The notes beneath the pieces are model-generated. The model saw nothing but the letters and a program-made list of their open reading frames with translations, did not search any database and was not told where the DNA came from. DNA of 64,000 nt, taken from Alicyclobacillus tolerans. GTDB taxonomy: Bacteria; Bacillota; Bacilli; Alicyclobacillales; Alicyclobacillaceae. Position 1 is the first letter of the stretch. Each line of letters begins with the position of its first letter. Positions 1 to 64,000 of this stretch are shown piece after piece. Position numbers and translations under genes: made by a program. The DNA lies in assembly GCF_001447355.1 (NCBI RefSeq), contig NZ_JXBW01000001.1:1-64000 (forward strand). The letters run 5' to 3'.

Positions 1-292
1 TATACTACGCAGGATGGAGATTGTCCAATGTATTTTTGTGGATACCCATTTCTGTTGAGCATTATGCATTCCCGATACTCGCCATTTTCACACGTTTCGC
101 TATCTGTACAGCATCGGTGTGCACCATGTGCCTCTATGGGTTGCCGCTCATGCGCACACGACATTGCCCGTATGAGTTGAGACAGCCAGGAGAAGGACTC
201 GCTTCCCCTGGCCAAAAAATCGACGCTAACCATCGGCTATGCAACGGGAACGCGCCCACGGCATGTGTCTGCGCTCTACCATTCTGCGTAGC
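1..292. other. No gene recognised; small inverted repeat
   Basis: I see no convincing gene here; the open frame on the plus strand has no recognisable domain and runs antisense into the following gene. An interrupted inverted repeat lies at about 188-215 (GCCAG with CTGGC, inner GAAG with CTTC). It is about 80 bases past the stop of the minus-strand gene and could end its transcript, but no T-run follows on the minus strand. Confidence 0.4.
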
Positions 293-1396
293 CTATTTTG
301 TTAGAAACTTTGCAAATCCCGCTTGGTACTCTGCCAATCGGGCCAGCATCGTACCTTCCAAAAGCGATCGCGCGGGTTTGGGATTCATTTCAATCATCTT
401 GACCGATCCATCCTCTTCAACTGCCATATCAAAACCCACCAATGCAGTGGCCGGATAGCGTCGCGAGAGTGCTCGCGCAATCGCCCGGGCGCGGGCTTCC
501 AGCGCATCCAGCGGGATGGCCTTGCCGTCTGCCTCAGCCATTTGTGCAAGCCGACTTAGTGGCACCCGCTCGCCCCCCGCGACGATGTTTGTCACCACAC
601 CGTCCGGCGCTGCCAGTTTGGGAACGATACCGACAAGTTGCCACTCACCATGTTCGTCGCGGTGCAGGACAACGCGAAAATCGACTTTGCGGCCACCGAT
701 GCTCAAAAGTCTTAAGCCACGCTGCACCAGATAACCTCCGATGCGCCGCCGCAGCCATGTGCGAAGCTGGGATTCCGACATCACCTTGCGCCATTTTCCG
801 CCCTCTGCACCTCGTCGATCCGCACTGACCCTGTACTGGTCTGCACGGAGCCGTTCGATCCGGTAGACGTTCATCCCCCCATAGCCACCGATGGGTTTCA
901 CGTAGGCAGTTTGCCACTCGTTTACGCGATGAATCACTTGTTCACTCGATACAATGCGCTCCGTTTCTGGTGTCGCTTCGCTCAGACCTGCCTGGCGCAA
1001 CACCGCAATCATCTTCCACTTTCCCGGCAACATCGGATTAAACAACGGAATGTGATGCCGTTTGGCCTGTGTGCGAAGTGTCGCAGAATAACCCCGAATC
1101 GCCAGATGCACGTACACATTTTCATAGATCACGTCAGGCAACCGCAGAGTCCGCTTGACCCAGTTTCCCTCCGGCACCTGTGGACGTTCCGGTACGTATC
1201 CGTTCACGGTTGCGGTTTGCCAGTTCACGTGGTGCGGATCGAACAAGCAAACCTCTAACCCTTGTCTTACTGCGGCACGCGCAATGCGGACATAGTGAAG
1301 CGCAGGACGCCTCTTCGCACCGCGAACAATCGGCAACGATGTCGTCGCAATTCCGAACAGTTTTCGTTGGTTCCCTTCCTCAGCCACGCCCACCAC
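293..1396 (-). CDS. YheC/YheD-family ATP-grasp protein (spore coat-associated type)
   Basis: A 367-residue protein of the YheC/YheD family, ATP-grasp proteins linked to the endospore coat in Bacillus; substrate unknown. The ATP-grasp signature is visible: a VKPIGGYGGMNV glycine-rich strand near residue 165, and a C-terminal EMNPKPAR segment matching the Mg-binding Glu/Asn of the fold. The N-terminal third (LFGIATTSL, then VCLFDPHHVNW) looks like the pre-ATP-grasp domain. The start is GTG at 1396; further in-frame GTG codons follow closely, so the true start may be a few codons in. It stands alone with no co-directional neighbour. A second family member lies at 14955-15800, and the two have diverged strongly. 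Family assignment is firm; function is not. Confidence 0.85.
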   Translation of the reverse strand: MVGVAEEGNQRKLFGIATTSLPIVRGAKRRPALHYVRIARAAVRQGLEVCLFDPHHVNWQTATVNGYVPERPQVPEGNWVKRTLRLPDVIYENVYVHLAIRGYSATLRTQAKRHHIPLFNPMLPGKWKMIAVLRQAGLSEATPETERIVSSEQVIHRVNEWQTAYVKPIGGYGGMNVYRIERLRADQYRVSADRRGAEGGKWRKVMSESQLRTWLRRRIGGYLVQRGLRLLSIGGRKVDFRVVLHRDEHGEWQLVGIVPKLAAPDGVVTNIVAGGERVPLSRLAQMAEADGKAIPLDALEARARAIARALSRRYPATALVGFDMAVEEDGSVKMIEMNPKPARSLLEGTMLARLAEYQAGFAKFLTK

Positions 1397-1549
1397 CTCA
1401 CTCGTTCCCCCACCATGATATGTGGCAAGTTGGCGTATGACTGTGCGGCTGTAACGTAAGCGTCAATTCAACCCCACGTGGCGTTGGCCCCCCCGCTGCT
1501 TGAAAATGTCCTCATAAAACCACCGGAGAGTTCTTGTATGGGAGAATAC

Positions 1550-1742
1550 ATGTCTCACCAAGAGCGCCGTGAACTTTGGCGCGAGCGCATCGCCTGAAGA
1601 GAGATGTCGTGTGCGGATGGCGCAAAGCAAGCCGATCCTGGACGCGCTCTTGGCATGGTTGAAAAGATAGGAACGACAGGTGTTGCCGAAAAGCGCGTTG
1701 GGGCAAGCGGTGAGCTACTGTCTGAAGCCGCATTGGGGGTAA
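1550..1742 (+). pseudogene. Decayed IS66 transposase (TnpC) fragment
   Basis: Two short frames joined by a frameshift resemble the C-terminal part of the IS66 large transposase. The second, from 1617, reads SKPILDALLAWLKR, a stop (TAG at 1668), then ERQVLPKSALGQAVSYCL, which matches the IS66 pattern of 'LDAxxxWL ... VLPKSxLGQAxxY'. The first, from 1550, reads SHQERRELWRERIA, like the stretch just before it. The gene is cut after residue equivalents around the LGQA motif and cannot encode an active enzyme. Confidence 0.75.
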
Positions 1743-1862
1743 TACAAGGTGCGTACTATTTGACTTGACGCTCACGAAACTCCATCGCCTTCGAGATTCG
1801 CGTGACTCCGAATCAAGGTATGGTTGATTTGAACGTTGCCTCGTACACGCTACTGGACGGGG

Positions 1863-2369
1863 CTACGAGAGATCCATATCGCTCCCATTCTTGAATTCGA
1901 TGGACCAGTTAGAGTGTGACAACTGGCTCTGCTGTATTGGAAGAATCATGTACCAAAATCCATTTTCGAGAATATGGGCAAAATAGACTTGATCGCAATA
2001 TCGATATGTAATGTTTTTGATTTGAAGGTTGAGTGCTAATCCCCAAGCAAAAGTGTCCTTAGGCAATTTAATGGAAGACACATGATTGACTTTAAATTCG
2101 ATAAAGTCGGATTGGCATTTGCTGCTTTTTCTTGAAGGCGCCATCCCCACAAACGTATATATCGCCAATATTCCGCCATATAGCCTTACCCTGACCCCAA
2201 TATTATGTATTCGAACTTTTTGTGCCAATATTCTACGCGTATTTCTGGAGGTTAAACGATACATCTGGGAATCGAATTGGACCAGTATGAGATGAAATGT
2301 GGATACCGTTTTCTTCTCGATAGATGGGAGGATGTCCTGAATTATGCTCAAAGAAGATTTGTGCTGCAT
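1863..2369 (-). CDS. AT-rich orphan ORF, hypothetical protein
   Basis: An open frame of 168 codons in a stretch clearly richer in A+T than the rest of the window. I recognise no family. The product is rich in aromatic and beta-forming residues (e.g. NGFWYMILPIQQSQ near the C terminus), lacks a signal peptide or membrane segment, and has no good Shine-Dalgarno sequence before the ATG at 2369 or before internal Met codons. It sits between two IS66 fragments on the opposite strand. It may be a passenger gene brought in with the insertion sequences, a truncated remnant, or a chance ORF. Confidence 0.35.
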   Translation of the reverse strand: MQHKSSLSIIQDILPSIEKKTVSTFHLILVQFDSQMYRLTSRNTRRILAQKVRIHNIGVRVRLYGGILAIYTFVGMAPSRKSSKCQSDFIEFKVNHVSSIKLPKDTFAWGLALNLQIKNITYRYCDQVYFAHILENGFWYMILPIQQSQLSHSNWSIEFKNGSDMDLS

Positions 2370-2399
2370 TCTCTATATAGAAAGCCCTCAACTAAATGA

Positions 2400-2930
2400 A
2401 CCCCACCAACTCTGTTACTGGGTTCGGCGCTTTCGAGATGAGGTTTCCCATGTCACACAGCCTGCGTTTGTCTCCATTGTGACAGACGAATGCCCTGCCT
2501 CGGTTATCACGCTTCGGGTGAGCAAGGTGGAGCCAACGTGCGGCCCGGATATGACACGACGACTTCTTGGAGTGCTCGTCTGGCTCGTGATGGCGTCTTG
2601 TTGACCCTGGACCTGACACACCAGCATCGCGTCTATTTAGCATGCTGCGCCACAGATACGCGAAAGCGCATCGACGGTTTCAGGCGCTCATTCAAGTGCC
2701 GTTTCGGTTCCATCCGCTCTCACCTTGCCTGTTTGTCTTTGCAATCGGCAACGGGACAAGCTCCAAATCCTGCACTGATCACCTAGCGGCTTGTGGCTTT
2801 TCTACCCGCGCCTAAAGTGCGATCGGTTCACTCGGCCGGGAGCCAAAGACGCAAAAACGCTCATCATCACGCGCCGGAAGTGGAACTGGCTCCTGGATGG
2901 CCTGCCCCTTGGGGAGAAAACCATGTGTGG
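2400..2930 (+). pseudogene. Decayed IS66 TnpA C-terminus and TnpB
   Basis: IS66 accessory genes broken by frameshifts. From about 2410 a frame reads YWVRRFRDE and later SVITLRV, like the end of TnpA. From about 2610 TnpB appears: HQHRVYLACCATDTRKRIDGF, matching 'RVYLACGATDMRKSIDGL'. It continues from 2690 in another frame (FRFHPLSPCLFVF) and from 2791 in a third (WLFYPRLKCDRFTRP ... RKWNWLLDGLPL). At least two frameshifts break it. Because the TnpC fragment lies upstream on the same strand rather than downstream, the two remnants are either different copies or rearranged. Confidence 0.8.
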
Positions 2931-3030
2931 TCCGCTTTACGCTTACGCTGTTACCATCTCGAGCTTCCTAACAAAAAACGCGATCCTCCAACTGGTACTA
3001 CCAGCTGGCGATCGCGCCGGGCAAGTTCTA

Positions 3031-3384
3031 TTACTTCGTGTATTCAACCGTCACCTTTGTGTGAATGCCGCCGCGAATGGTAAAATCACCAACGACTTTG
3101 GCGGATCGAGGCTCAGCAGCAGCAACAAAGTCATTTAGGATGCGATTGACGCAGTCCTCGTGATAGCTGGCCTCATTGCGATAGCTCCACAAATAAAGCT
3201 TAAGGGACTTTAGTTCCACCAGCTTCTCATGTGGCTGGTATTCGATATAGATGGTCGCAAAGTCTGGTTGTCCCGTCATCGGACAGAGCGTCGTGAACTC
3301 GGCGGTCTCCATCTCTACTGTATAGACGCGATCCGGATGTGGATTCGGGACGGTTACCAGCATCTTACTAGGTTGATTCAACAT
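3031..3384 (-). CDS. queF: NADPH-dependent 7-cyano-7-deazaguanine reductase
   Basis: QueF reduces preQ0 to preQ1 in the cytoplasm, using NADPH, for queuosine in tRNA. The product has 117 residues, the short single-domain form; Bacillus subtilis QueF is longer at both ends. The signature is clear: TTLCPMTGQPDFATIYI carries the catalytic Cys34, which forms the thioimide with the substrate, and the nearby Asp41. ELKSLKLYLWSYRNE is the substrate/NADPH-binding helix, and DFTIRGGI ends the fold. The ATG at 3384 follows AGAGGTG at good spacing. It is a single gene with its own promoter (see 3445-3473). The later pathway genes queA and tgt are at 55.8-58.0 kb. Confidence 0.95.
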   Translation of the reverse strand: MLNQPSKMLVTVPNPHPDRVYTVEMETAEFTTLCPMTGQPDFATIYIEYQPHEKLVELKSLKLYLWSYRNEASYHEDCVNRILNDFVAAAEPRSAKVVGDFTIRGGIHTKVTVEYTK

Positions 3385-3444
3385 TCCATTTCACCTCTAC
3401 GAACATGGCGCCATCAGCGCCGGAATATGCGCAGGTCCCGTACA

Positions 3445-3473
3445 ACTATACCGTCTCTGGCGATTGTGGACAA
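3445..3473 (-). promoter_or_regulatory. Sigma-A promoter of queF
   Basis: Read on the minus strand, TTGTCC (3473-3468), a 17-base spacer and TATAGT (3450-3445) form a good vegetative promoter. It leaves a leader of about 50 bases before the queF start. The leader holds a short hairpin (GGCGC/GCGCC, about 3409-3423) but does not match the preQ1 riboswitch patterns I know. Confidence 0.7.
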
Positions 3474-3499
3474 CCTACTAGCGGAAGGAGAATTCGCTG

Positions 3500-4912
3500 A
3501 TGGCTAAAAGCGATGAACGTATTGTGTTGCCGGCGGCATTTTGCGAACTTATGCAGCAGTGGATGGGCGCGGAAGCGGACTTGTTGTTCCAGGCGCTTGC
3601 CTCGCCGCCCACCCGCGGCCTTCGCATAACGAAAAGCAAAGCCGCGCCTGTATCTATACCCGACGTTCTGCTGCCCCATCTCAGCGCGGCCATCGCCTGG
3701 ACGCCAGACGGATATTATATCGATCTCAACGCACCGCTTGGTAAGACCGTGTTACATGAAGCTGGGGCCTACTACCTGCAGGAGCCGTCTGCGATGGCCA
3801 TCGCGATCGCGGTTGCTCCACAAACCGGCGAACGCATTCTCGATCTGTGTGCAGCACCCGGTGGCAAAACCACCTATGTAGCATCGTTGCTTTCGCGCGC
3901 AGGGGGTGGACAGCTTATTGCAAACGAAATACATCCGACGCGCGTGCGTGCACTTGCCGAAAACGTTGAGCGCGTTGGCGCAAACGCCGCCATCGTCAAC
4001 GAATCGCCGGATCGGTTGGCCGAAGCGTGGTCGGCTTCGTTCGACGCTGTGCTCGTCGACGCGCCCTGCTCCGGCGAAGGTATGTTTCGCAAAGACCCAG
4101 AGGCCGTTCGCGAGTGGCAAGCCGCTAATCCGGAGCGCTGCCAGATTAGGCAACGAGACATACTGAAAAGCGCCGTCCAGTTGCTTAAACCGGGCGGACG
4201 CCTCATCTACTCGACCTGTACGTTTAATCCGATGGAGAATGAACAAATTGTCGCATGGTTACTCGACTCGTTTCCACTCGCGATCGAACCGCTTCCGGAA
4301 TGGCCTGGATGGAGCTGTGGGCGACCGGAATGGGGATCGGATCGCCCTGAACTTGTCGGCACTCGCCGCCTCTGGCCGCACCTTGCGCACGGCGAAGGGC
4401 ACTTTGTCGCCCGTCTGCGATTGGCAGAGGACGCGTCGCCAAGGACGCCCCGCGTTCGGGGGGCGCGACCGGCGAAAGGCCCTCGCGACTGGTCGGCTTG
4501 GCTGCACTCCATGGTGACGGATCCGCCGCCATCCTTTGTTCAGCCGCGCCTGCACAAAGACGTCGTGTTCAGCGATGAGTTAGCTGGATTGCCAACGGAT
4601 GGATTGCGCATTTTGCGGCCAGGATGCCCGGTGGCAACGTGGAAGAACGGCCAGTTCGCACCACACCACGCCCTATCTCGCGCCTTGCCCGCCCATGCTT
4701 TTCTTTCTTCGGCGGAACTTGACGAAGATAGGGCCATGACCTATTTGCGCGGAGAAGCGCTCGATAACCCGTCAAATTTGCGCGGGTTTGTCCATCTGAC
4801 ATATGCCGGATATGGGCTTGGCTTTGCCAAGGGTGCCCCTTCGCGGCTGAATAATCTGTATCCAAAAGGCTTGCGCTCCGCCTATCTTGAGCCGTTAGAG
4901 CGCCCGGATTGA
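3500..4912 (+). CDS. RsmF-like rRNA (cytosine-C5) methyltransferase
   Basis: A 470-residue SAM-dependent RNA m5C methyltransferase of the NSUN/RsmB-RsmF family. SAM binding is shown by DLCAAPGGKT (about 115-124). The two cysteines of the m5C mechanism are Cys190 in VDAPCSGEGMFRKDP and Cys240 in YSTCTFNPMENE. The long C-terminal part (from about 300) matches the extension of RsmF/YebU enzymes, with a PUA-like end (YAGYGLGFAKG). 16S rRNA is the usual target; the exact cytosine cannot be told from sequence. ATG at 3500 is preceded by GGAAGGAG. It is divergent from queF and separated from it by the queF promoter. Confidence 0.9.
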   Translation: MAKSDERIVLPAAFCELMQQWMGAEADLLFQALASPPTRGLRITKSKAAPVSIPDVLLPHLSAAIAWTPDGYYIDLNAPLGKTVLHEAGAYYLQEPSAMAIAIAVAPQTGERILDLCAAPGGKTTYVASLLSRAGGGQLIANEIHPTRVRALAENVERVGANAAIVNESPDRLAEAWSASFDAVLVDAPCSGEGMFRKDPEAVREWQAANPERCQIRQRDILKSAVQLLKPGGRLIYSTCTFNPMENEQIVAWLLDSFPLAIEPLPEWPGWSCGRPEWGSDRPELVGTRRLWPHLAHGEGHFVARLRLAEDASPRTPRVRGARPAKGPRDWSAWLHSMVTDPPPSFVQPRLHKDVVFSDELAGLPTDGLRILRPGCPVATWKNGQFAPHHALSRALPAHAFLSSAELDEDRAMTYLRGEALDNPSNLRGFVHLTYAGYGLGFAKGAPSRLNNLYPKGLRSAYLEPLERPD

Positions 4913-4973
4913 GAACGGTTTGCCCCCGCCCCTCGTACGATGAGGTCGTAACCGACGGAAATCGAGGTGGGCG

Positions 4974-5927
4974 ATGTTGGCAAACGAGATAAAGGTAGCC
5001 GTTTTCGGTGCCGGCGGTACCGGTGGCGCGATTGCAGAACTCCTTTTGTACAACAATTTCGGTGAGATCGCCCTCATCGATGTAAACGGCGCACTGGCGG
5101 AAGGCAAGGCGCTTGATATCGGCCAAGCCGGTGCCTTGACAGGCTGTGACAGCCGTGTGCAAGGTGGTAGCGATCCCGTACTCTGCGCCGGGGCACAGAT
5201 TGTTGTAATTACCGCCGGGATCGGGCGACGGCCGGGAATCGCGCGAGAGGAATTATTGGCGACAAACGCACAGATTGTGGGAGACATTTGCGAGGTCATC
5301 AAGCAATTGGCGCCAAATGCATTCGTGATTGTACTAACCAATCCGGCAGACATCCTCGCCCGTGTAGCCTGGGAGAAAAGCGGATTTGCTGCCAACAAGG
5401 TGGTCGCGCAAGGTGGAATTCTCGACAGCGCTCGTCTAGCAACCTGGATAGCGGCCTTGTGTGATGTCAGTCAGCGCGACGTGCGCGCAATGATCCTAGG
5501 TGGCCACGGCGATCACATGCTGCCCGTTCGGCAGTTCGCATCCATCCACGGCATACCCGCCTCTCTTTTGATGACCGATGAACTCTGGCAAACGGCCGTC
5601 GAACGCACTCGCCAAGGCGGTGGTGAAATTTTGTCTAAATTTCATACACACGGCGCTGCGGTAACACCCGCACACGCGGTCGTGGCGATGATTCAGGCCC
5701 TTCTTTCGCCGATTCCGCAGTTGCTTCCCGTCTCCGTGCGCAGCGCAGGTGCGTATGGCCTGCCAGAAGACGTATTTATAGGGCTTCCTGTCAAGCTCTC
5801 ACACAAGGGCGTCGAACATGTACTCGAACTGCCCCTTGAAGCTGACGAACTTGCCCAATTGCATCGCTCCGCGGCCATCCTTGACCAAGCGTTTCAAGCA
5901 TGGCGAACATGTCAATCTTCATCGTAA
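4974..5927 (+). CDS. mdh: Malate dehydrogenase, LDH/MDH superfamily
   Basis: An NAD-dependent 2-hydroxyacid dehydrogenase of 317 residues. The nucleotide-binding motif GAGGTG is at 12-17. AGIGRRPGIAREELL places Arg at the substrate-specificity position, typical of malate rather than lactate dehydrogenase. The catalytic pair is Asp151 (GILDSARL, with substrate Arg154) and His178 (GGHGDHMLPV). It oxidises malate to oxaloacetate in the cytosol. The usual TNPVD is TNPAD and the usual GMAGVLDS is AQGGILDS, so it is a slightly divergent member. GAGGTGG precedes the ATG. It ends convergently with the next gene, overlapping it by 16 bases. Confidence 0.88.
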   Translation: MLANEIKVAVFGAGGTGGAIAELLLYNNFGEIALIDVNGALAEGKALDIGQAGALTGCDSRVQGGSDPVLCAGAQIVVITAGIGRRPGIAREELLATNAQIVGDICEVIKQLAPNAFVIVLTNPADILARVAWEKSGFAANKVVAQGGILDSARLATWIAALCDVSQRDVRAMILGGHGDHMLPVRQFASIHGIPASLLMTDELWQTAVERTRQGGGEILSKFHTHGAAVTPAHAVVAMIQALLSPIPQLLPVSVRSAGAYGLPEDVFIGLPVKLSHKGVEHVLELPLEADELAQLHRSAAILDQAFQAWRTCQSSS

Positions 5928-6769
5928 TGATAGAAACCCTCGCCCGTTTTGCGGCCTAGCTTTCCAGATCGGACCAATTGGCGAAGCAACCGCGGCGGGC
6001 GATATTTTGGATCTCCTGTTTCTCGCAACAACGTTTCAGTGATGGTTAAAAGCGCATCAAGTCCCATCTTATCGGCCAACGCCAGCGGCCCTATCGGATG
6101 GTTCGCGCCAAGCCGCATCGCGGTATCAATATCCTCCGCAGTCGCTAGCCCTTCTTGCAGCATAAAGATGGCTTCATTGACCATCGGCACAAGAATGCGA
6201 TTGACGACGAAGGGTGGGACATCCTGAACGACGATGGGCGTCTTGTCGATCCGCCTACACAAGGCAACTGCGACCTCAAACGTTTCGTAACTCGTTTCGT
6301 ACCCACGCGCAATCTCCACTAAACCGACGGTTGAGACAGGATGGAAGAAATGCATTCCGATAAAGCGATCCGGACGCAACGTAGCCTGAGCCAATTCCGT
6401 GATGGACAGCCCTGAAGTACCTGTGACAAACACTGTGCGCTCTGGACATATTCGATCGAGCTGTGAGAAGACCATGCGCTTTGTCTCGAGATCCTCCGGT
6501 ACCGCCTCAATGACGATGTCCGCCTCGTCCATTCCGTCGAGACGCGTTAGCGTGCGAATGCGGTGTAGCACCCCTTCCATCTCGTCCTGCATCAAGCGCG
6601 CATGTCGTGCCTGTGAAGCCACGCGTTGGCCAATTTGAAACATGGCCGTTTCGACGACGTTCGGATCCACGTCGTACAGCCGCACTTGCAATCCGCTAAC
6701 AGCACAGGTCATGGCAATCCCTCGCCCAACTGCTCCTGCGCCGACGATCCCGACAGTCTGAACCTCCAC
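5912..6769 (-). CDS. 3-hydroxyacyl-CoA (3-hydroxybutyryl-CoA) dehydrogenase
   Basis: A 285-residue NAD-dependent dehydrogenase of the HBD/PaaH type: (S)-3-hydroxyacyl-CoA to 3-ketoacyl-CoA, in beta-oxidation or butanoate metabolism. The Rossmann motif GIVGAGAVGRG is at the N terminus, the catalytic His lies in GMHFFHPV, and the C-terminal domain has PPFVVNRILVPMVNEA and GANHPIGPLALAD. The frame is open to 6910, but the best start is GTG at 6769, nine bases after GGAGGA, which puts the glycine motif at the expected distance. Single gene; its 3' end overlaps mdh tail to tail. Confidence 0.9.
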   Translation of the reverse strand: MEVQTVGIVGAGAVGRGIAMTCAVSGLQVRLYDVDPNVVETAMFQIGQRVASQARHARLMQDEMEGVLHRIRTLTRLDGMDEADIVIEAVPEDLETKRMVFSQLDRICPERTVFVTGTSGLSITELAQATLRPDRFIGMHFFHPVSTVGLVEIARGYETSYETFEVAVALCRRIDKTPIVVQDVPPFVVNRILVPMVNEAIFMLQEGLATAEDIDTAMRLGANHPIGPLALADKMGLDALLTITETLLRETGDPKYRPPRLLRQLVRSGKLGRKTGEGFYHYDED

Positions 6770-6931
6770 GGACAGCCCTCCTCCGGTCACTATTATGTCA
6801 CAAATGCAGGCTTGCGAGTGAAGCTTTTCGTTTGTATTTCCGCATAGCAAAACGGAACTTGGAAAACATTCATATACGCTACCCATTTGCCCGCCATGTG
6901 CAGGCTGCAAAAGAAAAAGGAGGGACAGCGT

Positions 6932-7060
6932 ATGCGGGATAGCATTTTGTACTTGCTCCTAGCTGCCGCATTCGCCCTATATCTGACATGGCGTCTGAGT
7001 TCGTCTCTGCGCCAAACGTTACGTCAACGCGGAAAACTTCGCAAAGAACAGGAAACGTAA
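6932..7060 (+). CDS. 42-residue single-pass membrane peptide
   Basis: A short gene preceded by a strong Shine-Dalgarno (AAAGGAGGG, six bases before ATG). The product starts MRDSILYLLLAAAFALYLTW, one hydrophobic helix of about 16 residues, followed by an Arg/Lys/Gln-rich tail (RLSSSLRQTLRQRGKLRKEQET). The positive tail predicts a cytoplasmic C terminus. It ends two bases before the stop of the convergent SDR gene. No family recognised. The ribosome site and clean codon use argue that it is real. Confidence 0.6.
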   Translation: MRDSILYLLLAAAFALYLTWRLSSSLRQTLRQRGKLRKEQET

Positions 7061-7062
7061 CG

Positions 7063-7836
7063 TCACGGCGCGCGCTTTGGAAACGAATCTTTCGCTACGA
7101 TCTCGCGGGCGCCGGTCACCTCGAGAACCGTTCCGTTCACTTCCTGGCTGTCCTCGCGCAGAAACCATTCCACTGCGCGTGCAACATCCTCGCCGACCGG
7201 CGGCCGCAACCCTTCCTCCGTTCGCTCAGCGGCGACATCTTCAATCATCCGCATCTTGTCCTCACCGCGAATGTCCCCAGGGCAAACCATGTTTGCGGTA
7301 ATTCCATATGTGCGCTCTTCGCGCGCGATCGACCGTGTAAGTGCCGCCAACCCGGACTTCGCTGCGGCATACGCCGCCCGATAACGCCAGCCACGCGCTT
7401 CGCCAGCTCCTTCGTAGCCCACCGTAACAAACCGGCCAAACCCCCGCGCGCGCATGTCGTGGACAACTTCCCTATACAGCCAAAAAAAGTTCGTCAAGTT
7501 CCCGTGCATCATACGCTGCCACATCTCTTCATCGTAATCGGCCAACGGTTTGCGTTCGAAAACAAAGGGCCCGAAATTATGAACCAGCGCATCAATATGG
7601 GAAAATTGCTGTTTTGCTTGCGCAAGCGCATCGAGCACAGACGCTCGATCGAATAAGTCACAGGAAATGGCGAGAACACCGCGCCCCTGTTCCGCGACAT
7701 CTGCCGCGAGGCGCAGTGCTTCTTCCTGACTCTTGCCGTATGTAAAGGCTACGTCCCAGCCGGCCCGTGCAAGCCTTAACACCATCGCGTGCCCGAGACC
7801 TTTGCCTGCCGATGTGATAAACGCGGTCTTCGCCAA
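7063..7836 (-). CDS. SDR-family oxidoreductase, atypical active site
   Basis: A 257-residue short-chain dehydrogenase/reductase resembling FabG-like 3-oxoacyl reductases. The cofactor motif is TSAGKGLG (8-15, first Gly replaced by Ser) and the usual NNAG is HNFG. The Tyr-x3-Lys pair is intact (Tyr156, Lys160 in AAYAAAKSGL), as is the N113 region (GNLTNFF). The catalytic Ser about 13 residues before the Tyr is missing: the segment reads TVGYEGAGEARG. Substrate is unknown. Start is TTG at 7836 after TAGGAGG. The IS110 element begins about 20 bases upstream, so its native promoter may have been displaced. Confidence 0.82.
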   Translation of the reverse strand: MAKTAFITSAGKGLGHAMVLRLARAGWDVAFTYGKSQEEALRLAADVAEQGRGVLAISCDLFDRASVLDALAQAKQQFSHIDALVHNFGPFVFERKPLADYDEEMWQRMMHGNLTNFFWLYREVVHDMRARGFGRFVTVGYEGAGEARGWRYRAAYAAAKSGLAALTRSIAREERTYGITANMVCPGDIRGEDKMRMIEDVAAERTEEGLRPPVGEDVARAVEWFLREDSQEVNGTVLEVTGAREIVAKDSFPKRAP

Positions 7837-7889
7837 GACTTGTCCTCCTAGTATATTGATGTCACGTACTCCAAAGAGTTTTGAGATAA

Positions 7890-8070
7890 AATTCTCGTAG
7901 TGGTCGGGGTACTACGATGCCCTCCTTGGGACCATTGGTTCTCGACTAAAAGAGTGCAGTCCCCGCCTTGCGAGTGTTTACGAATGAGCTGGATGTTGGA
8001 GGGTTTGATCCTGTCTCCGAATCTCAAACTAGGTTGTACATCGCAAGGTTGTGCGGATCCGACCCATTTG
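7890..8070 (+). ncRNA. Candidate IS110 bridge RNA
   Basis: The non-coding left end can fold into three consecutive stem-loops. First, TCGTAGT/ACTACGA (7895-7901 with 7911-7917). Second, GGGAC/GTCCC (7928-7932 with 7959-7963) enclosing a 26-base loop. Third, CCTTGCGA/TCGCAAGG (7966-7973 with 8041-8048), extended by TGT/ACA past one bulged base, with an inner GTTTGA/TCAAAC stem (8003-8008 with 8024-8029). A 5' stem-loop followed by two internal-loop stems is the layout described for bridge RNAs of IS110 recombinases. Ends and guide segments are inferred, not demonstrated. Confidence 0.55.
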
Positions 8071-8082
8071 GAGGTACGTGCA

Positions 8083-9258
8083 GTGTATTTTGTTGGTATT
8101 GATATCGGCAAACGCAATCATGAAGCCTGTATCATCGACTCAGCAGGTCAAATACAAGGCAAGACATTACGCTTTCCGAACACTCAGGCCGGTGGCCAGA
8201 AGCTCATTCAGTGGATGAAGTATGTTAATTCCGACTTATCCTCCACAGAAGTGGCCCTAGAGGCCACAGGTCACTACTGGCTGGCACTACACTCGTTTCT
8301 CCGTAAACACGGAATTCGAGTACGTGTCATCAATCCCATTCAGTCGGATGCGTTTCGCAACCTGTACATTCGACAGACCAAGAATGACGCGAAAGACGCA
8401 TTCATCATCGCCGAGGTATTGCGCTTTGGACGGTACACCACGACAGAACTGGGCAGCGACGAAATTATTGCCCTGCGACAATTGAGCCGATTCCGGTTCA
8501 GCCTGGTTGACGTCATTTCCGACCTGAAGAGACAGGTTATCAGCGTCCTGGACATGTTATTCCCAGAGTATGAGCAACTCTTCTCCGACCTGTTTGGCAA
8601 GACATCCTCCGAGCTCTTGATGGAATACACCACACCAGAGGAAATCCTTGCAGTCGATACCGAAGAACTGGCGGCCTTCATCGCCAAACACAGCCGGAAT
8701 CGCCTGGGTCTGGACAAAGCCGAAGAACTCAAATCTGTCGCCGCCTCGTCATTCGGCATTGACACGGCACTGGATGCGTACCGACTGCAATTACGCCTGC
8801 TTCTCCAGCAGATTCGCTTCACCGAGGAGCAATTGGAATTCCTCAATGCCGAGATCGAAAAGCGGCTCAAAGCTTTGGATACGAATCTTGTTACGATTCC
8901 GGGCATCGGTCCCATCTTGGCTGCTGCCATCCTTGGCGAAATCGGAGACATCTCCCGATTCCCAACCGGTGTGAAACTCGTTGCTTTTGCCGGGATCGAT
9001 CCGTCGGTTCGTCAATCCGGTGAATTTACCGGAACGCACAACCGAATGTCCAAACGAGGCTCGCCTTACTTACGACGGGCGATTTGGCTTGCCGCAAATG
9101 TCGCCAAAGTATACAACCCAATCCTCAAGGACTTTTACGAACAGAAACGGGCTCAAGGCAAACATCATCTTGCAGCAACGGGCGCTGTAGCGCGAAAACT
9201 AACATACATCATTTATGCCGTATTGCGTGACAAGAAGCCATACGAGCCAATCGCGTAG
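8083..9258 (+). CDS. IS110-family transposase (bridge-type recombinase)
   Basis: A 391-residue DEDD recombinase. The N-terminal RuvC-like domain starts YFVGIDIGKRNHEACIID, with the first catalytic Asp, and continues with VALEATGHYW and RQTKNDAKDAFIIAEVL (the DAKDA motif). A coiled-coil middle section leads to the C-terminal Transposase_20 domain: IPGIGPILAAAILGEIGDISRF, FAGIDPSVRQSG and SKRGSPYLRRAIW, containing the conserved serine region. GTG at 8083 is eight bases after GGAGG; the frame stays open upstream only because it crosses the leader. No stop or frameshift is present, so it looks intact. It lies between the SDR and the Trp-rich protein gene. Confidence 0.93.
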   Translation: MYFVGIDIGKRNHEACIIDSAGQIQGKTLRFPNTQAGGQKLIQWMKYVNSDLSSTEVALEATGHYWLALHSFLRKHGIRVRVINPIQSDAFRNLYIRQTKNDAKDAFIIAEVLRFGRYTTTELGSDEIIALRQLSRFRFSLVDVISDLKRQVISVLDMLFPEYEQLFSDLFGKTSSELLMEYTTPEEILAVDTEELAAFIAKHSRNRLGLDKAEELKSVAASSFGIDTALDAYRLQLRLLLQQIRFTEEQLEFLNAEIEKRLKALDTNLVTIPGIGPILAAAILGEIGDISRFPTGVKLVAFAGIDPSVRQSGEFTGTHNRMSKRGSPYLRRAIWLAANVAKVYNPILKDFYEQKRAQGKHHLAATGAVARKLTYIIYAVLRDKKPYEPIA

Positions 9259-9285
9259 GATAATGAATTGGACTGAATATTCAAC

Positions 9286-9304
9286 CCTGTCTGTCTCTGA
9301 CAGG
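9286..9304 (+). terminator. Hairpin after the IS110 transposase
   Basis: CCTGTC (9286-9291) pairs with GACAGG (9299-9304) around a 7-base loop, 28 bases past the transposase stop. No clear T-run follows, so termination is only a possibility; it may instead be part of the right end of the element. Confidence 0.35.
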
Positions 9305-9409
9305 CTTATATAGATGCGCCCAAAAATCACTTCCCTTCATAGGTCTTAGAACTCAAAAGGGTACTTGACATTAGATAGCTGGTCTTTTACGCACACCTAT
9401 GTAAAGTAA

Positions 9410-9432
9410 GAGCCGGGTGACACACCCGGCTC
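9410..9432 (-). terminator. Strong terminator overlapping a stop codon
   Basis: GAGCCGGGTG (9410-9419) and CACCCGGCTC (9423-9432) form a perfect 10-base stem with a 3-base loop. On the minus strand it is followed by TTACTTTAC. The TGA of the 98-residue gene (9433-9431) is inside the stem. Confidence 0.75.
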
Positions 9433-9727
9433 ACCACCAGTAGGGTCCCCACCACGGGCCCAAAGCCCATGCTGCCGCCCATGGAATGAAGAAAAATGGC
9501 CAGATCCACCAAGCAGACTGCACATCCAATTCAGTTGCGCCTTGATCCAAGATCTGCAGATTGACCTCATCTGAAGCGGCAGCAAGTCGCCCACCTTGGC
9601 GGTACATTTGCAAATACAATCCGCGATCATCGATGTGATGCAGAATGCCCCGGTGTACACCATAAGCGGTATGCACCTCAACCGGACGGCCAATGTGCTG
9701 CATCGCAAGCGCCCGAAGGTTTGCCAT
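9431..9727 (-). CDS. 98-residue protein, Sm-like N-terminus and Trp-rich tail
   Basis: No named family recognised. The first 60 residues (GRPVEVHTAYGVHRGILHHI, then DRGLYLQMY and VNLQILD) have the strand pattern of a small Sm/Lsm-like barrel. The last 26 residues are extreme: nine Trp plus Phe, Pro and Tyr (WWIWPFFFIPW, ending GPWWGPYWW), which would form a short membrane-inserting or interface-binding tail. The frame is open to 9745, but GAGGAGG sits seven bases before the ATG at 9727. It ends in a strong terminator and stands alone next to the IS110 element. Similar Trp-rich tails occur in small proteins of spore formers, but a spore role is a guess. Confidence 0.65.
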   Translation of the reverse strand: MANLRALAMQHIGRPVEVHTAYGVHRGILHHIDDRGLYLQMYRQGGRLAAASDEVNLQILDQGATELDVQSAWWIWPFFFIPWAAAWALGPWWGPYWW

Positions 9728-9843
9728 CTCAATCCCTCCTCGCACGTTTGCTGTACCTTACGCGCGAAGGTGAAGAAAGGCATGGACAAAACGGCAAGGC
9801 GGATGCGGATTCCAGATACATCCCCACCCTATTGTAAGCTGGT

Positions 9844-10389
9844 TTAGGCGCTATACTCGATGATTTCGATCCGCTCGATGTGCACTGGGTCCACCGGACG
9901 GCTGACCTCACCCATATCACCGCGCTCCACAGGCTGCGATGCAATGTCCATTACGGTGTCCATTCCCGCACTGACACGGCCAAACACGGAATAATAGGGC
10001 GACCGATTAAGATTCTTACTCATTTCACCAGTGCAGATGAAGAACTGTGACCCGTTTGTATTTGGCCCTGCGTTGGCCATAGCAACGACCCCGGGCTCGT
10101 AAGATAGAGCCGGCGGCAATTCGTCGCGGAAGCGATAACCTGGACCACCGCGCCCTGTCCCCGTCGGATCTCCGCCCTGAATCATGAACTCTTTGATCAC
10201 GCGATGAAAAATCACGCCGTCATAATAGCCGTCGCGTGCAAGGAACACGAAGTTGTTCACCGTAAGCGGAGCCTTGTTCGCCAACAATTCGATGGTGAAC
10301 TCGCCTTTGTCCGTATGGACAACCGCTTCATAGCGGCTTCCCTCGTTCAATTGAAAGTCTGGGGCCTTGTCGTATTGTTTCTGTGGCAA
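9844..10389 (-). CDS. ppiB: Cyclophilin-type peptidyl-prolyl cis-trans isomerase
   Basis: A cytoplasmic cyclophilin that isomerises Xaa-Pro bonds. The active-site patches are intact: GVIFHRVIKEFMIQGGDPTGTG holds the catalytic Arg, the Phe and the Gln; GVVAMANAGPNTNGSQFFI and the later SVFGRV complete the pocket. No signal peptide. About 181 residues, with an N-terminal extension of some 20 residues before the barrel. The frame is open to a GTG at 10398, but that codon overlaps the ribosome site GGGAGGTG; TTG at 10389 has proper spacing. Single gene. Confidence 0.93.
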   Translation of the reverse strand: MPQKQYDKAPDFQLNEGSRYEAVVHTDKGEFTIELLANKAPLTVNNFVFLARDGYYDGVIFHRVIKEFMIQGGDPTGTGRGGPGYRFRDELPPALSYEPGVVAMANAGPNTNGSQFFICTGEMSKNLNRSPYYSVFGRVSAGMDTVMDIASQPVERGDMGEVSRPVDPVHIERIEIIEYSA

Positions 10390-10465
10390 AATTGACACCT
10401 CCCATAATGGCCGTATGGCCGAAGTCTATGCACAGCTTAACACAGACAACATTTACCGCCCAAGT

Positions 10466-11815
10466 TCAAGTGGAAGATGCCGGTGCGTCGGTGGCTTTGA
10501 CGATGCGCTCCTTACTCATGCGAATGTACAAAAGCATGAACACGAAGGCTGCCAGCAGAAATATAAGTGGTACAAGTCCAAGCAAAACTCGAAACCCAAG
10601 GATGGTACCAGAAGATTGGATAGCTGCGCCGGATCGATAACCGCTTAGCGCAAAGAAAGCGGCCATGACCGCATATTGCAAAGACATGCCAAGACGCACG
10701 ATACAACCGTTCACACCTAAGTACATCCCCTCGCGGCGCCTACCGGTGCGCGCGGCATCGATGTCAATCACTTCGGCTAGAAGAACGTTTAAAAGCACCA
10801 TGAATCCCGCAATGGGGACACCGAGTGCCAAACCCGTACAGAGTAAAGAAACAGGGTTGCGATCCACCAATAACGACAGTTCGACGAGTGCATATACAAG
10901 AATGGACAGACAAAGCGAACGCGCTGACGAGAAGCGCACGGCAGCACGGGCCCAGACAAACGAGAGTGGCATGGCGACAACAAAAATGCCGCCGAGAAAC
11001 AACGAATTTTGCATGGGCGTCAAGCGAATGACATAGGTCGTGTAAAACGAAGACGCACTCGTAAACAATGTCGTTGTAAATTGGACCAAAAAACTGGCGG
11101 CGACATAGACCAAAAAACGTCGGTTGCGAAACGTGGCAGACAGCGCCTCACGCCAACCAAACGGGCTTTCCCGCGTGTCCTTGCGTTCAAAGCTGCCATA
11201 CAGGGATACATACATGCTGAGTACGCCAATGGCGCCGAAGACGAGCCCCATGCTTCGCCAGCCTAAAGTTTCTCCAAGTGACTTGGCGAGAGCTACCCCG
11301 GCAATCAGTCCCACGATGCCAAACAGTTGCTGCAGCGCCGAAACGTAGGCCCTATCGCGTTCGGTCACAAACATTTCTGGATACAAGGCCCCGGCATTCA
11401 ACGCCGTAAAGGTGAAACTTAGATCAAATGCGAGCGTCATGACAAAGAAATAGCATAAAAGTCCCGTCTGGCCGAGCGATGGAGGCGAAAAGAGGAAGAA
11501 AAACGACAAGGCAAACGGCAGTGAACATCCGGCAATATACGGAATTCGCCTGCCCCAGCGCGTATGGGTGCGGTCGCTGATGTGTCCGGCAAGCAAGTTA
11601 AAAAGAGCATTCAGCACGCCATACGCAATCATGCCCGACGAGATGGCAACAGCCGATACCTGCAGATTTGTGACGTAAAAATACACTGCCACTGCGTTGA
11701 ACGCTTGCCAAAGCATGTTAATGGCCACTTGATTGGCAGCGTAGGCGACGCGTTTGCCCGCAGGCACTTGTCGAGTGGGCTGACTTGTTGGCAGCGTTGC
11801 CTGTGGTCCCAGCAT
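10466..11815 (-). CDS. GPH/MFS-type sugar:cation symporter
   Basis: A 449-residue membrane transporter with about 12 helices, resembling the glycoside-pentoside-hexuronide:cation symporters within the MFS. The loop after helix 2 reads GHISDRTHTRWGRRIPYI, close to the family D-R-T-x-x-x-x-G-x-x-R-P signature. The substrate is probably a sugar or glycoside but cannot be fixed. ATG at 11815 is preceded by GGGGGTGGG; the frame extends further upstream into the neighbour. It starts 16 bases after the PIG-L deacetylase stop, so the two are one operon: the transporter may import a sugar that the enzyme deacetylates, or the product may be exported. Confidence 0.8.
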   Translation of the reverse strand: MLGPQATLPTSQPTRQVPAGKRVAYAANQVAINMLWQAFNAVAVYFYVTNLQVSAVAISSGMIAYGVLNALFNLLAGHISDRTHTRWGRRIPYIAGCSLPFALSFFFLFSPPSLGQTGLLCYFFVMTLAFDLSFTFTALNAGALYPEMFVTERDRAYVSALQQLFGIVGLIAGVALAKSLGETLGWRSMGLVFGAIGVLSMYVSLYGSFERKDTRESPFGWREALSATFRNRRFLVYVAASFLVQFTTTLFTSASSFYTTYVIRLTPMQNSLFLGGIFVVAMPLSFVWARAAVRFSSARSLCLSILVYALVELSLLVDRNPVSLLCTGLALGVPIAGFMVLLNVLLAEVIDIDAARTGRRREGMYLGVNGCIVRLGMSLQYAVMAAFFALSGYRSGAAIQSSGTILGFRVLLGLVPLIFLLAAFVFMLLYIRMSKERIVKATDAPASST

Positions 11816-11831
11816 AGGCCCACCCCCAAGA

Positions 11832-12602
11832 TCACATGTGAAGTGCCGCAGGGAAAAAGTGCAGTTGGCGCGGAGACAATACTTTAAACGCTTCCGCAAA
11901 GCCCGTCGTCAAAGGTTCCGCGACTCCTTGTGCCATCTGCATGGCGCCGTAGTACTGCCTGGCCTGATGCTCAAAATACTGAACGAGCAACGGCCACTCG
12001 TCGTTGGCAAATTGGCTTTCGTGGGCGAGTATCGAGGCCAGTTTGAGGTCCCAAAAGTCTGTGATATCGACATACGTGTTTGGATAGGCACTCGCGTAGA
12101 ACGCAACCATCGGCGTGTTGTATGGTTGGCCACAGTCCGCATGGATAGAGCTGTTGGCCGCAAGCACGGCCGCCGCCACTGCACGGCCGACCTTTTGATG
12201 ATCTGGATGTGCCTCATAAGGCGCCCACGGATCCACTGTCATCACCGCTTCTGGCCGCTTGTCGCGCAGGATGGGAATGAGTGCAGACATCACATCCGAT
12301 TCCGAGTAATGGCCCAAGTCCTCAAACGACAGTTCATGGTGGTGCACCACGCCGACCATTTCCCCCGCTCTGCGCAGTTCAGCCTGCCGCACGCGCACCA
12401 ACTCTTCTGCAGACACCGCACATTCCGATCCGCCGTAACGGCCATCGGTCACGGTTACGTAGTGCACGTGACACCCATTTGCCGCCAACCGCGCCAGTGT
12501 GCCACCTGCTCCTACCTCGTTATCGTCTGGATGCGGCTGCACGCATAGTACGGACCTCACGTCCGTAAGCGGTTTCATACCCAAGATGCGTTGGATATCC
12601 AC
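11832..12602 (-). CDS. PIG-L/LmbE-family N-deacetylase
   Basis: A 256-residue zinc-dependent deacetylase. The family motif HPDD is at 24-27 (CVQPHPDDNEVGAGG), and the distal zinc ligand region is AHPDHQ (about 131-136). The fold also shows VTVTDGRYGG and a RQAELRRAGEMVG helix. Relatives remove acetyl groups from GlcNAc derivatives, including BshB of bacillithiol synthesis, which this could be; the pairing with a sugar symporter equally allows a catabolic deacetylase. GTG at 12602 follows GAGGAGGGGG at good spacing; earlier in-frame codons lack such a site. First gene of a two-gene unit. Confidence 0.85.
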   Translation of the reverse strand: MDIQRILGMKPLTDVRSVLCVQPHPDDNEVGAGGTLARLAANGCHVHYVTVTDGRYGGSECAVSAEELVRVRQAELRRAGEMVGVVHHHELSFEDLGHYSESDVMSALIPILRDKRPEAVMTVDPWAPYEAHPDHQKVGRAVAAAVLAANSSIHADCGQPYNTPMVAFYASAYPNTYVDITDFWDLKLASILAHESQFANDEWPLLVQYFEHQARQYYGAMQMAQGVAEPLTTGFAEAFKVLSPRQLHFFPAALHM

Positions 12603-12721
12603 CTCTACCCCCTCCTCTTCGTGTCTCATTCTATTTCTGTCTCGCTGCAGCGCATTCCTTTGTCTCAGAACGACGAATTCTCGTCGCCCCAACGCTCCTT
12701 CGGCCAATGATTGTACGAATT

Positions 12722-12749
12722 TTGTGTATTGGTCCAACCAAGGTACAAT
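12722..12749 (+). promoter_or_regulatory. Promoter of the aldo-keto reductase gene
   Basis: TTGTGT (12722-12727), a 16-base spacer and TACAAT (12744-12749) lie directly before the perfect Shine-Dalgarno AAAGGAGGTG (12753-12762) of the next gene. Confidence 0.5.
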
Positions 12750-12771
12750 GTGAAAGGAGGTGTTTTGTCAT

Positions 12772-13719
12772 ATGGAATATCGCAGACTTGGTAAGAGCGG
12801 TTTGAAAGTGTCAGAAATCGCACTAGGCAGCTGGCTTACATACGGCACCGTGACGGAGAAGGAGCAGGCTATTGCTTGTGTCAAGCAGGCGTATGAGCTG
12901 GGCATCAACCATTTCGACTGTGCCAATGTCTACGGAGCGAAGCCGCACGCCGCCGAGGAGGTCATGCGCGAGGCCTTACAGCCATACCCCCGGCAAAGCT
13001 ACGTAATCACCACGAAGGCGTTTTGGCCCGTTGGCGATGGCCCGAACGATCGCGGACTGAGCCGCAAGCATATTATCGAGCAGGCCGAACAAAGCTTGAA
13101 AGCGCTTGGCGTCGATTACGTGGACATCTTCTACTTCCATAGGTTCGATCCCGACACAGATCTCGAAGAGACGCTGCGCGCGATCGACGACCTCATTGCG
13201 CAAGGAAAAGTATTGTATGCAGGTTTGAGCGAATGGCCCGCCGACAAGATCGCACTTGGTGTACAGCTACAAAAGGAGCTGCGGTTGCACAAGTTCGCAG
13301 CGAGCCAACCCATTTACAACATGTTCGAGCGCTACATTGAAAAGGCAGTTGTCCCGATCTGCGAAAACGCAGGCATTGGGCAAGTTGTCTTCTCACCGCT
13401 GGCACAAGGTATCCTGACCGGTAAGTATCGCAAGGGCCAACCTGTTCCAGCGGGATCGCGCTTGGCTACACCCGGCGTCAATCAGTTCATGCATGTCGAC
13501 GATGTGGTGCTTGATAAAGTGGAAAGCCTTATTTCCATCGCGGAAGAAGCTGGCTTCACGCTCGCGCAAATGGCTATTGCCTGGACCTTGCGCTTAGACA
13601 ACGTTGCAAGCGCCCTCGTTGGCGCAAGCCGTCCAGAGCAGGTCGTGGAAAACGCGAAAGCAGCTGGCATTAAGCTATCGCAAGACGTGATTGACGCCAT
13701 TGAAAAGGTTTTGGCGTAA
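12772..13719 (+). CDS. Aldo-keto reductase, Kv-beta/YghZ type
   Basis: A 315-residue NADPH-dependent oxidoreductase with the AKR barrel. Visible marks: MEYRRLGKSGLKVSEIALG at the start, FDCANVYG (Asp and Tyr of the catalytic tetrad), VITTKAFW (Lys), DYVDIFYFHRFD (His) and the C-terminal cofactor segment ALVGASRPEQVVENAKA. It reduces carbonyls of unknown identity; Kv-beta-like bacterial members often reduce methylglyoxal or aldehydes. Start is ATG at 12772 after AAAGGAGGTG, one of the strongest ribosome sites in the window. Monocistronic; divergent from the PIG-L operon. Confidence 0.9.
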   Translation: MEYRRLGKSGLKVSEIALGSWLTYGTVTEKEQAIACVKQAYELGINHFDCANVYGAKPHAAEEVMREALQPYPRQSYVITTKAFWPVGDGPNDRGLSRKHIIEQAEQSLKALGVDYVDIFYFHRFDPDTDLEETLRAIDDLIAQGKVLYAGLSEWPADKIALGVQLQKELRLHKFAASQPIYNMFERYIEKAVVPICENAGIGQVVFSPLAQGILTGKYRKGQPVPAGSRLATPGVNQFMHVDDVVLDKVESLISIAEEAGFTLAQMAIAWTLRLDNVASALVGASRPEQVVENAKAAGIKLSQDVIDAIEKVLA

Positions 13720-13756
13720 ACGATACCGACAAGGCACAATGCGGGGGTGTTAAAAA

Positions 13757-14980
13757 GTGAGGATTCTCCCGTTTGACGACGCGTGGATGGCGATTCAATC
13801 GCTGTCCGCGCCACTCCCGCCGGAGTGGATCGAGGTTTGGCAGGCGACGGCGACAAAGCGGCGGATCGCACAGGACGTCGTAGCGGCCATCGACCTGCCA
13901 CCGTTTGATCGCGCCATGATGGACGGATTTGCCATTGCGGCCTCCGATTTGAACGCGATGGAGCCACTATGCATTCGCGGCGCCGTGGCCGCCGGCGATC
14001 CGGCTCCTATTGCACTTGCAAACGGCGATGCGGTGCGCGTGCGCACAGGTGCCATGGTGCCATCAGGCGCCGCTGCCGTCGTCCGCCAGGAGTGGGTCGA
14101 CGTGCAGGGCGAGACCATTCGCCTGCTACAACGCGTGCGGCCAAACGAATCGATTCAACGTCGAGGCGACGACGTGCCGGCAGGTGCTCCGCTCATTGGA
14201 GCAGGCCTCCCGCTTGATGGGCAAGCCATCGCCGTGCTGCGCGCCGCTGGTGTTGCACAAGTACCTGTTCACCGCGCTTGCAGGATTGCGATTCTCGTGA
14301 CGGGCAGCGAACTTCGCACTGATGAGCAGCCACTTGCCGAAGGACAAGTGTACGCTGCGAGCGACGCGTTCCTCGCCGCCAGCCTGTTTGAAATTGGTGC
14401 CGTCGTCGTCGACATCGTTTATCTTCCTGATGATTTGCAGACGATCCGTGGCGAAATAGAACGCCGAATTGGCGCTGTCGACTGCATTCTGATGACTGGT
14501 GGTGCCTCCGTCGGCGACACCGATTACGCACAGCGCGCGATTGCCTCCATTCCTGGCGATCTTCCCACCGCCGTTTCGCGCATATGGATGCGCCCAGGTT
14601 CTCCGCTCGTCGTCAGGCGGATTGATACAACTAACGTGTTTGCGATGTCGGGCAACCCGGCAGCTTGCTTCGTGCAATTTCACAGCCTCATCCTGCCTGC
14701 CATCCGACGCATGATGGGCGATTTTAGCGCCTGTCCGTTTCCTTATCGAGCCAGACTCATGGAACCGATACGGCTGAAGCCCTTGAAACACGTTCGTGTG
14801 CACCGCGCTATCGCGAATTGGCAAGACGGTATTCTTACCGCCAAGGCGCAAGTGCAACAATCCTCGGGCAGCATAAGCGGGCTGGCCGTAACCAATGCCC
14901 TAATCCGCCTCGATGAGGATCAGTACGTGCCGGGAGACACCGTGCCCCTGTCATTCACGCGAGGCCTTGGTGCGCCTTGA
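13757..14980 (+). CDS. moeA: Molybdopterin molybdenumtransferase
   Basis: MoeA inserts molybdate into adenylylated molybdopterin, the last step of molybdenum cofactor synthesis. The 407-residue product has the family order: DLPPFDRAMMDGFAI, VRVRTGAMVPSGAAAVVRQE, RRGDDVPAGAPL, ILVTGSEL, LMTGGASVGDTDY and FAMSGNPAACFVQFH. Start is GTG at 13757 with a GGGGTG site upstream. No other moa/mob gene or molybdoenzyme is in the window, so the partner pathway lies elsewhere. Its last 26 bases overlap the convergent YheC/YheD gene. Confidence 0.93.
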   Translation: MRILPFDDAWMAIQSLSAPLPPEWIEVWQATATKRRIAQDVVAAIDLPPFDRAMMDGFAIAASDLNAMEPLCIRGAVAAGDPAPIALANGDAVRVRTGAMVPSGAAAVVRQEWVDVQGETIRLLQRVRPNESIQRRGDDVPAGAPLIGAGLPLDGQAIAVLRAAGVAQVPVHRACRIAILVTGSELRTDEQPLAEGQVYAASDAFLAASLFEIGAVVVDIVYLPDDLQTIRGEIERRIGAVDCILMTGGASVGDTDYAQRAIASIPGDLPTAVSRIWMRPGSPLVVRRIDTTNVFAMSGNPAACFVQFHSLILPAIRRMMGDFSACPFPYRARLMEPIRLKPLKHVRVHRAIANWQDGILTAKAQVQQSSGSISGLAVTNALIRLDEDQYVPGDTVPLSFTRGLGAP

Positions 14981-15800
14981 CAGCCACGCGTTCGGCCGCG
15001 CGTCCCGCTGTGGGGGTGCTACGAGCGTGCAGCCCGCTACTTCGCCGCGCCCGCTCGTAGCGACGCCAGCGATCTTGTATGCGTCTGTAATCGGCACGCC
15101 CGTCGATGCTTTTCGCAAACAATCGATGGCTCGGCCCCGTATTTTCTTCTAACAGCCAAATTCGCCCGCGCGTGTCGATCGCGATATCAAAACCGAGCTC
15201 ACGGTACGGCTGATACGTATCAAAGTGTTTCGCCCACTCGTGTGCAAGTTCAATCAACCGCGCTTTCATGCGTTCCGTCTGCTCTGTCGTCCAGCCCGCT
15301 TGGCGCAGAGCGCGATCGACACTCATCACCGCGCCACGACTGAGCGCCACATTGGTCACGATGCTGTGCGGTCCTGCAACCTTTGCCACCATGCCAGAGT
15401 ACAACCACTTGCCCCCTGGCCGCTCACGCTGCATCATCACGCGAACGTCCATAGGACGCCCCTGCACATGCAGCAGATGAACGGCTTGTTGCACAATATA
15501 GACTTGGTCTCCCTGAAGGCGTTTGATGTAGGTACAGGCCTCGCCAAGGGTGCTAAATGCAATTGGCTTATGCACCGTATGTTGGACGATCACTCGGCCC
15601 TGCCGCTTCCACACCTTCATCACACCGCGCCCACGCGAGCCTGCGGCAGGCTTAATATACACTGCGCCATGTGCTTGCAGCATGGCGGCGAGCGCTTTTT
15701 CGTTGTATTTTCGCGTCGTCGGCAAATGTTTACGAGCGCTCAAATTACGAGCGAAAAATCGGTACAACAACCACTTTCCCAGCTCCGGTTTGCGCGCCAA
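14955..15800 (-). CDS. YheC/YheD-family ATP-grasp protein (second copy)
   Basis: A 281-residue member of the same spore coat-associated ATP-grasp family as the gene at 293-1396. The ATP-binding strand is VYIKPAAGSRGRGVMKVW and the metal-binding end is WLLEENTGPSHRLF. It is shorter than the first copy because the N-terminal pre-ATP-grasp domain is largely missing; it begins almost at KWLLYRFF. The tail (RRYERARRSSGLHARSTPTAG) is basic and low in complexity. TTG at 15800 follows GGGAG at normal spacing. The 3' end overlaps moeA. Function unknown beyond the family. Confidence 0.82.
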   Translation of the reverse strand: MARKPELGKWLLYRFFARNLSARKHLPTTRKYNEKALAAMLQAHGAVYIKPAAGSRGRGVMKVWKRQGRVIVQHTVHKPIAFSTLGEACTYIKRLQGDQVYIVQQAVHLLHVQGRPMDVRVMMQRERPGGKWLYSGMVAKVAGPHSIVTNVALSRGAVMSVDRALRQAGWTTEQTERMKARLIELAHEWAKHFDTYQPYRELGFDIAIDTRGRIWLLEENTGPSHRLFAKSIDGRADYRRIQDRWRRYERARRSSGLHARSTPTAGRAAERVAVKAHQGLA

Positions 15801-15969
15801 GTCACACTCCCGCCTTCTCCATTAGATTCACTTCACAATATGTCGTCACGTGCACGCTGTTCGGACACAATTGGAATGTTTGACCAAGCCCTGGCGTAGC
15901 ACATCAACTATGGCTAAAATATGAAGGACAGGCTTCTTAGCAGCGAATCGTCGCCAGAGGTGAATGAAG

Positions 15970-16860
15970 ATGAAAGTACGCAAGGCGGTAATTCCAGCTG
16001 CCGGTTTTGGCACGCGCATGTTGCCGGCAACCAAGGCAGTGCCGAAAGAAATGCTGCCCATTTTAAATAAACCGTGCATTCAGTACATCGTGGAGGAAGC
16101 GGTGTACTCCGGGATCGAAGAGATTTTGATCATCACAGGTCGCGCAAAAAAGGCGATCGAAGACCACTTTGACCGCTCCCCTGAACTGGAACTTCATCTC
16201 GAGCAGAGCCGCAAGGCAAGTATGCTCACAGAAGTGCAAGCGATTTCTGATCTTGTCGATATTCACTACACCAGGCAGAAGACTCCGCTTGGCCTGGGAC
16301 ATGCCATCTTGTGCGCAAAATCATTCGTCGGCTCTGAACCGTTTGCCGTTTTGCTCGGCGACGACATCATTCAGTCAGACGAGCCGGTTACGCGCCAATT
16401 GCTGGCGCAATATGAGAATTCGGATAGGGCCCTGCTTGGTATTCAACCTGTGCCTACGTCTGACGTGTCCAAATACGGTATTGTTGAGCCGGCAAAGCGT
16501 ACCGCGAGTCGAGAACCCATTGCTGTCCGGCGCTTGATCGAAAAACCAAGCGAAGCAGAAGCTCCATCCAACTTGGCGGTACTAGGCCGTTACGTCCTGC
16601 CGTCCTCGATTTTCGACGCATTGGAGGAGACGCCTCTCGGCCATGGTGGCGAACTCCAACTGACGGACGCCATCCAACGCCTCGCCGCCTTGAATCTCGT
16701 CGACGCCTACCAGTTTGAAGGGGTTCGCCATGATATCGGCAACTTGGAAGGCTGGTTGAAGGCGAATCTCGCATTTGGACTGGAAGATCCCAAACTCGCC
16801 GTGTCCATGCGCAATTGGTTGGCAGACGACCGCGTGCAGAGCCGTCTCGCAAGTTTTTAA
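15970..16860 (+). CDS. galU: UTP-glucose-1-phosphate uridylyltransferase
   Basis: GalU/GtaB makes UDP-glucose from UTP and glucose-1-phosphate, for teichoic acid glycosylation, glycolipids and exopolysaccharide. Nucleotidyltransferase motifs: VIPAAGFGTRMLPATKAVPKEMLPI with the catalytic Arg and Lys, PLGLGHAILCAKSF, FAVLLGDDII (metal Asp), KYGIVEP, and GGELQLTDAIQ. ATG codons exist at 15964 and 15970; the second is better spaced from AGAGG (15956-15960) and gives 296 residues. It is divergent from the YheC/YheD gene and followed by a large inverted repeat. Confidence 0.95.
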   Translation: MKVRKAVIPAAGFGTRMLPATKAVPKEMLPILNKPCIQYIVEEAVYSGIEEILIITGRAKKAIEDHFDRSPELELHLEQSRKASMLTEVQAISDLVDIHYTRQKTPLGLGHAILCAKSFVGSEPFAVLLGDDIIQSDEPVTRQLLAQYENSDRALLGIQPVPTSDVSKYGIVEPAKRTASREPIAVRRLIEKPSEAEAPSNLAVLGRYVLPSSIFDALEETPLGHGGELQLTDAIQRLAALNLVDAYQFEGVRHDIGNLEGWLKANLAFGLEDPKLAVSMRNWLADDRVQSRLASF

Positions 16861-17180
16861 AGCGCTTTTCATCGATTCGCTGACCACAGCAAACGCGGAG
16901 GCATCAGCAGCCCGTCATAGATTTTCCGCCAATGCCTCCGCGTCAATCCGTCGTCCCCTGCAAATCCTAGACCTTTCCGTCCCTCCTCGCGGAATGTGAT
17001 AAAAGCAGTACCCTTCCCAATGAATTCACCGAGTGCTGTCGCAGTTGGGGTTACCTAACGTCACCAGGCATCCCAGCAACCTCCCCTGACTGCCCTTACA
17101 CTGGATCGATTTACATGAAGGTGAAAGCCTCCTGACGCGCGAATGGTATGTCATTCGTGTCAAAAGGGAGAGTCGACAGC
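16861..17180 (+). other. 320-base intergenic region with structured leader
   Basis: No gene seen. An 11-base perfect inverted repeat CGCGGAGGCAT (16894-16904) / ATGCCTCCGCG (16932-16942) with a 27-base loop lies just after galU and may end its transcript, although no T-run follows. About 200 bases remain before the cell-wall hydrolase gene. They include a CGAATG/CATTCG hairpin at about 17140-17157, next to the ribosome site. Genes of this type often carry a ydaO (c-di-AMP) riboswitch, but I do not find its conserved segments here. Confidence 0.4.
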
Positions 17181-18107
17181 ATGAAAAAGGGTATCATCGC
17201 AGTTGTTACAACCATCGCAACCCTTGCCGCACCTGGAATGGGCGTCGCCTTTGCCGGAACTGGCAACACGGGCTATACGGTTCAAACCGGGGATACCATG
17301 TACAAGATTGCGGTCGCCAACGATGTACCGTTGCCCGCTCTGGAGCTCGCGAATCCGCAAATTCAAAATCCGGCGTCCATCTACCCTGGAGAAGAAATTA
17401 CGCTGCCAACCCCCTACGTCGTGGCGCCAGGCGATACGCTGTACAAAATCGCCAATACACACGGTGTCTCTTTGGCCGCCCTTGAAGCTGCAAACCCGCA
17501 GATTACGAACGTAACCAACCTGCAAATTGGACAAACCGTTTTTCTGCCCATCCCGGTAAGTTACTCGACACCTTCGGCACCTGCCCCATCCGCTCCATCA
17601 GGTGCCAGTGTTAGCGCTTCCTCTGTCAGTGGGACTTCGACAGTCAGCGCGTCAAGCACAACGTCGCAGAATACAGGAGCATCGATCTCAGCAGACGCAC
17701 TGCTACGTCAAAATATCTTGAATTACGCGCAATCTTTGATTGGCATCCGGTATGCATGGGGAGGAAGCACGCCCGCGACAGGCTTTGATTGCTCGGGCTT
17801 TGTACAGTATGTATACGCCCATTTTGGGATTTCGCTGCCACGGCAATCGCATGATCAAGCCACTGTTGGAACGCCAGTCGCCCAAGCCTCTTTACAGCCA
17901 GGAGATCTATTGTTCTTTACGGATACTGATTCCTACGCAAGCCAATATGCAAACCACGTCACGCATGTCGGTATCTACATGGGGAACGGCAACATGATCG
18001 AATCGTCGTCCGCCAACAACGGCGAAGGCGTCGTCATCGTCCACAACGTGTTTGCAAACCCCTACTACACCGCCCATTACTACGGTGCACGCGACGTACT
18101 TGAATAA
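17181..18107 (+). CDS. Secreted LysM-NlpC/P60 peptidoglycan hydrolase
   Basis: A 308-residue secreted wall hydrolase. Residues 1-25 form a signal peptide ending VAFA. Two LysM modules follow (about 32-75, YTVQTGDTMYKIA; about 79-123, YVVAPGDTLYKIA), then a Ser/Ala/Thr/Pro linker (about 128-170). The NlpC/P60 domain (about 175-305) has catalytic Cys204 in GFDCSGFVQYVY and the His in HVTHVGIYMGNG. It should cleave the D-gamma-Glu-diamino acid bond in stem peptides, acting in cell separation or spore cortex remodelling. ATG at 17181 follows AAAGGGAGAG. It has a long leader (16943-17180), so it is probably regulated. Confidence 0.92.
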   Translation: MKKGIIAVVTTIATLAAPGMGVAFAGTGNTGYTVQTGDTMYKIAVANDVPLPALELANPQIQNPASIYPGEEITLPTPYVVAPGDTLYKIANTHGVSLAALEAANPQITNVTNLQIGQTVFLPIPVSYSTPSAPAPSAPSGASVSASSVSGTSTVSASSTTSQNTGASISADALLRQNILNYAQSLIGIRYAWGGSTPATGFDCSGFVQYVYAHFGISLPRQSHDQATVGTPVAQASLQPGDLLFFTDTDSYASQYANHVTHVGIYMGNGNMIESSSANNGEGVVIVHNVFANPYYTAHYYGARDVLE

Positions 18108-18121
18108 ACGGAATAAAAAAT

Positions 18122-18146
18122 CCCCCTGCCTCGCCCGGGCAGGGGG
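18122..18146 (-). terminator. Terminator between the wall hydrolase and addA
   Basis: CCCCCTGCC (18122-18130) pairs with GGCAGGGGG (18138-18146) around a 7-base loop. On the minus strand it is followed by TTTTTTATTC, so it ends the addBA transcript; the hairpin may also work for the plus-strand gene. Confidence 0.85.
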
Positions 18147-18159
18147 TTGTCACGAAAGA

Positions 18160-21100
18160 TTAATGCTCACCGCGTGCGCTTTGCAGTCGCACAAATACAG
18201 ATGACAAAACCATCGGTTGGACAGTCATGGCGCGTCCCGCCGCGACGAAATATAAATAAGCCTCAATCCCCTTTTCCCGTGCCAACGGTGAGAGCGCTGC
18301 AACATACGTCGCCACTTGTGCCTGATACTCTTGTACAAGCCGCTCCAAATCCGCCTCACTTTGCATCCTGTCTGTCTTATAGTCAATGACAATCCAGCGC
18401 TCCGCCTCTTCAAACAAGCAGTCGATGACGCCTTGTGCCACGACGGGCACGGTGTGACCATGGCCAATGTGGACGTCGATACGATGGAAAAACGGTTGCT
18501 CGCGATATACACAATCCGCTTGTCGCATCCGCAAGCCGAGATCCGAACGAAGAAATTGCACGACGTCATCCACTTGTAACGCAGCGGCGAGACGAGCATC
18601 GAGCAAGCCTGTTGCCAAAAGCCTATCCCGCTCTTTGACAACCGCCTCTGGCTCTGCGTCACATGGCCATGCACAGCGCTGCATGAATGCGTGAAACGCG
18701 GTTCCGCGCTCGCGTGGCGAGACTGTTTGTGCCCGGACAAAGGCCGGATCTTCAAGTAAAGATGTGGCAGCCCCCATGCCATGCTTACCCTGACCCGACA
18801 AAGCAGTGTGCAAACGGCGCATGTCGGTCGCCGTCACCTTCGCGTACAAGTTGGCAACGCGGCTTTCCTGCGACGGCCGAATTTGAATGGCACGTGGCCC
18901 TCTTGTGTCGGAATGCCGATTGGCGGTGAGCAAAGCTTCGACGTCGGCAATCGACATGTCGGCAAATGGCGATTCCGCATGGTTCTCTGCGACTCCCATC
19001 GTAGGCTCGTCACTACTATGAATCGCGACGGAGAACACGGCATCCCCTGCATCCAACAGATGTCCGTCCCATGTGCTAGGAGCCAAAGCGCGTAGTTCTG
19101 CGCCCGCGGGATGGCGCACCAACGCCGGAACAAGCCAATCTAGGTACGACTTCGCCGCAAAAAACCAAGCTTCGGACAACTGCGGTTCCCCCGGGGCATG
19201 CGCTTGATACGACTCGCGCACCTTTTTTTCTAATCCGTCCGCTGTTCCCACCAAGATGAGTTTTTCCTTAGCACGTGTCATAGCGACGTATAAGATGCGC
19301 GCTTCTTCCGCCAGAGTCTCGCGTTTATCCGCATAGGATGCCGCGATAGACGCGACAGTCCGCCAACGCTGACCTGTTGCCGGATCGTACATGGTGGCGC
19401 CAATGCCTGTCGTTCGCTCAAGCATCAAGGGACCTTGATGGTGCAAGTTGAACTGGCGTCCTAGGTTGAGGACAAACACGCGCGCAAACTCCAGACCCTT
19501 ACTGCGGTGCACAGTCATGACTGAGACTGCGTCGGCGTCTGCTGGCAAAGCCGAGCCAAAGTCGAGATCGGCTTCCTCCCATGCGCGCCAGGCCTCGAGG
19601 AAGCCGAACAAATCGCTCCTCTCTGTCGCTCTATGCGAGCTTGCAAGATCCAGCAGTTTATCGACGTTGGCCCGACGCACTGGGCCTCGAGTCATGCCAT
19701 CAAGATAAAGAAGATAGCCAGTCTCGTCGAGCATTTCTCGCACGAGTTCCGCCACCTGCATGCGGGTGGCAAGGGTGCGCCAGCGGAGAATCCGCTCGCA
19801 AGCCGCCAGTGCCGCATCGCGTACAGAGTTGTCCAATTCAGTGCCATCTGCAGCCTTTGAGAGTGCGTGCCAATACGATCCGCCTGTGACAACGCGCACC
19901 CTTGCCAGCATCAAATCATCCCAACCGATGAGTGGCGATTTGAGCAACGCGACCAACGACAACGAGTCAAGGGGGTTGTCAATCGCCCGTAAGGCTGCAA
20001 TTAGCCACTGAATCTCAGGTGCTCCGAAAAATCCCGTACTTGTGTCCGCATTTGCCGGTATACCGTGTCTCTGCAATGCGGCCACCACAGCGTTCAAACT
20101 CTGCTTGCCTGTGCGCAGCAAAATCGCAATATCACGATAGGCGAGAGGGCGAGCGCTTTCGTGCTTGCTGTCGTATACCATCGCTTTTTCCTGCATCCAT
20201 TGCGCGATCTGGCGCGCCACCCAGTCCGCCTCGCGTTCCAAACTTTCGAGCCTAACGGTATCCTCTTCTGCATCGTCCATGACCTCTATGTCGGATTCGT
20301 GAGGGATATCGGTGTTTAAATTTGGGGCGAAGATGTGAAACTCGACGGCCGGCTTCTCCTCTACATATGGTGGGTATGAGGCTGACGCGCGCATCTCCGC
20401 TCGCTCGGTATAGTCAAAGCCCGACGTCGCTTCTTGAAACAACTGTCGAAAGACATAGTTCACCACGGCAACGACTTCCTTGCGACTTCGATAGTTGTCG
20501 CGCAGGTCGATACAAGTGCCACCCTCACCTTGGTGGTAACGACGATATCGGTCTAGGAACAAATTGGGCTCCGCCATCCGAAATCTATAAATACTCTGCT
20601 TCACGTCACCTACGGCAAACAGGTTGTTCGCGCCGCTTGTGATCAGATCCACGAGGGCATCCTGAATCGGGCTGGTATCTTGGTATTCATCGACAAACAC
20701 GTGCCGATACTGGGCGCGTACACGCGCGAGTGCAAGGCTGTCTGAAGACGTCAAGAGGCGGTAGCTGAGATGTTCGAGATCCTGAAAATCGAGCACTTCG
20801 CGGTACGCCTTGCGCTGCTCTATTTCGGCAAGTACGGCTTTGGCGAGATCGACCAGTACGTGAATATGTGGCGCCAAGTCTGCTAGGTCTTGCTTAAGCA
20901 TGGATTCGCCACGATAGAGAACAGATGTAATGTCTTCACGGACTATGTTCTTTGCCTTTTCGGCGTATGCCCGCACGACTTCTACCTCTGGGCCGTTATA
21001 CCTTATCTGGGGCGCTCGCTTATCGAAAACGCGAAGCGTATCCGCCACGGCATCGACCGCGCATGGGGAAGTTTGTGCTATTTGCAAAGCGCTTTGCAGT

Positions 21101-21873
21101 GCGTTGATGGCATCGTTCGCCCATACGTGAAACTTAGCGAGTTCCGGTACGCTTGCGGCCTCTTGCTCTGCCATCCGCATACTGGATAATGCCTGTGCTA
21201 AGCTATCGCAAAGCCATGTTTGAAACCATACGCCAAACGCATTGTCATGGAAAGCTCCGTCGAGGAGATACATGGCTTTTGCCTGTTCGAGCCATGCCTC
21301 GGGATGGACTTGGCTGCGCGCCGTGTCACATAGATCGACTAAGGCTTGTATAATCGGTTCCCTACCGACAAGCCTTAATGCCACAAGGGCGCGCTGTACC
21401 TCATCTCCCGTTGGGCCTGCAAGAGCGGCCTCGACCACATCACGAGCCGCTTGCCGAACCATGACGCGCTGTTCGTTGGCATCGAGCAGATCAATCCCGG
21501 GGGAGATGTTCAGAAATAGCGCATTTTGCCGAATCACCTGCAGGCAAAAGCTGTGGATGGTCGAGATCTGCGCCTGCCAAAGCGTGTTGATAAGGTGCTC
21601 ATAACGGCGCGCCTGCGCCCGCTCGCCATGCTGCCCTGCCTCTTCGCGCAACTCCTCAAGCCGCTTGGCGATGCGCCCGCGCATTTCGTTGGCTGCAGCG
21701 TCCGTAAAGGTCACAACCAAAAAATTTTCCATCTCTAATCCGGGATCTTCCGCCAACAATGTCGCAATCCGCTCCGTGAGCACAGCCGTTTTGCCTGAGC
21801 CCGCGCCTGCCGAAACGATTGCGTTTTGATCCCGAAGTCCAATAGCTCGCGCTTGATCCTCAGACCATTTCAT
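18160..21873 (-). CDS. addA: ATP-dependent helicase/nuclease AddA
   Basis: The 1237-residue motor subunit of AddAB, the Firmicute counterpart of RecBCD: it unwinds and trims double-strand ends to a Chi site for RecA loading. Superfamily 1 motifs are intact: Walker A VSAGAGSGKTAVLTERI near residue 18, motif II VDEYQDTSPIQ, FAVGDVKQSIYRFR, VMTVHRSKGLEF and VAMTRAKEKLILVG. The C-terminal RecB-type nuclease domain ends with WIVIDYKTDRM, which includes the catalytic Asp and Lys. It starts five bases after the addB stop, so translation is probably coupled. Length is normal for the family. Confidence 0.97.
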   Translation of the reverse strand: MKWSEDQARAIGLRDQNAIVSAGAGSGKTAVLTERIATLLAEDPGLEMENFLVVTFTDAAANEMRGRIAKRLEELREEAGQHGERAQARRYEHLINTLWQAQISTIHSFCLQVIRQNALFLNISPGIDLLDANEQRVMVRQAARDVVEAALAGPTGDEVQRALVALRLVGREPIIQALVDLCDTARSQVHPEAWLEQAKAMYLLDGAFHDNAFGVWFQTWLCDSLAQALSSMRMAEQEAASVPELAKFHVWANDAINALQSALQIAQTSPCAVDAVADTLRVFDKRAPQIRYNGPEVEVVRAYAEKAKNIVREDITSVLYRGESMLKQDLADLAPHIHVLVDLAKAVLAEIEQRKAYREVLDFQDLEHLSYRLLTSSDSLALARVRAQYRHVFVDEYQDTSPIQDALVDLITSGANNLFAVGDVKQSIYRFRMAEPNLFLDRYRRYHQGEGGTCIDLRDNYRSRKEVVAVVNYVFRQLFQEATSGFDYTERAEMRASASYPPYVEEKPAVEFHIFAPNLNTDIPHESDIEVMDDAEEDTVRLESLEREADWVARQIAQWMQEKAMVYDSKHESARPLAYRDIAILLRTGKQSLNAVVAALQRHGIPANADTSTGFFGAPEIQWLIAALRAIDNPLDSLSLVALLKSPLIGWDDLMLARVRVVTGGSYWHALSKAADGTELDNSVRDAALAACERILRWRTLATRMQVAELVREMLDETGYLLYLDGMTRGPVRRANVDKLLDLASSHRATERSDLFGFLEAWRAWEEADLDFGSALPADADAVSVMTVHRSKGLEFARVFVLNLGRQFNLHHQGPLMLERTTGIGATMYDPATGQRWRTVASIAASYADKRETLAEEARILYVAMTRAKEKLILVGTADGLEKKVRESYQAHAPGEPQLSEAWFFAAKSYLDWLVPALVRHPAGAELRALAPSTWDGHLLDAGDAVFSVAIHSSDEPTMGVAENHAESPFADMSIADVEALLTANRHSDTRGPRAIQIRPSQESRVANLYAKVTATDMRRLHTALSGQGKHGMGAATSLLEDPAFVRAQTVSPRERGTAFHAFMQRCAWPCDAEPEAVVKERDRLLATGLLDARLAAALQVDDVVQFLRSDLGLRMRQADCVYREQPFFHRIDVHIGHGHTVPVVAQGVIDCLFEEAERWIVIDYKTDRMQSEADLERLVQEYQAQVATYVAALSPLAREKGIEAYLYFVAAGRAMTVQPMVLSSVFVRLQSARGEH

Positions 21874-21878
21874 CGGCT

Positions 21879-24800
21879 TTAAACCTCCTTTGCAGAAAGC
21901 ACGTCAGCAAATGTGCGCGTTTGCAGCACGCGGTAGGAACCATGGTGATCCGCATGTTCAAAGTGACAGACCATGCCAAAGGGGCAGTTCGTACAACCGC
22001 TGTCTGTATGCTTGATAAAGTACGGCTGCGCACCGATATCTCCAGCCATGATCCGATTCGCAGTCCGTTCGACCCACGACCAAACAAACTGCGTCACGTG
22101 CTGCCATTCTTCGTCAGACCACACCTCGGCGTCCTTCCTATATTCTCCGTTCGTTTTAAGAACGCCCGAAAACAGCGGGGTTGCCCCCCCCGCGATCAAC
22201 TGGCGATCCATTGCCTCAATGACGTCGTGACTGGCGTGCATATACCCTTTCGCTCGGTACATGCCTACCATCTTGTCGCGCGATAAGCTCTGCGGCGCGT
22301 TCTTAATGCCCTGAGACGCCAGGAGTGGCATGTAATGTACGCCTGCTGGTTTGGCCACCGATTCTTCGGATAATTGCCTGCGCACGACTTCAGCATAGGT
22401 TAACAACTGCAATTGCAACCCGTAAAACACCTTTGTGGCATCGAGTTTCGTGTTGGCATTGGACTTGTAGTCGAGTATGCGAAACCAACGCACCCCGTCT
22501 CGCTCGAATAAATCCACACGATCAATACGGCCGCGCAGTTCGACCTCTGTGCCCTCATTCGTCGTCCAGGCAAGAGGTGGCCAGGCCTCTTCGCCAAGTC
22601 CGTACGACCTTTCGAGGCCGTATGGGCGAAATGCGCTATCCTGCAATTGGCGCCAAAACGCCCGTGCCAGCCACTGCACGCCTTGCAACAGATCGGCGAT
22701 GCGCACACCGCCAACTCGTTCCGCCTGCAAACGCCTGTACTTGGCCCGCTGGATTTGCTCCTCGAATACGGCGTCTGCCACGCTAACGACTTGCTCATCC
22801 GCGTCCGCCAACGAGATGCCTGTCGCTTCGAGATCGAGCAAGCGTGCAATCAATGCTTGTGCGACGTCGTGCAAAAATGTCCCGACGTCCTGTGGGCGCA
22901 CTGCCGCAAACGACAAAGGTTCAAGCTTGAGCCCGTACTGCAAAAAGTGCCGCTCCGGACAAGCAGCAAACGTTTCAAGACGATGAACGCTCGTGCGCAA
23001 CGGTCGCCCAAACAGGTCCTCTGCGAGGTCGGGCGGAAGTTGGACGCGGTTCGGGCGATGCACCAGTCCGCGCAAACTGCCACGCAACATCTGCCCGCGT
23101 TCGACGCCTGTATCCAAAAAATAATCGAGCACATCCTGGACAGTCGGTGCCGCCAAAACCTCATTCCAAGTAACTCCCCGTCGTACATGCGCAAGCTGTT
23201 GCACGAGCATGTGCAACGCGCGATCCGGTCGCACAATGGGCACCTGTACGCCATTTGCGGGCCCGGCTCCCGGCAATTGCACATCGGTCACTGTGACGCC
23301 GAGTGCATTCGCCGCAAAACGCACATGGGCCGCCGCCTCGTGTTCCTTGACACCAGCCCTCACGGCCCAACTGACCGTCAGCAACTTACTGGCACGCGTC
23401 AGCACCTGATACGCAACACGCTGGAATACCAGATGTTGTTCGGCTTGCGTGAAGCCAAGCGGAACGCCAAAGGCGCGTGTGAACATCTCGCGCTCGTCGT
23501 CGCGCAGAATTCCCGTATCGCTCGGTCGTAGTGGCAGGTGGGTATCGTCTGCGCCAACGACAAACACGTACGGCTTCGTCCAGTGGTCTGCACGGCGGTA
23601 ATCGCAGATGAACACCTGATCGACACTGCTCGGAATGGTGGCAAGCCGCTCGCGCCTTAGCGCATCAAGCACTAGGTTTAAAACGTCGCGCTGAGGCAAG
23701 CGAACATCAGGGTAGATGCCAGCGAGATCGTCCAACAAAGCGATACATTGATTCCACGCCTGCTCCTCGATACTACCTGCGAGCACGCTCGCCTGTGCGT
23801 CACCGTTGACGACCGCCGCCGCAACCTTGGCCTTGACGTCAAAGGCCTGAAACAACTGCCAGATCGCCACCGCGAAATCCTCCAGGCGAATCGTCGGTGC
23901 GCTGCATGCGGCGACAAACGGTTGTAGCCTGGTTGCCAGTTGCATGCGGATGCGATTGGCAAACTGATCCTCACGCGTCGCCGCCATCGCGTCGTCGGTC
24001 ACCTCTTGCGCAAACGTCCACGGATGGTCCTGAAACCAAACCGCGCTGCCCGAGACGTCGTACATGCGGATATAGAGATCAAATCTGTCTCGATCTTCCG
24101 CAGAGAGTCCGCTGTACGCGCTACGAATCCAGGAGGCGACGGCCGCTGCCGACATATTCGACTGCACGAGCGCAATGGCCTTCGTCAAGAAATGGCCGAG
24201 TGGATGCTCGTCCAGAGTGGGAAAAACGTCTATGGCGTGCGCCACCCCGGCTTGCACAAAGCTTTCCGCAAGGCGTCGCCCGTAGTCGTCCAACGACGGA
24301 CAGACGACCGCAATTTCTCGCCCAAGTGCGTCCCCGCGCTCGAGCAGTAAGACAATTTCATCGACCACCGCTTGTATTTCCGTTTCCTCATCCGCTGCAC
24401 GCCAAAGTCGCACACTTTCGGTGTGACCGTCCAGGTTTTCGGGTTGTCCCGCAAGCGCTCGCTCTAATCGGAGCAACTCCGGTTTCGCAAAGCGCTTGCC
24501 AGGCGTAAACGACACCGTCTCCCAGGAGATCCCCCGCTCCTGCAAGATGGATACAAGCCTTGCTACACTATAGAGATGAGCGGGATCGCCACGCTCAGCG
24601 TCCACGCCCCCGTACTGGCGCAGCCAGTCCTGCAACCGCGGCCACTCGGCAAGGCTATCTCGCCTCTGGGCGAAAGTTACAAGATGGTCGGGCTGAACGT
24701 CGCCGAGCACGACAACCGCCCTGTCCGCTTGTTCGATCAGCGCCGTGATAAAGCGGAGTTCTTGCGGCGCAAACAAGTTGAAGCCATCGACGAACACCTG

Positions 24801-25433
24801 ACTTGCGCGCAACCAAGACACTTCGTCTGCCACATGGGCGGCATCGGTCAAGGTAAGCGCTGGATCGAACAAATCATGCTGTTGCAAAAGTTCGCGATAG
24901 CGTACATAGAGCGTGCAGACGTCGCGCAACTTGCCAAACAGCGACGCAGCGGCACGGCTGTGGTGCGGCTGATCCATCTCATCGATGCGAGCCGCCGCCG
25001 TCTCAATGGCGCCTTCAAGACCTTGCAAGTCGACCTCGTAGCGGATCATTTCGTCGAACACAGCGAGGATTTGCTCATAGAGTCCTGTCCCCGCTACCGC
25101 CCGTTTAAGCGGCCCTAGGTTGTCGCGTACGTCTTCGTAGGCGGCGCGAAGCAAAATGTTTCGACCAACCCGGTTGACCACGCGCCCACCACGCCCGGCA
25201 CTCGTGCGCACGCGCTCGGCGAGCCGCCGCAACGTGATGACCTCTGGCCGCAATGCGGAATCTATGGACGCCATCAGCATTTGTTCGGCGGCAAATGCCG
25301 TCTCGTCCGGGACAATCCACAAGAGTGGCGCACCAATGGGCCGTGCCTGTACTTCCTTGCGCATCTCTTCGATCACGCCCTGCGACCGACCACTACCAGT
25401 CGGCCCGAGCCACAATTGCACCGATTTCGCCAT
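21879..25433 (-). CDS. addB: ATP-dependent helicase/nuclease AddB
   Basis: The 1184-residue partner of AddA, carrying the second nuclease and Chi recognition. The nuclease motif is FRILDYKSNANTKL. The four cysteines of the iron-sulphur staple are present: one in FAACPERHFLQYGLK and three in CTNCPFGMVCHFE at the C terminus. The N-terminal Walker A reads GPTGSGRSQ, with Arg16 in place of the usual Lys, so ATP binding by this subunit is probably weakened; the motor is AddA, so the complex can still work. ATG at 25433 follows GGGGTGAG. It is the first gene of the addBA operon. Confidence 0.96.
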   Translation of the reverse strand: MAKSVQLWLGPTGSGRSQGVIEEMRKEVQARPIGAPLLWIVPDETAFAAEQMLMASIDSALRPEVITLRRLAERVRTSAGRGGRVVNRVGRNILLRAAYEDVRDNLGPLKRAVAGTGLYEQILAVFDEMIRYEVDLQGLEGAIETAAARIDEMDQPHHSRAAASLFGKLRDVCTLYVRYRELLQQHDLFDPALTLTDAAHVADEVSWLRASQVFVDGFNLFAPQELRFITALIEQADRAVVVLGDVQPDHLVTFAQRRDSLAEWPRLQDWLRQYGGVDAERGDPAHLYSVARLVSILQERGISWETVSFTPGKRFAKPELLRLERALAGQPENLDGHTESVRLWRAADEETEIQAVVDEIVLLLERGDALGREIAVVCPSLDDYGRRLAESFVQAGVAHAIDVFPTLDEHPLGHFLTKAIALVQSNMSAAAVASWIRSAYSGLSAEDRDRFDLYIRMYDVSGSAVWFQDHPWTFAQEVTDDAMAATREDQFANRIRMQLATRLQPFVAACSAPTIRLEDFAVAIWQLFQAFDVKAKVAAAVVNGDAQASVLAGSIEEQAWNQCIALLDDLAGIYPDVRLPQRDVLNLVLDALRRERLATIPSSVDQVFICDYRRADHWTKPYVFVVGADDTHLPLRPSDTGILRDDEREMFTRAFGVPLGFTQAEQHLVFQRVAYQVLTRASKLLTVSWAVRAGVKEHEAAAHVRFAANALGVTVTDVQLPGAGPANGVQVPIVRPDRALHMLVQQLAHVRRGVTWNEVLAAPTVQDVLDYFLDTGVERGQMLRGSLRGLVHRPNRVQLPPDLAEDLFGRPLRTSVHRLETFAACPERHFLQYGLKLEPLSFAAVRPQDVGTFLHDVAQALIARLLDLEATGISLADADEQVVSVADAVFEEQIQRAKYRRLQAERVGGVRIADLLQGVQWLARAFWRQLQDSAFRPYGLERSYGLGEEAWPPLAWTTNEGTEVELRGRIDRVDLFERDGVRWFRILDYKSNANTKLDATKVFYGLQLQLLTYAEVVRRQLSEESVAKPAGVHYMPLLASQGIKNAPQSLSRDKMVGMYRAKGYMHASHDVIEAMDRQLIAGGATPLFSGVLKTNGEYRKDAEVWSDEEWQHVTQFVWSWVERTANRIMAGDIGAQPYFIKHTDSGCTNCPFGMVCHFEHADHHGSYRVLQTRTFADVLSAKEV

Positions 25434-25582
25434 CCTCGCTCACCCCTGTTTGCATTGTGTTCTTTCTGTCCGCCATGACGACTTCGATAGCCACTTGCTA
25501 CTTCCTGCCACGGCGTTTGTCACCACCTGCCGGCCCGTTTCATATACCGTGGATAACTTGATTGAGAAGGAAGGTGACTGGC

Positions 25583-26797
25583 ATGGTGGATCCAATTACC
25601 GTCAGCAGCAAACGCGTCTCCGCAACCAGGATTCTTACAGCTTCTGGATTAGGTCTGTTGTTTGACGCATTTGATGTCGGCATCTTGTCGTATGTGTTGG
25701 TCTCGCTGTCCAAAGAGTGGCACCTCACACACACGGTGACCGGTCTGGTCGGCAGTATCAGTTCCATAGGCATGGCCATTGGTTCAGGACTCGCCGGCCT
25801 GTTCGCAGATCGATTTGGTCGAAGGTCCTTATTCCTCGTCACGCTGCTTATCTACAGCTTGGCGACGGGCCTGTCCGCATTTGCTGCCGGGATTGGTGCT
25901 TTCTTCATTCTTCGCTTCTTTGTCGGTTTAGGACTTGGAGGCGAACTGCCTGTCGCAACCACCTACGTGTTAGAGAGTTCACCGGACTCCGTCCGCGCAC
26001 GCCGCGTCGTCCTGTTGGAGTCGTTTTGGGCGGTTGGTTCGCTCGTCGCTGCACTCGTGTCGTTTTTCGTCATTCCCTCGCACGGCTGGCGGATCGTCTT
26101 TTTAATCGGTGCGATCCCGGCCCTGTACACGATCGTTTTGCGATTTGCGTTGCCAGAAACCCCGAAATACCAGCATTTATCTCAGCGCACCTCGATGCGT
26201 CAGGCTGTGCGTCAGATTTGGTCGCCCGGCATTGCCCGCCGCTCGTTGGTGACGTGGATTCTCTGGTTTGTCATGAATTACTCCTATTATGGAATGTTTT
26301 TGTGGCTGCCGTCGGTGTTGTCCGACAAAGGCTATTCTCTTGTGCACAGCTTGGGGTATTCGCTTGTCATGACGCTTGCGCAAATCCCTGGATACCTGAC
26401 GGCCGCCTGGTTGGTGGAAAAGTGGGGACGTAAAAAGACGCTCGCCACGTCGATGATTCTTGCCGCCTTGGCAGCGCTCGCCTTCGGCTTTGCCTGGAAC
26501 ACAGCAAGCATTATCGCCTTCGGGCTGCTCTTGTCCTACTTCATGCTGGCCGCGTTTGCGGGCACCTATGCGTTTACAGCCGAACAGTTTCCAACTGCCT
26601 TCCGCGCGACGGGCATGGGCTGGGCCGCAGGCTTTGGCCGCATCGGCAGCGCCCTCGCTCCGTTCATTACGGGCTGGCTACTCGGATCTCAACTCGGTTA
26701 CGACTGGGTCTTCGGCATATTCTTTGCCGTCATTATCGTCGGCTTTTTGTTCGTCAGCCTGTTAGGGCGCGAAACCAAAGGTCAAGCACTTGAATGA
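25583..26797 (+). CDS. MFS transporter, metabolite:H+ symporter type
   Basis: A 404-residue, 12-helix major facilitator. The loop between helices 2 and 3 reads GLFADRFGRRSLF, the MFS signature, and the equivalent in the second half is WLVEKWGRKKTL. FFVGLGLGGELPVATTYVLES in helices 4-5 is the pattern of the sugar/aromatic acid/NiaP-like branch. Substrate unknown; niacin, shikimate or aromatic acids are typical of relatives. The frame opens at 25562 but ATG at 25583 follows GGAAGGTG. It is divergent from addB and ends before a two-way hairpin. Confidence 0.85.
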   Translation: MVDPITVSSKRVSATRILTASGLGLLFDAFDVGILSYVLVSLSKEWHLTHTVTGLVGSISSIGMAIGSGLAGLFADRFGRRSLFLVTLLIYSLATGLSAFAAGIGAFFILRFFVGLGLGGELPVATTYVLESSPDSVRARRVVLLESFWAVGSLVAALVSFFVIPSHGWRIVFLIGAIPALYTIVLRFALPETPKYQHLSQRTSMRQAVRQIWSPGIARRSLVTWILWFVMNYSYYGMFLWLPSVLSDKGYSLVHSLGYSLVMTLAQIPGYLTAAWLVEKWGRKKTLATSMILAALAALAFGFAWNTASIIAFGLLLSYFMLAAFAGTYAFTAEQFPTAFRATGMGWAAGFGRIGSALAPFITGWLLGSQLGYDWVFGIFFAVIIVGFLFVSLLGRETKGQALE

Positions 26798-26802
26798 CAA
26801 AG

Positions 26803-26839
26803 GCGGCGGGCCGAAGCCCGATGGCTTCTTACCCGCCGC
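26803..26839. terminator. Compound hairpin between MFS gene and dusB
   Basis: An outer stem GCGGCGGG (26803-26810) / CCCGCCGC (26832-26839) encloses an inner stem GAAGCC (26813-26818) / GGCTTC (26823-26828). It lies between two convergent genes and probably ends both transcripts, though no T-run follows on either side. Confidence 0.6.
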
Positions 26840-26850
26840 AACGACTATCG

Positions 26851-27837
26851 TTAGGCCGACTTCTGGCTCAACAATTCCTCGACATAACTGCGCAAGACCT
26901 GCTCCATACCGACCATGGTCGTCTGCTGATTGATAAGCGTCCGCATCTCCGCGGAACCTGGCAAACCCTTAATATACCAAGCTGCGTGTTTGCGCATCTC
27001 GCGCACGCCGATGTCCTCGCCTTTGTGTTCGACAAGCAGACGCATATGGCGCAGCGTGACGGCGATTCTCTCGTCCACCGACGGGACAGGCAAAAACTCG
27101 CCAGTCTCGAGATAATGCGCGATCTCGCGGAAAATCCAAGGATTCCCCAAGGCCGCGCGCCCCACCATCACTGCATCGCATCCTGTTTCGTCCAACAAGC
27201 GCTTGGCCGCCAGTGGATCCGTGACATCACCGTTGCCAATGACGGGAATCTGCACGGCTTCCTTGACGCGGCGGATGATGTCCCAATCCGCCTTTCCTGC
27301 ATACATTTGCTTTGCCGTGCGCCCATGGACGGCGACTGCCTGTGCCCCAGCTTCTTGCACAGCAAGAGCCACTTCCACGGCATTGACGTGATCGTCATCC
27401 CAGCCTTTGCGGAACTTGACAGTCACCGGTTTATCGACGTGGCTGACGACCGCGCGTACAATCTCGGCAGCGTAATTCGGATCGCGCGCGAGCGCTGCAC
27501 CGCTGCCATTCTTATAGATTTTCAGGACTGGACAGCCCATATTGATATCGATCAAATCGGCGTTTGTCTCCCCGACCATTTCTGCGGCCTGTTCCATTGA
27601 GGCTTTATCATAGCCCATCAATTGCAGGCTGACCGGATGTTCGTCCGGCAAAATGGTGAGCATCCGTTTCGACTTTGCATTGCCATGAACTAAGGCCTTG
27701 TCGCTGACCATTTCGGCGCACACCATACCTGCGCCTAATTCCTTGGCAAGAATGCGAAAAGGCGGATTGCAAACGCCAGCCATCGGCGCGAGAATGACAG
27801 GGTTGTCCAACGTCACGCCGGCGATTTGCAGTTTCAT
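26851..27837 (-). CDS. dusB: tRNA-dihydrouridine synthase
   Basis: A 328-residue FMN enzyme that reduces uridine to dihydrouridine in the tRNA D-loop. Markers: VILAPMAGVCNPPFRILAKE at the N terminus, SLQLMGYDK, INMGCPVLKIYKNGSGAAL with the catalytic Cys, VKFRKGWDDDH (FMN Lys/Arg), AVHGRTAKQMYAG and GNGDVTDP, followed by the C-terminal helical domain with MRKHAAWYIKGLPG. ATG at 27837 has a GGAAGG site; the frame is open to 27867. Bacilli often have several Dus paralogues, and the DusB label rests on overall resemblance. Confidence 0.93.
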   Translation of the reverse strand: MKLQIAGVTLDNPVILAPMAGVCNPPFRILAKELGAGMVCAEMVSDKALVHGNAKSKRMLTILPDEHPVSLQLMGYDKASMEQAAEMVGETNADLIDINMGCPVLKIYKNGSGAALARDPNYAAEIVRAVVSHVDKPVTVKFRKGWDDDHVNAVEVALAVQEAGAQAVAVHGRTAKQMYAGKADWDIIRRVKEAVQIPVIGNGDVTDPLAAKRLLDETGCDAVMVGRAALGNPWIFREIAHYLETGEFLPVPSVDERIAVTLRHMRLLVEHKGEDIGVREMRKHAAWYIKGLPGSAEMRTLINQQTTMVGMEQVLRSYVEELLSQKSA

Positions 27838-27906
27838 GCCTCGACTTCCTTTCCACAATGAGCGCATGGCATAACGGCACCATTATACGGTCGCCGCGGT
27901 TGAACA

Positions 27907-28137
27907 TCAACCGCGGTATCCTGCCATGCGCGCGGTTAAGACGAGATCGAACAACCACCAGACGCCGACAACAAACAGCAGCACGTGGCCGATGAAGAGT
28001 GGTGCCGTCAACCCGCCCACCACTGTACAGGCTGCCATGACAATGCCGCTGCCAATGCGCCCACAGTAGAGCCGGTGAATGCCTAGGTAACCGAGAAAAA
28101 ACCAAAGCACATATGCCAAGGCGACGCTTTTGCCCAT
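27907..28137 (-). CDS. TM2-domain membrane protein
   Basis: A 76-residue protein with the TM2 domain: two hydrophobic helices with a short turn and a Gly/Tyr/His-rich pattern (WFFLGYLGIHRLYCGRIGSG). TM2 proteins are widespread and of unknown function. A last hydrophobic stretch (VLLFVVGVWWLFDLVL) forms the second helix. ATG at 28137 follows GGGGGG at seven bases; ATG at 28155 is possible. Single small gene between dusB and the carboxypeptidase gene. Confidence 0.78.
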   Translation of the reverse strand: MGKSVALAYVLWFFLGYLGIHRLYCGRIGSGIVMAACTVVGGLTAPLFIGHVLLFVVGVWWLFDLVLTARMAGYRG

Positions 28138-28188
28138 GCGAAGGCCCCCCATCACCCGTCGTAATACAGGTTATGAGGGACCCGCTTG

Positions 28189-29067
28189 TCAACTTGCGCT
28201 ATGATTCGACATTCGGTTGGCCCACGTCAGCAAACGAATGGTTTCACGATACATGAGGCTTTTACGAGGCGCGCCAAAAACGACGCTGATCATGACGTGT
28301 CCGTCCGCTCGGCGCACGGCTGTAGCGAGACAATACATCGCCTTGGAGGTAAATCCCGTTTTCCCACCGATGAACGTGCCGATGGCACTTGGTGGGCTAT
28401 AGAGTAGCCTGTTACCATTGCGAATGGACTTACCGGCAACGGTTGCCGACGGCGTCTGCATGGCCTTAACGATACGTGGATAACGGATGGCCTCAGCCAG
28501 GATCAGTGCGATGTCTTTGGCCGATGTCGTGTGTGCATCCGCATGCAAACCGTTGGGTGTGACAAATCGCGTGTGTGTACAGCCAAGAAGCCTGGCTTGC
28601 ACGTTCATCATGCGGGCAAACCCTTCCTGCGATCCGCCCACCGTCTCGGCAATGCCGTACGCCACATCATTGGCGCTTTTCATGAGCAGTGCGCGCAACG
28701 CATCGTCCGCTCTCATGGTCGTCCCCGGACTGACGCCAAGGCGAACGCGCGGTTGATGAGCCGCTTTTGTGCCGATGTACACGGGACTATCAGGTTCGAG
28801 GTGCTGGACAAGCAAAATGGCTGTCATCAACTTCGTGGTGCTGGCAGGATACATGGGCGTATCGGCCAACTTGTCATACAAGACCTTTTTCGCGGTTGCA
28901 TCGTAGACAATTGCGGCCTTCGCATTGACATACGGAGCTTTACCGGCTGCCTGCGTGGATGTAACAGGTAGCAACAGGCATACAAGTGCGCCGCATAGGG
29001 CGAGCAACCCTTTGGCCAGGCGAAGCCATGTTCTCGAAACCGTTGACTTGCGAAACAACACGCCCAC
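28189..29067 (-). CDS. D-alanyl-D-alanine carboxypeptidase
   Basis: A 292-residue low-molecular-weight penicillin-binding protein (peptidase S11), which removes the terminal D-Ala from stem peptides outside the membrane. A signal peptide spans about 14-40 (ending STQA). The active-site triad motifs are complete: SxxK at 76-79 (PASTTKLMTA), SAN at 131-133 and KTG at 236-238 (GGKTGFTSKA). The C-terminal domain that anchors vegetative DacA is absent; the length is closer to DacF/sporulation forms. Frame opens with GTG at 29067, but GAGGTG is better spaced for TTG at 29058. Single gene. Confidence 0.9.
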   Translation of the reverse strand: MGVLFRKSTVSRTWLRLAKGLLALCGALVCLLLPVTSTQAAGKAPYVNAKAAIVYDATAKKVLYDKLADTPMYPASTTKLMTAILLVQHLEPDSPVYIGTKAAHQPRVRLGVSPGTTMRADDALRALLMKSANDVAYGIAETVGGSQEGFARMMNVQARLLGCTHTRFVTPNGLHADAHTTSAKDIALILAEAIRYPRIVKAMQTPSATVAGKSIRNGNRLLYSPPSAIGTFIGGKTGFTSKAMYCLATAVRRADGHVMISVVFGAPRKSLMYRETIRLLTWANRMSNHSAS

Positions 29068-29130
29068 CTCACTCGCTTCTCGTCGCGCTTAAGGTGGACG
29101 AAACGGGCCAGATCTATGCCTTTGCGGTGA

Positions 29131-29787
29131 TTAGCGCGGACGCACCTGAACGCGCGCCGCGATGGCCGGATCGAGCGAAAGGCTTTGCCCACGCACCTTC
29201 ACTGGAATCCCAGCTTCGTATGGCTGATGCTGTCCGGCTTCGACCACTTCGCCGGGGACAAGGCCTGTCCGGTGAAAAAATCGCAACAAATCCAGGTCTT
29301 CCTCGGCGACTTCGACGATGCGTATCACTTCGAGTGGTACGCCTGTCGGCGCTTCCGAAAGTGAAATCCCTTTGGGCTGCACAAAACCGTTGCCTGGAAT
29401 CACGTTGCCATGCGGGCAGGTGGCCGGGTGGTTGAGCAGTTCGTTCAAGCGATCCTCCACCAACGGCGACACACTGCCTTCCAGACGTGCCGCCTCGACG
29501 TGCGCATCCGCCCAGTCGAGTCCCAAAACATCGGTCAACCAACGCTCCAACAAACGATGTTTGCGAACAATAGCCTCGGCCCGCGCCCTGCCTTCGTCAG
29601 TCAACAGCAACTCACGAGCCTCGCCAATTTCGACGTATCCTTGTCCCTGCAAACGTTGAAGCGTCTGCGAGACGGTTGGGCGCGACACGCCGAGATAATC
29701 AGCTACGCGCGACGCCAAAACCTGCTCCCCTTCGGCGTGTAACACGTAAATGGCCTCTAAATACGAATCGAGTGCACTCGAACTCAA
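29131..29787 (-). CDS. DtxR-family regulator with altered metal site
   Basis: A 218-residue DtxR/IdeR-type repressor: winged helix (about 5-62, SRPTVSQTLQRLQGQGY), dimerisation domain (about 65-135) and a C-terminal FeoA/SH3-like domain. Aligned to DtxR with a constant offset of two, the ancillary site is kept (His77, Glu81, His96), but the primary site is mostly lost: Met10 is Ser8, Cys102 is Ala100 and His106 is Gly104; only Glu103 stays. So canonical Fe/Mn sensing is doubtful. TTG at 29787 overlaps the stop of the FAH-fold gene (TTGA), showing translational coupling. No metal-uptake gene is adjacent. Confidence 0.85.
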   Translation of the reverse strand: MSSSALDSYLEAIYVLHAEGEQVLASRVADYLGVSRPTVSQTLQRLQGQGYVEIGEARELLLTDEGRARAEAIVRKHRLLERWLTDVLGLDWADAHVEAARLEGSVSPLVEDRLNELLNHPATCPHGNVIPGNGFVQPKGISLSEAPTGVPLEVIRIVEVAEEDLDLLRFFHRTGLVPGEVVEAGQHQPYEAGIPVKVRGQSLSLDPAIAARVQVRPR

Positions 29788-30464
29788 ACGATTCCCCCCT
29801 CGTCCAGTTTCGCCAGTGAAAACGATGCCCACGTCTGTCCGTTCATGGTTAACACAACCTCGTCGCCCGACTGCAACGGACCAACTCCAGCAGGCGTACC
29901 TGTAAACAGCAAGTCGCCGTGCCCTAGTCCATACGTCTGCGCGCAGTGGCGAATCAGATCGGCAAACGAAAATACCATGTCCTGCGGCTGTCCGACCTGC
30001 ACCTTTTGGCCATTGACGGTCATGGCAAACGTCGAATCGATCACGTCAGTAAACGATGAGACGGTATAAAAGTCGGAGACAATCGCCGAATGCCGAAAGC
30101 TTTTGGCCGCTTCCCACGGATGACCCTGTGCCTTGAGTTGACTTTGTAATGCGCGATCCGTCAAATCCAGCCCCAAAGCAATGGCTCCAACAGCCTGTTC
30201 CGGCTTGTCACCGCGTGCGAGGGTGCGATCAATCCAAAGTACGATTTCAAGCTCATGGTGGATTTCCGAGCGTCCCGCAGGAAACGGCACCTGGCCGCGA
30301 GCGGCCACCAGGGCGTGTGTGAACTTGCCAAAAATCATCGGCGATGTGGGAACCTTGTTGCCCAGTTCAGCAGCGTGATCGCGATAATTGCGACCGACGC
30401 AGAAAATATTGCGGACGTTTGGAAATACATCTTCGGCGCCTTGCCAGTATGTAAACCCGCTCAT
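29784..30464 (-). CDS. Fumarylacetoacetate hydrolase-family protein
   Basis: A 226-residue single-domain FAH-fold enzyme. The metal-binding acidic residues lie in EIHHELEIVLWID and LGLDLTDR; FCVGRNYRDHAAELG opens the domain and LLFTGTPAGVGPL closes it. Relatives include acylpyruvases, oxaloacetate decarboxylase (YisK/FAHD1) and catechol meta-pathway hydrolases, so hydrolysis or decarboxylation of a small keto acid is likely; the substrate is open. ATG at 30464 follows GGGGAG. It is the first gene of a coupled pair with the DtxR-family regulator, which is an uncommon pairing. Confidence 0.88.
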   Translation of the reverse strand: MSGFTYWQGAEDVFPNVRNIFCVGRNYRDHAAELGNKVPTSPMIFGKFTHALVAARGQVPFPAGRSEIHHELEIVLWIDRTLARGDKPEQAVGAIALGLDLTDRALQSQLKAQGHPWEAAKSFRHSAIVSDFYTVSSFTDVIDSTFAMTVNGQKVQVGQPQDMVFSFADLIRHCAQTYGLGHGDLLFTGTPAGVGPLQSGDEVVLTMNGQTWASFSLAKLDEGGIV

Positions 30465-30552
30465 CAACAGCCGCTCCCCTTTAGTATGATGCCTTCATCA
30501 TACCACATCAGGCAGACGGTGCCTGGGTAGGGATGAACTGAATGGTCAAAAA

Positions 30553-30579
30553 AAGCCGCCCCCAGCTTCGGAGCGGCTT
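30553..30579 (-). terminator. Terminator of the bacilliredoxin gene
   Basis: AAGCCGC (30553-30559) pairs with GCGGCTT (30573-30579). On the minus strand the stem runs into a T-run of seven (TTTTTTT), a typical intrinsic terminator a few bases past the stop. Confidence 0.88.
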
Positions 30580-30590
30580 GCGCTACGCTA

Positions 30591-31034
30591 TCAGTTGGTC
30601 TTTGGCTCGCAGTACTTGTCGAACAAGGCCATCAACTTACCTGCGACAATGTCCGCCCGCGATCCTTCGATATCACTACGATGCAACACACCAACCAATT
30701 CGCCGTCTCTAAAGAGGAAGAAGGAAGGCGACGACGGTGGCATGTCTGTGAAAAATTCGCGTGCGCGCGCGGTAGCTTCCTTGTCTTGTCCCGCGAACAC
30801 GGTCACCAGCCGATCCGGACGACGGTCGTTCTCTAAAGCCATCGCCACGGCCGGACGCGCGATCCCGCCTGCACACCCACATACCGAATTCACCACAAAA
30901 AAGGTCGTCCCTGTCTTATCTGCCATCACTTCGTCGACCTCTTCGGCCGTACGGAGTTCACGAAATCCAATATTGGTCAGCTCGTCGCGCATCGGTTGAA
31001 TCATCATCTGGTAGAAATCCAATTCCAAACTCAC
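30591..31034 (-). CDS. Bacilliredoxin, BrxA/BrxB family
   Basis: A 147-residue thioredoxin-fold protein that removes bacillithiol from S-bacillithiolated proteins after oxidative or hypochlorite stress. The family CGC motif is present (Cys52, Cys54) in VVNSVCGCAGGIARPA; the rest follows YphP/YqiW closely: TVFAGQDKEATARAREFF and PPSSPSFFLFRDG. GTG at 31034 is preceded by AGAGGAGG. A TATAAT lies at 31074-31069 on the minus strand as a likely -10 box. It implies that the cell makes bacillithiol. Confidence 0.94.
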   Translation of the reverse strand: MSLELDFYQMMIQPMRDELTNIGFRELRTAEEVDEVMADKTGTTFFVVNSVCGCAGGIARPAVAMALENDRRPDRLVTVFAGQDKEATARAREFFTDMPPSSPSFFLFRDGELVGVLHRSDIEGSRADIVAGKLMALFDKYCEPKTN

Positions 31035-31233
31035 GAGCACGCCTCCTCTCACTTTATCTTGCACCATCATTATACTCCTCGCGCAAGGCAAATGACAGTT
31101 TTACGAACTCACCCGATTTGCTGCACACCGGCCCTGCCACCCGTTTGCAAGTCCATTTCTAGCTTCGGTATAACAGTGGATGAAAGCCACCAACTATCGG
31201 CCATCCTACTGAGATAAGGTGGGTGGACGACGA

Positions 31234-32295
31234 ATGGAGATTCGCACATTGGTCAACGAACGTTTTCTGCAGGCTTGCCGGCGCCAACAAACGGACGTGA
31301 CGCCTGTTTGGTTCATGCGCCAAGCCGGTCGCTATGATCCCGACTACCGTAAGATCCGCGAGCGTCATTCGCTATTGGATATCTGCGCTGAACCAGAACT
31401 CTGTGCGGAAGTCACGATGATGCCAGTTCGCAAACTGGGTGTCGACGCGGCCATTTTATTCTCGGACATCATGGTTCCGGTCGGGGCGATGGGACTCGAA
31501 TTTACCATTCGCGAGAATGTCGGTCCAGTTATCGCACAGCCCATCCGCACAAAACAAGATATCGAGAACCTGCGACCTTTCACGCCAAGTGAGGCGTTGC
31601 CACACGTCCTCACGAGCATTCGTCTGTTGCGCGCGGAGTTGGACATCCCGCTCATCGGCTTCACAGGCGGGCCGTTTACACTCGCGAGTTACATGATCGA
31701 AGGTGGGCCCTCGCGCGACTATTTGCAAACCAAAACGATGATGGTGTCCCGTCCAGACCTTTGGCAGACGTTAATGGACAAGCTTGCGGATATGGTGATC
31801 CACTATGGGCGAGCGCAGGTTGAAGCGGGAGCGTCGGCCTTGCAGGTATTCGATTCCTGGGTCGGTAGCCTTTCCGTCGACGCCTTTCGCAAGAGTGTCA
31901 AGCCGTTTATGACTCGCATCTTCCACGAACTGCGAAAACTTGACGTGCCTCTGATCTACTTCGGCGTCAATACGGGTGAACTCCTGGGGGATTTTGCCGA
32001 GACCGGAGCGAGCGTCATTGGCGTCGATTGGCGCGTGCCACTCTCTCGTGCACGCGCTCGGGTTGGCAACCAAATTGCGCTGCAAGGCAATTTCGATCCG
32101 GCAATGTTATTCGCGCCCATCGACGTGATCGACAAACTTGCGCAAGACATCTTGGATGAAGGTACGGCGACACCGGGCTATGTATTTAATCTGGGGCATG
32201 GCGTCAAACCATCCACAGACCTCGGTGTGCTGCGTCACTTAGTAGAAACGGTACACGCGTACACACCAACGGAAACTGGGCAAGGTGCTCACTAG
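31234..32295 (+). CDS. hemE: Uroporphyrinogen decarboxylase
   Basis: HemE converts uroporphyrinogen III to coproporphyrinogen III. The 353-residue product has the signature PVWFMRQAGRYDPDYRKIRE near the N terminus (with the active-site Arg), LFSDIMVPVGAMGLEF, IGFTGGPFTLASYMIEG, and the conserved end FNLGHGVKPSTD. ATG at 31234 follows AAGGTGGGTGG. It is the first gene of hemE-hemH-hemY, a classic Bacillales haem operon; the early pathway genes are not in the window. Confidence 0.96.
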   Translation: MEIRTLVNERFLQACRRQQTDVTPVWFMRQAGRYDPDYRKIRERHSLLDICAEPELCAEVTMMPVRKLGVDAAILFSDIMVPVGAMGLEFTIRENVGPVIAQPIRTKQDIENLRPFTPSEALPHVLTSIRLLRAELDIPLIGFTGGPFTLASYMIEGGPSRDYLQTKTMMVSRPDLWQTLMDKLADMVIHYGRAQVEAGASALQVFDSWVGSLSVDAFRKSVKPFMTRIFHELRKLDVPLIYFGVNTGELLGDFAETGASVIGVDWRVPLSRARARVGNQIALQGNFDPAMLFAPIDVIDKLAQDILDEGTATPGYVFNLGHGVKPSTDLGVLRHLVETVHAYTPTETGQGAH

Positions 32296-32307
32296 GGAGG
32301 AAACGCG

Positions 32308-33246
32308 TTGAATACACAACCGCTCGGCCTGCTGGTAATGGCCTATGGCACGCCGCACAGCCTTGACGAAGTACTACCGTATTACACCGATATTCGCCAC
32401 GGTCGGCCGCCTTCAGACGAACAGCTGGCCGATCTCATCCGCCGCTACGAAGCAATTGGCGGCGTTTCCCCACTTGCCGAGATCACGCGTCGGCAGGCGG
32501 AAGGACTTGCTGCAATACTCAATGCCGACGGAGGCAGACCCGTACGCCTGTATCAAGGCATGAAACACACGACACCATTCATCTCGGACGCTGTGGAGAA
32601 GATGCATAAAGACGGCATCACCGAGGCCATAGCCATCGTTCTAGCACCACACTATTCGACAATGAGTATTGAAACTTACCATAAACAGGTGCGAGAAACG
32701 ACGGCACGCTTAGGAGGGCCGGCCTTTCGCTACATTCGCGAGTGGCACATGGAGCCGCGCTTTCTCGACGTTCTAACCAGTCGCGTCCAAGAGGCCTTGG
32801 CTCGCTGCAGCGAACCGCAAAACGCGATGGTCGTCTTCTCGGCACACTCGTTGCCTGCACGCATTCTCGAAATGAACGACCCCTATGTCGATCAACTGCA
32901 CGAATCGGGCGACGAGATTGCCAAACGCCTGAACCTGCCGCATTACATGTATGCTTGGCAAAGCGCAGGTCGCACCCATGAGCCGTGGCTTGGCCCGGAC
33001 ATTCTCGATGTTTTAAGCCAATTGCGCGACCAGGGTTACCGAGAAGTGGTATCGTGCTCGCAAGGTTTTGTCGCGGATCATCTGGAAGTACTTTACGATA
33101 TTGACATCGAAGCGCAGGCTCGGGCACGCGAGTTGGGGCTGCATCTCGTGCGCACCCGCCAAATGAACGACGATCCAGCATTTCTGGCCGGCCTGCGCGA
33201 CGCTGTGCGCCGAGCCGAGCGAGAAACGGAGCTGATGGCGCCATGA
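32308..33246 (+). CDS. hemH: Ferrochelatase (coproporphyrin type)
   Basis: A 312-residue ferrochelatase, soluble as in Gram-positive bacteria, which use CpfC to insert iron into coproporphyrin III. Markers: LLVMAYGTPHSLDEVLPYYTDIRHG at the start (long for the family start), VFSAHSLPARIL with the metal-site His, AWQSAGRTHEPWLGPD, and SQGFVADHLEVLYDID with the catalytic Glu. TTG at 32308 follows GGGAGG. Stop overlaps the next start (ATGA), so hemY is translationally coupled. Confidence 0.95.
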   Translation: MNTQPLGLLVMAYGTPHSLDEVLPYYTDIRHGRPPSDEQLADLIRRYEAIGGVSPLAEITRRQAEGLAAILNADGGRPVRLYQGMKHTTPFISDAVEKMHKDGITEAIAIVLAPHYSTMSIETYHKQVRETTARLGGPAFRYIREWHMEPRFLDVLTSRVQEALARCSEPQNAMVVFSAHSLPARILEMNDPYVDQLHESGDEIAKRLNLPHYMYAWQSAGRTHEPWLGPDILDVLSQLRDQGYREVVSCSQGFVADHLEVLYDIDIEAQARARELGLHLVRTRQMNDDPAFLAGLRDAVRRAERETELMAP

Positions 33247-34667
33247 AAGTGGCCGTGATCGGCGGTGGCATCACAGGCTTGACGGCGGCCCGGCACCTCA
33301 TTCAAAAGAGCCGTAGCGCAGACGTGCCCTGCGATATTGTGCTCTACGAAAAGGACTCGCGTCTTGGTGGAAAGATTCGCACATACAGAGAACAAGGGCT
33401 TGTTGTAGAAGGCGGTCCCGACTCTATGCTCGCGCGCAAACCGGCCGGGGTACAACTTTTGCGCGATCTCGGTATGGAAACCGACATCGTATATATGAAT
33501 CCGGAAGCCTCACAGACATTCATCGTACGCAACGGCAAACTGCACCCTATGCCACAAGGTACCTTCGTCGGTATTCCTGCCGAAGTGGAAAAGTTCCTTG
33601 CCTCGTCTTTACTGTCGGGGACTGGGAAATTGCGGGCGCTGGCGGACGTCTGTCTGCCAGCCAGTCCAATTCAACAGGATGTGTCGCTTGGAGCGTTTTT
33701 GCGATCTCGCCTGGGGGATGAATGGGTGGATTATCTAGGCGAACCTTTGCTCGCAGGCATCTATGCAGGGCGCATCGACCAACTAAGCCTGTTTGCCACC
33801 TGGCGTCAATTGTACGATCTCGCCGTGCAATCGCGCAGTTTAATCATTGGGGCGATGGCCAGCCGCAAGCGACAACAAACCAATCGCAGCGGACTGTCTG
33901 GACGCAGCGCCTTCGTGACGGTGCGCACGGGGCTCGAAAGCGTGATCGAACGTTTGCGCGACGACATCGCTCAAGTGGTTTCGATTCGTCTCGGAACACA
34001 AGTTGTGGCCATGCGCCGGACGGAGAATGGCTATGAGGTGCGAGCCACGGGCGACAATGGCAGCAGTGCCAGCGAAACGTTTGATGGTGTTGTTCTTACG
34101 ACGCCTGTCGCAGCTGCCAAGCCGCTGCTCCGTCAGCTAAACATTGTCAGCGACGAGTTTGACGTGCCGTACGCATCGACGGCAACCATCATCCTCGCGT
34201 ACCGAAAGCAAGATGTCGCCGTCGATTTGTCACATGCTTCAGGTTTTTTGGTTCCTCGCTCTGAAGGTATGGCCATGACAGCGAGCACGTGGATGTCGAG
34301 CAAGTGGCCACACACGACCCCAAGCGATATGGTTGTACTGCGCTGTTACGTCGGGCGCGCGGGACAAGAAGAGTATCTTCAGTTGGACGACGAGGCGATG
34401 GTCAAACAGGTGAGTCGCGAAGTAGAGAGCATAGTGGGCATTCAAGCTGAACCGGTCTGGCACAAGGTCACACGCTGGTCGCACGCGATGCCCAATTACC
34501 TCGTTGGCCACGGCGACCACCTGCAAAGGCTGCACGCTGCGATTCAAAGCCAAGCGCCCGCCCTTGCTGTGGCGGGCGCCGGATACGAAGGTCTGGGGTT
34601 GCCCGACTGCATTGTGCAGGGTCAGCAGGCAGCCGATGAAGTCTTTACTGCTTTGTTCCGGCGTTGA
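33243..34667 (+). CDS. hemY: Coproporphyrinogen III oxidase / protoporphyrinogen oxidase
   Basis: A 474-residue FAD enzyme (HemY/CgoX). In Firmicutes it oxidises coproporphyrinogen III to coproporphyrin III ahead of the ferrochelatase. The FAD motif VIGGGITGLTAARHL is at the N terminus, followed by LYEKDSRLGGKIRT and VEGGPDSML; the C-terminal FAD loop is AVAGAGYEGLGLPDCIVQGQ. The start overlaps the hemH stop by four bases. With hemE and hemH it completes three consecutive steps; the last enzyme (HemQ/ChdC) is not here. Confidence 0.95.
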   Translation: MKVAVIGGGITGLTAARHLIQKSRSADVPCDIVLYEKDSRLGGKIRTYREQGLVVEGGPDSMLARKPAGVQLLRDLGMETDIVYMNPEASQTFIVRNGKLHPMPQGTFVGIPAEVEKFLASSLLSGTGKLRALADVCLPASPIQQDVSLGAFLRSRLGDEWVDYLGEPLLAGIYAGRIDQLSLFATWRQLYDLAVQSRSLIIGAMASRKRQQTNRSGLSGRSAFVTVRTGLESVIERLRDDIAQVVSIRLGTQVVAMRRTENGYEVRATGDNGSSASETFDGVVLTTPVAAAKPLLRQLNIVSDEFDVPYASTATIILAYRKQDVAVDLSHASGFLVPRSEGMAMTASTWMSSKWPHTTPSDMVVLRCYVGRAGQEEYLQLDDEAMVKQVSREVESIVGIQAEPVWHKVTRWSHAMPNYLVGHGDHLQRLHAAIQSQAPALAVAGAGYEGLGLPDCIVQGQQAADEVFTALFRR

Positions 34668-34679
34668 AGTGCCACTGTT

Positions 34680-34703
34680 GCAGCCGGTTAGGGGACCGGC
34701 TGC
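34680..34703. terminator. Hairpin between hemY and the lipoprotein gene
   Basis: GCAGCCGGT (34680-34688) pairs with ACCGGCTGC (34695-34703) around a 6-base loop, between convergent genes; the TAA of the minus-strand gene (34690-34688) lies in its edge. No T-run, so a two-way terminator is plausible but not certain. Confidence 0.55.
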
Positions 34704-35965
34704 CAGCGGTCGCGCAGGCCTGCAGTTTGCAACAACACCGTATGCTTTTGGGTTGCGTCGGCCAACAGCATGTAACCTTGCGTATAGGATACAAAGTTCA
34801 TCGCTAAGACGCACGGATAACGTTGTAGCCACAGTTCCAAGGACGGCGAGTGAACCGTCAGCCAACTGTCGCCGGAGTCTGTGGTGCGCAGCAAACGGCC
34901 ATCGTTGACGGCATAGCCGTAATCCGGCGTCGCGAACACGGCTGGCTGTCCTTCATAGTTCGCCTTGGCTCCATCCAGTTGATCCGTCAACTCGCCGGCA
35001 AACGTCTTGCCACCGTCGCGGGATCGGAAGATGACCACGTGTTGCTTGCTGGACTTTCCTGTTCCAGTAGTGAAAACGGCGGCAAACGTCCCTTCGTTTT
35101 CGAGTAGTTGCGGCTGATAAACCTTAACGGCCTTCGCGCCAAGGATTTGCTTCGGAGGCTTCAGGGTGCGCACGGACCAATGACGACCGCCATCGTCTGT
35201 CCTATAAAGCGACAGTTCTCCGGACAACGCGGTCGTAAGCAACCACCCACTGCGCAGGTTGGTGAACGCGACGACAGCTTGCGCGTTCATGGGCAGACCG
35301 GAGGCCGACGGCAAGTGACCGACCTTGACTTGTGCGACCGTAGCGCCGCCGTTCGTCACATGATACAAGAGGGTCACTCCGCTATTTGCGGCACCCGTTC
35401 CAGCGAGTAAAACCCATCCTTGTGACTTTGCTGGCTGACTTACGCTTGTCACCCGGAATCCATCTGCACCTAAATCTGTGCGATAAACACTCCAATGCGC
35501 ACCCCCATCACTTGTTCCCGCCCGCACGAAGGAATGCCCAGAGACGCCATACAAATAAAGCGTGTCCAGGCTGACCACGGCTAGTTGTGGGTTTTCTACT
35601 CCGCGGTAGACAGATTCTGTGCTTAAGTCAAAACGGACGGGAACGTTCACGCCGCGCCAAGTTGCGCCGCGATCGTCCGTGCGCTGAATTTGGAAGACCC
35701 CGTGCATATATCCCCAGCGATAGCCTGTATCGCCGTCCGGCAGGTCGATGTTGTACCATACATTGTTTCGCTGCAAGGCTGTCAATGAGACAGCGGCTGG
35801 AATACCTGCCGGATCTGGCTTTTGTAACACGGCAGCAGTGTCGTGAGACGGCCGCAACGACGTTTGTGACTTCGATATCATGGCACCCGTGTTTGCACCA
35901 CATCCGGCGACCATGAGCGCGACGGCGCCAGCGGCAGCAATCGACAACAAGCGCGATCGATACAT
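34688..35965 (-). CDS. Lipoprotein with Ycf48/sialidase-like beta-propeller
   Basis: A 425-residue surface lipoprotein. The signal peptide ends in the lipobox VAGC at about residue 19, so Cys is lipidated. The rest contains repeated blades of the type 'RTDDRGATW', 'TSDGGAHWSVYRTD', 'RTDDGGRHWSVRT', 'RSRDGGKTF' and 'RTTDSGDSWLTV', i.e. Asp-box repeats of a sialidase/Ycf48-like propeller. No catalytic residues of a sialidase are apparent. ATG at 35965 is six bases after GAGGGGG; the ATG at 35971 is too close. Role unknown: envelope assembly or binding is likely. Single gene. Confidence 0.8.
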   Translation of the reverse strand: MYRSRLLSIAAAGAVALMVAGCGANTGAMISKSQTSLRPSHDTAAVLQKPDPAGIPAAVSLTALQRNNVWYNIDLPDGDTGYRWGYMHGVFQIQRTDDRGATWRGVNVPVRFDLSTESVYRGVENPQLAVVSLDTLYLYGVSGHSFVRAGTSDGGAHWSVYRTDLGADGFRVTSVSQPAKSQGWVLLAGTGAANSGVTLLYHVTNGGATVAQVKVGHLPSASGLPMNAQAVVAFTNLRSGWLLTTALSGELSLYRTDDGGRHWSVRTLKPPKQILGAKAVKVYQPQLLENEGTFAAVFTTGTGKSSKQHVVIFRSRDGGKTFAGELTDQLDGAKANYEGQPAVFATPDYGYAVNDGRLLRTTDSGDSWLTVHSPSLELWLQRYPCVLAMNFVSYTQGYMLLADATQKHTVLLQTAGLRDRWQPVP

Positions 35966-36055
35966 GCACATCCCCCTCGTCTCCAGTTCATCTAGCGTTA
36001 GCTTGGCTGGCCGCTGAAAAACCATGCACGCAAAGGGTTATGAAACAAACGAAGG

Positions 36056-36084
36056 TTGTCAGACAAGGCGGTCGGCAGTACAAT
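36056..36084 (+). promoter_or_regulatory. Sigma-A promoter of the TauE/SafE gene
   Basis: TTGTCA (36056-36061), a 17-base spacer and TACAAT (36079-36084). Transcription would begin near 36092, which rules out the upstream ATG at 36040 and supports the GTG at 36136. Confidence 0.75.
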
Positions 36085-36135
36085 ATTCAGGATTTTGGAA
36101 CGAGCATCGTGCGCACAGAAAGGACGCGTTACACC

Positions 36136-36897
36136 GTGCACCTGTCACTCATAACCGTCATCACCCTGGCCGTTTCCGGCTTCGTTGCTGCTTTCATCGA
36201 TGCGACGGTCGGCGGCGGCGGCCTCATTTCGCTGCCTGCTCTTTTGTTCGTCGGACTGCCCCCATCCTTGGCCTTGGGCACAAACAAGTTGGCGGGAACC
36301 ATGTCCGCGGTCACGAGCTTTACGTCGTACTTGACGTCCGGGAAGGTGAGCATTCGCCTGGTTGGCCCCCTCTTTCCGCTCGGCGTGTTCGCGTCGGCGG
36401 CCGGCGCCATCGTTGTCCATCACCTTCCGTCTTCCTTTCTCCGCCCGTTCGTCCTTGTCATGCTCGTCTTCGTCGCCTCTTATACAATCTTTAAGAAGAA
36501 CTTGGGCCTGGTCGAAGCGATGCGTACGACGAAGGCTCGCACCTACTTGTGGACAGCATTGCTTGCCATCGTGCTCGGCTTTTACGACGGCTTTTTCGGC
36601 CCAGGTACAGGTTCGTTCCTGATGATGGGCTTTGTCCTGCTCGGCTTTGATTTTTTAGCGGCGAGCGGCAACGCCCGCACACTGAACTTTGCGAGCAATG
36701 TAGGCGCCTTGATCGCATTTGCCAGTGTCGGCTCCATCCGCTATGAAGATGGCCTCATCCTTGGCGTATGTATGATGCTTGGCGCGTTTACGGGATCACG
36801 GTTTGCCATTCGCAAGGGTTCACGGTACGTGCGCCCCTTGTTTATCGGCGTTACTTGCATCGTGATCGCGCAACAGATTTATACCTTGATTCATTGA
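36136..36897 (+). CDS. TauE/SafE-family membrane permease
   Basis: A membrane protein of about 253 residues with seven to eight helices from the sulphite exporter TauE/SafE (former DUF81) family. The two half-repeats show the family motifs: DATVGGGGLISLPALLFVGLPP...GTNKLAGT in the first half and YDGFFGPGTGSFLMMGF...NFASNVGALIAF in the second. Likely substrates are sulphite, sulphoacetate or other small organosulphur anions. The frame opens at 36040, but the promoter lies inside that stretch, and GTG at 36136 has AAAGGA upstream. The antiporter gene follows by 58 bases and may be co-transcribed. Confidence 0.85.
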   Translation: MHLSLITVITLAVSGFVAAFIDATVGGGGLISLPALLFVGLPPSLALGTNKLAGTMSAVTSFTSYLTSGKVSIRLVGPLFPLGVFASAAGAIVVHHLPSSFLRPFVLVMLVFVASYTIFKKNLGLVEAMRTTKARTYLWTALLAIVLGFYDGFFGPGTGSFLMMGFVLLGFDFLAASGNARTLNFASNVGALIAFASVGSIRYEDGLILGVCMMLGAFTGSRFAIRKGSRYVRPLFIGVTCIVIAQQIYTLIH

Positions 36898-36955
36898 GGT
36901 GCTGTCATTCGCTTGTCCCGCAACGCATATCGTATACCGTTTGCGGGGTGAGCGA

Positions 36956-38152
36956 ATGGATGCTACCATGTTTCGATTTCTCACATTGTTTGTTGCCGCA
37001 TTTGCGGTTGCCGCATTACTTGGACGTACACCGCTGTTCAAAGTGCCAAGCGCCATATCGTATTTGATCTTTGGCTTGCTTCTCAAACTTCCCGCACTGC
37101 ACCTAACCCCCATGGACGCTTGGTGGTTGCGCCGACTCGGCGATTTGGGACTTTTGTTTCTTATGTTCCTGTCTGGCATGGAAATCGACGTTCACTTGCT
37201 GTTTAGGAAGCGCGATGGTCACAAAGAGGGTGCATCCCCAGCCGTCGTCGGAACCATGATGTTTTGCGCCACCCTGCTCTTTAGCTTCGTGTGCTGCGCG
37301 TGTCTGGCACATTTTTCCCCCGATGGTGCGAATCCGTATATGCTGTCGCTTTTGTTCGCCACAACATCGCTTGGCGTCGTCCTGCCCGTGCTTGAAGAAA
37401 CAGGGTACCTTCATCGGCCTTTGGGCCAAGCTATCTTATACAGCGCCGTGATCGCAGACTTCATGACCATGCTGTTGGTCTCGCTTCTCCTTGGCGCCCA
37501 CAAATCGGCGGATCCATGGCGAGTCTGGCTTACACTCGCCATCGTGCCGATCGCGCTTGGTGTGGGCCTGAGCCTCGAGAAATTGCGGCAAGTGCCTGCC
37601 ACAGGCCGCTTGTTGGGGCAAGCCATGGATCGAACGCGCGCGACCATCGCGCTTGTCGCCATCTTTGCCATACTGGCAGAGGCGACAGGCAGTGAACCGA
37701 TTTTAGGCGCTTTTTTGGCCGGCGTGATCGTCCGTGGGCTAAAATTTGCGCACAAGCCGCTCGTCGCCACCTATAGCTATGGCGTCGGTTATGCCGTATT
37801 TGTGCCCATGTTCTTTGTGGCAACTGGGTATGCAATGCCAATCGCGCAACTGCACTCGGTAAGGGCATTATCCTGGCTGCCTGTCTTCGCAGGGCTGGCT
37901 TTTGCTGTGAAACTCCTACCTGCACTCACCCTCCTGCGCTTCCATGGCAAGCGCCAGGCATGGGCGGCAGGGTTCCTCCTCTCGAGCCGGCTAAGCTTGG
38001 TGGCAGCAGCCGCGCAGCTTGCCGTCAATGCCCACTTGCTCCCAGAAATCTGGGCCGCCAGCACCATCCTGGTATCTATCGTAACGAGCCTTATGGGCCC
38101 TCTGGCCTGGGCGATTCTCGCACCGCAGCTGCCCCCTGTCGATAGCCGCTGA
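36956..38152 (+). CDS. CPA2-type Na+(K+)/H+ antiporter
   Basis: A 398-residue membrane protein with about 12 helices, of the monovalent cation:proton antiporter-2 family (Na_H_Exchanger). Helix patterns: VPSAISYLIFGLLLK, LGDLGLLFLMFLSGMEID, FATTSLGVVLPVLEETGY, YSAVIADFMTMLLVSLLLG with the ion-site Asp, and GAFLAGVIVRGLKF. There is no RCK/TrkA domain, so it resembles the GerN/KefB pore alone. GerN-type proteins act in germination, but this is not established here. ATG at 36956 follows GGGGTGAG. Confidence 0.85.
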   Translation: MDATMFRFLTLFVAAFAVAALLGRTPLFKVPSAISYLIFGLLLKLPALHLTPMDAWWLRRLGDLGLLFLMFLSGMEIDVHLLFRKRDGHKEGASPAVVGTMMFCATLLFSFVCCACLAHFSPDGANPYMLSLLFATTSLGVVLPVLEETGYLHRPLGQAILYSAVIADFMTMLLVSLLLGAHKSADPWRVWLTLAIVPIALGVGLSLEKLRQVPATGRLLGQAMDRTRATIALVAIFAILAEATGSEPILGAFLAGVIVRGLKFAHKPLVATYSYGVGYAVFVPMFFVATGYAMPIAQLHSVRALSWLPVFAGLAFAVKLLPALTLLRFHGKRQAWAAGFLLSSRLSLVAAAAQLAVNAHLLPEIWAASTILVSIVTSLMGPLAWAILAPQLPPVDSR

Positions 38153-38304
38153 GATATGCCGAGACAAGAGGACTTTCCTCTACGAATGTCGAAAGAGTGA
38201 AAGTGCGACATCAAGTAGGGAACTGAACTTTTGTCATGCGCTATAGAAATAAGATTTTTCTTAAGATACTTCTGTAGTGCGGCATTTTATGAGGCGGTGG
38301 CTTT

Positions 38305-40638
38305 GTGGGCAATGACTTTCTAGCAATGCAGCGGGACGGATTGACCAACTTGTTTTCCCGTAGCCATTTTCTATATGCCGTGGCACAGGCAATGCCCAAC
38401 GCGCCAACGGTTTCAGTACTCCTTATCAACCTGGATCGGTTTCGCATGGTCAATGAGCATTTCAGCTACGCAGATGGAGACATTGTTCTGCGCGAAACCG
38501 CAAAGCGTATCGTCGCGGTCATACCGAGCTCAGCTACAGCAAGCAGACTCTGCGCTGACGAGTTTGCCGTCGCCTTGATCGACGTTGACCAGGACGGTGC
38601 GCAAGCGATGGCCGAACGGATTCGACTCGCCATCGCCGAACCCCATCACATTGCCGGCACCGAAGTCATTGTCACCGCCAGCGTCGGCATCGCAACGGGA
38701 TCACATCCACAGATGACAGCTGAACAACTGCTGCGCCAAGCCGATGCAGCAGTCCGCTGTGCAAAGCAATTGGGGAGTAACCAGGTGCGCACCGACTGCG
38801 CGAGGCCTCCTCGTGAATTGCCACCGCTGATGGTCGAAACCATGCTCCGCCATGCACTGCGCAATCGCGATTTACAAATATATTATCAACCAAAAGTGCA
38901 TGCTAAATCGATGCAAGTCGTCGGAGCCGAAGCTCTGTGCCGCTGGCGGCATCCGGAGCTTGGTGACATTCCACCCCACGCGTTCATCCCTATCGCCGAA
39001 TCGAGCGACCTCATTCTGCCAATCGACGAGTACGTCCTGCGCGCCGTCTGTGAACAAGGCAGTTCCTGGCTTTCACAAGGTTATCGCGTGCGAACGAGTG
39101 TCAATATTTCAAGCCGCCAGTTTTTACAACCGTCATTTCCCCAACTGGTTCAGCAGGCTCTGGCTGAATCAGGCCTGGATCCATCATTGCTGGAGCTTGA
39201 AATCACCGAGCGAACGGCCATGTACGACGTCGAACGAGCGGTTCACATCTTGACCCAGTTGCGCCAAATCGGTGTACGCATCGCGATCGACGATTTTGGC
39301 GTTGGGTACTCGTCGCTTAACTATCTCATGCAGTTTCCAGTACATACGCTCAAAATTGACCGTTCGTTTACTGCGGGCATTCAGAGCGCGGTCAACCAGA
39401 CGCCAATTATTGGGGCCATCATTTCACTTGCAAAATCACTCAACTTAAGCGTTGTCGCGGAAGGCGTGGAGACCGTCCAGCAGTTTGACTTCCTGCGCGA
39501 TAGCAAGTGTGACGAGATTCAGGGGTATTTATTCGGCGCCCCGGTTCCACCGGCATCCTTTCAACTCTCTGCGTTCATTGCGACGTTGCAGCCGCGCCAG
39601 CCCCATCTCGTGCCTGACGACACACATAACCTGGAGCGCTTGAGTGAACGCGAGTGGCTCGATGCAGTGTTCACGGGTGTGCAACGTCATCCGCGCTTGC
39701 ACGAGTTGACCTCGTACTTGGCTGACGCCATTGTTGAGCAACTGCCCTTAGACCGACTAAGCCTTGAATTCATCGAAGAAGGCGCCGCGTTTTCTGCTGT
39801 ACACGAAGTGTCCCTGCGCGATGACGTGCCGGCTAGACCCGTTGGCACGTTGATACCTGTTGCCAATAGTGGTTTGGCCTTTGTACAGCGCACGAAACAA
39901 CCCGTGATGTGCGCGGACATCTTGCGCAACCCTGAATTTCAAGATGATTACAGCTTGGCAGCACAAGGAATCCAGTCTATTATTCGGGTGCCTTTGCTAC
40001 GGGGCAACCACGTCTTTGGTACGATGAATGTGCAGTCCACGCTTGAGCGCGTGTATACAGAAGCGGATCGCAACCGTCTGCAACGGACAGCCCAACGCCT
40101 AAGCGACGCGGTTTATGCCGCATATCAAGATACACGGCGACCAATTGCACATCTATATGACACGAAAACGAAACTTTACCATCGCCAGTTTCTCGTCGAG
40201 CTGCTCGCCGCAGACCAGCCCGCAGAGTGGCTATCGCAAACCGTTTTGCGCCCGTTTCCCGAGTGGACGACAGTAACGGCTGTGGTAGTCTTGATTGCCA
40301 ACCATGATAGCATGGGCATCGTGGAAGGCGAACAAGCCGTCGCCTACATTGGACAATGCTGGTCGACCCACGCCGTGCCAAATGCGGTCGCCATCCGTAT
40401 GGGAGCAGGAGAGGTGCTCTTCGTCGCATTTGATCAACCGAGTCTGTCCGTGACGCAATTTGTGCACCAATTGCGTTCACATATTCAATGGTTGAATACA
40501 CGAGCGGAGCGGCTAGGAGATGCCAGTCTTCGCCTGGAGGTCAATACCGGCCAGGCGTCAGGAGACTGGTGTGCGTTTTGGAATGTTTATGTAGACGCAA
40601 GGGAACAAGCATTGGTCCTACAGCACACAAATGCTTAA
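38305..40638 (+). CDS. c-di-GMP protein: GGDEF*-EAL-GAF-GGDEF*
   Basis: A 777-residue cytoplasmic signalling protein with four modules. Residues 8-165: a GGDEF fold (DGLTNLFSRSHF) whose signature is CADEF (83-87), so cyclase activity is unlikely. Residues 175-430: an EAL domain with intact EAL (209-211), EITER, DDFGVGYSSL (329-338), LKIDRSF, VVAEGVET and EIQGYLFG, so a c-di-GMP phosphodiesterase is likely. About 455-610: a GAF-like sensor. Residues 615-760: a second degenerate GGDEF fold (LYDTKTKLYHRQFL ... RMGAGEVLFVAF). No membrane segment. GTG at 38305 after GAGGCGG. Both GGDEF modules may bind GTP as regulators. Confidence 0.85.
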   Translation: MGNDFLAMQRDGLTNLFSRSHFLYAVAQAMPNAPTVSVLLINLDRFRMVNEHFSYADGDIVLRETAKRIVAVIPSSATASRLCADEFAVALIDVDQDGAQAMAERIRLAIAEPHHIAGTEVIVTASVGIATGSHPQMTAEQLLRQADAAVRCAKQLGSNQVRTDCARPPRELPPLMVETMLRHALRNRDLQIYYQPKVHAKSMQVVGAEALCRWRHPELGDIPPHAFIPIAESSDLILPIDEYVLRAVCEQGSSWLSQGYRVRTSVNISSRQFLQPSFPQLVQQALAESGLDPSLLELEITERTAMYDVERAVHILTQLRQIGVRIAIDDFGVGYSSLNYLMQFPVHTLKIDRSFTAGIQSAVNQTPIIGAIISLAKSLNLSVVAEGVETVQQFDFLRDSKCDEIQGYLFGAPVPPASFQLSAFIATLQPRQPHLVPDDTHNLERLSEREWLDAVFTGVQRHPRLHELTSYLADAIVEQLPLDRLSLEFIEEGAAFSAVHEVSLRDDVPARPVGTLIPVANSGLAFVQRTKQPVMCADILRNPEFQDDYSLAAQGIQSIIRVPLLRGNHVFGTMNVQSTLERVYTEADRNRLQRTAQRLSDAVYAAYQDTRRPIAHLYDTKTKLYHRQFLVELLAADQPAEWLSQTVLRPFPEWTTVTAVVVLIANHDSMGIVEGEQAVAYIGQCWSTHAVPNAVAIRMGAGEVLFVAFDQPSLSVTQFVHQLRSHIQWLNTRAERLGDASLRLEVNTGQASGDWCAFWNVYVDAREQALVLQHTNA

Positions 40639-40675
40639 ATAAGCGCGGTGCCTCGGCGAAATACATACCAGAACT

Positions 40676-40900
40676 TCACGTCTTTGGGTGAAGCGCTTTG
40701 AACTGATTAATGGCGTTGCACTTCGGGCACTGGAGTTCGATTGCCATCTCGACATAGTTACCAGTCGTTCCAGTGACCGAGATCGTGGCGTCCACCTCGT
40801 TTCCATGCGCCACGACAATTCCGCCAAAAATGTGGCCTGCAAACGGCATGATATGGCCACATGCGTAACAGGTGTGTGTGGCGTGAATCTCGTTTTCCAT
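40676..40900 (-). CDS. 74-residue two-CxxC protein, putative zinc ribbon
   Basis: A short protein starting with a CxxC knuckle (HTCYACGHIMPF) and ending with a second one (LQCPKCNAINQF), separated by a beta-rich, hydrophobic middle (GHIFGGIVVAHGNEVDATISVTGTTGNYVEMAIEL). The arrangement fits a zinc ribbon; a nucleic-acid or protein partner is possible. No family recognised. ATG at 40900 follows a strong GGGGAGGTG. It lies 95 bases after dtd on the same strand and may be the last gene of the rel-dtd unit. Confidence 0.7.
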   Translation of the reverse strand: MENEIHATHTCYACGHIMPFAGHIFGGIVVAHGNEVDATISVTGTTGNYVEMAIELQCPKCNAINQFKALHPKT

Positions 40901-40995
40901 GACTGCACCTCCCCGGGCTAGCGTCCGTCAAACACATGACGCCTATGCGCGGGGAGCATTTCCTCACATAACTGCGCAAAAATCCAGGGATACGC

Positions 40996-41445
40996 TTAAA
41001 ATGTCTTTTTGCTGTCGAGCAACAAGGTCACCGGCCCGTCATTCACGAGATACACTTGCATCATCGCTCGAAACTGCCCTGTCTCCACATGAACGTTGCG
41101 ATCGCGCAACAATTCATTAAACCGGTTATATAATTCGACTGCCATGTCAGGCGGTGCCGCATCAGCATAACTTGGCCGCCTACCTTTGCGCGCATCTCCG
41201 TAGAGCGTAAATTGGCTGACGGAGAGAATGCTGCCCCGAGCCTCGCGCACATCATGGTTCAATTTCCCTTCTGTGTCCGGGAAAATGCGCAGTCCAACAA
41301 TCTTGTCCGCCAAATACACGGCATCCGCTCCCGTGTCATCCCTGCTGACACCAACCAATAGCACGAGCCCTTTGCCGATTTGTCCGACGATCTCGCCGTC
41401 AACTTCAACTCGAGCAGGACCACTTCTCTGCACGACTACGCGCAT
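40996..41445 (-). CDS. dtd: D-aminoacyl-tRNA deacylase
   Basis: Dtd hydrolyses D-amino acids from mischarged tRNA. The 149-residue product carries the two active-site motifs: [10 protein letters not shown] with the catalytic Thr and the cross-subunit motif as NDGPVT. Start [18 protein letters not shown] is typical. It follows rel by 27 bases on the same strand, the usual Bacillales arrangement, so it belongs to the recJ-apt-rel-dtd operon. Confidence 0.96.
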
Positions 41446-41472
41446 AGTACGCCTCCTCCTCGCCAGGCTTCT

Positions 41473-43650
41473 TCACTGAATGATGCGTCGCACACTATAC
41501 ATGTCTTTGATCCGCTTTAACCGCTCGACGACCGAGCGCAGGTGATCCAAATTGCGAATGCGGATGCTCATATGGATGTGCGCAACCTTTTTCGCATCCG
41601 CCCGGGCACTCACGGCGGTAATATCGGTTTTCGTCTCGGCGACGGCGTTAAGGACCTCATTGACAAGACCATGCCTATCCAACGCAGTCACCTCAATTTC
41701 AGCGTTGTACGACCAGTCTTTGCTGGTCGCCCACTCGACCTCCAGGGTCCGCGTCTCAGTCGCTGAGAGTGCAGCGACATTTGGACAATCGACGCGGTGC
41801 ACCGAAACACCGCGACCGCGCGTAATGAAGCCGACAATGTCATCGCCGGGTACAGGATTACAACAACGTGCAAAGCGAATTAACACGTTGTCAACGCCTT
41901 TGACGCGCACACCCGTATCTGATGGCTTCGCCTGTCCCTTCGTAATGGACATCGAATCGACCGGCTTCTCTTCCAGAGACCGCCGGTATACTTCCACGAG
42001 CCGTGTTACAACCTGAGCCGCACTCAAGCCTCCATAACCGACCGCAGCGTAGAGGTCCTCCTCACGGGAAAAACTGAATTTATGCATCGCTTCGGCGAGT
42101 CCCGCAGAGGTCAACAACTGTTTAGGCTCTAAGCGTTGACGAACGATCTCGCGCTCGATCTGTTCACGACCACGCGCGACGTTCTCCTCTCGCTTTTCAC
42201 GTTTGAACCACTGTCTAATTTTGCTTTTTGACTGAGATGATTGTACAATTTTCAGCCAGTCACGGCTCGGGCCGTACGAATGTTTGCTGGTGATGACCTC
42301 GACAATATCGCCAGTGCGCAGGCGGTAGTCGAGAGGTACCATCTTGCCGTTCACTTTTGCGCCGATACAGTGGTTTCCAATATCCGTGTGAATGCGGTAT
42401 GCGAAGTCGATGGGTACAGAACCAGCGGGCAGTTCAATCACGTCGCCCTTGGGTGTGAACACAAAAACCTGGTCCGAGAACAAATCGATTTTGAGGGTTT
42501 CCATGAATTCCTGGGCATCGCGAAAATCCTGCTGCCATTCAAGTACCTCGCGAAACCAAGCCAACTTCTTCGCGAAGTCGTCCTCGACCCTGCGCGATCC
42601 GGACTCCTTATATACCCAGTGCGCGGCAATACCGTATTCTGCGGTCTGGTGCATTTCCCAGGTGCGAATCTGAATCTCCAGAGGTTCTCCATTAGGCCCG
42701 ATGACCGTCGTATGTAGACTCTGATACATGTTCGCTTTCGGCATCGCGATGTAGTCTTTAAAACGCCCGGGCATAGGCTTCCACATGGTGTGTACGACAC
42801 CGAGCACCCCATAGCAGTCTTTGATACTTTCGACTGTGACGCGAATCGCAAAAAGGTCGTAAATTTCGTTAAACTCCTTATGCTGCGTCGTCATCTTGCG
42901 ATAGATGCTGTAAATGTGTTTCGCCCGTCCGCTGACTTCAGCCTTAAGATTGAGCTCGCCAAGTTTCTGACGCAACACGTCCATCACACCTTCGATGAAC
43001 TGCTCGCGCTCCTGTCGCTTGCGCGCCATCAAATTGACAATCCGATAGTACTGTTGCGGATTGAGATACCTTAGCGAGATATCTTCCAGTTCCCACTTAA
43101 TTGTGTTAATTCCAAGGCGGTGTGCCAAAGGAGCGAAGATTTCAAGTGTTTCGCGCGCTTTGCGCATCTGTGTCGCTGGCGTTTGGTAGCGCAGCGTGCG
43201 CATATTGTGCAAGCGATCCGCCAACTTGATGATCAGCACGCGTATGTCGCGCGCCATCGCCATAAACATCTTGCGCAGATTTTCGGCTTGTTGTTCCTCG
43301 CGCGAATCGAAGCGGATCCGCTTCAGCTTTGTCACGCCGTCGACGAGTGACGCCACCTCGGCCCCAAACGTCTGCACGATGTTGGAATCCGTCACGGATG
43401 TGTCCTCGACCACGTCATGCAGAAGAGCCGCGACGACGGCGGTCGCGTCAAGCTGCAGGTCTGCAAGAATATACGCGACCGCCAAGGGGTGCGTGATATA
43501 GGGTTCACCCGACATGCGCACCTGCCCCGCATGGGCACGGCTGGCAAACTCGTAAGCCTGACGCACTTCATCAAGTTCTTCCTGACTGCAGTACGATGCC
43601 AACTTTTCGCATAAGCCATCTATTGACTGATCCTTCGTTTGCTCCGTCAT
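41473..43650 (-). CDS. rel: Bifunctional (p)ppGpp synthetase/hydrolase
   Basis: A 725-residue RSH protein that makes and degrades the alarmone (p)ppGpp in the stringent response. Domains in order: HD hydrolase (HAGQVRMSGEPYITHPLAV, LLHDVVEDT), synthetase (RFKDYIAMPKANMYQSLHTTV, where RFKD is the bifunctional type), TGS (VFTPKGDVIELPAGS), the CC region (RFARCCNPVPGDDIVGF) and ACT. Both activities look intact. The frame is open to 43722, but ATG at 43650 follows GGGAGGTG. It sits between apt and dtd, its conserved place in Bacillales. Confidence 0.97.
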   Translation of the reverse strand: MTEQTKDQSIDGLCEKLASYCSQEELDEVRQAYEFASRAHAGQVRMSGEPYITHPLAVAYILADLQLDATAVVAALLHDVVEDTSVTDSNIVQTFGAEVASLVDGVTKLKRIRFDSREEQQAENLRKMFMAMARDIRVLIIKLADRLHNMRTLRYQTPATQMRKARETLEIFAPLAHRLGINTIKWELEDISLRYLNPQQYYRIVNLMARKRQEREQFIEGVMDVLRQKLGELNLKAEVSGRAKHIYSIYRKMTTQHKEFNEIYDLFAIRVTVESIKDCYGVLGVVHTMWKPMPGRFKDYIAMPKANMYQSLHTTVIGPNGEPLEIQIRTWEMHQTAEYGIAAHWVYKESGSRRVEDDFAKKLAWFREVLEWQQDFRDAQEFMETLKIDLFSDQVFVFTPKGDVIELPAGSVPIDFAYRIHTDIGNHCIGAKVNGKMVPLDYRLRTGDIVEVITSKHSYGPSRDWLKIVQSSQSKSKIRQWFKREKREENVARGREQIEREIVRQRLEPKQLLTSAGLAEAMHKFSFSREEDLYAAVGYGGLSAAQVVTRLVEVYRRSLEEKPVDSMSITKGQAKPSDTGVRVKGVDNVLIRFARCCNPVPGDDIVGFITRGRGVSVHRVDCPNVAALSATETRTLEVEWATSKDWSYNAEIEVTALDRHGLVNEVLNAVAETKTDITAVSARADAKKVAHIHMSIRIRNLDHLRSVVERLKRIKDMYSVRRIIQ

Positions 43651-43681
43651 GGCAGTCACCTCCCGTCGACAGCATGCCAGT

Positions 43682-44209
43682 TCACGATTCGTATTGAACC
43701 AGCGTGTGAATCGGAATATCACCCAAGCGAGAACGCCCCGCTAAAGCCTGTAACTCGATGAAAAAAGCCGCGCCGACAACTTCTCCTCCCAACTTGCGCA
43801 CCAGTTCGATGGTCGCGCTCATCGTTCCCCCAGTTGCGAGTAAATCGTCTGCGACGACCACACGTTGTCCCTTTTGAATGGCATCACTATGAATTTCAAG
43901 CCTATCCTGACCATATTCTAAGTCATAGGTCACAGATACTGTGGTATATGGCAATTTGCCCGGCTTGCGAACCGGCACGAAGCCCAGTCCCAGCGTCGCG
44001 GCAAGGGGTGCACCAACCACATAGCCACGAGCCTCCGGCCCGGCGATCACGTCAGCACCCCACGCCCGCACGCGCTCGGCGAGATCTGTAATGGCCTGTC
44101 TATAGACGGGACCATTGCCCAAAAGCGGTGTAATGTCTCGAAACAAGATGCCCGGCTTAGGAAAGTCCGGAACATCGCGAATCCAATCACGATATCGAAT
44201 GGTCAACAC
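43682..44209 (-). CDS. apt: Adenine phosphoribosyltransferase
   Basis: Apt salvages adenine to AMP with PRPP. The 175-residue product has the PRPP loop VVVADDLLATGGTMSATIEL and the family stretches DVPDFPKPGILFRDITPLL, GPEARGYVVGAPLA and VPVRKPGKLPY. GTG at 44209 and TTG at 44206 both follow GAGGAGAG; GTG is preferred. It lies 10 bases after recJ, in the recJ-apt-rel-dtd operon, linking purine salvage to alarmone synthesis. Confidence 0.96.
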   Translation of the reverse strand: MLTIRYRDWIRDVPDFPKPGILFRDITPLLGNGPVYRQAITDLAERVRAWGADVIAGPEARGYVVGAPLAATLGLGFVPVRKPGKLPYTTVSVTYDLEYGQDRLEIHSDAIQKGQRVVVADDLLATGGTMSATIELVRKLGGEVVGAAFFIELQALAGRSRLGDIPIHTLVQYES

Positions 44210-44219
44210 ATTCTCTCCT

Positions 44220-46283
44220 CTACGCCCTTTGCTGTCGCTCGTCCAAACCAGAGCCTGTCCACCCGCTGTCATCTAATGGCGACAGGTGCTCGCGCACCAG
44301 CGACTGGTATGTCATTGCATCGCGTAAATCGCGCTTTTCTCCCTCTATGACATGATACGCACCATCGCGCTCAGCGGCAAATCCCAATTCGACAAATGTC
44401 GCCAAAATCGCAGCGAGCTCCTCGGGTGTACTGCCTTCCCCGCGACTGTGCAGGTGCTCAAGCAAGGCTTGCGCCCGCTTGACACCTTGGCGCAAGAGGC
44501 GGTACACCGTGGCAAAGCGCGATCGCAAAACCGGCGCATCCAGCACCCAGCCGCGACGAATGAGCAACTGCGCAGAGCGCCTGCCTTGCCATACGTTTTC
44601 TTCGATTTCGACCAAAAACGCACAAACCTTTGGCAGGCCTGCTTCCAACCTGGCAGCTGCAATCGGCGGTACCTGAAACCAAACTGCATCCTGTTCGACG
44701 CCGCCTTCTGCAAGCCTAAGGCGCACATGTGAACCATTTCCTATCTTCGTAGCCTGACGTACTTCCACTGGCCCAACAAACAGCTGCAAAGGTTCGTTCT
44801 CAGGCCCAAATGGCGCGAATCGCTGTGCCCACTCAAGCAACTCCAACCCGTGTTCCGACAGTGGCAGATAGTCATCTGCGAGCATCTCCTGTGAAGAGCA
44901 TGTGACTGTTTCGCCGTTTGCTTCCCGCAAATGCGCCACGGCTGCTGCGAACGCCGTTCGAAAATCGGCCAAGGACGACGCCTGTAAACCGCAACCAATT
45001 GCCGCATCGTGGCCGCCAAAGTGGCTGAGATACGATGCGCAAAGGGCCACCGCCGAGTGTAGCGAGATGCCAGAAGGTGCGCGCCCAGACCCGCGCAACG
45101 TGCCGTCCTCCATATGGGCCAGCGCGATGGCCGGGCAACCAAAGTGGTTCACCAGCTTGGCTGCTACAATGCCGACAACGCCTAATGGCCACGCGCCACA
45201 CGCCACGACTGCATTTGGGTTGGGTCCATACATCGATTCGACCTGGGCGATGGCTTCTTGCGTCGCACGCTCCGTCGCCTGTCTCCGCTGAACGTTTAAC
45301 CTCTCGATCTCGTCCGCGAGTTCGAGAGCCTCCGCCCGGTGTTCGGCCATGAGCAAAGAAAATGCCGTACCCGCATGAGCCATTCGTCCGGCCGCGTTTA
45401 GGCGCGGCCCAATCCGCCACGAGATGTCACTTACGGACAACTGGTTCACATCGACCCTGGCTCGTTCACAAAGCAGTAACCAGCCAGGGCGCTGGCACGT
45501 GCGCAGGGCGGTGAGACCTTCCCGGACGAGCCGCCGGTTCTCGCCACGCATCGGCATCATGTCGCTCACAGCACCAAGCGCCGCAAGGCCTATCAACCAC
45601 TCCTCGTGAAACTGTGCAGGAGCACCTTGCGCCCGCCGCGGATCGACTGTTTGCATAGCTTGCGTTAGCTTCCACGCCACACCAGCGCCAGAAAGTGGTC
45701 GGGACCGTTCGCTATCGGCGTGACGGCTATAGTGAACCACAGCTAAAGCACCTGTGAGAATCTCATCGCCCGGCTCATGGTGGTCTGTAATAATCACGTC
45801 GATGCCAAGATCGCAAGCCACTTCAAGGGCGGCCTGTGCCCGAATGCCATTGTCCACCGTGACAATGAGGGTGCCTCCAAGTTGTTGTGCACGCCCGACC
45901 AATGGCGGCGCCAGTCCATAACCGTCTGCCACCCGCTCCGGAATGATGCAGTGCCAGTTGGCGCCCCGCGCCTCAAGTTCACTCGCCAGAATGGCGCTCG
46001 CTGTCACACCATCCACGTCGTAATCACCGACAATCACAATCTGCTCACGATTGCGCACCGCTGACAAGATGCGATCGACAGCCAAGCGCATGTCGAAAAA
46101 GTCGAACGGATCTGTCCACGCCTCGCGCGCAAACAAAAATCGGCGGGCCTCATCTTCACTGCTGATATTGCGGGCCAACAGCCAGCGCGCAACACGCGTC
46201 GGCAGTCCCAGACGATCCGCAAGTGAGAGGGCATTCTCCGGAGGGACACTTGCGGCCCTCCACAATGGTTGCATATTACTCAC
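44220..46283 (-). CDS. recJ: Single-stranded-DNA exonuclease RecJ
   Basis: A 5'-3' single-strand exonuclease for recombination and mismatch repair. DHH-family motifs: IVIVGDYDVDGVTASAILA (metal Asp), DVIITDHHEPG, LSGAGVAWKL, RLNAAGRMAHAGTAFSLL, and DHHA1 FGGHDAAIGCGL (GGG-type motif as SHFGGH). About 687 residues, with the extra C-terminal domain seen in Firmicute RecJ. The frame opens at 46322; GTG at 46283 after AAGGGA is the best start and overlaps the end of the CDF gene; ATG at 46274 is the alternative. Confidence 0.95.
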   Translation of the reverse strand: MSNMQPLWRAASVPPENALSLADRLGLPTRVARWLLARNISSEDEARRFLFAREAWTDPFDFFDMRLAVDRILSAVRNREQIVIVGDYDVDGVTASAILASELEARGANWHCIIPERVADGYGLAPPLVGRAQQLGGTLIVTVDNGIRAQAALEVACDLGIDVIITDHHEPGDEILTGALAVVHYSRHADSERSRPLSGAGVAWKLTQAMQTVDPRRAQGAPAQFHEEWLIGLAALGAVSDMMPMRGENRRLVREGLTALRTCQRPGWLLLCERARVDVNQLSVSDISWRIGPRLNAAGRMAHAGTAFSLLMAEHRAEALELADEIERLNVQRRQATERATQEAIAQVESMYGPNPNAVVACGAWPLGVVGIVAAKLVNHFGCPAIALAHMEDGTLRGSGRAPSGISLHSAVALCASYLSHFGGHDAAIGCGLQASSLADFRTAFAAAVAHLREANGETVTCSSQEMLADDYLPLSEHGLELLEWAQRFAPFGPENEPLQLFVGPVEVRQATKIGNGSHVRLRLAEGGVEQDAVWFQVPPIAAARLEAGLPKVCAFLVEIEENVWQGRRSAQLLIRRGWVLDAPVLRSRFATVYRLLRQGVKRAQALLEHLHSRGEGSTPEELAAILATFVELGFAAERDGAYHVIEGEKRDLRDAMTYQSLVREHLSPLDDSGWTGSGLDERQQRA

Positions 46284-47211
46284 AATCCCTATTCCCTTCT
46301 CTTCGCTCGTCCCCCACCTCATATGGGTTCACGTGAACAAACACGTCTTGCACACGAGCGAATTTCTCACGCAAGACGCGCCGGACCTCCGCGGCAATCT
46401 CGTGACCTGCGAACACGGTGATGTCCCCATCCACCGCAATCTCGATATCGACAATCACATACTGGCCGTGATCGCGCACGCGCAGTTCATCAATGGCCCT
46501 TACCCCGTGTACCTGCATCACTTGTTCACGGTACGGATGTAAGGCGGCTTCTTCTAGCACGACCCTGTCCATCAGACTCTGTAGCGAGTCTTGCGCAATA
46601 TGGATCGCCATTTTAAGGACAAGACACGCCACGAACAGGCCAGCGGCGGCATCCATGTACATGAGCCAGCGGATGCGCAGCCGCTCACCGATGATGGCCA
46701 AGACAATGCCGACGAGCGCCGCCAACGACGAATAGACGTCGGAACGGTGGTCGTATGCCTGTGCCATCAGGCTCTTACTTTGCAAGCGACGGCCGATCCG
46801 CACGTTATATCGAAAAAGTAGCTCTTTGACTACGATCGCGACGAATGCCATTTCGGCTGCCGCCAGTTCAGGGGCTTTAGGGGACTTCATAAAAGACGAG
46901 ATCGACGACACGCCCACATCAATGGCGGCGGCAATCAACAAACCGGCTACGACGATGGAAGCGATCAACTCCGCCTTGCCATGGCCGTATGGATGGTCTT
47001 CATCAGGCGGTTTGCGGGCGATGCGAAGCCCTATAATGACGGCCAAGGAGCCAACGAGATCAGAAGCTGAGTGGACCGCGTCAGCGATGAGGGCGTCACT
47101 GTGTGCTATCGCGCCAACGAGTCCCTTCGCAGCCGTAAGGGCGACGTTAAACCCTGCATTGGCATAGGCGATGCGAGTTCCTTGACGCACAAGTCTGGTT
47201 GTTGCATCCAC
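46276..47211 (-). CDS. Cation diffusion facilitator (CDF) transporter
   Basis: A 311-residue CDF efflux protein with six helices and a C-terminal cytoplasmic metal-binding domain. The Zn/Mn site residues are in HSDALIADAVHSASDLVG (helix 2) and QAYDHRSDVYSSLAALVG (helix 5). It exports a divalent metal (Zn, Mn, Fe or Co) for proton. The first gene before recJ, overlapping it by eight bases, as in other bacilli. Substrate not determinable from motifs alone. Confidence 0.92.
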   Translation of the reverse strand: MDATTRLVRQGTRIAYANAGFNVALTAAKGLVGAIAHSDALIADAVHSASDLVGSLAVIIGLRIARKPPDEDHPYGHGKAELIASIVVAGLLIAAAIDVGVSSISSFMKSPKAPELAAAEMAFVAIVVKELLFRYNVRIGRRLQSKSLMAQAYDHRSDVYSSLAALVGIVLAIIGERLRIRWLMYMDAAAGLFVACLVLKMAIHIAQDSLQSLMDRVVLEEAALHPYREQVMQVHGVRAIDELRVRDHGQYVIVDIEIAVDGDITVFAGHEIAAEVRRVLREKFARVQDVFVHVNPYEVGDERREGNRDCE

Positions 47212-47272
47212 TGCGGATCTCGTCCTTTCCCACGCGTGACCGATGTACGTTCGCTAGGTGTGCGAAATTAAA

Positions 47273-47295
47273 GAAGCGCCCCTTGGGAGCGCTTC
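47273..47295 (-). terminator. Terminator after secF
   Basis: GAAGCGC (47273-47279) pairs with GCGCTTC (47289-47295) around a 9-base loop. On the minus strand TTTAATTT follows, 14 bases after the secF stop. It separates the comN-secDF unit from CDF-recJ. Confidence 0.8.
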
Positions 47296-47308
47296 GGCGC
47301 AACATGAA

Positions 47309-48232
47309 TCACTGCACACTTGCTTCATTGGCAACAGCTTTATGTTTACGCATGGAGCGACCTCTCCATGCAACCCAAATCGGACTCGCGATAAATATGG
47401 ACGAGTATGCACCGCTGATGAGACCGATGATGAGTGCAAACGTGAAGTTGCGAATGGACACCCCGCCGAAGAAGTAGAGAATCACAGCCGCAACGAGCAC
47501 GGTAAAGACCGTGTTGATAGATCTCGTCATCGTCTGCCACAGGCTCTTGTTGACCACTTCGCGCAGGGCATCAATGTCTTCCGGCTTGTGAATTTTCACG
47601 TTCTCACGGATGCGGTCAAAAATGACGATGGTGTCGTTGATGGAATACCCCACAATGGTCAGCAAAGCCGCGACAAAGGTCAAATCGACTTCCCGGCGCA
47701 AAAGAGCAAAGGCAGCAAGGACGATAAACGCATCATGCAACAGGGCGATGATGCCGGCAATCGCAAAGCGGAATTCAAAGCGGATGGCCACGTAAACCAC
47801 AATACACACCGCCGCCGCGAGCACGGCCCAAATCGCCTTGCGCGCCGTTTGTTGTGCGACAAACGGATCGACCGAATTCACCTGAATGTCTTGTTTGGCG
47901 CTCGGAAAGAATTTGTGTTCAGCCGACTGAATGGCCGCAATCTGTTTGGCGCTCAACTGTTCAGGGAGTGTGACGATGGCGACATTACGTTCGATGCCAC
48001 CAACCGTGAGACCGGTGTCGCCAATCGTGAGGCCGACGGATTGAAACATTTGTCGCACGCGCGCATCCGGAACTTGTTGATTCAATTGAAACTGGATTCG
48101 CGATCCGGCTTTAAAATCTGTGCTTAAGTTAAATCCGAACAATGCGAATACGATAATGCCGGCGATGGTAATGGCACCCGACAGCATAAAAAACCATTTG
48201 CTCAACCGAACAATGTTAAACCTGGGTTTCAT
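47309..48232 (-). CDS. secF: Protein translocase subunit SecF
   Basis: SecF works with SecD as a proton-driven motor that pulls secreted proteins across the membrane at SecYEG. The 307-residue product has six helices: an N-terminal one, a periplasmic loop starting FGFNLSTDFKAGSRIQF, and the C-terminal block with FIVLAAFALLRREVDLTFVAALLTIVGYSINDTIVIFDRIREN, the RND motif. SecD and SecF are separate genes here, not fused as in B. subtilis. The start overlaps the end of secD by 17 bases. Confidence 0.96.
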   Translation of the reverse strand: MKPRFNIVRLSKWFFMLSGAITIAGIIVFALFGFNLSTDFKAGSRIQFQLNQQVPDARVRQMFQSVGLTIGDTGLTVGGIERNVAIVTLPEQLSAKQIAAIQSAEHKFFPSAKQDIQVNSVDPFVAQQTARKAIWAVLAAAVCIVVYVAIRFEFRFAIAGIIALLHDAFIVLAAFALLRREVDLTFVAALLTIVGYSINDTIVIFDRIRENVKIHKPEDIDALREVVNKSLWQTMTRSINTVFTVLVAAVILYFFGGVSIRNFTFALIIGLISGAYSSIFIASPIWVAWRGRSMRKHKAVANEASVQ

Positions 48233-49517
48233 GCCGTTTCAACACTCCCTTCCCGACGCCGTACCACCATGGGCGGCGAACGGCGCCAGACGCCGTGAAC
48301 GTAAGCAGCATGAGACGGCTGAGCAACACTGCGGTCAAAAGGCTAACGATGATGCCGACCATGAGCGCGACGGCAAAGCCCCGAACGTCCCCTTGTCCAC
48401 CGAAGATGTACATGACAGCACCAGCGATAAACGTCGTCGCATTCGAGTCGACGATGGTGCGCAAGGCATTCTTGTTGCCGATACGCACTGCGGATCGCAA
48501 GCTGCGGCCGTTTCGCATCTCGTCCTTAATGCGCTCATACGTGATGATATTCGCATCGACCGCAATCCCCACGCCCAGCACGAGAGCCGCCAATCCCGAA
48601 AGCGTGAGTACGACGTGCAGACCCGAGAAGACCAGCAAAGTCAAATAACCGTACGCGATGAGCGCAATGTCGGCGATAAGACCGGCCAGGCGATACACGC
48701 AAATCATGAAGGCGAAGATGATAATGATGGCAATGAGCCCTGCGACCATCGTCCGCTGCAAGCTCGTTTGGCCAAGCGACGGACCTACGCTCGTCTCACT
48801 TTCGAGCGTCAGCGGATACGGGAGTGCGCCCGCATTCAACTCGTTTGCCAACGCCATACACGCTTGCGGCGTCGTCAGGCTGCCACCCGATATTTCACTG
48901 CTGCCACTGTACATAACCTGCTGAATCACAGGATCTGTCAGCAATTGCCCGTTAAGAAATACAAAAATCGGTTTACCGACATACTTTTTTGTGATGTCAA
49001 TCCACTTCTGTGCCTGTTTAAACTCGATGGCGACCGCATTTTTGCCATCTTGCTGATCCACGACCCACTTGGCATTACTCTTCAGGTCGGCCCCGGTCGC
49101 AAGGGGTGCGCCAACAGGCGTAATTTTGCCTGTCTTTTTGTCAATGGTTGCGTCCCCGTAAATAGCCAACTGAGCGGTTGCACCGATGACTTGCACCGCC
49201 TCTTGCTGATTTTTCACGCCTGCAACCTGGACGCGGATCTGATCTTGCCCAAGTTGGTTCTTGCCTTCGAGATCGATGCTCGGCGATGAAACGCCAAGCG
49301 AGTTCACGCGCATTTCAACCGCCTTTAATAAGGCTTGGCGGCCGCTGTCCGAAAGCGATTGCCCTTTTGGCGTATCGACCGCGTACAACAAATCGACACC
49401 GCCTCGCAAGTCGAGTCCGAGTGGGATCGACTTCCATACCTGTGGAACTGTGCCCGCTGTAACGCCGATGATAGCCGCGACCATCAGCAGAAACGCGAAC
49501 AGGCGTCCCCATTTCAT
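48216..49517 (-). CDS. secD: Protein translocase subunit SecD
   Basis: The 433-residue partner of SecF. The family motif GLDLRGGVDLLYAVDTPKG is right after the first helix; the external domain (P1) follows, then the RND membrane block with LGVGIAVDANIITYERIKDEMRNG, which carries the proton-relay Asp. ATG at 49517 follows GGAGGACAAGCT and overlaps the stop of the 62-residue ORF (ATGA). A chain of overlapping genes, comN-orf62-secD-secF, forms one operon. Confidence 0.96.
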   Translation of the reverse strand: MKWGRLFAFLLMVAAIIGVTAGTVPQVWKSIPLGLDLRGGVDLLYAVDTPKGQSLSDSGRQALLKAVEMRVNSLGVSSPSIDLEGKNQLGQDQIRVQVAGVKNQQEAVQVIGATAQLAIYGDATIDKKTGKITPVGAPLATGADLKSNAKWVVDQQDGKNAVAIEFKQAQKWIDITKKYVGKPIFVFLNGQLLTDPVIQQVMYSGSSEISGGSLTTPQACMALANELNAGALPYPLTLESETSVGPSLGQTSLQRTMVAGLIAIIIIFAFMICVYRLAGLIADIALIAYGYLTLLVFSGLHVVLTLSGLAALVLGVGIAVDANIITYERIKDEMRNGRSLRSAVRIGNKNALRTIVDSNATTFIAGAVMYIFGGQGDVRGFAVALMVGIIVSLLTAVLLSRLMLLTFTASGAVRRPWWYGVGKGVLKRHETQV

Positions 49518-49702
49518 AGCTTGTCCTCCTTCAGTCCGCCGTCCAGCCTCACCCGGCAAACGGGTGGCGTCGAACCCAGCGAACGATCCGCTGTCGCTTC
49601 CAACAGCATGCCATGTTCAGTATACGAACGACAAATTTCGCCGTCAAACAAAAAAACCTGCCCCCGCGGCACGAGGGCGTACACCATCCCTGCTGCTGTC
49701 AT
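49514..49702 (-). CDS. 62-residue orphan between comN and secD
   Basis: A short gene locked into the operon by two four-base ATGA overlaps: its ATG overlaps the comN stop (49702-49699) and its stop overlaps the secD start (49517-49514). The product (MVYALVPRGQVFLFDGEICRS ... GMLLEATAD) has no membrane helix or known motif; its beta-strand pattern suggests a small domain. No family recognised. The overlaps make random open reading unlikely and suggest a role related to secretion or to the expression of secD. Confidence 0.65.
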   Translation of the reverse strand: MTAAGMVYALVPRGQVFLFDGEICRSYTEHGMLLEATADRSLGSTPPVCRVRLDGGLKEDKL

Positions 49703-49974
49703 GAACGCGGTGGATCACCAAGTCCACCTTCCATTTGGCGATAGGCGTTCACCGTCAAGTAATTCATGTAGTCCGTGATGCGAACGGATAGAATGAGTTC
49801 CACCAACTCGTGCAATTGAATACCAAACCGCACTTTTGATTCGATGTACGACCAGAACTCGTCAAACTCTACCCGATCATAACCGAGAAGCTTAAATTCC
49901 TCGATTTTGGCTCGGCAGAGATCGAGTATGGCCACTTTGTGTTCCGCGATCGACGGTAATTGGAACGGATCCAT
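49699..49974 (-). CDS. comN: ComN-like post-transcriptional regulator
   Basis: A 91-residue protein matching the Firmicute 'post-transcriptional regulator' family (B. subtilis ComN, formerly YrzD), which affects expression of the comE competence operon and binds DivIVA. The shared core is ILDLCRAKIEEFKLLGYDRVEFDEFWSYIESKV and the ILSVRITDYMNYLTVNAY end. The position next to secDF and divergent from spoVB is the same in Bacillus. ATG at 49974 is preceded by GGAGATG. First gene of the comN-orf62-secDF operon. Confidence 0.88.
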   Translation of the reverse strand: MDPFQLPSIAEHKVAILDLCRAKIEEFKLLGYDRVEFDEFWSYIESKVRFGIQLHELVELILSVRITDYMNYLTVNAYRQMEGGLGDPPRS

Positions 49975-50136
49975 GCCCCATGCATCTCCCTTGGCTTGCC
50001 TGAGCTATCTATGTTTCCACCCGCACAGCGCAAATTCCTCTGTGGTCCAAAAAAAGGACTACCTCACGACCGTTTCGCATACGGAATAACGTACATGTCC
50101 GCCGCAGACAGAATCCAAAATGGGAGGTACTGTACC

Positions 50137-51723
50137 GTGAATCGCCACACCTTCCTGCACGGAGCGCTTGTGCTGATGATCGCAGGGCTCGTCACACGCG
50201 TGATGGGCTTTATATACCGCATCTTCCTCACGCGCATCATCGGAGCCGAGGGGATGGGGTTGTTCCAAATTGTCTTTCCCATTCTTGGCTTGGTGTTGAC
50301 CTTTGTCACCATGGGCTTCCCCTTGGCCATCTCCAAGCTCGTGGCAGAGGCGGTTGCACAGCGCGATCGCGCCCGCATTCAGCGCATCATGCGTATCTCA
50401 GGAATTTCGGTCGCGTCGCTTGCCGTCCTGTTTACTCTGCTCATGTACCTATTTCGCCACGTGATCGAAACACATTGGCTGACCGACCCGCGCGCCTATC
50501 CGGCGTATCTTGCGATGATTCCAGTAGTCGGAATTATCGCCATCTCAAGCCTTTATCGCGGCTACTTTCAGGGACTGCAGGACATGGCACCGACGGCCTG
50601 GGCCTCGATTCTTGAGCAAACGGTGCGCATTCTAAGCATTTGGATCCTGGCGGCATACTTTGTTCGCTATTCGCTTTCCTACGCCGCGGCCGCTGCCATG
50701 ATGGGCATGGTTCTCGGCGAACTCTCCGGCCTTTTGTTTATGGTCTTTCAGCAGCGGCGGCGAGCGCGTCTCGTCGACGTCATCCCTGACCCTGCCTACA
50801 CGCGTACCGCCGAGTCGATGCGAAACACTGTGCATGCGATCGGCCAAATTTCACTGCCTGTGACGTTAAGCAAATTGATCTGGTCGCTCTTGTTTGCAGC
50901 TGAACCGGTACTGGTCATGCGTGCGTTGCAGGCCGCAGGCTTTGTCACGAGCCAGGCCACCAGCATGTACGGCGAGTACAGCGGCATGGCGATCCCGCTG
51001 CTCGTGTTCCCGACGGTGATCACATCCTCACTGGCAACCAATCTTGTGCCGGCTGTGTCGGAAGCGGCGGCGGCAGGCGAGATGTTCCGCATCCGCAAGC
51101 GACTCTCGCAAAGCTTCACTGCGACCGCACTTGTCTCGTTTCCTGCATCCGTGGTGTTCACGCTGTTCGCAGGGCCTCTGACGACCGTCATTTACAAACA
51201 GCCTAATATCGGCCCCATTCTCGCCATTATGGCTCCGTTTGAGTTTTTGCTCTGCCTGCAAGCGCCCCTGACAGGCATTTTACAGGGTTTGAACAGGGCT
51301 GGTGTCGCAATGGTCAATTCCATTGTCGGTGGCGTCGCCAAACTGTTGCTCATCGTCGTATTGGCCCGTCGCCCCGAAGTCGGTATTCTCGGTGTGAGCA
51401 TGGCAACGGCATTTTCGTTTACACTCTCGACGCTGTTAAACTTGTGGTTTGTCGTGCGCATGATTGGCTTTCACATTCGACTACAGTCGCTTCTACGCGT
51501 TGGTATCGCTGCACTCGGGATGTTCGCCTACATGCAGGCCATCACGTTCCACCATCGCCCATTGCCCGGCTCTACCCTGCTCCTCGCCATTGGCGGTGGA
51601 CTCATCGTCTACTTTGCGCTCTTGTGCGCCCTGAGGGTACTCACGAGCCGAGCGGTCTCGCGCATCCCCAAAGTGGGTCCAGCGTTGGCACGAATCGTCC
51701 GCTGGATGCCCTTTGCGGTGTGA
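50137..51723 (+). CDS. spoVB: SpoVB-like polysaccharide/lipid flippase
   Basis: A 528-residue MATE/MOP-superfamily membrane protein with about 14 helices, matching stage V sporulation protein B. SpoVB flips the lipid II precursor for spore cortex peptidoglycan. The start GALVLMIAGLVTRVMGFIYRIFLTRIIGAEGMGLFQ is characteristic of the family. The frame is open far upstream, but GTG at 50137 follows GGGAGGTAC and matches the expected length (B. subtilis 518). Divergent from comN, convergent with the DUF421 gene. A mother-cell (sigma-E) promoter is expected, but I could not place one with confidence. Confidence 0.93.
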   Translation: MNRHTFLHGALVLMIAGLVTRVMGFIYRIFLTRIIGAEGMGLFQIVFPILGLVLTFVTMGFPLAISKLVAEAVAQRDRARIQRIMRISGISVASLAVLFTLLMYLFRHVIETHWLTDPRAYPAYLAMIPVVGIIAISSLYRGYFQGLQDMAPTAWASILEQTVRILSIWILAAYFVRYSLSYAAAAAMMGMVLGELSGLLFMVFQQRRRARLVDVIPDPAYTRTAESMRNTVHAIGQISLPVTLSKLIWSLLFAAEPVLVMRALQAAGFVTSQATSMYGEYSGMAIPLLVFPTVITSSLATNLVPAVSEAAAAGEMFRIRKRLSQSFTATALVSFPASVVFTLFAGPLTTVIYKQPNIGPILAIMAPFEFLLCLQAPLTGILQGLNRAGVAMVNSIVGGVAKLLLIVVLARRPEVGILGVSMATAFSFTLSTLLNLWFVVRMIGFHIRLQSLLRVGIAALGMFAYMQAITFHHRPLPGSTLLLAIGGGLIVYFALLCALRVLTSRAVSRIPKVGPALARIVRWMPFAV

Positions 51724-51750
51724 GGGACAGCATGGACACATGCACGTGCC

Positions 51751-52440
51751 CTATATTTGGTCCCGCTCGTCAATCCATATACTTCCGTCAGCATTGATGG
51801 TCGCATAAAATACGTTTTCCAGGGTATAGCCGCGATGCCTTAGCTCATCTCGCAGCCACACCTCATCGCGGCCGATGATGGTGAGCGTCTTTGGCACGGG
51901 GCGGCCATCGATGACAAGCGGCCATGGAACGGCTTCTGCCGCGACCGGCTTGCCCAAGTCGCGGGGTGTGAGGGGGCGCGCCTCGGCTTTCGGAATCACA
52001 CTCAATTGGCCAGACGTCTCCAGTATCGCAAACTCCACATCCGCTACGTTGGCGACACCTTTTTCGCGAAGCTGTGTGAGCAAATCGTGAACTGAGTAGC
52101 GAATTCTTCTCATTTCCCTATCCTGAATTCTCCCATGTTCGATGAGCACGGATGGTTCACCATCAATCAAGTGGCGAAAACGATGGCTTTTGATCTGGAG
52201 AAACGCGACTGCAACTTGAAATAGCACCAGTGACGCGATGGAGATGGCCGCCTCATAAATGGGCACGCGCCGATCCTCCATCGGCAAGGTGGACAACTCA
52301 GCCATCATGACGGATACGACGAGATCGAACACGGAGAGTTGACCAATTTCCCGTTTACCCATAATGCGCAGGGCAATCATCACAATCAAATAGAGCCCGA
52401 GTGCGCGTACTGGAAATTGCCATAAGGGAACGCTATGCAT
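51751..52440 (-). CDS. DUF421 (YetF/YrbG-type) membrane protein
   Basis: A 229-residue protein with three N-terminal helices (LGLYLIVMIALRIMGKREIGQLSVFDLVVSVMMAEL is the family start) and a soluble C-terminal DUF421 region (HLIDGEPSVLIEHGRI, RIRYSVHDLLTQLREKGVANVADVEFAILETSGQLSV). YetF-family proteins are common in spore formers, and some sit in the spore inner membrane; the YrbG member is next to spoVB in B. subtilis as here. ATG at 52440 follows GGAGGG. Confidence 0.92.
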   Translation of the reverse strand: MHSVPLWQFPVRALGLYLIVMIALRIMGKREIGQLSVFDLVVSVMMAELSTLPMEDRRVPIYEAAISIASLVLFQVAVAFLQIKSHRFRHLIDGEPSVLIEHGRIQDREMRRIRYSVHDLLTQLREKGVANVADVEFAILETSGQLSVIPKAEARPLTPRDLGKPVAAEAVPWPLVIDGRPVPKTLTIIGRDEVWLRDELRHRGYTLENVFYATINADGSIWIDERDQI

Positions 52441-52585
52441 GGCTAATCCCTCCGGCGCTAGTATGACCTGGTAGCGCCATCATTCATGCGTCCTCGGGGC
52501 GGACAAACGTGAAGCGAAGCGGGAAAGCGAAAAGCGCCGGAGCAATGAAACATCTGCACCACTCCCCCGTTTTCGCAACAGGGCG

Positions 52586-54736
52586 TTACGCCATCGTTTG
52601 CTCGGAAGCCGTGCTCAGTTGTACAAACATCTCAGCCACCCGGTTGAATAAGTCTGGGCCGTCCGCGGCGTCTTCAAAAACGCGGTATGTAGCCGTTGTC
52701 CGCATGGAAAATACCACATTGTCGGAGACGACGTAACGGTGTTGTTCGATCGCGTTCACGACGCGATCGCAAACTCCCGCAATCTCTGTTTCTGCAACAT
52801 CCGGCAGGACGATCAAAATTTCGTCTCCCCCGTACCGACAGGCAAGTTCGGTATGGCGAAGGCATTGCCGGACGAGCACACCCACCTGGCGTAGAACCGC
52901 GTCCCCTACATCAAAGCCAAATCCTGCATTGACTTTGCCGAACTGGTTCAGGTCAATACAAATGACCCCCCACTTTGTCACCCCTTGCATCATGTCATCG
53001 CGGATCCGGATGTTGACGAAGTGGTGCGTGTACAAGCTGGTTAAACTGTCGACAAACAATTGCGTATCGAACTCTGGCGCATACATGGCCGTTCGGTTGC
53101 GACCCCTCTGTTTTGCGCCCCAATACATCGCACTGTCGGCCTTGAGCAGGAGATCCCGATCCGACACACTATGGTCAGGACATGTGGCGACACCGACACT
53201 GACGGAAATTCCCTGCAGGTGGTAGCCATGAAACTTGACGGCCAACCGACTGACCTCTTGCCGTATCTGTTCCGCAATCCGATAAGCCTCTTCGGCGTTC
53301 GCCCACATGAGGACGGCAAACTCTTCGCCACCGTAACGGGCGGCGATTCCTTGAGCTCCAGCATGCCGCTGTAACAGGCGCCCAACCTCACGCAACACGA
53401 CATCGCCCGCCAAGTGCCCATAGGTGTCGTTGAACTTTTTGAAGAAGTCAACGTCGGCAATCAACACCGAAACTGGACGATTCTCTGTTACGGACGTTTG
53501 CACCCGTTTTGCTAATTCCTCGTAAAAATAGCGATAGTTAAACAGGCCCGTCGCTTCGTCACGGAAGGTGCGTTCCTGAAGTTCCTGGTATAGCTTCGCG
53601 TTCTCAAGCAAAACGGAAACTTGGTTGGACAAAGTGTCCATATATTGGTGTATATGTGCAAAGGCCCGAGGCCGCTTGGCATAGCAGACGATCGCGCCGT
53701 GTGCTTTCAGATGGGCATGCATGGGGAAGATGGCCATACTTAAAAATGTTGGGTGATCGCCTAAAATGCGGACGCGCGCGTCCTTACGAACGTCCGGAAT
53801 GTGCACGGGAGCGCGGTGGTGAATGGTCTTCCATATGGCACCGCCTTCTTCTTCAGGCCAACCGTTCTTGTCAAACAAGTGATCGTACGCTTGCGGATAC
53901 ACGGCCATAGGGACAAGCGCATTGTGCTCGTTGTCGATCAAAAATACGACAACACAGTCGGCGAGCGTCATGCGGCGCGTGAGAATCGCCGCTTCCGCCG
54001 CGATTGCGCGGATGTCAAATTCGGTGGCGAGTTTGGTTGTCGCCTCGTGAATCATCTGTAAATCAAGTGTCTGCCGATGCGCGCGCAACATATAGGCAAG
54101 CATCGCCAACGGCAACATGACGACGGGCTCGAACCACACGTTATCAGGAGCCAGCGCTAGTACAAGGACAGCAAACGGCAGGCAAAGAGCCAGATTGGCG
54201 GCGTCCGTGACAAGCGCACTGACGATGGACGACGGCAACAAGTTGCCGCGAAGCCACTGCAAGGTGTGAACGAGCAAGTGATTGACCACCAAAAAGACCA
54301 GGGAACCGACGGCGATATCGAAAAGGACAATGGCGTGTACGGAGACAATGGGCAAAGGATGAAGCGCGTGCAAGACGAGCCATAAGGCGCATGTGCTAAG
54401 GGCATATTGCCCGGCGTTGAACAATACAATGACGCTGTCCCACGTTCGCAAGAACAGCGGCGCCGCACACGCTGCCAGCATTCCACACACCATCGCGGGC
54501 TCAAGTCCCCCGAGGCCGACGAGCGCGATAATGACCGCCGGCAACAAGGAAGCCTGTGCCTGTCGCAGCGGGATGGGGAGGGATTCGAGCAAGGACGCAA
54601 TGACCGCCATCGCGGCGACAAGCCAGCCATTCTCATGGCGCAAACTCGGCAAACCGTATAATGCAACAAGGCAGCCGGCGATTCCGACAACCGCACTGTA
54701 CGCGTTCTGGCGCCATAACGTTGTACCCTCGGTCAT
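52586..54736 (-). CDS. Membrane diguanylate cyclase with two GGDEF domains
   Basis: A 716-residue protein: about six N-terminal helices (17-215), a GAF-like sensor (about 232-385), a first GGDEF domain with intact GGEEF (469-473, DEATGLFNYRYF ... LIADVDFFKKFNDTYGH) and a second with GGDEI (636-640; VICIDLNQFGKVNAGFGFDVGD). The first should make c-di-GMP. It lacks the RxxD inhibitory site just before GGEEF, so product feedback may be absent. The second has lost the usual 'LTGLYNR' start (now LTSLYTHHF). ATG at 54736 follows GGGGGTGAGG; the promoter is at 54783-54812. Neighbour of core genes, not in an operon. Confidence 0.9.
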   Translation of the reverse strand: MTEGTTLWRQNAYSAVVGIAGCLVALYGLPSLRHENGWLVAAMAVIASLLESLPIPLRQAQASLLPAVIIALVGLGGLEPAMVCGMLAACAAPLFLRTWDSVIVLFNAGQYALSTCALWLVLHALHPLPIVSVHAIVLFDIAVGSLVFLVVNHLLVHTLQWLRGNLLPSSIVSALVTDAANLALCLPFAVLVLALAPDNVWFEPVVMLPLAMLAYMLRAHRQTLDLQMIHEATTKLATEFDIRAIAAEAAILTRRMTLADCVVVFLIDNEHNALVPMAVYPQAYDHLFDKNGWPEEEGGAIWKTIHHRAPVHIPDVRKDARVRILGDHPTFLSMAIFPMHAHLKAHGAIVCYAKRPRAFAHIHQYMDTLSNQVSVLLENAKLYQELQERTFRDEATGLFNYRYFYEELAKRVQTSVTENRPVSVLIADVDFFKKFNDTYGHLAGDVVLREVGRLLQRHAGAQGIAARYGGEEFAVLMWANAEEAYRIAEQIRQEVSRLAVKFHGYHLQGISVSVGVATCPDHSVSDRDLLLKADSAMYWGAKQRGRNRTAMYAPEFDTQLFVDSLTSLYTHHFVNIRIRDDMMQGVTKWGVICIDLNQFGKVNAGFGFDVGDAVLRQVGVLVRQCLRHTELACRYGGDEILIVLPDVAETEIAGVCDRVVNAIEQHRYVVSDNVVFSMRTTATYRVFEDAADGPDLFNRVAEMFVQLSTASEQTMA

Positions 54737-54782
54737 GCCCTCACCCCCGCAGCAAACCAATTACAGAATTCTTCAAGTTTCC

Positions 54783-54812
54783 AGTATAAACAATTCATAT
54801 CTATTTGGACAA
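54783..54812 (-). promoter_or_regulatory. Promoter of the tandem GGDEF gene
   Basis: On the minus strand, TTGTCC (54812-54807), an 18-base spacer and TATACT (54788-54783) in a local AT-rich stretch, about 47 bases before the start codon. Confidence 0.65.
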
Positions 54813-54873
54813 GATCATATTTATCTTGATACCCGAATATTTTGTAGTGAAACTTGTACAAGAGGTGATGAAC

Positions 54874-55275
54874 GTGCCTCAGGCGGAAGGTGGCAGTCGG
54901 CTCGACCTACTGCGTGCAATACCGGTTTTGTATGGGTGTCTTTGGAGTCTATTCATTGCCTTCTTAGGGACGGTCGCGATTTTTCTGTTCGCACACTCCG
55001 GCGAATGGGACGTCAACTCGCTCACCGCGGCCGCTTATGTCGTGCACTGTGTTGCCGTGTTTTGCGGCGCGATCGCGGCGGCCCGCCAAGTGGAGAGCCG
55101 AGGATGGTTTCACGGGGGCGCAACCGGTCTTCTTTACGCCCTCATCATGGTGGCTATCGGGCTATTTGTGTATAACACGTTCACCATGGACGGAAGTGGC
55201 CTGTTTCGCGTATTGCTGATGGCAGTCATCGGTGCATTCGGCGGCATGATAGGAACCGCATTCACGCGCACGTAA
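54874..55275 (+). CDS. TIGR04086/YrzE-like membrane protein
   Basis: A 133-residue protein with four hydrophobic helices (LYGCLWSLFIAFLGTVAIFLF, AAAYVVHCVAVFCGAIAAAR, GGATGLLYALIMVAIGLFVYN, LLMAVIGAFGGMIGTAF), matching the TIGR04086 family of Firmicute membrane proteins (YrzE in B. subtilis), of unknown function. It sits beside yajC as in relatives. The frame begins at 54805, but GTG at 54874 is eight bases after GAGGTG. Convergent with yajC. Confidence 0.8.
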   Translation: MPQAEGGSRLDLLRAIPVLYGCLWSLFIAFLGTVAIFLFAHSGEWDVNSLTAAAYVVHCVAVFCGAIAAARQVESRGWFHGGATGLLYALIMVAIGLFVYNTFTMDGSGLFRVLLMAVIGAFGGMIGTAFTRT

Positions 55276-55325
55276 GGTGAATGCAGACACGTCGCACAGG
55301 GTGCATGACAAAGCCAACGAGCAAA

Positions 55326-55353
55326 ACGGCCGCAGGCGTATGCCCACGGCCGT
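55326..55353 (-). terminator. Terminator of the queA-tgt-yajC operon
   Basis: ACGGCCG (55326-55332) pairs with CGGCCGT (55347-55353), with TTTTGC following on the minus strand. It lies between the convergent YrzE-like gene and yajC. Confidence 0.75.
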
Positions 55354-55366
55354 CGTCGTCAATTGG

Positions 55367-57973
<2,607 letters not shown>

Positions 57974-58005
57974 GGGTATGTCCCATCCTTTCCTTACACA
58001 CAATT

Positions 58006-58027
58006 CCGCACAGCTTGCGCTGTGCGG
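58006..58027 (-). terminator. Hairpin after rsgI
   Basis: CCGCACAGC (58006-58014) and GCTGTGCGG (58019-58027) form a perfect 9-base stem with a 4-base loop, between the rsgI stop and the queA start. Only a weak T-rich stretch follows on the minus strand. Confidence 0.6.
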
Positions 58028-58038
58028 ACGGGGCAACT

Positions 58039-58920
58039 TCACCCATTATACTGATACTGTTGTGTGGAATTCAAAGTGGATGACCCGACGGCACTTTCCA
58101 CAATCGAGGCTACTTGCTGATAATCTCCCGTGTTGAAACCGGATAAAGCCATATGCAAGTCGTGCGCCTCGGCGAGAACCGTCTGTAGGTTGGCCGAATT
58201 CAGAGCGGTCAACTTCACCGGTACCCCCACTTGTCGCGCAAGTAAGTATGTGGCGTATTGCCCGGGCGATACGTGGGCAGCTTGCGCCTGTGCCCACACA
58301 GATTTAGGTACATCCATATGGTACACATTCCCAGGATCACGCTTACCCAATGCCGTATGGATGGCCGATATGACTTGATCATCCACCGCGTGCACGTCGG
58401 CACTCTGCACAACAGAGGCCGTTGTCACAACAATGCTGTCATTGCGGGGCAACGCCTGTGTTTGTGCGAGCTTGCTGACCACTTCATCCACGGCCGACGT
58501 AAGCGGCAAACCTTTTACTGGGACAGCCGAGAGAACCTTTTGTCCCTCTGAGTTGAGCCCATGCGCCGACACGACGCGCATTTGGGCATCGACGGCGAAG
58601 CTCACTTGGCCGTTTGCGTCCAAAGATACCAACGCATAGTCGGAGCGATGGGATATTGCACCGACCATCAGCCCGCCAATGAGTACACAGCACGCCACAA
58701 CAGCCGCCAAGCCCGTCGTTCGCCAACGTCGACCGCTGTTGCCTAGGTTGCGCAAGACACGAGCGTATCGGTGCTCTCGCGACGCTACCGAGCACAATTC
58801 GCCAACCTGTGCACCCTCCCTCACGCGGATGCGTCGAAAGCTGCCGTCGCGCATTAAAACAACTGCACAATCTCCGTCAAGCGATAAGATAACGGCCTCT
58901 TCCTCATCCCTTTTCCGCAT
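58039..58920 (-). CDS. rsgI: RsgI-family anti-sigma-I factor
   Basis: A 293-residue membrane protein. The N-terminal cytosolic RsgI_N domain (about 5-50, VILSLDGDCAVVLMRDGSFRRI) binds and holds SigI. One helix (about 70-92, AAVVACCVLIGGLMVGAI) is followed by an external domain with the RsgI-typical 'YALVSLDANGQVSFAVDAQMRVVSAHGLN'. No carbohydrate-binding module is attached, unlike clostridial RsgI. It starts four bases after the sigI stop, so stoichiometry is coupled. ATG at 58920 follows AAGGGG. Confidence 0.9.
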   Translation of the reverse strand: MRKRDEEEAVILSLDGDCAVVLMRDGSFRRIRVREGAQVGELCSVASREHRYARVLRNLGNSGRRWRTTGLAAVVACCVLIGGLMVGAISHRSDYALVSLDANGQVSFAVDAQMRVVSAHGLNSEGQKVLSAVPVKGLPLTSAVDEVVSKLAQTQALPRNDSIVVTTASVVQSADVHAVDDQVISAIHTALGKRDPGNVYHMDVPKSVWAQAQAAHVSPGQYATYLLARQVGVPVKLTALNSANLQTVLAEAHDLHMALSGFNTGDYQQVASIVESAVGSSTLNSTQQYQYNG

Positions 58921-58924
58921 GATG

Positions 58925-59686
58925 TCACGCCCCTTCCGCATTCATCAAGAAGGATTTGAGCAGTGGAAAATCACCCGCCAGTAAGATGACGATGGCTAAA
59001 ATATATTTGCGCTGCCTCTCCAGCGTCTTTCGCGACACGTTGACCCGATCCTCCAGGGCTTTTAACGGAAGTGCACGCCTGCGTTCGACAAAGGCCAGCA
59101 ACTCTGCGTCCGACGCGATGGCGCGCGCGCAGGCCAATGCATTCCGCCGTGCATCCTCGTGTTTTGGCGAAATGTCGATCAATTCGTGGAACGACAGATC
59201 AAACGCCGCCAGCCGATGCGCATACTCTTCGATTTCGAGAGCACGCATAGCCGCCTCCTGCTCTGCCTGATGAACTTCCAGCGATGAACTTACCTCTGCC
59301 CAATTGGAGACGTTGTCTTCGTCGTCAATCACATCGAACTCGCTCCAAGGCAATTGCTTTAACCGATGCTGATGCTGGCTTCGGAAGAAATCGATCAAAC
59401 GCCTGCGGATTACCGTCTCGGCAAACGTCAAAAATGACGCTGCCTTGCCTTCCTGAAAACGATCGATCGCTTCGTTAAATGCGGACAAGCAGATACTATA
59501 TTCGTCGTCAGCTTTGGGGTCGATATACCTGCGTGCCGTCTGTGCCGCAATCCGCAGAATAAAAGGAATGTACATCGCAATGAGCTCATTGCGCGCACTC
59601 GCATTCCCGGATTTTGCACCGTGGAGCAATCGGGCTAACTCGTTCCGTTCCTCGATACGACGCCCCCGAAACGGCAAAACGCCCAC
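58925..59686 (-). CDS. sigI: RNA polymerase sigma factor SigI
   Basis: A 253-residue sigma-70-like factor of the SigI group (heat and envelope stress in Bacillus, polysaccharide sensing in Clostridium). Region 2 is visible (NELIAMYIPFILRIAAQTARRYIDPKADDEYSICLSAFNEAIDRF), with SFLTFAETVIRRRLIDFFRS; the C-terminal DNA-binding part includes LEDRVNVSRKTLERQRKYI. The frame opens at GTG 59704, but that lies at the predicted transcription start, so the internal GTG at 59686, after AGGAGAGGTGG, is preferred. The operon sigI-rsgI seems autoregulated (59708-59736). Confidence 0.9.
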   Translation of the reverse strand: MGVLPFRGRRIEERNELARLLHGAKSGNASARNELIAMYIPFILRIAAQTARRYIDPKADDEYSICLSAFNEAIDRFQEGKAASFLTFAETVIRRRLIDFFRSQHQHRLKQLPWSEFDVIDDEDNVSNWAEVSSSLEVHQAEQEAAMRALEIEEYAHRLAAFDLSFHELIDISPKHEDARRNALACARAIASDAELLAFVERRRALPLKALEDRVNVSRKTLERQRKYILAIVILLAGDFPLLKSFLMNAEGA

Positions 59687-59707
59687 GCTTCCACCTCTCC
59701 TCACGCA

Positions 59708-59736
59708 TTCGAATTCTCCACCCCAATTGTGGGGGT
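59708..59736 (-). promoter_or_regulatory. Sigma-I-type autoregulatory promoter of sigI
   Basis: On the minus strand, ACCCCC (59736-59731), a 19-base spacer and CGAA (59711-59708) precede sigI. Sigma-I promoters are known for a C-run at -35 and CGAA-like -10 elements, so the operon probably controls itself. Downstream, the start at 59686 leaves a short leader. Confidence 0.6.
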
Positions 59737-59800
59737 ACGTCCGAGTGGCCGTTCAGACAACCGGGCCTCTATCGCACAGATGCTTCTGACTCTTTCACGA

Positions 59801-60793
59801 TCATGGCATCTTTCTGCCAAAATGTCGATATGCCGCCGGCATCACCACACGTCCACGTGGCGTGCGCTTTAACAGGCCCATTTGCAGCAGATACGGTTCA
59901 TAGACGTCTTCAATCGTGCTCGCTTCCTCACCTACCGCCGCCGCCAGCGTTTCGAGCCCAACGGGTCCCCCGCCAAACTTGTCGATGGCGGTCATCACGA
60001 TCCGCTCGTCGGTCGCATCGAGCCCCAAAGCGTCGACCTTTAACCGCGATAACGCCATACCTGCCAAACGCTCATCAACGGTGGTCCAGCCGGAAACCTG
60101 CGCGATATCTCGCACCCGTTTGAGCAACCGATTGGCAATACGAGGCGTGCCGCGCGCTCTGCGGGCCACCTCAATACACGCCTCTTTCGTTAAAGCAACC
60201 TGTAGGATCTCAGCGCTGCGCGCCACGATGTGCGCCAGCTCCTCGACCGGATAATAATCAAGGTGCAGCATCACACCAAATCGATCGCGCAGCGGCGCCG
60301 ATAAAAGCCCGGCTCGCGTCGTCGCACCGACCAACGTAAACGGAGGTAAATCCAGACGCACTGATCGCGCGGACGGCCCTTTTCCGATCACGATATCAAT
60401 AGAAAAGTCCTCCATGGCTGGATACAGCACTTCTTCGACAGTTCGCGACAAGCGGTGAATTTCGTCGATGAACAGGACGTCACCCGGTTGCAGATTCGTC
60501 AATATTGCCGCAAGATCACCTGCTCGCTCTATGGCGGGTCCCGAGGTCACGCGGATGTGGACGCCCAGTTCATTGGCGATGATCATCGCGAGCGACGTCT
60601 TACCAAGCCCTGGGGGCCCATACAACAGAACGTGATCCAATGACTCGCCGCGCTCCCTTGCAGCTTGAATAAAAATTTGCAAGTTTTCCTTGACTGCCCT
60701 TTGACCGATGTAATCGTCGAGAAAACGCGGCCGAATCGAGTCAAGTGTCATGTCTTCGCGGCTCCACTCTGCGGACACAACGCGATCCTCCAT
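59801..60793 (-). CDS. ruvB: Holliday junction branch migration helicase RuvB
   Basis: The AAA+ motor of RuvAB, which drives branch migration of Holliday junctions. The 330-residue product has [18 protein letters not shown], Walker [15 protein letters not shown], Walker [12 protein letters not shown], sensor [18 protein letters not shown], the arginine-finger region and the C-terminal winged helix. ATG at 60793 follows GAGGGGGAG. It is 56 bases after ruvA. Confidence 0.97.
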
Positions 60794-60849
60794 GCACTCC
60801 CCCTCCTTCTCGCAAATGTCGTTCCATGTTCTCTATGAACGAGCCGACG

Positions 60850-61464
60850 TCATACGCGGCTACTCTGCTGCGCATACAGCCAAGCCAGCGCCGTCTTCAC
60901 CGCATCCTCAACCGTCTCACCAGGACGACGCTCGATGGCCGCAATAGCCTGTTCCGCCTCGCGCGGTCTGTAACCCAAGGCGACGAGTGTAGCGATCACG
61001 TCGTCCACTTTGTCGTTTTGGGCAACGTTAGACAATTCTGTGGCCATCGGCAGGATAAGCGCCAGGTCGGCCAATTTATCTTTTAAATCGAGCACCATGC
61101 GCTGCGCCGTTTTTTTCCCGATACCAGGAAGCGTGCACAAGTAACTTGTGTCTTCCGACTGCACTGCAGCGACAAGAGACGGGACGCTGGCCGCTCCTAT
61201 GATCTGTAAGGCTAGGCGTGGGCCGATTCCGGAGACGACGAGCAACCTTTCAAAGAGTGTTCGCTCTTCAGCCGTCGCAAACCCGTACAAGACGATGCCG
61301 TCTTCCCGCACGTGCTGGTAGGTATATAGGTAAGCCTGTGCTCCAATGGGATACTTTGCCGAGGCACCATCCGCGACATGAACGCGATAACCGACGTCGT
61401 GGACGTCGAGATCGAGAAAGCCTGGCCCGTGATTCACCACCAGCCCCCGTAAAAACGCGATCAT
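60850..61464 (-). CDS. ruvA: Holliday junction DNA helicase subunit RuvA
   Basis: RuvA binds the four-way junction and loads RuvB. The 204-residue product has the OB domain ([28 protein letters not shown]), two helix-hairpin-helix motifs ([14 protein letters not shown] and [20 protein letters not shown]) and the C-terminal RuvB-binding domain ([21 protein letters not shown]). ATG at 61464 overlaps the ruvC stop by four bases (ATGA). Confidence 0.97.
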
Positions 61465-62012
61465 CGTCCTCCCCTCCGTTCCCAATGCCAACCCGTGCTC
61501 TTCCGCTCGCGTACAGCATCGCCGAAACGGGCGATGGGTCCAGTGTGCGCATGTGCGATGGCGACAGCGAGCGCATCCGCCGCGTCGTCTGGCTTTGGAA
61601 TGGCAGACAACGACAACAAAATCTTGACCATTTGCTGCACCTGCTGCTTATCTGCGCGACCAAACCCGGTGACGGCTTGCTTCACTTGCATCGGCGTGTA
61701 CTCAAAGACAGCCAAATCTGCGTTGGCCCCTGCCAACAAGGCCACACCACGCGCCTGCCCAACTGTAAACGCCGTTGTTGTGTTGCGGTTAAAAAACAGT
61801 TCTTCCACCGCCAATACCTGTGGCCGATATGCGTCGATAAGAACTGTCAACTCTTGATAGATTTGCTGTAAGCGCTGTGGCAACGGTACATGTGACGGTG
61901 TTTCCACGCACCCGTGCACAATCTGACGAAGCTTGCCACCCACACTTTCGATGACACCGTAACCAAGCCGTGCGAGGCCCGGATCAATCCCCATGATGCG
62001 CTCAGCATCCAC
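61461..62012 (-). CDS. ruvC: Crossover junction endodeoxyribonuclease RuvC
   Basis: RuvC resolves Holliday junctions by paired nicks. The 183-residue product keeps the acidic residues of the RNase H-like site: [41 protein letters not shown], and [13 protein letters not shown] near the C terminus. GTG at 62012, seven bases after GAGGAGG, is better placed than the ATG at 62018, which is only one base from it. First gene of ruvC-ruvA-ruvB; B. subtilis itself lacks ruvC at this locus. Confidence 0.95.
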
Positions 62013-62106
62013 CCGCATGCCTCCTCTTGTTCGTTTAGACATTCGTCGCTTCTCGCAGATCTCCTACCCAATGTGCGAGTGAAAAAAGTTCTAGGTACGA
62101 AGAAAA

Positions 62107-62128
62107 AGGGAGCGTTGCGTGACGCTCC
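62107..62128 (-). terminator. Terminator of the secreted orphan gene
   Basis: GGGAGCGT (62107-62114) and ACGCTCCC (62121-62128) form an 8-base stem with a 6-base loop, followed on the minus strand by TTTTTCTTC. It closes the transcript before ruvC. Confidence 0.85.
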
Positions 62129-62146
62129 CAGACGATGCCCTTCCAT

Positions 62147-62560
62147 TTATATCGCCAACTCGCGCTGCTCTGCGCCTTGCGCCGCATGGCGTTCATAAAC
62201 AGGCTCCATAAAGTACCAAGACAAAGGTACATTTAACCGCCAAGCTGGATGTTCCGCAACAAACGCGACAATGGCATCGTCGCGCACCCCATGTTCTTCC
62301 CAAGCAACAGTACCCTCGTCACTTTCTGTCACAAACAGTGCACTGTGCAGGTGTCTTTGCGCGTGCAACGGTACATCGCGCTGACCAAAGTCGGTCAACG
62401 ACGGGGTATCCGCCCGTACCACAGCCGGTGCGGCAACACTCCATATCACCGGGAATAAGACGGCTAACGTATAAGCACACGTATTTGCGATCCGGCGGCG
62501 CTTGTGAGCCTGGCGTCTGGTGGTCAAAGCCCTCACCTCTCCGGCTGTTTGCACAGCCAT
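62147..62560 (-). CDS. Secreted hypothetical protein at the bofC position
   Basis: Up to 137 residues: a basic N-terminal segment (RRQAHKRRR), one hydrophobic helix (TCAYTLAVLFPVIWSVAAPAVV, cleavable after VRA) and an external part of about 85 residues (ALFVTESDEGTVAWEEHG ... LNVPLSWYFMEPVYERH). Three starts are possible: ATG 62560, GTG 62554 (eight bases after GAGGAG) or TTG 62527 (after GAGGTG). No family recognised with confidence. In B. subtilis the gene between yebC and ruvA is bofC, an exported regulator of pro-sigma-K processing; the size, signal and place agree, but sequence similarity is not evident. Confidence 0.6.
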   Translation of the reverse strand: MAVQTAGEVRALTTRRQAHKRRRIANTCAYTLAVLFPVIWSVAAPAVVRADTPSLTDFGQRDVPLHAQRHLHSALFVTESDEGTVAWEEHGVRDDAIVAFVAEHPAWRLNVPLSWYFMEPVYERHAAQGAEQRELAI

Positions 62561-62606
62561 TGCTCCTCGCCGTTAATGTGTGCGTCAGTAAACAAGTTAT
62601 GCAAGA

Positions 62607-63347
62607 TTAGTCCGTTTCCTCTTCGTCGCCCATATTGACGTTCGTGTACACGGTCTGCACGTCATCACAGTCCTCCAAGGCTTCGACAAGTTCATAGACC
62701 TCTTCCAACGCCTCGTCCGACAATTCGATTTTCGTCGCAGGTTCATACACAAGCTCGGCATCGTCGTATTTCACGCCAGCCTCCTCGAGCGCCACACGCA
62801 CCTGCTTAAAATCTTCGGGGGCGGTCACGACAACGAACGCGTTCTCCTGCTCGATCACGTCTTCGGCCCCAGCTTCCAGCGCGAGCATCATCAGTTCGTC
62901 TCCGTCAACGCCCGCTTTTGGCAGCTCAATTTGGCCCTGGCGTTTAAACATCCAGGCAACGGCGCCTGATTCCGCCAAACTGCCGCCCCGCTTGCGAAAA
63001 ATATGACGAACCTCGGCGGCCGTGCGGTTTCGGTTATCTGTGACAATCTCGATCAGCAATGCAACCCCGTGAGGTCCATAGCCCTCGTACAGAAGTTCCT
63101 CGTACGTCACGCCCTCCAACGTCCCGGTCGCCTTCGCAATGGTACGCGAGATGTTTTCGGCCGGAAGATTATTCGCCTTTGCCCGCTCAATGGCGACTTT
63201 CAAGCGAAAATTGGTGTCCGGATTGCCGCCGCCCTCGCGCGCCGCTTGGTAAATATCCTTAGACAGTTTGGTAAAAAGCTGACCGCGAATTGCATCTTGC
63301 TTGCCTTTACGCCGCTGTATGTTATGCCACTTCGAATGTCCTGACAT
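62607..63347 (-). CDS. YebC/PmpR-family protein
   Basis: A 246-residue protein of the YebC family, long annotated as a transcriptional regulator and more recently linked to translation of proline-rich stretches. The start MSGHSKWHNIQRRKGKQDA is the signature; the middle has NLPAENISRTIAKATG and YEGYGPHGVALLIEIVTDNRNRTAAEVRH, and the acidic third domain follows. ATG at 63347 follows AAGGGTGAG; upstream in-frame codons lack a site. It lies 21 bases downstream of nadE's stop on the same strand. Confidence 0.95.
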   Translation of the reverse strand: MSGHSKWHNIQRRKGKQDAIRGQLFTKLSKDIYQAAREGGGNPDTNFRLKVAIERAKANNLPAENISRTIAKATGTLEGVTYEELLYEGYGPHGVALLIEIVTDNRNRTAAEVRHIFRKRGGSLAESGAVAWMFKRQGQIELPKAGVDGDELMMLALEAGAEDVIEQENAFVVVTAPEDFKQVRVALEEAGVKYDDAELVYEPATKIELSDEALEEVYELVEALEDCDDVQTVYTNVNMGDEEETD

Positions 63348-63368
63348 GCTACTCACCCTTTTGCGAAA

Positions 63369-64000
63369 TCAATGTCCCCAGTCGCGAAGATAGCGAAAAT
63401 CGATACCAATCGTGCGCCCCGAAAGCTTCGCAATGATAGGCGGCTTACGCTTGTATTGATTGCGCGCAACGCGCTGAACGATATGGCGCACGAGCGATGC
63501 GTCGTAGCCGCGCTCGATAATTTCATCGGGCGTCAAACGGAGATCGACCCACTGATACAGAATCTCATCTGCATCGTCGTAGGTAAAACCGAGCTCTTTT
63601 TCATCCGTTTGATCTGCCCACAAATCGGCACTCGGCGCCTTCTTCAGAATGCTTTGCGGGACACCGACGTATGCCGATAACTGACGAACCTGACACTTGT
63701 ATAGATCCCCAATCGGATTGAGCGCGCTCGCCATATCGCCAAACTGAGTACCGTAGCCGAGCAACAGCTCCGTTTTATTGCTCGTACCGACAACGAGTGC
63801 ATTCATCGCTGCTGACAAGTCGTACAAGGTCACCATCCGCTCGCGTGCCATGCGGTTACCCCGTCGCAATGGCGACGCCTGTTCACCCAACAGCTTGTCC
63901 ATCTGTTCAAAATAGGCGTCAACCGGCCCTGTGATTTCGACCACCGTATGTGGAATGTCGAGATCGCGCACAACTTCCATGGCATCCGCGAGACTGGAGG
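63369..64000 (-). CDS. nadE: NAD+ synthetase, 5' part beyond the window
   Basis: The C-terminal 210 codons of NadE, which amidates nicotinic acid adenine dinucleotide to NAD. Visible: [63 protein letters not shown] and [29 protein letters not shown]. The frame remains open to the last base ([12 protein letters not shown]), so the start lies past 64000. No glutaminase domain can be judged from this part; this end resembles the ammonia-dependent form. Confidence 0.93.

What the first reader, a model, noticed from the sequence alone, without database searches (positions are those of the whole stretch)
7890..8082. Candidate bridge RNA in the left end of an IS110 element
The 215-base non-coding left end holds three successive stem-loops: a 7-bp hairpin (7895-7917), a 5-bp stem with a 26-base loop (7928-7963) and an 8-bp perfect stem extended to 11 bp (7966-8048) with an inner 6-bp stem. 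This is the order described for bridge RNAs of IS110 recombinases: 5' hairpin, then target-binding and donor-binding loops. The transposase is intact, so this could be an active programmable recombinase with its own guide.
Basis: partly seen in the sequence, partly recalled or inferred. Interest (0 to 1): 0.72.

Follow-up and report, generated by a model that had tools for sequence, protein, structure and literature searches.

The report
IS110 bridge RNA targeting ribosome-binding sites
A jumping gene in an Alicyclobacillus genome carries its own guide RNA, and that guide is built to recognise the ribosome-binding sites in front of genes, which is where the element tends to land.

Summary
The window holds an intact IS110-group element (7850-9383, CT core at both ends) with an IS621-type bridge RNA in its 233-nt left end. 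Empty sites in two congeners fix the ends. Across 16 left ends a 5' stem-loop, target loop and donor loop show compensatory changes.

The left target guide is 7918-7926, the right one 7945-7952. Over 26 distinct insertion sites the left guide matches its own target at 159 of 182 bases, against 110.8 +/- 5.2 when re-paired (0 of 20,000). Donor guides covary with the element ends across lineages.

The target is an antisense Shine-Dalgarno sequence. A gene start sits at the expected spacing at 13 of 29 sites (random 14.7%), at 17 of 20 sites of more distant lineages, and at 0 of 10 of a control IS110 family. Shine-Dalgarno targeting is known for IS900; its explanation by a bridge-RNA guide was not found in our searches. 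Transcription and activity are untested.

The parts
7841..7847 (+). Left target TGTCCTC; with the core it is the antisense of the Shine-Dalgarno AGGAGG (7844-7849) of the gene at 7063-7836
   Evidence: empty sites L079, L080
7848..7849 (+). CT core, left copy
   Evidence: empty sites
7850..8082 (+). Left non-coding end, 233 nt, encodes the bridge RNA
7852..7857 (+). -10 TATATT of the promoter predicted to form in the circle (17-bp spacer after joining)
   Evidence: sequence only
7883..7896 (+). 5' stem-loop GAGA/UCUC (pairs invariant, so without covariation)
7905..7965 (+). Target-binding loop; stem 7905-7909 and 7911-7916 with 7955-7965; three pairs changed on both sides
7918..7926 (+). Left target guide TGCCCTC plus core CT; 6 of 7 with the target TGTCCTC
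7927..7944 (+). Inner stem-loop of the target loop
7945..7952 (+). Right target guide ACTAAA plus AG for the core; 4 of 6 with the right flank TTTACG
7966..8048 (+). Donor-binding loop; stems 7966-7973/8041-8048 and 7979-7983/8034-8038; inner stem-loop 7998-8015
7987..7992 (+). Left donor guide AGCTGG, same as the right end AGCTGG(T)
8028..8033 (+). Right donor guide ACT, core AG, handshake base G
8083..9258 (+). IS110 recombinase, 391 aa, GTG start, Shine-Dalgarno GGAGG at 8070-8074
9259..9383 (+). Right non-coding end, 125 nt, with -35 TTGACA at 9365-9370
9384..9385 (+). CT core, right copy
   Evidence: empty sites
7063..7836 (-). Short-chain dehydrogenase gene whose ribosome-binding site was the target; it points away from the element

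Best explanation
This is an IS110-group bridge recombinase element with its guide RNA in the left end. After excision the joined ends would form a sigma-70-type promoter that transcribes bridge RNA and recombinase gene. The target loop pairs with a genomic site through the left guide 7918-7926 (bottom strand) and the right guide 7945-7952 (top strand). The donor loop pairs with the joined ends through 7987-7992 and 8028-8032. Exchange occurs at CT. The target guide reads as an anti-Shine-Dalgarno sequence, so the element enters ribosome-binding sites in one orientation, the gene pointing away from the recombinase. AGGAGG stays with the gene while the region upstream of it moves to the far side of the element. 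Shown here: ends, empty sites, structure, guide-target and guide-donor agreement, enrichment at gene starts. Inferred: transcription, RNA-protein binding, recombination, effect on the host gene.
For: Empty sites define the CT core. Structure: 97.5% of cells paired vs 94.2 shuffled, 8 pairs changed on both sides vs 3.0, 0 of 500 for each. Left guide: 159 of 182 at 26 distinct sites, re-paired 110.8 +/- 5.2, 0 of 20,000; one site per guide (13) 79 of 91 vs 50.8, 0 of 20,000; other registers 52-69. Right guide: 51 of 84 at 14 sites, re-paired 36.3, 1 of 20,000. Donor guides follow the ends: AGCTGG/AGCTGG, AGTTAG/AGTTAG, CCGTTGG/CCGTTGG; LE AGT, TGT, CGT with guide ACT, ACA, ACG. Junction TTGAC[AT], 17 bp, TAT[AG][GT]T in 22 of 22 copies examined with both ends. 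Gene starts: 13 of 29, 6 of 6, 4 of 5, 0 of 1, 7 of 8; control family 0 of 10. Catalytic region aligns with IS621.
Against: Single-sequence folding is not exceptional. Three of 26 sites fit the left guide poorly: L065 3 of 7, L063 and L066 4 of 7. Right-guide matches are modest. The L067 group (3 sites) needs a register shifted by two. 16 of 29 sites have no gene start by the criterion used. The six Enterococcus sites alone show no significant guide-target agreement (28 of 42 vs 26.2, 5950 of 20,000), and L201 and L181 of the second family fit at 1 and 2 of 7. No RNA or activity data.
Confidence: 0.93

Rival explanations
1. The left end is only a structured mRNA leader that regulates the recombinase; the protein alone chooses the site and guide-flank likeness is incidental.
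For: The structured region lies upstream of the recombinase ribosome-binding site, and a guide of the anti-Shine-Dalgarno type can by its nature pair with it (inference).
Against: Variation inside the loop follows each copy's own insertion site (0 of 20,000 re-pairings) and donor segments follow the element ends across lineages.
Confidence: 0.03
2. Guide and flank resemble each other because flank sequence was copied into the element (or the reverse), not because the guide chose the site.
For: The left guide and the left target read alike on the same strand, about 70 nt apart.
Against: The right guide matches the opposite strand of the other flank 1.4 kb away (1 of 20,000). Six copies in one genome carry one guide and lie at different sites that fit it at 4 to 7 of 7 (L060-L063, L070, L071).
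Confidence: 0.03
3. The concentration at gene starts is survivorship: insertions elsewhere were lost, and the guide has no special tie to ribosome-binding sites.
For: Of AGGAGG motifs in the window 15 of 27 already precede a start by the same criterion, so a guide to AGGAGG alone explains much of 13 of 29; 16 of 29 sites have no start.
Against: The guides themselves read as anti-Shine-Dalgarno in separate lineages, with a start at 13-14 nt at 7 of 8 sites of Bacillaceae relatives. A control IS110 family has 0 of 10; its ends were taken from aligned copies, not from empty sites.
Confidence: 0.15

Closest known systems
IS621 bridge RNA and recombinase (PMC11208160: abstract and sections 5, 6, 12 read; PMC11208158: passages)
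   Same: DEDD recombinase with PF01548 and PF02371, long left end, junction promoter, 5' stem-loop then target loop then donor loop, nine-base left guide including the CT core, handshake base after the donor-loop core
   Different: Guides read antisense Shine-Dalgarno; the published IS621-type targets named there are REP elements. Recombinase match to IS621 is remote (phmmer 95.5 bits). No experiment here.
IS900 of Mycobacterium avium subsp. paratuberculosis (PMC8141618: passages; Doran 1997: title only, in its reference list)
   Same: IS110 family; target motif CATGNNNNNNTCTCCTT, an antisense start codon and Shine-Dalgarno. A. acidoterrestris copies such as L060 have CATGACACCTCTCCTTT
   Different: Different element and host; its left end was not examined here, so whether its guide is anti-Shine-Dalgarno is a prediction
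seekRNA elements, ISEc21 and IS1111 group (PMC11187229: passages)
   Same: RNA from the non-coding region matches both strands of the target; IS110 type has that region upstream of the gene
   Different: IS1111 type has the long non-coding region downstream; here it is upstream (233 vs 125 nt)

Membership tests
IS110-group bridge-RNA element | Recombinase with DEDD (PF01548) and Transposase_20 (PF02371) domains and conserved serine | tested here: met
   the SG motif aligns with that of IS621
IS110-group bridge-RNA element | Long left end holding the RNA, shorter right end | tested here: met
   233 vs 125 nt
IS110-group bridge-RNA element | Short core shared by target and both junctions | tested here: met
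   CT; empty sites in G009 and G011
IS110-group bridge-RNA element | 5' stem-loop, target loop, donor loop conserved with compensatory changes | tested here: met
   the 5' stem-loop itself never varies
IS110-group bridge-RNA element | Left and right target guides match the target | tested here: met
IS110-group bridge-RNA element | Donor guides match the joined element ends | tested here: met
   right donor guide fits only in part in A. dauci family 2
IS110-group bridge-RNA element | Promoter formed at the joined ends | tested here: met
   by sequence, 22 of 22 copies with both ends; function not tested
IS110-group bridge-RNA element | RNA is made, bound by the recombinase and directs recombination | not testable with these tools
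   needs experiments
IS1111 group | Long non-coding region downstream of the transposase gene | tested here: not met
   right end 125 nt, left end 233 nt
IS1111 group | Sub-terminal inverted repeats of 7-17 bp | not tested
   no search for them was run
IS900-like Shine-Dalgarno targeting (works like) | Insertion in ribosome-binding sites, fixed orientation to the gene | tested here: met
   window site; 13 of 29 sites, random 14.7%; not all sites
IS900 itself | Sequence relationship to IS900 | not tested
   IS900 sequence was not fetched

The most novel reading that the evidence does not exclude
A broad set of IS110 elements in Firmicutes (lineages down to about a third amino-acid identity), and probably IS900, use bridge RNAs whose target guide imitates the anti-Shine-Dalgarno tail of 16S rRNA. 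One short guide thereby reaches many ribosome-binding sites in any host genome while sparing coding sequence; small guide changes shift the preferred variant, and one branch was reprogrammed in nature to the terminal repeat of a Mutator-type (PF00872) transposon.
Probability: 0.7. Interest if true: 0.6.

Novelty: new member of a known kind. Interest (0 to 1): 0.47.

Why it matters
Bridge recombinases are studied as programmable DNA-insertion tools. This family offers many natural guide-target pairs, including one guide at six sites of one genome, from which tolerated mismatches can be read. It also suggests a mechanism for an old observation, that IS900 inserts at translation-start signals: the guide RNA reads the Shine-Dalgarno sequence. 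That is directly testable by reading the left end of IS900.

Tried and rejected
[quoted passage not shown] My first choice of core, two bases upstream (note), fell to the empty sites. My first extraction of targets used a wrong core and was redone. The first pattern for the empty target of the L067 group matched 0 of 15 genomes because it allowed too few bases; the wider one matched 20 of 59.

Led nowhere: no Rfam family at gathering score in the window; no relative in viral contigs; 32 phage records with matches below 60% identity, not followed; the exact empty site TGTCCTCCTTTTA is not in this genome; 'near' search with the E. faecium element gave only 25 records that hold most of it; the right-donor-guide expression missed most rows, so that guide was counted on A1. 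Sulfobacillus L165 was fetched but its ends were not resolved, and it is in no count. L183-L187 are in no count.

Dropped before counts: L075 (site of L070), L064 and L073 (site of L059), leaving 29 of 32 rows. L067, L072 and L139 are left out of the 26-site test because of their shifted register; with them it is 165 of 203 against 114.0 +/- 5.5, 0 of 20,000. Not in A1: L133 and L134 (donor loop broken) and partial copies. Enterococcus: 8 loci fetched, 6 distinct sites (L189, L190, L191 are one). Bacillaceae relatives: 9 loci fetched of 40 listed (745 records), 8 distinct sites (L201 and L202 taken as one); 7 have a start at 13-14 nt, and for 5 of these it is the annotated start, while for L203 and L204 the annotated start lies elsewhere.

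Full report
OBSERVATION. The window is from an Alicyclobacillus genome (G000, 2.81 Mb in 55 contigs). The genus is inferred: the nearest named relatives of the element are in A. acidiphilus, A. suci, A. montanus and A. acidoterrestris. A single fold of 7886-8082 is no more stable than shuffled sequence (z -0.41), so stems alone prove little.

ENDS. Copies of the element align from about 7845 to 9386. The flanks are 95-98% identical in G009 and 81-89% in G011, and both lack the element. There the sequence reads CTTGTCCTCCT|TTT, where the window reads CTTGTCCTCCT|AGTATATTG ... GCTGGTCT|TTT. The core is therefore CT, at 7848-7849 and 9384-9385, and the element proper is 7850-9383, 1534 nt. The left end has 233 nt and the right end 125 nt.

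STRUCTURE. Sixteen left ends were aligned (A1). RNAalifold gives a 5' stem-loop 7883-7896; a target-loop stem 7905-7916/7955-7965 with inner stem-loop 7927-7944; and a donor-loop stem 7966-7973/8041-8048 with inner stem-loop 7998-8015. Counted on 40 of its 46 pairs (two small stems in the donor guide segments left out), 97.5% of cells pair (shuffled 94.2) and 8 pairs change on both sides (shuffled 3.0); 0 of 500 shuffles reach either value, and versions slid by 1-3 columns reach at most 49.2% and 4 pairs. The order 5' stem-loop, target loop, donor loop is that published for IS621 (PMC11208160: abstract and sections 5, 6 and 12 read; PMC11208158: passages).

TARGET GUIDES. Left guide and left target were read for 32 copies; 29 are distinct sites. 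Without three copies of a subgroup with a shifted register, 26 sites give 159 matches of 182. Re-pairing guides and targets gives 110.8 +/- 5.2, at most 135, 0 of 20,000 reaching the observed value. With one site for each of 13 guides it is 79 of 91 against 50.8 +/- 4.1, 0 of 20,000. Registers moved by -3 to +2 give 52-69. For the right guide, 14 sites give 51 of 84 against 36.3 +/- 3.4, 1 of 20,000. Of the 26 sites, 23 match at 6 or 7 of 7; the poor ones are L065 (3), L063 (4) and L066 (4). The target of L065, ACCTCTC, equals the guide of its sister copies in the same genome: its guide changed after insertion, or a sister's RNA worked in trans. The window's own copy matches at 6 of 7.

DONOR GUIDES AND HANDSHAKE. 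AGCTGG in the donor loop equals the right end AGCTGG(T), and ACT-AG complements CT-AGT of the left end. In Enterococcus relatives (46% aa identity) the right end AGTTAG goes with guide AGTTAG and the left end TGT with ACA. In Salimicrobium (49%) the left end CGT goes with ACG. In the second family of A. dauci the right end CCGTTGG goes with CCGTTGG, while its right donor guide fits only in part. The handshake base after the donor-loop core is G in 14 of 16 rows of A1, all with C at target position 7, and T in the two others (L067, L072), whose target has A there. This is one evolutionary event, but in the direction expected from IS621 (PMC11208158, passages). The joined ends give TTGAC[AT], 17 bp, TAT[AG][GT]T in 22 of 22 copies examined with both ends, TTGACA-17-TATATT in the window.

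WHAT IT TARGETS. The window target is the Shine-Dalgarno AGGAGG of a short-chain dehydrogenase gene (7063-7836, minus strand). Of ten further loci of this gene in the genus, nine read CTTGTCC[CT]CCTTT at this place and one CTTGTCCTCCTTC. I asked for a start codon 10-16 nt from the core with an open frame of at least 50 codons; this is not gene calling. This family: 13 of 29 sites, against 14.7% of random positions in the window and 12.8% in nine other loci, binomial P 1e-4; with ATG alone 8 of 29 against 5%. Enterococcus: 6 of 6 distinct sites; Salimicrobium: 0 of 1; second family of A. dauci (33% aa identity to the window protein): 4 of 5. Bacillaceae relatives of that family (58-69%): 7 of 8 distinct sites, all at 13-14 nt. 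A third IS110 family of A. dauci (31%): 0 of 10, its ends taken from aligned copies. Of AGGAGG motifs in the window, 15 of 27 meet the same criterion, so a guide to this motif would by itself give a share like the one seen. Guide-target agreement in the second family and its relatives is 68 of 91 against 48.3 +/- 4.4, 1 of 20,000; the six Enterococcus sites alone are not significant (28 of 42 against 26.2, 5950 of 20,000).

LIKENESS TO 16S rRNA. The guide of the L058 type contains GATCACCTCCTT, identical to the 3' end of 16S rRNA (the gene confirmed with Rfam in L195). The 16-base tail was found in 9 of 15 genomes of the genus, among them G004, which carries this guide (L064). It was not found in the drafts G000 and G001. 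The window's guide shares seven bases, CCTCCTT. None of the 32 left flanks reads GATCACCTC, so no insertion into a 16S gene was seen.

NATURAL REPROGRAMMING. In the L067 group the left guide TTACACCA fits its target at 8, 7 and 7 of 8 and the right guide reads CTTGACG against CTTGACG. Its empty target ...CACCACTTGACGGGACACTACC is repeated in 20 of 59 genomes of the order. It lies beside Mutator-family transposases (PF00872) in 4 of 4 neighbouring frames scanned, so I read it as the end of such a transposon (IS256 type, recalled).

HOW IT WORKS. Inferred from IS621: excision forms a circle, the junction promoter makes bridge RNA and recombinase, the two loops hold target and circle, and exchange takes place at CT. 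After insertion AGGAGG remains in front of the gene while whatever lay upstream is 1.5 kb away. The pattern scan showed no more promoter-like sites in 7700-9500 than shuffles (2 vs 1.7), so an outward promoter is not indicated.

LITERATURE. IS900, an IS110-family element, has the target motif CATGNNNNNNTCTCCTT (PMC8141618, passages). The title of Doran 1997, seen only in the reference list there, says that IS900 targets translation initiation signals. A link between bridge-RNA guides and Shine-Dalgarno sequences was not found in search listings 17, 38, 70 and 71, nor by term search in PMC11208160 and PMC11187229. The library lacks most subscription papers and preprints.

VERDICT. A genuine bridge RNA of the IS621 kind, with corrected anatomy, in a member of a set of IS110 elements guided to ribosome-binding sites. 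The kind is known; the guide-based account of Shine-Dalgarno targeting is the interesting part.

Noticed in passing
L065 (A. acidoterrestris plasmid NZ_CP080468.1 = G004:C2): Its target ACCTCTC fits the guide of sister copies on the chromosome (ACCTCTC), not its own guide (ATTCCCC): guide change after insertion, or use of another copy's RNA in trans.
   Followed up: partly
L067, L072, L139; empty targets L143-L162: A subgroup is aimed at a repeated sequence next to Mutator-family (PF00872) transposase genes, with a left guide shifted by two so that it does not cover the CT core.
   Followed up: partly
L059, L064, L073 left flanks: Copies in three genomes sit at what looks like the same site, beside a CGGACATATGTTCGG palindrome that resembles a LexA box (resemblance recalled, not searched).
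   Followed up: no
window 8070-8074: The recombinase's own Shine-Dalgarno is TGGAGG, whose antisense lacks the CT core; an anti-Shine-Dalgarno guide could pair with it in RNA, which might limit self-targeting or regulate translation (inference).
   Followed up: no
G000:C17:581-1177 and G000:C23:328160-328566: Only fragments of related copies remain elsewhere in this genome; the C23 fragment lies about 0.5 kb from a second, different IS110 gene (31% identity).
   Followed up: no
L188 (E. faecium plasmid NZ_OP378681.1): A distant relative lies at the start of a streptothricin acetyltransferase gene, in a stretch with aminoglycoside resistance genes on both sides.
   Followed up: no
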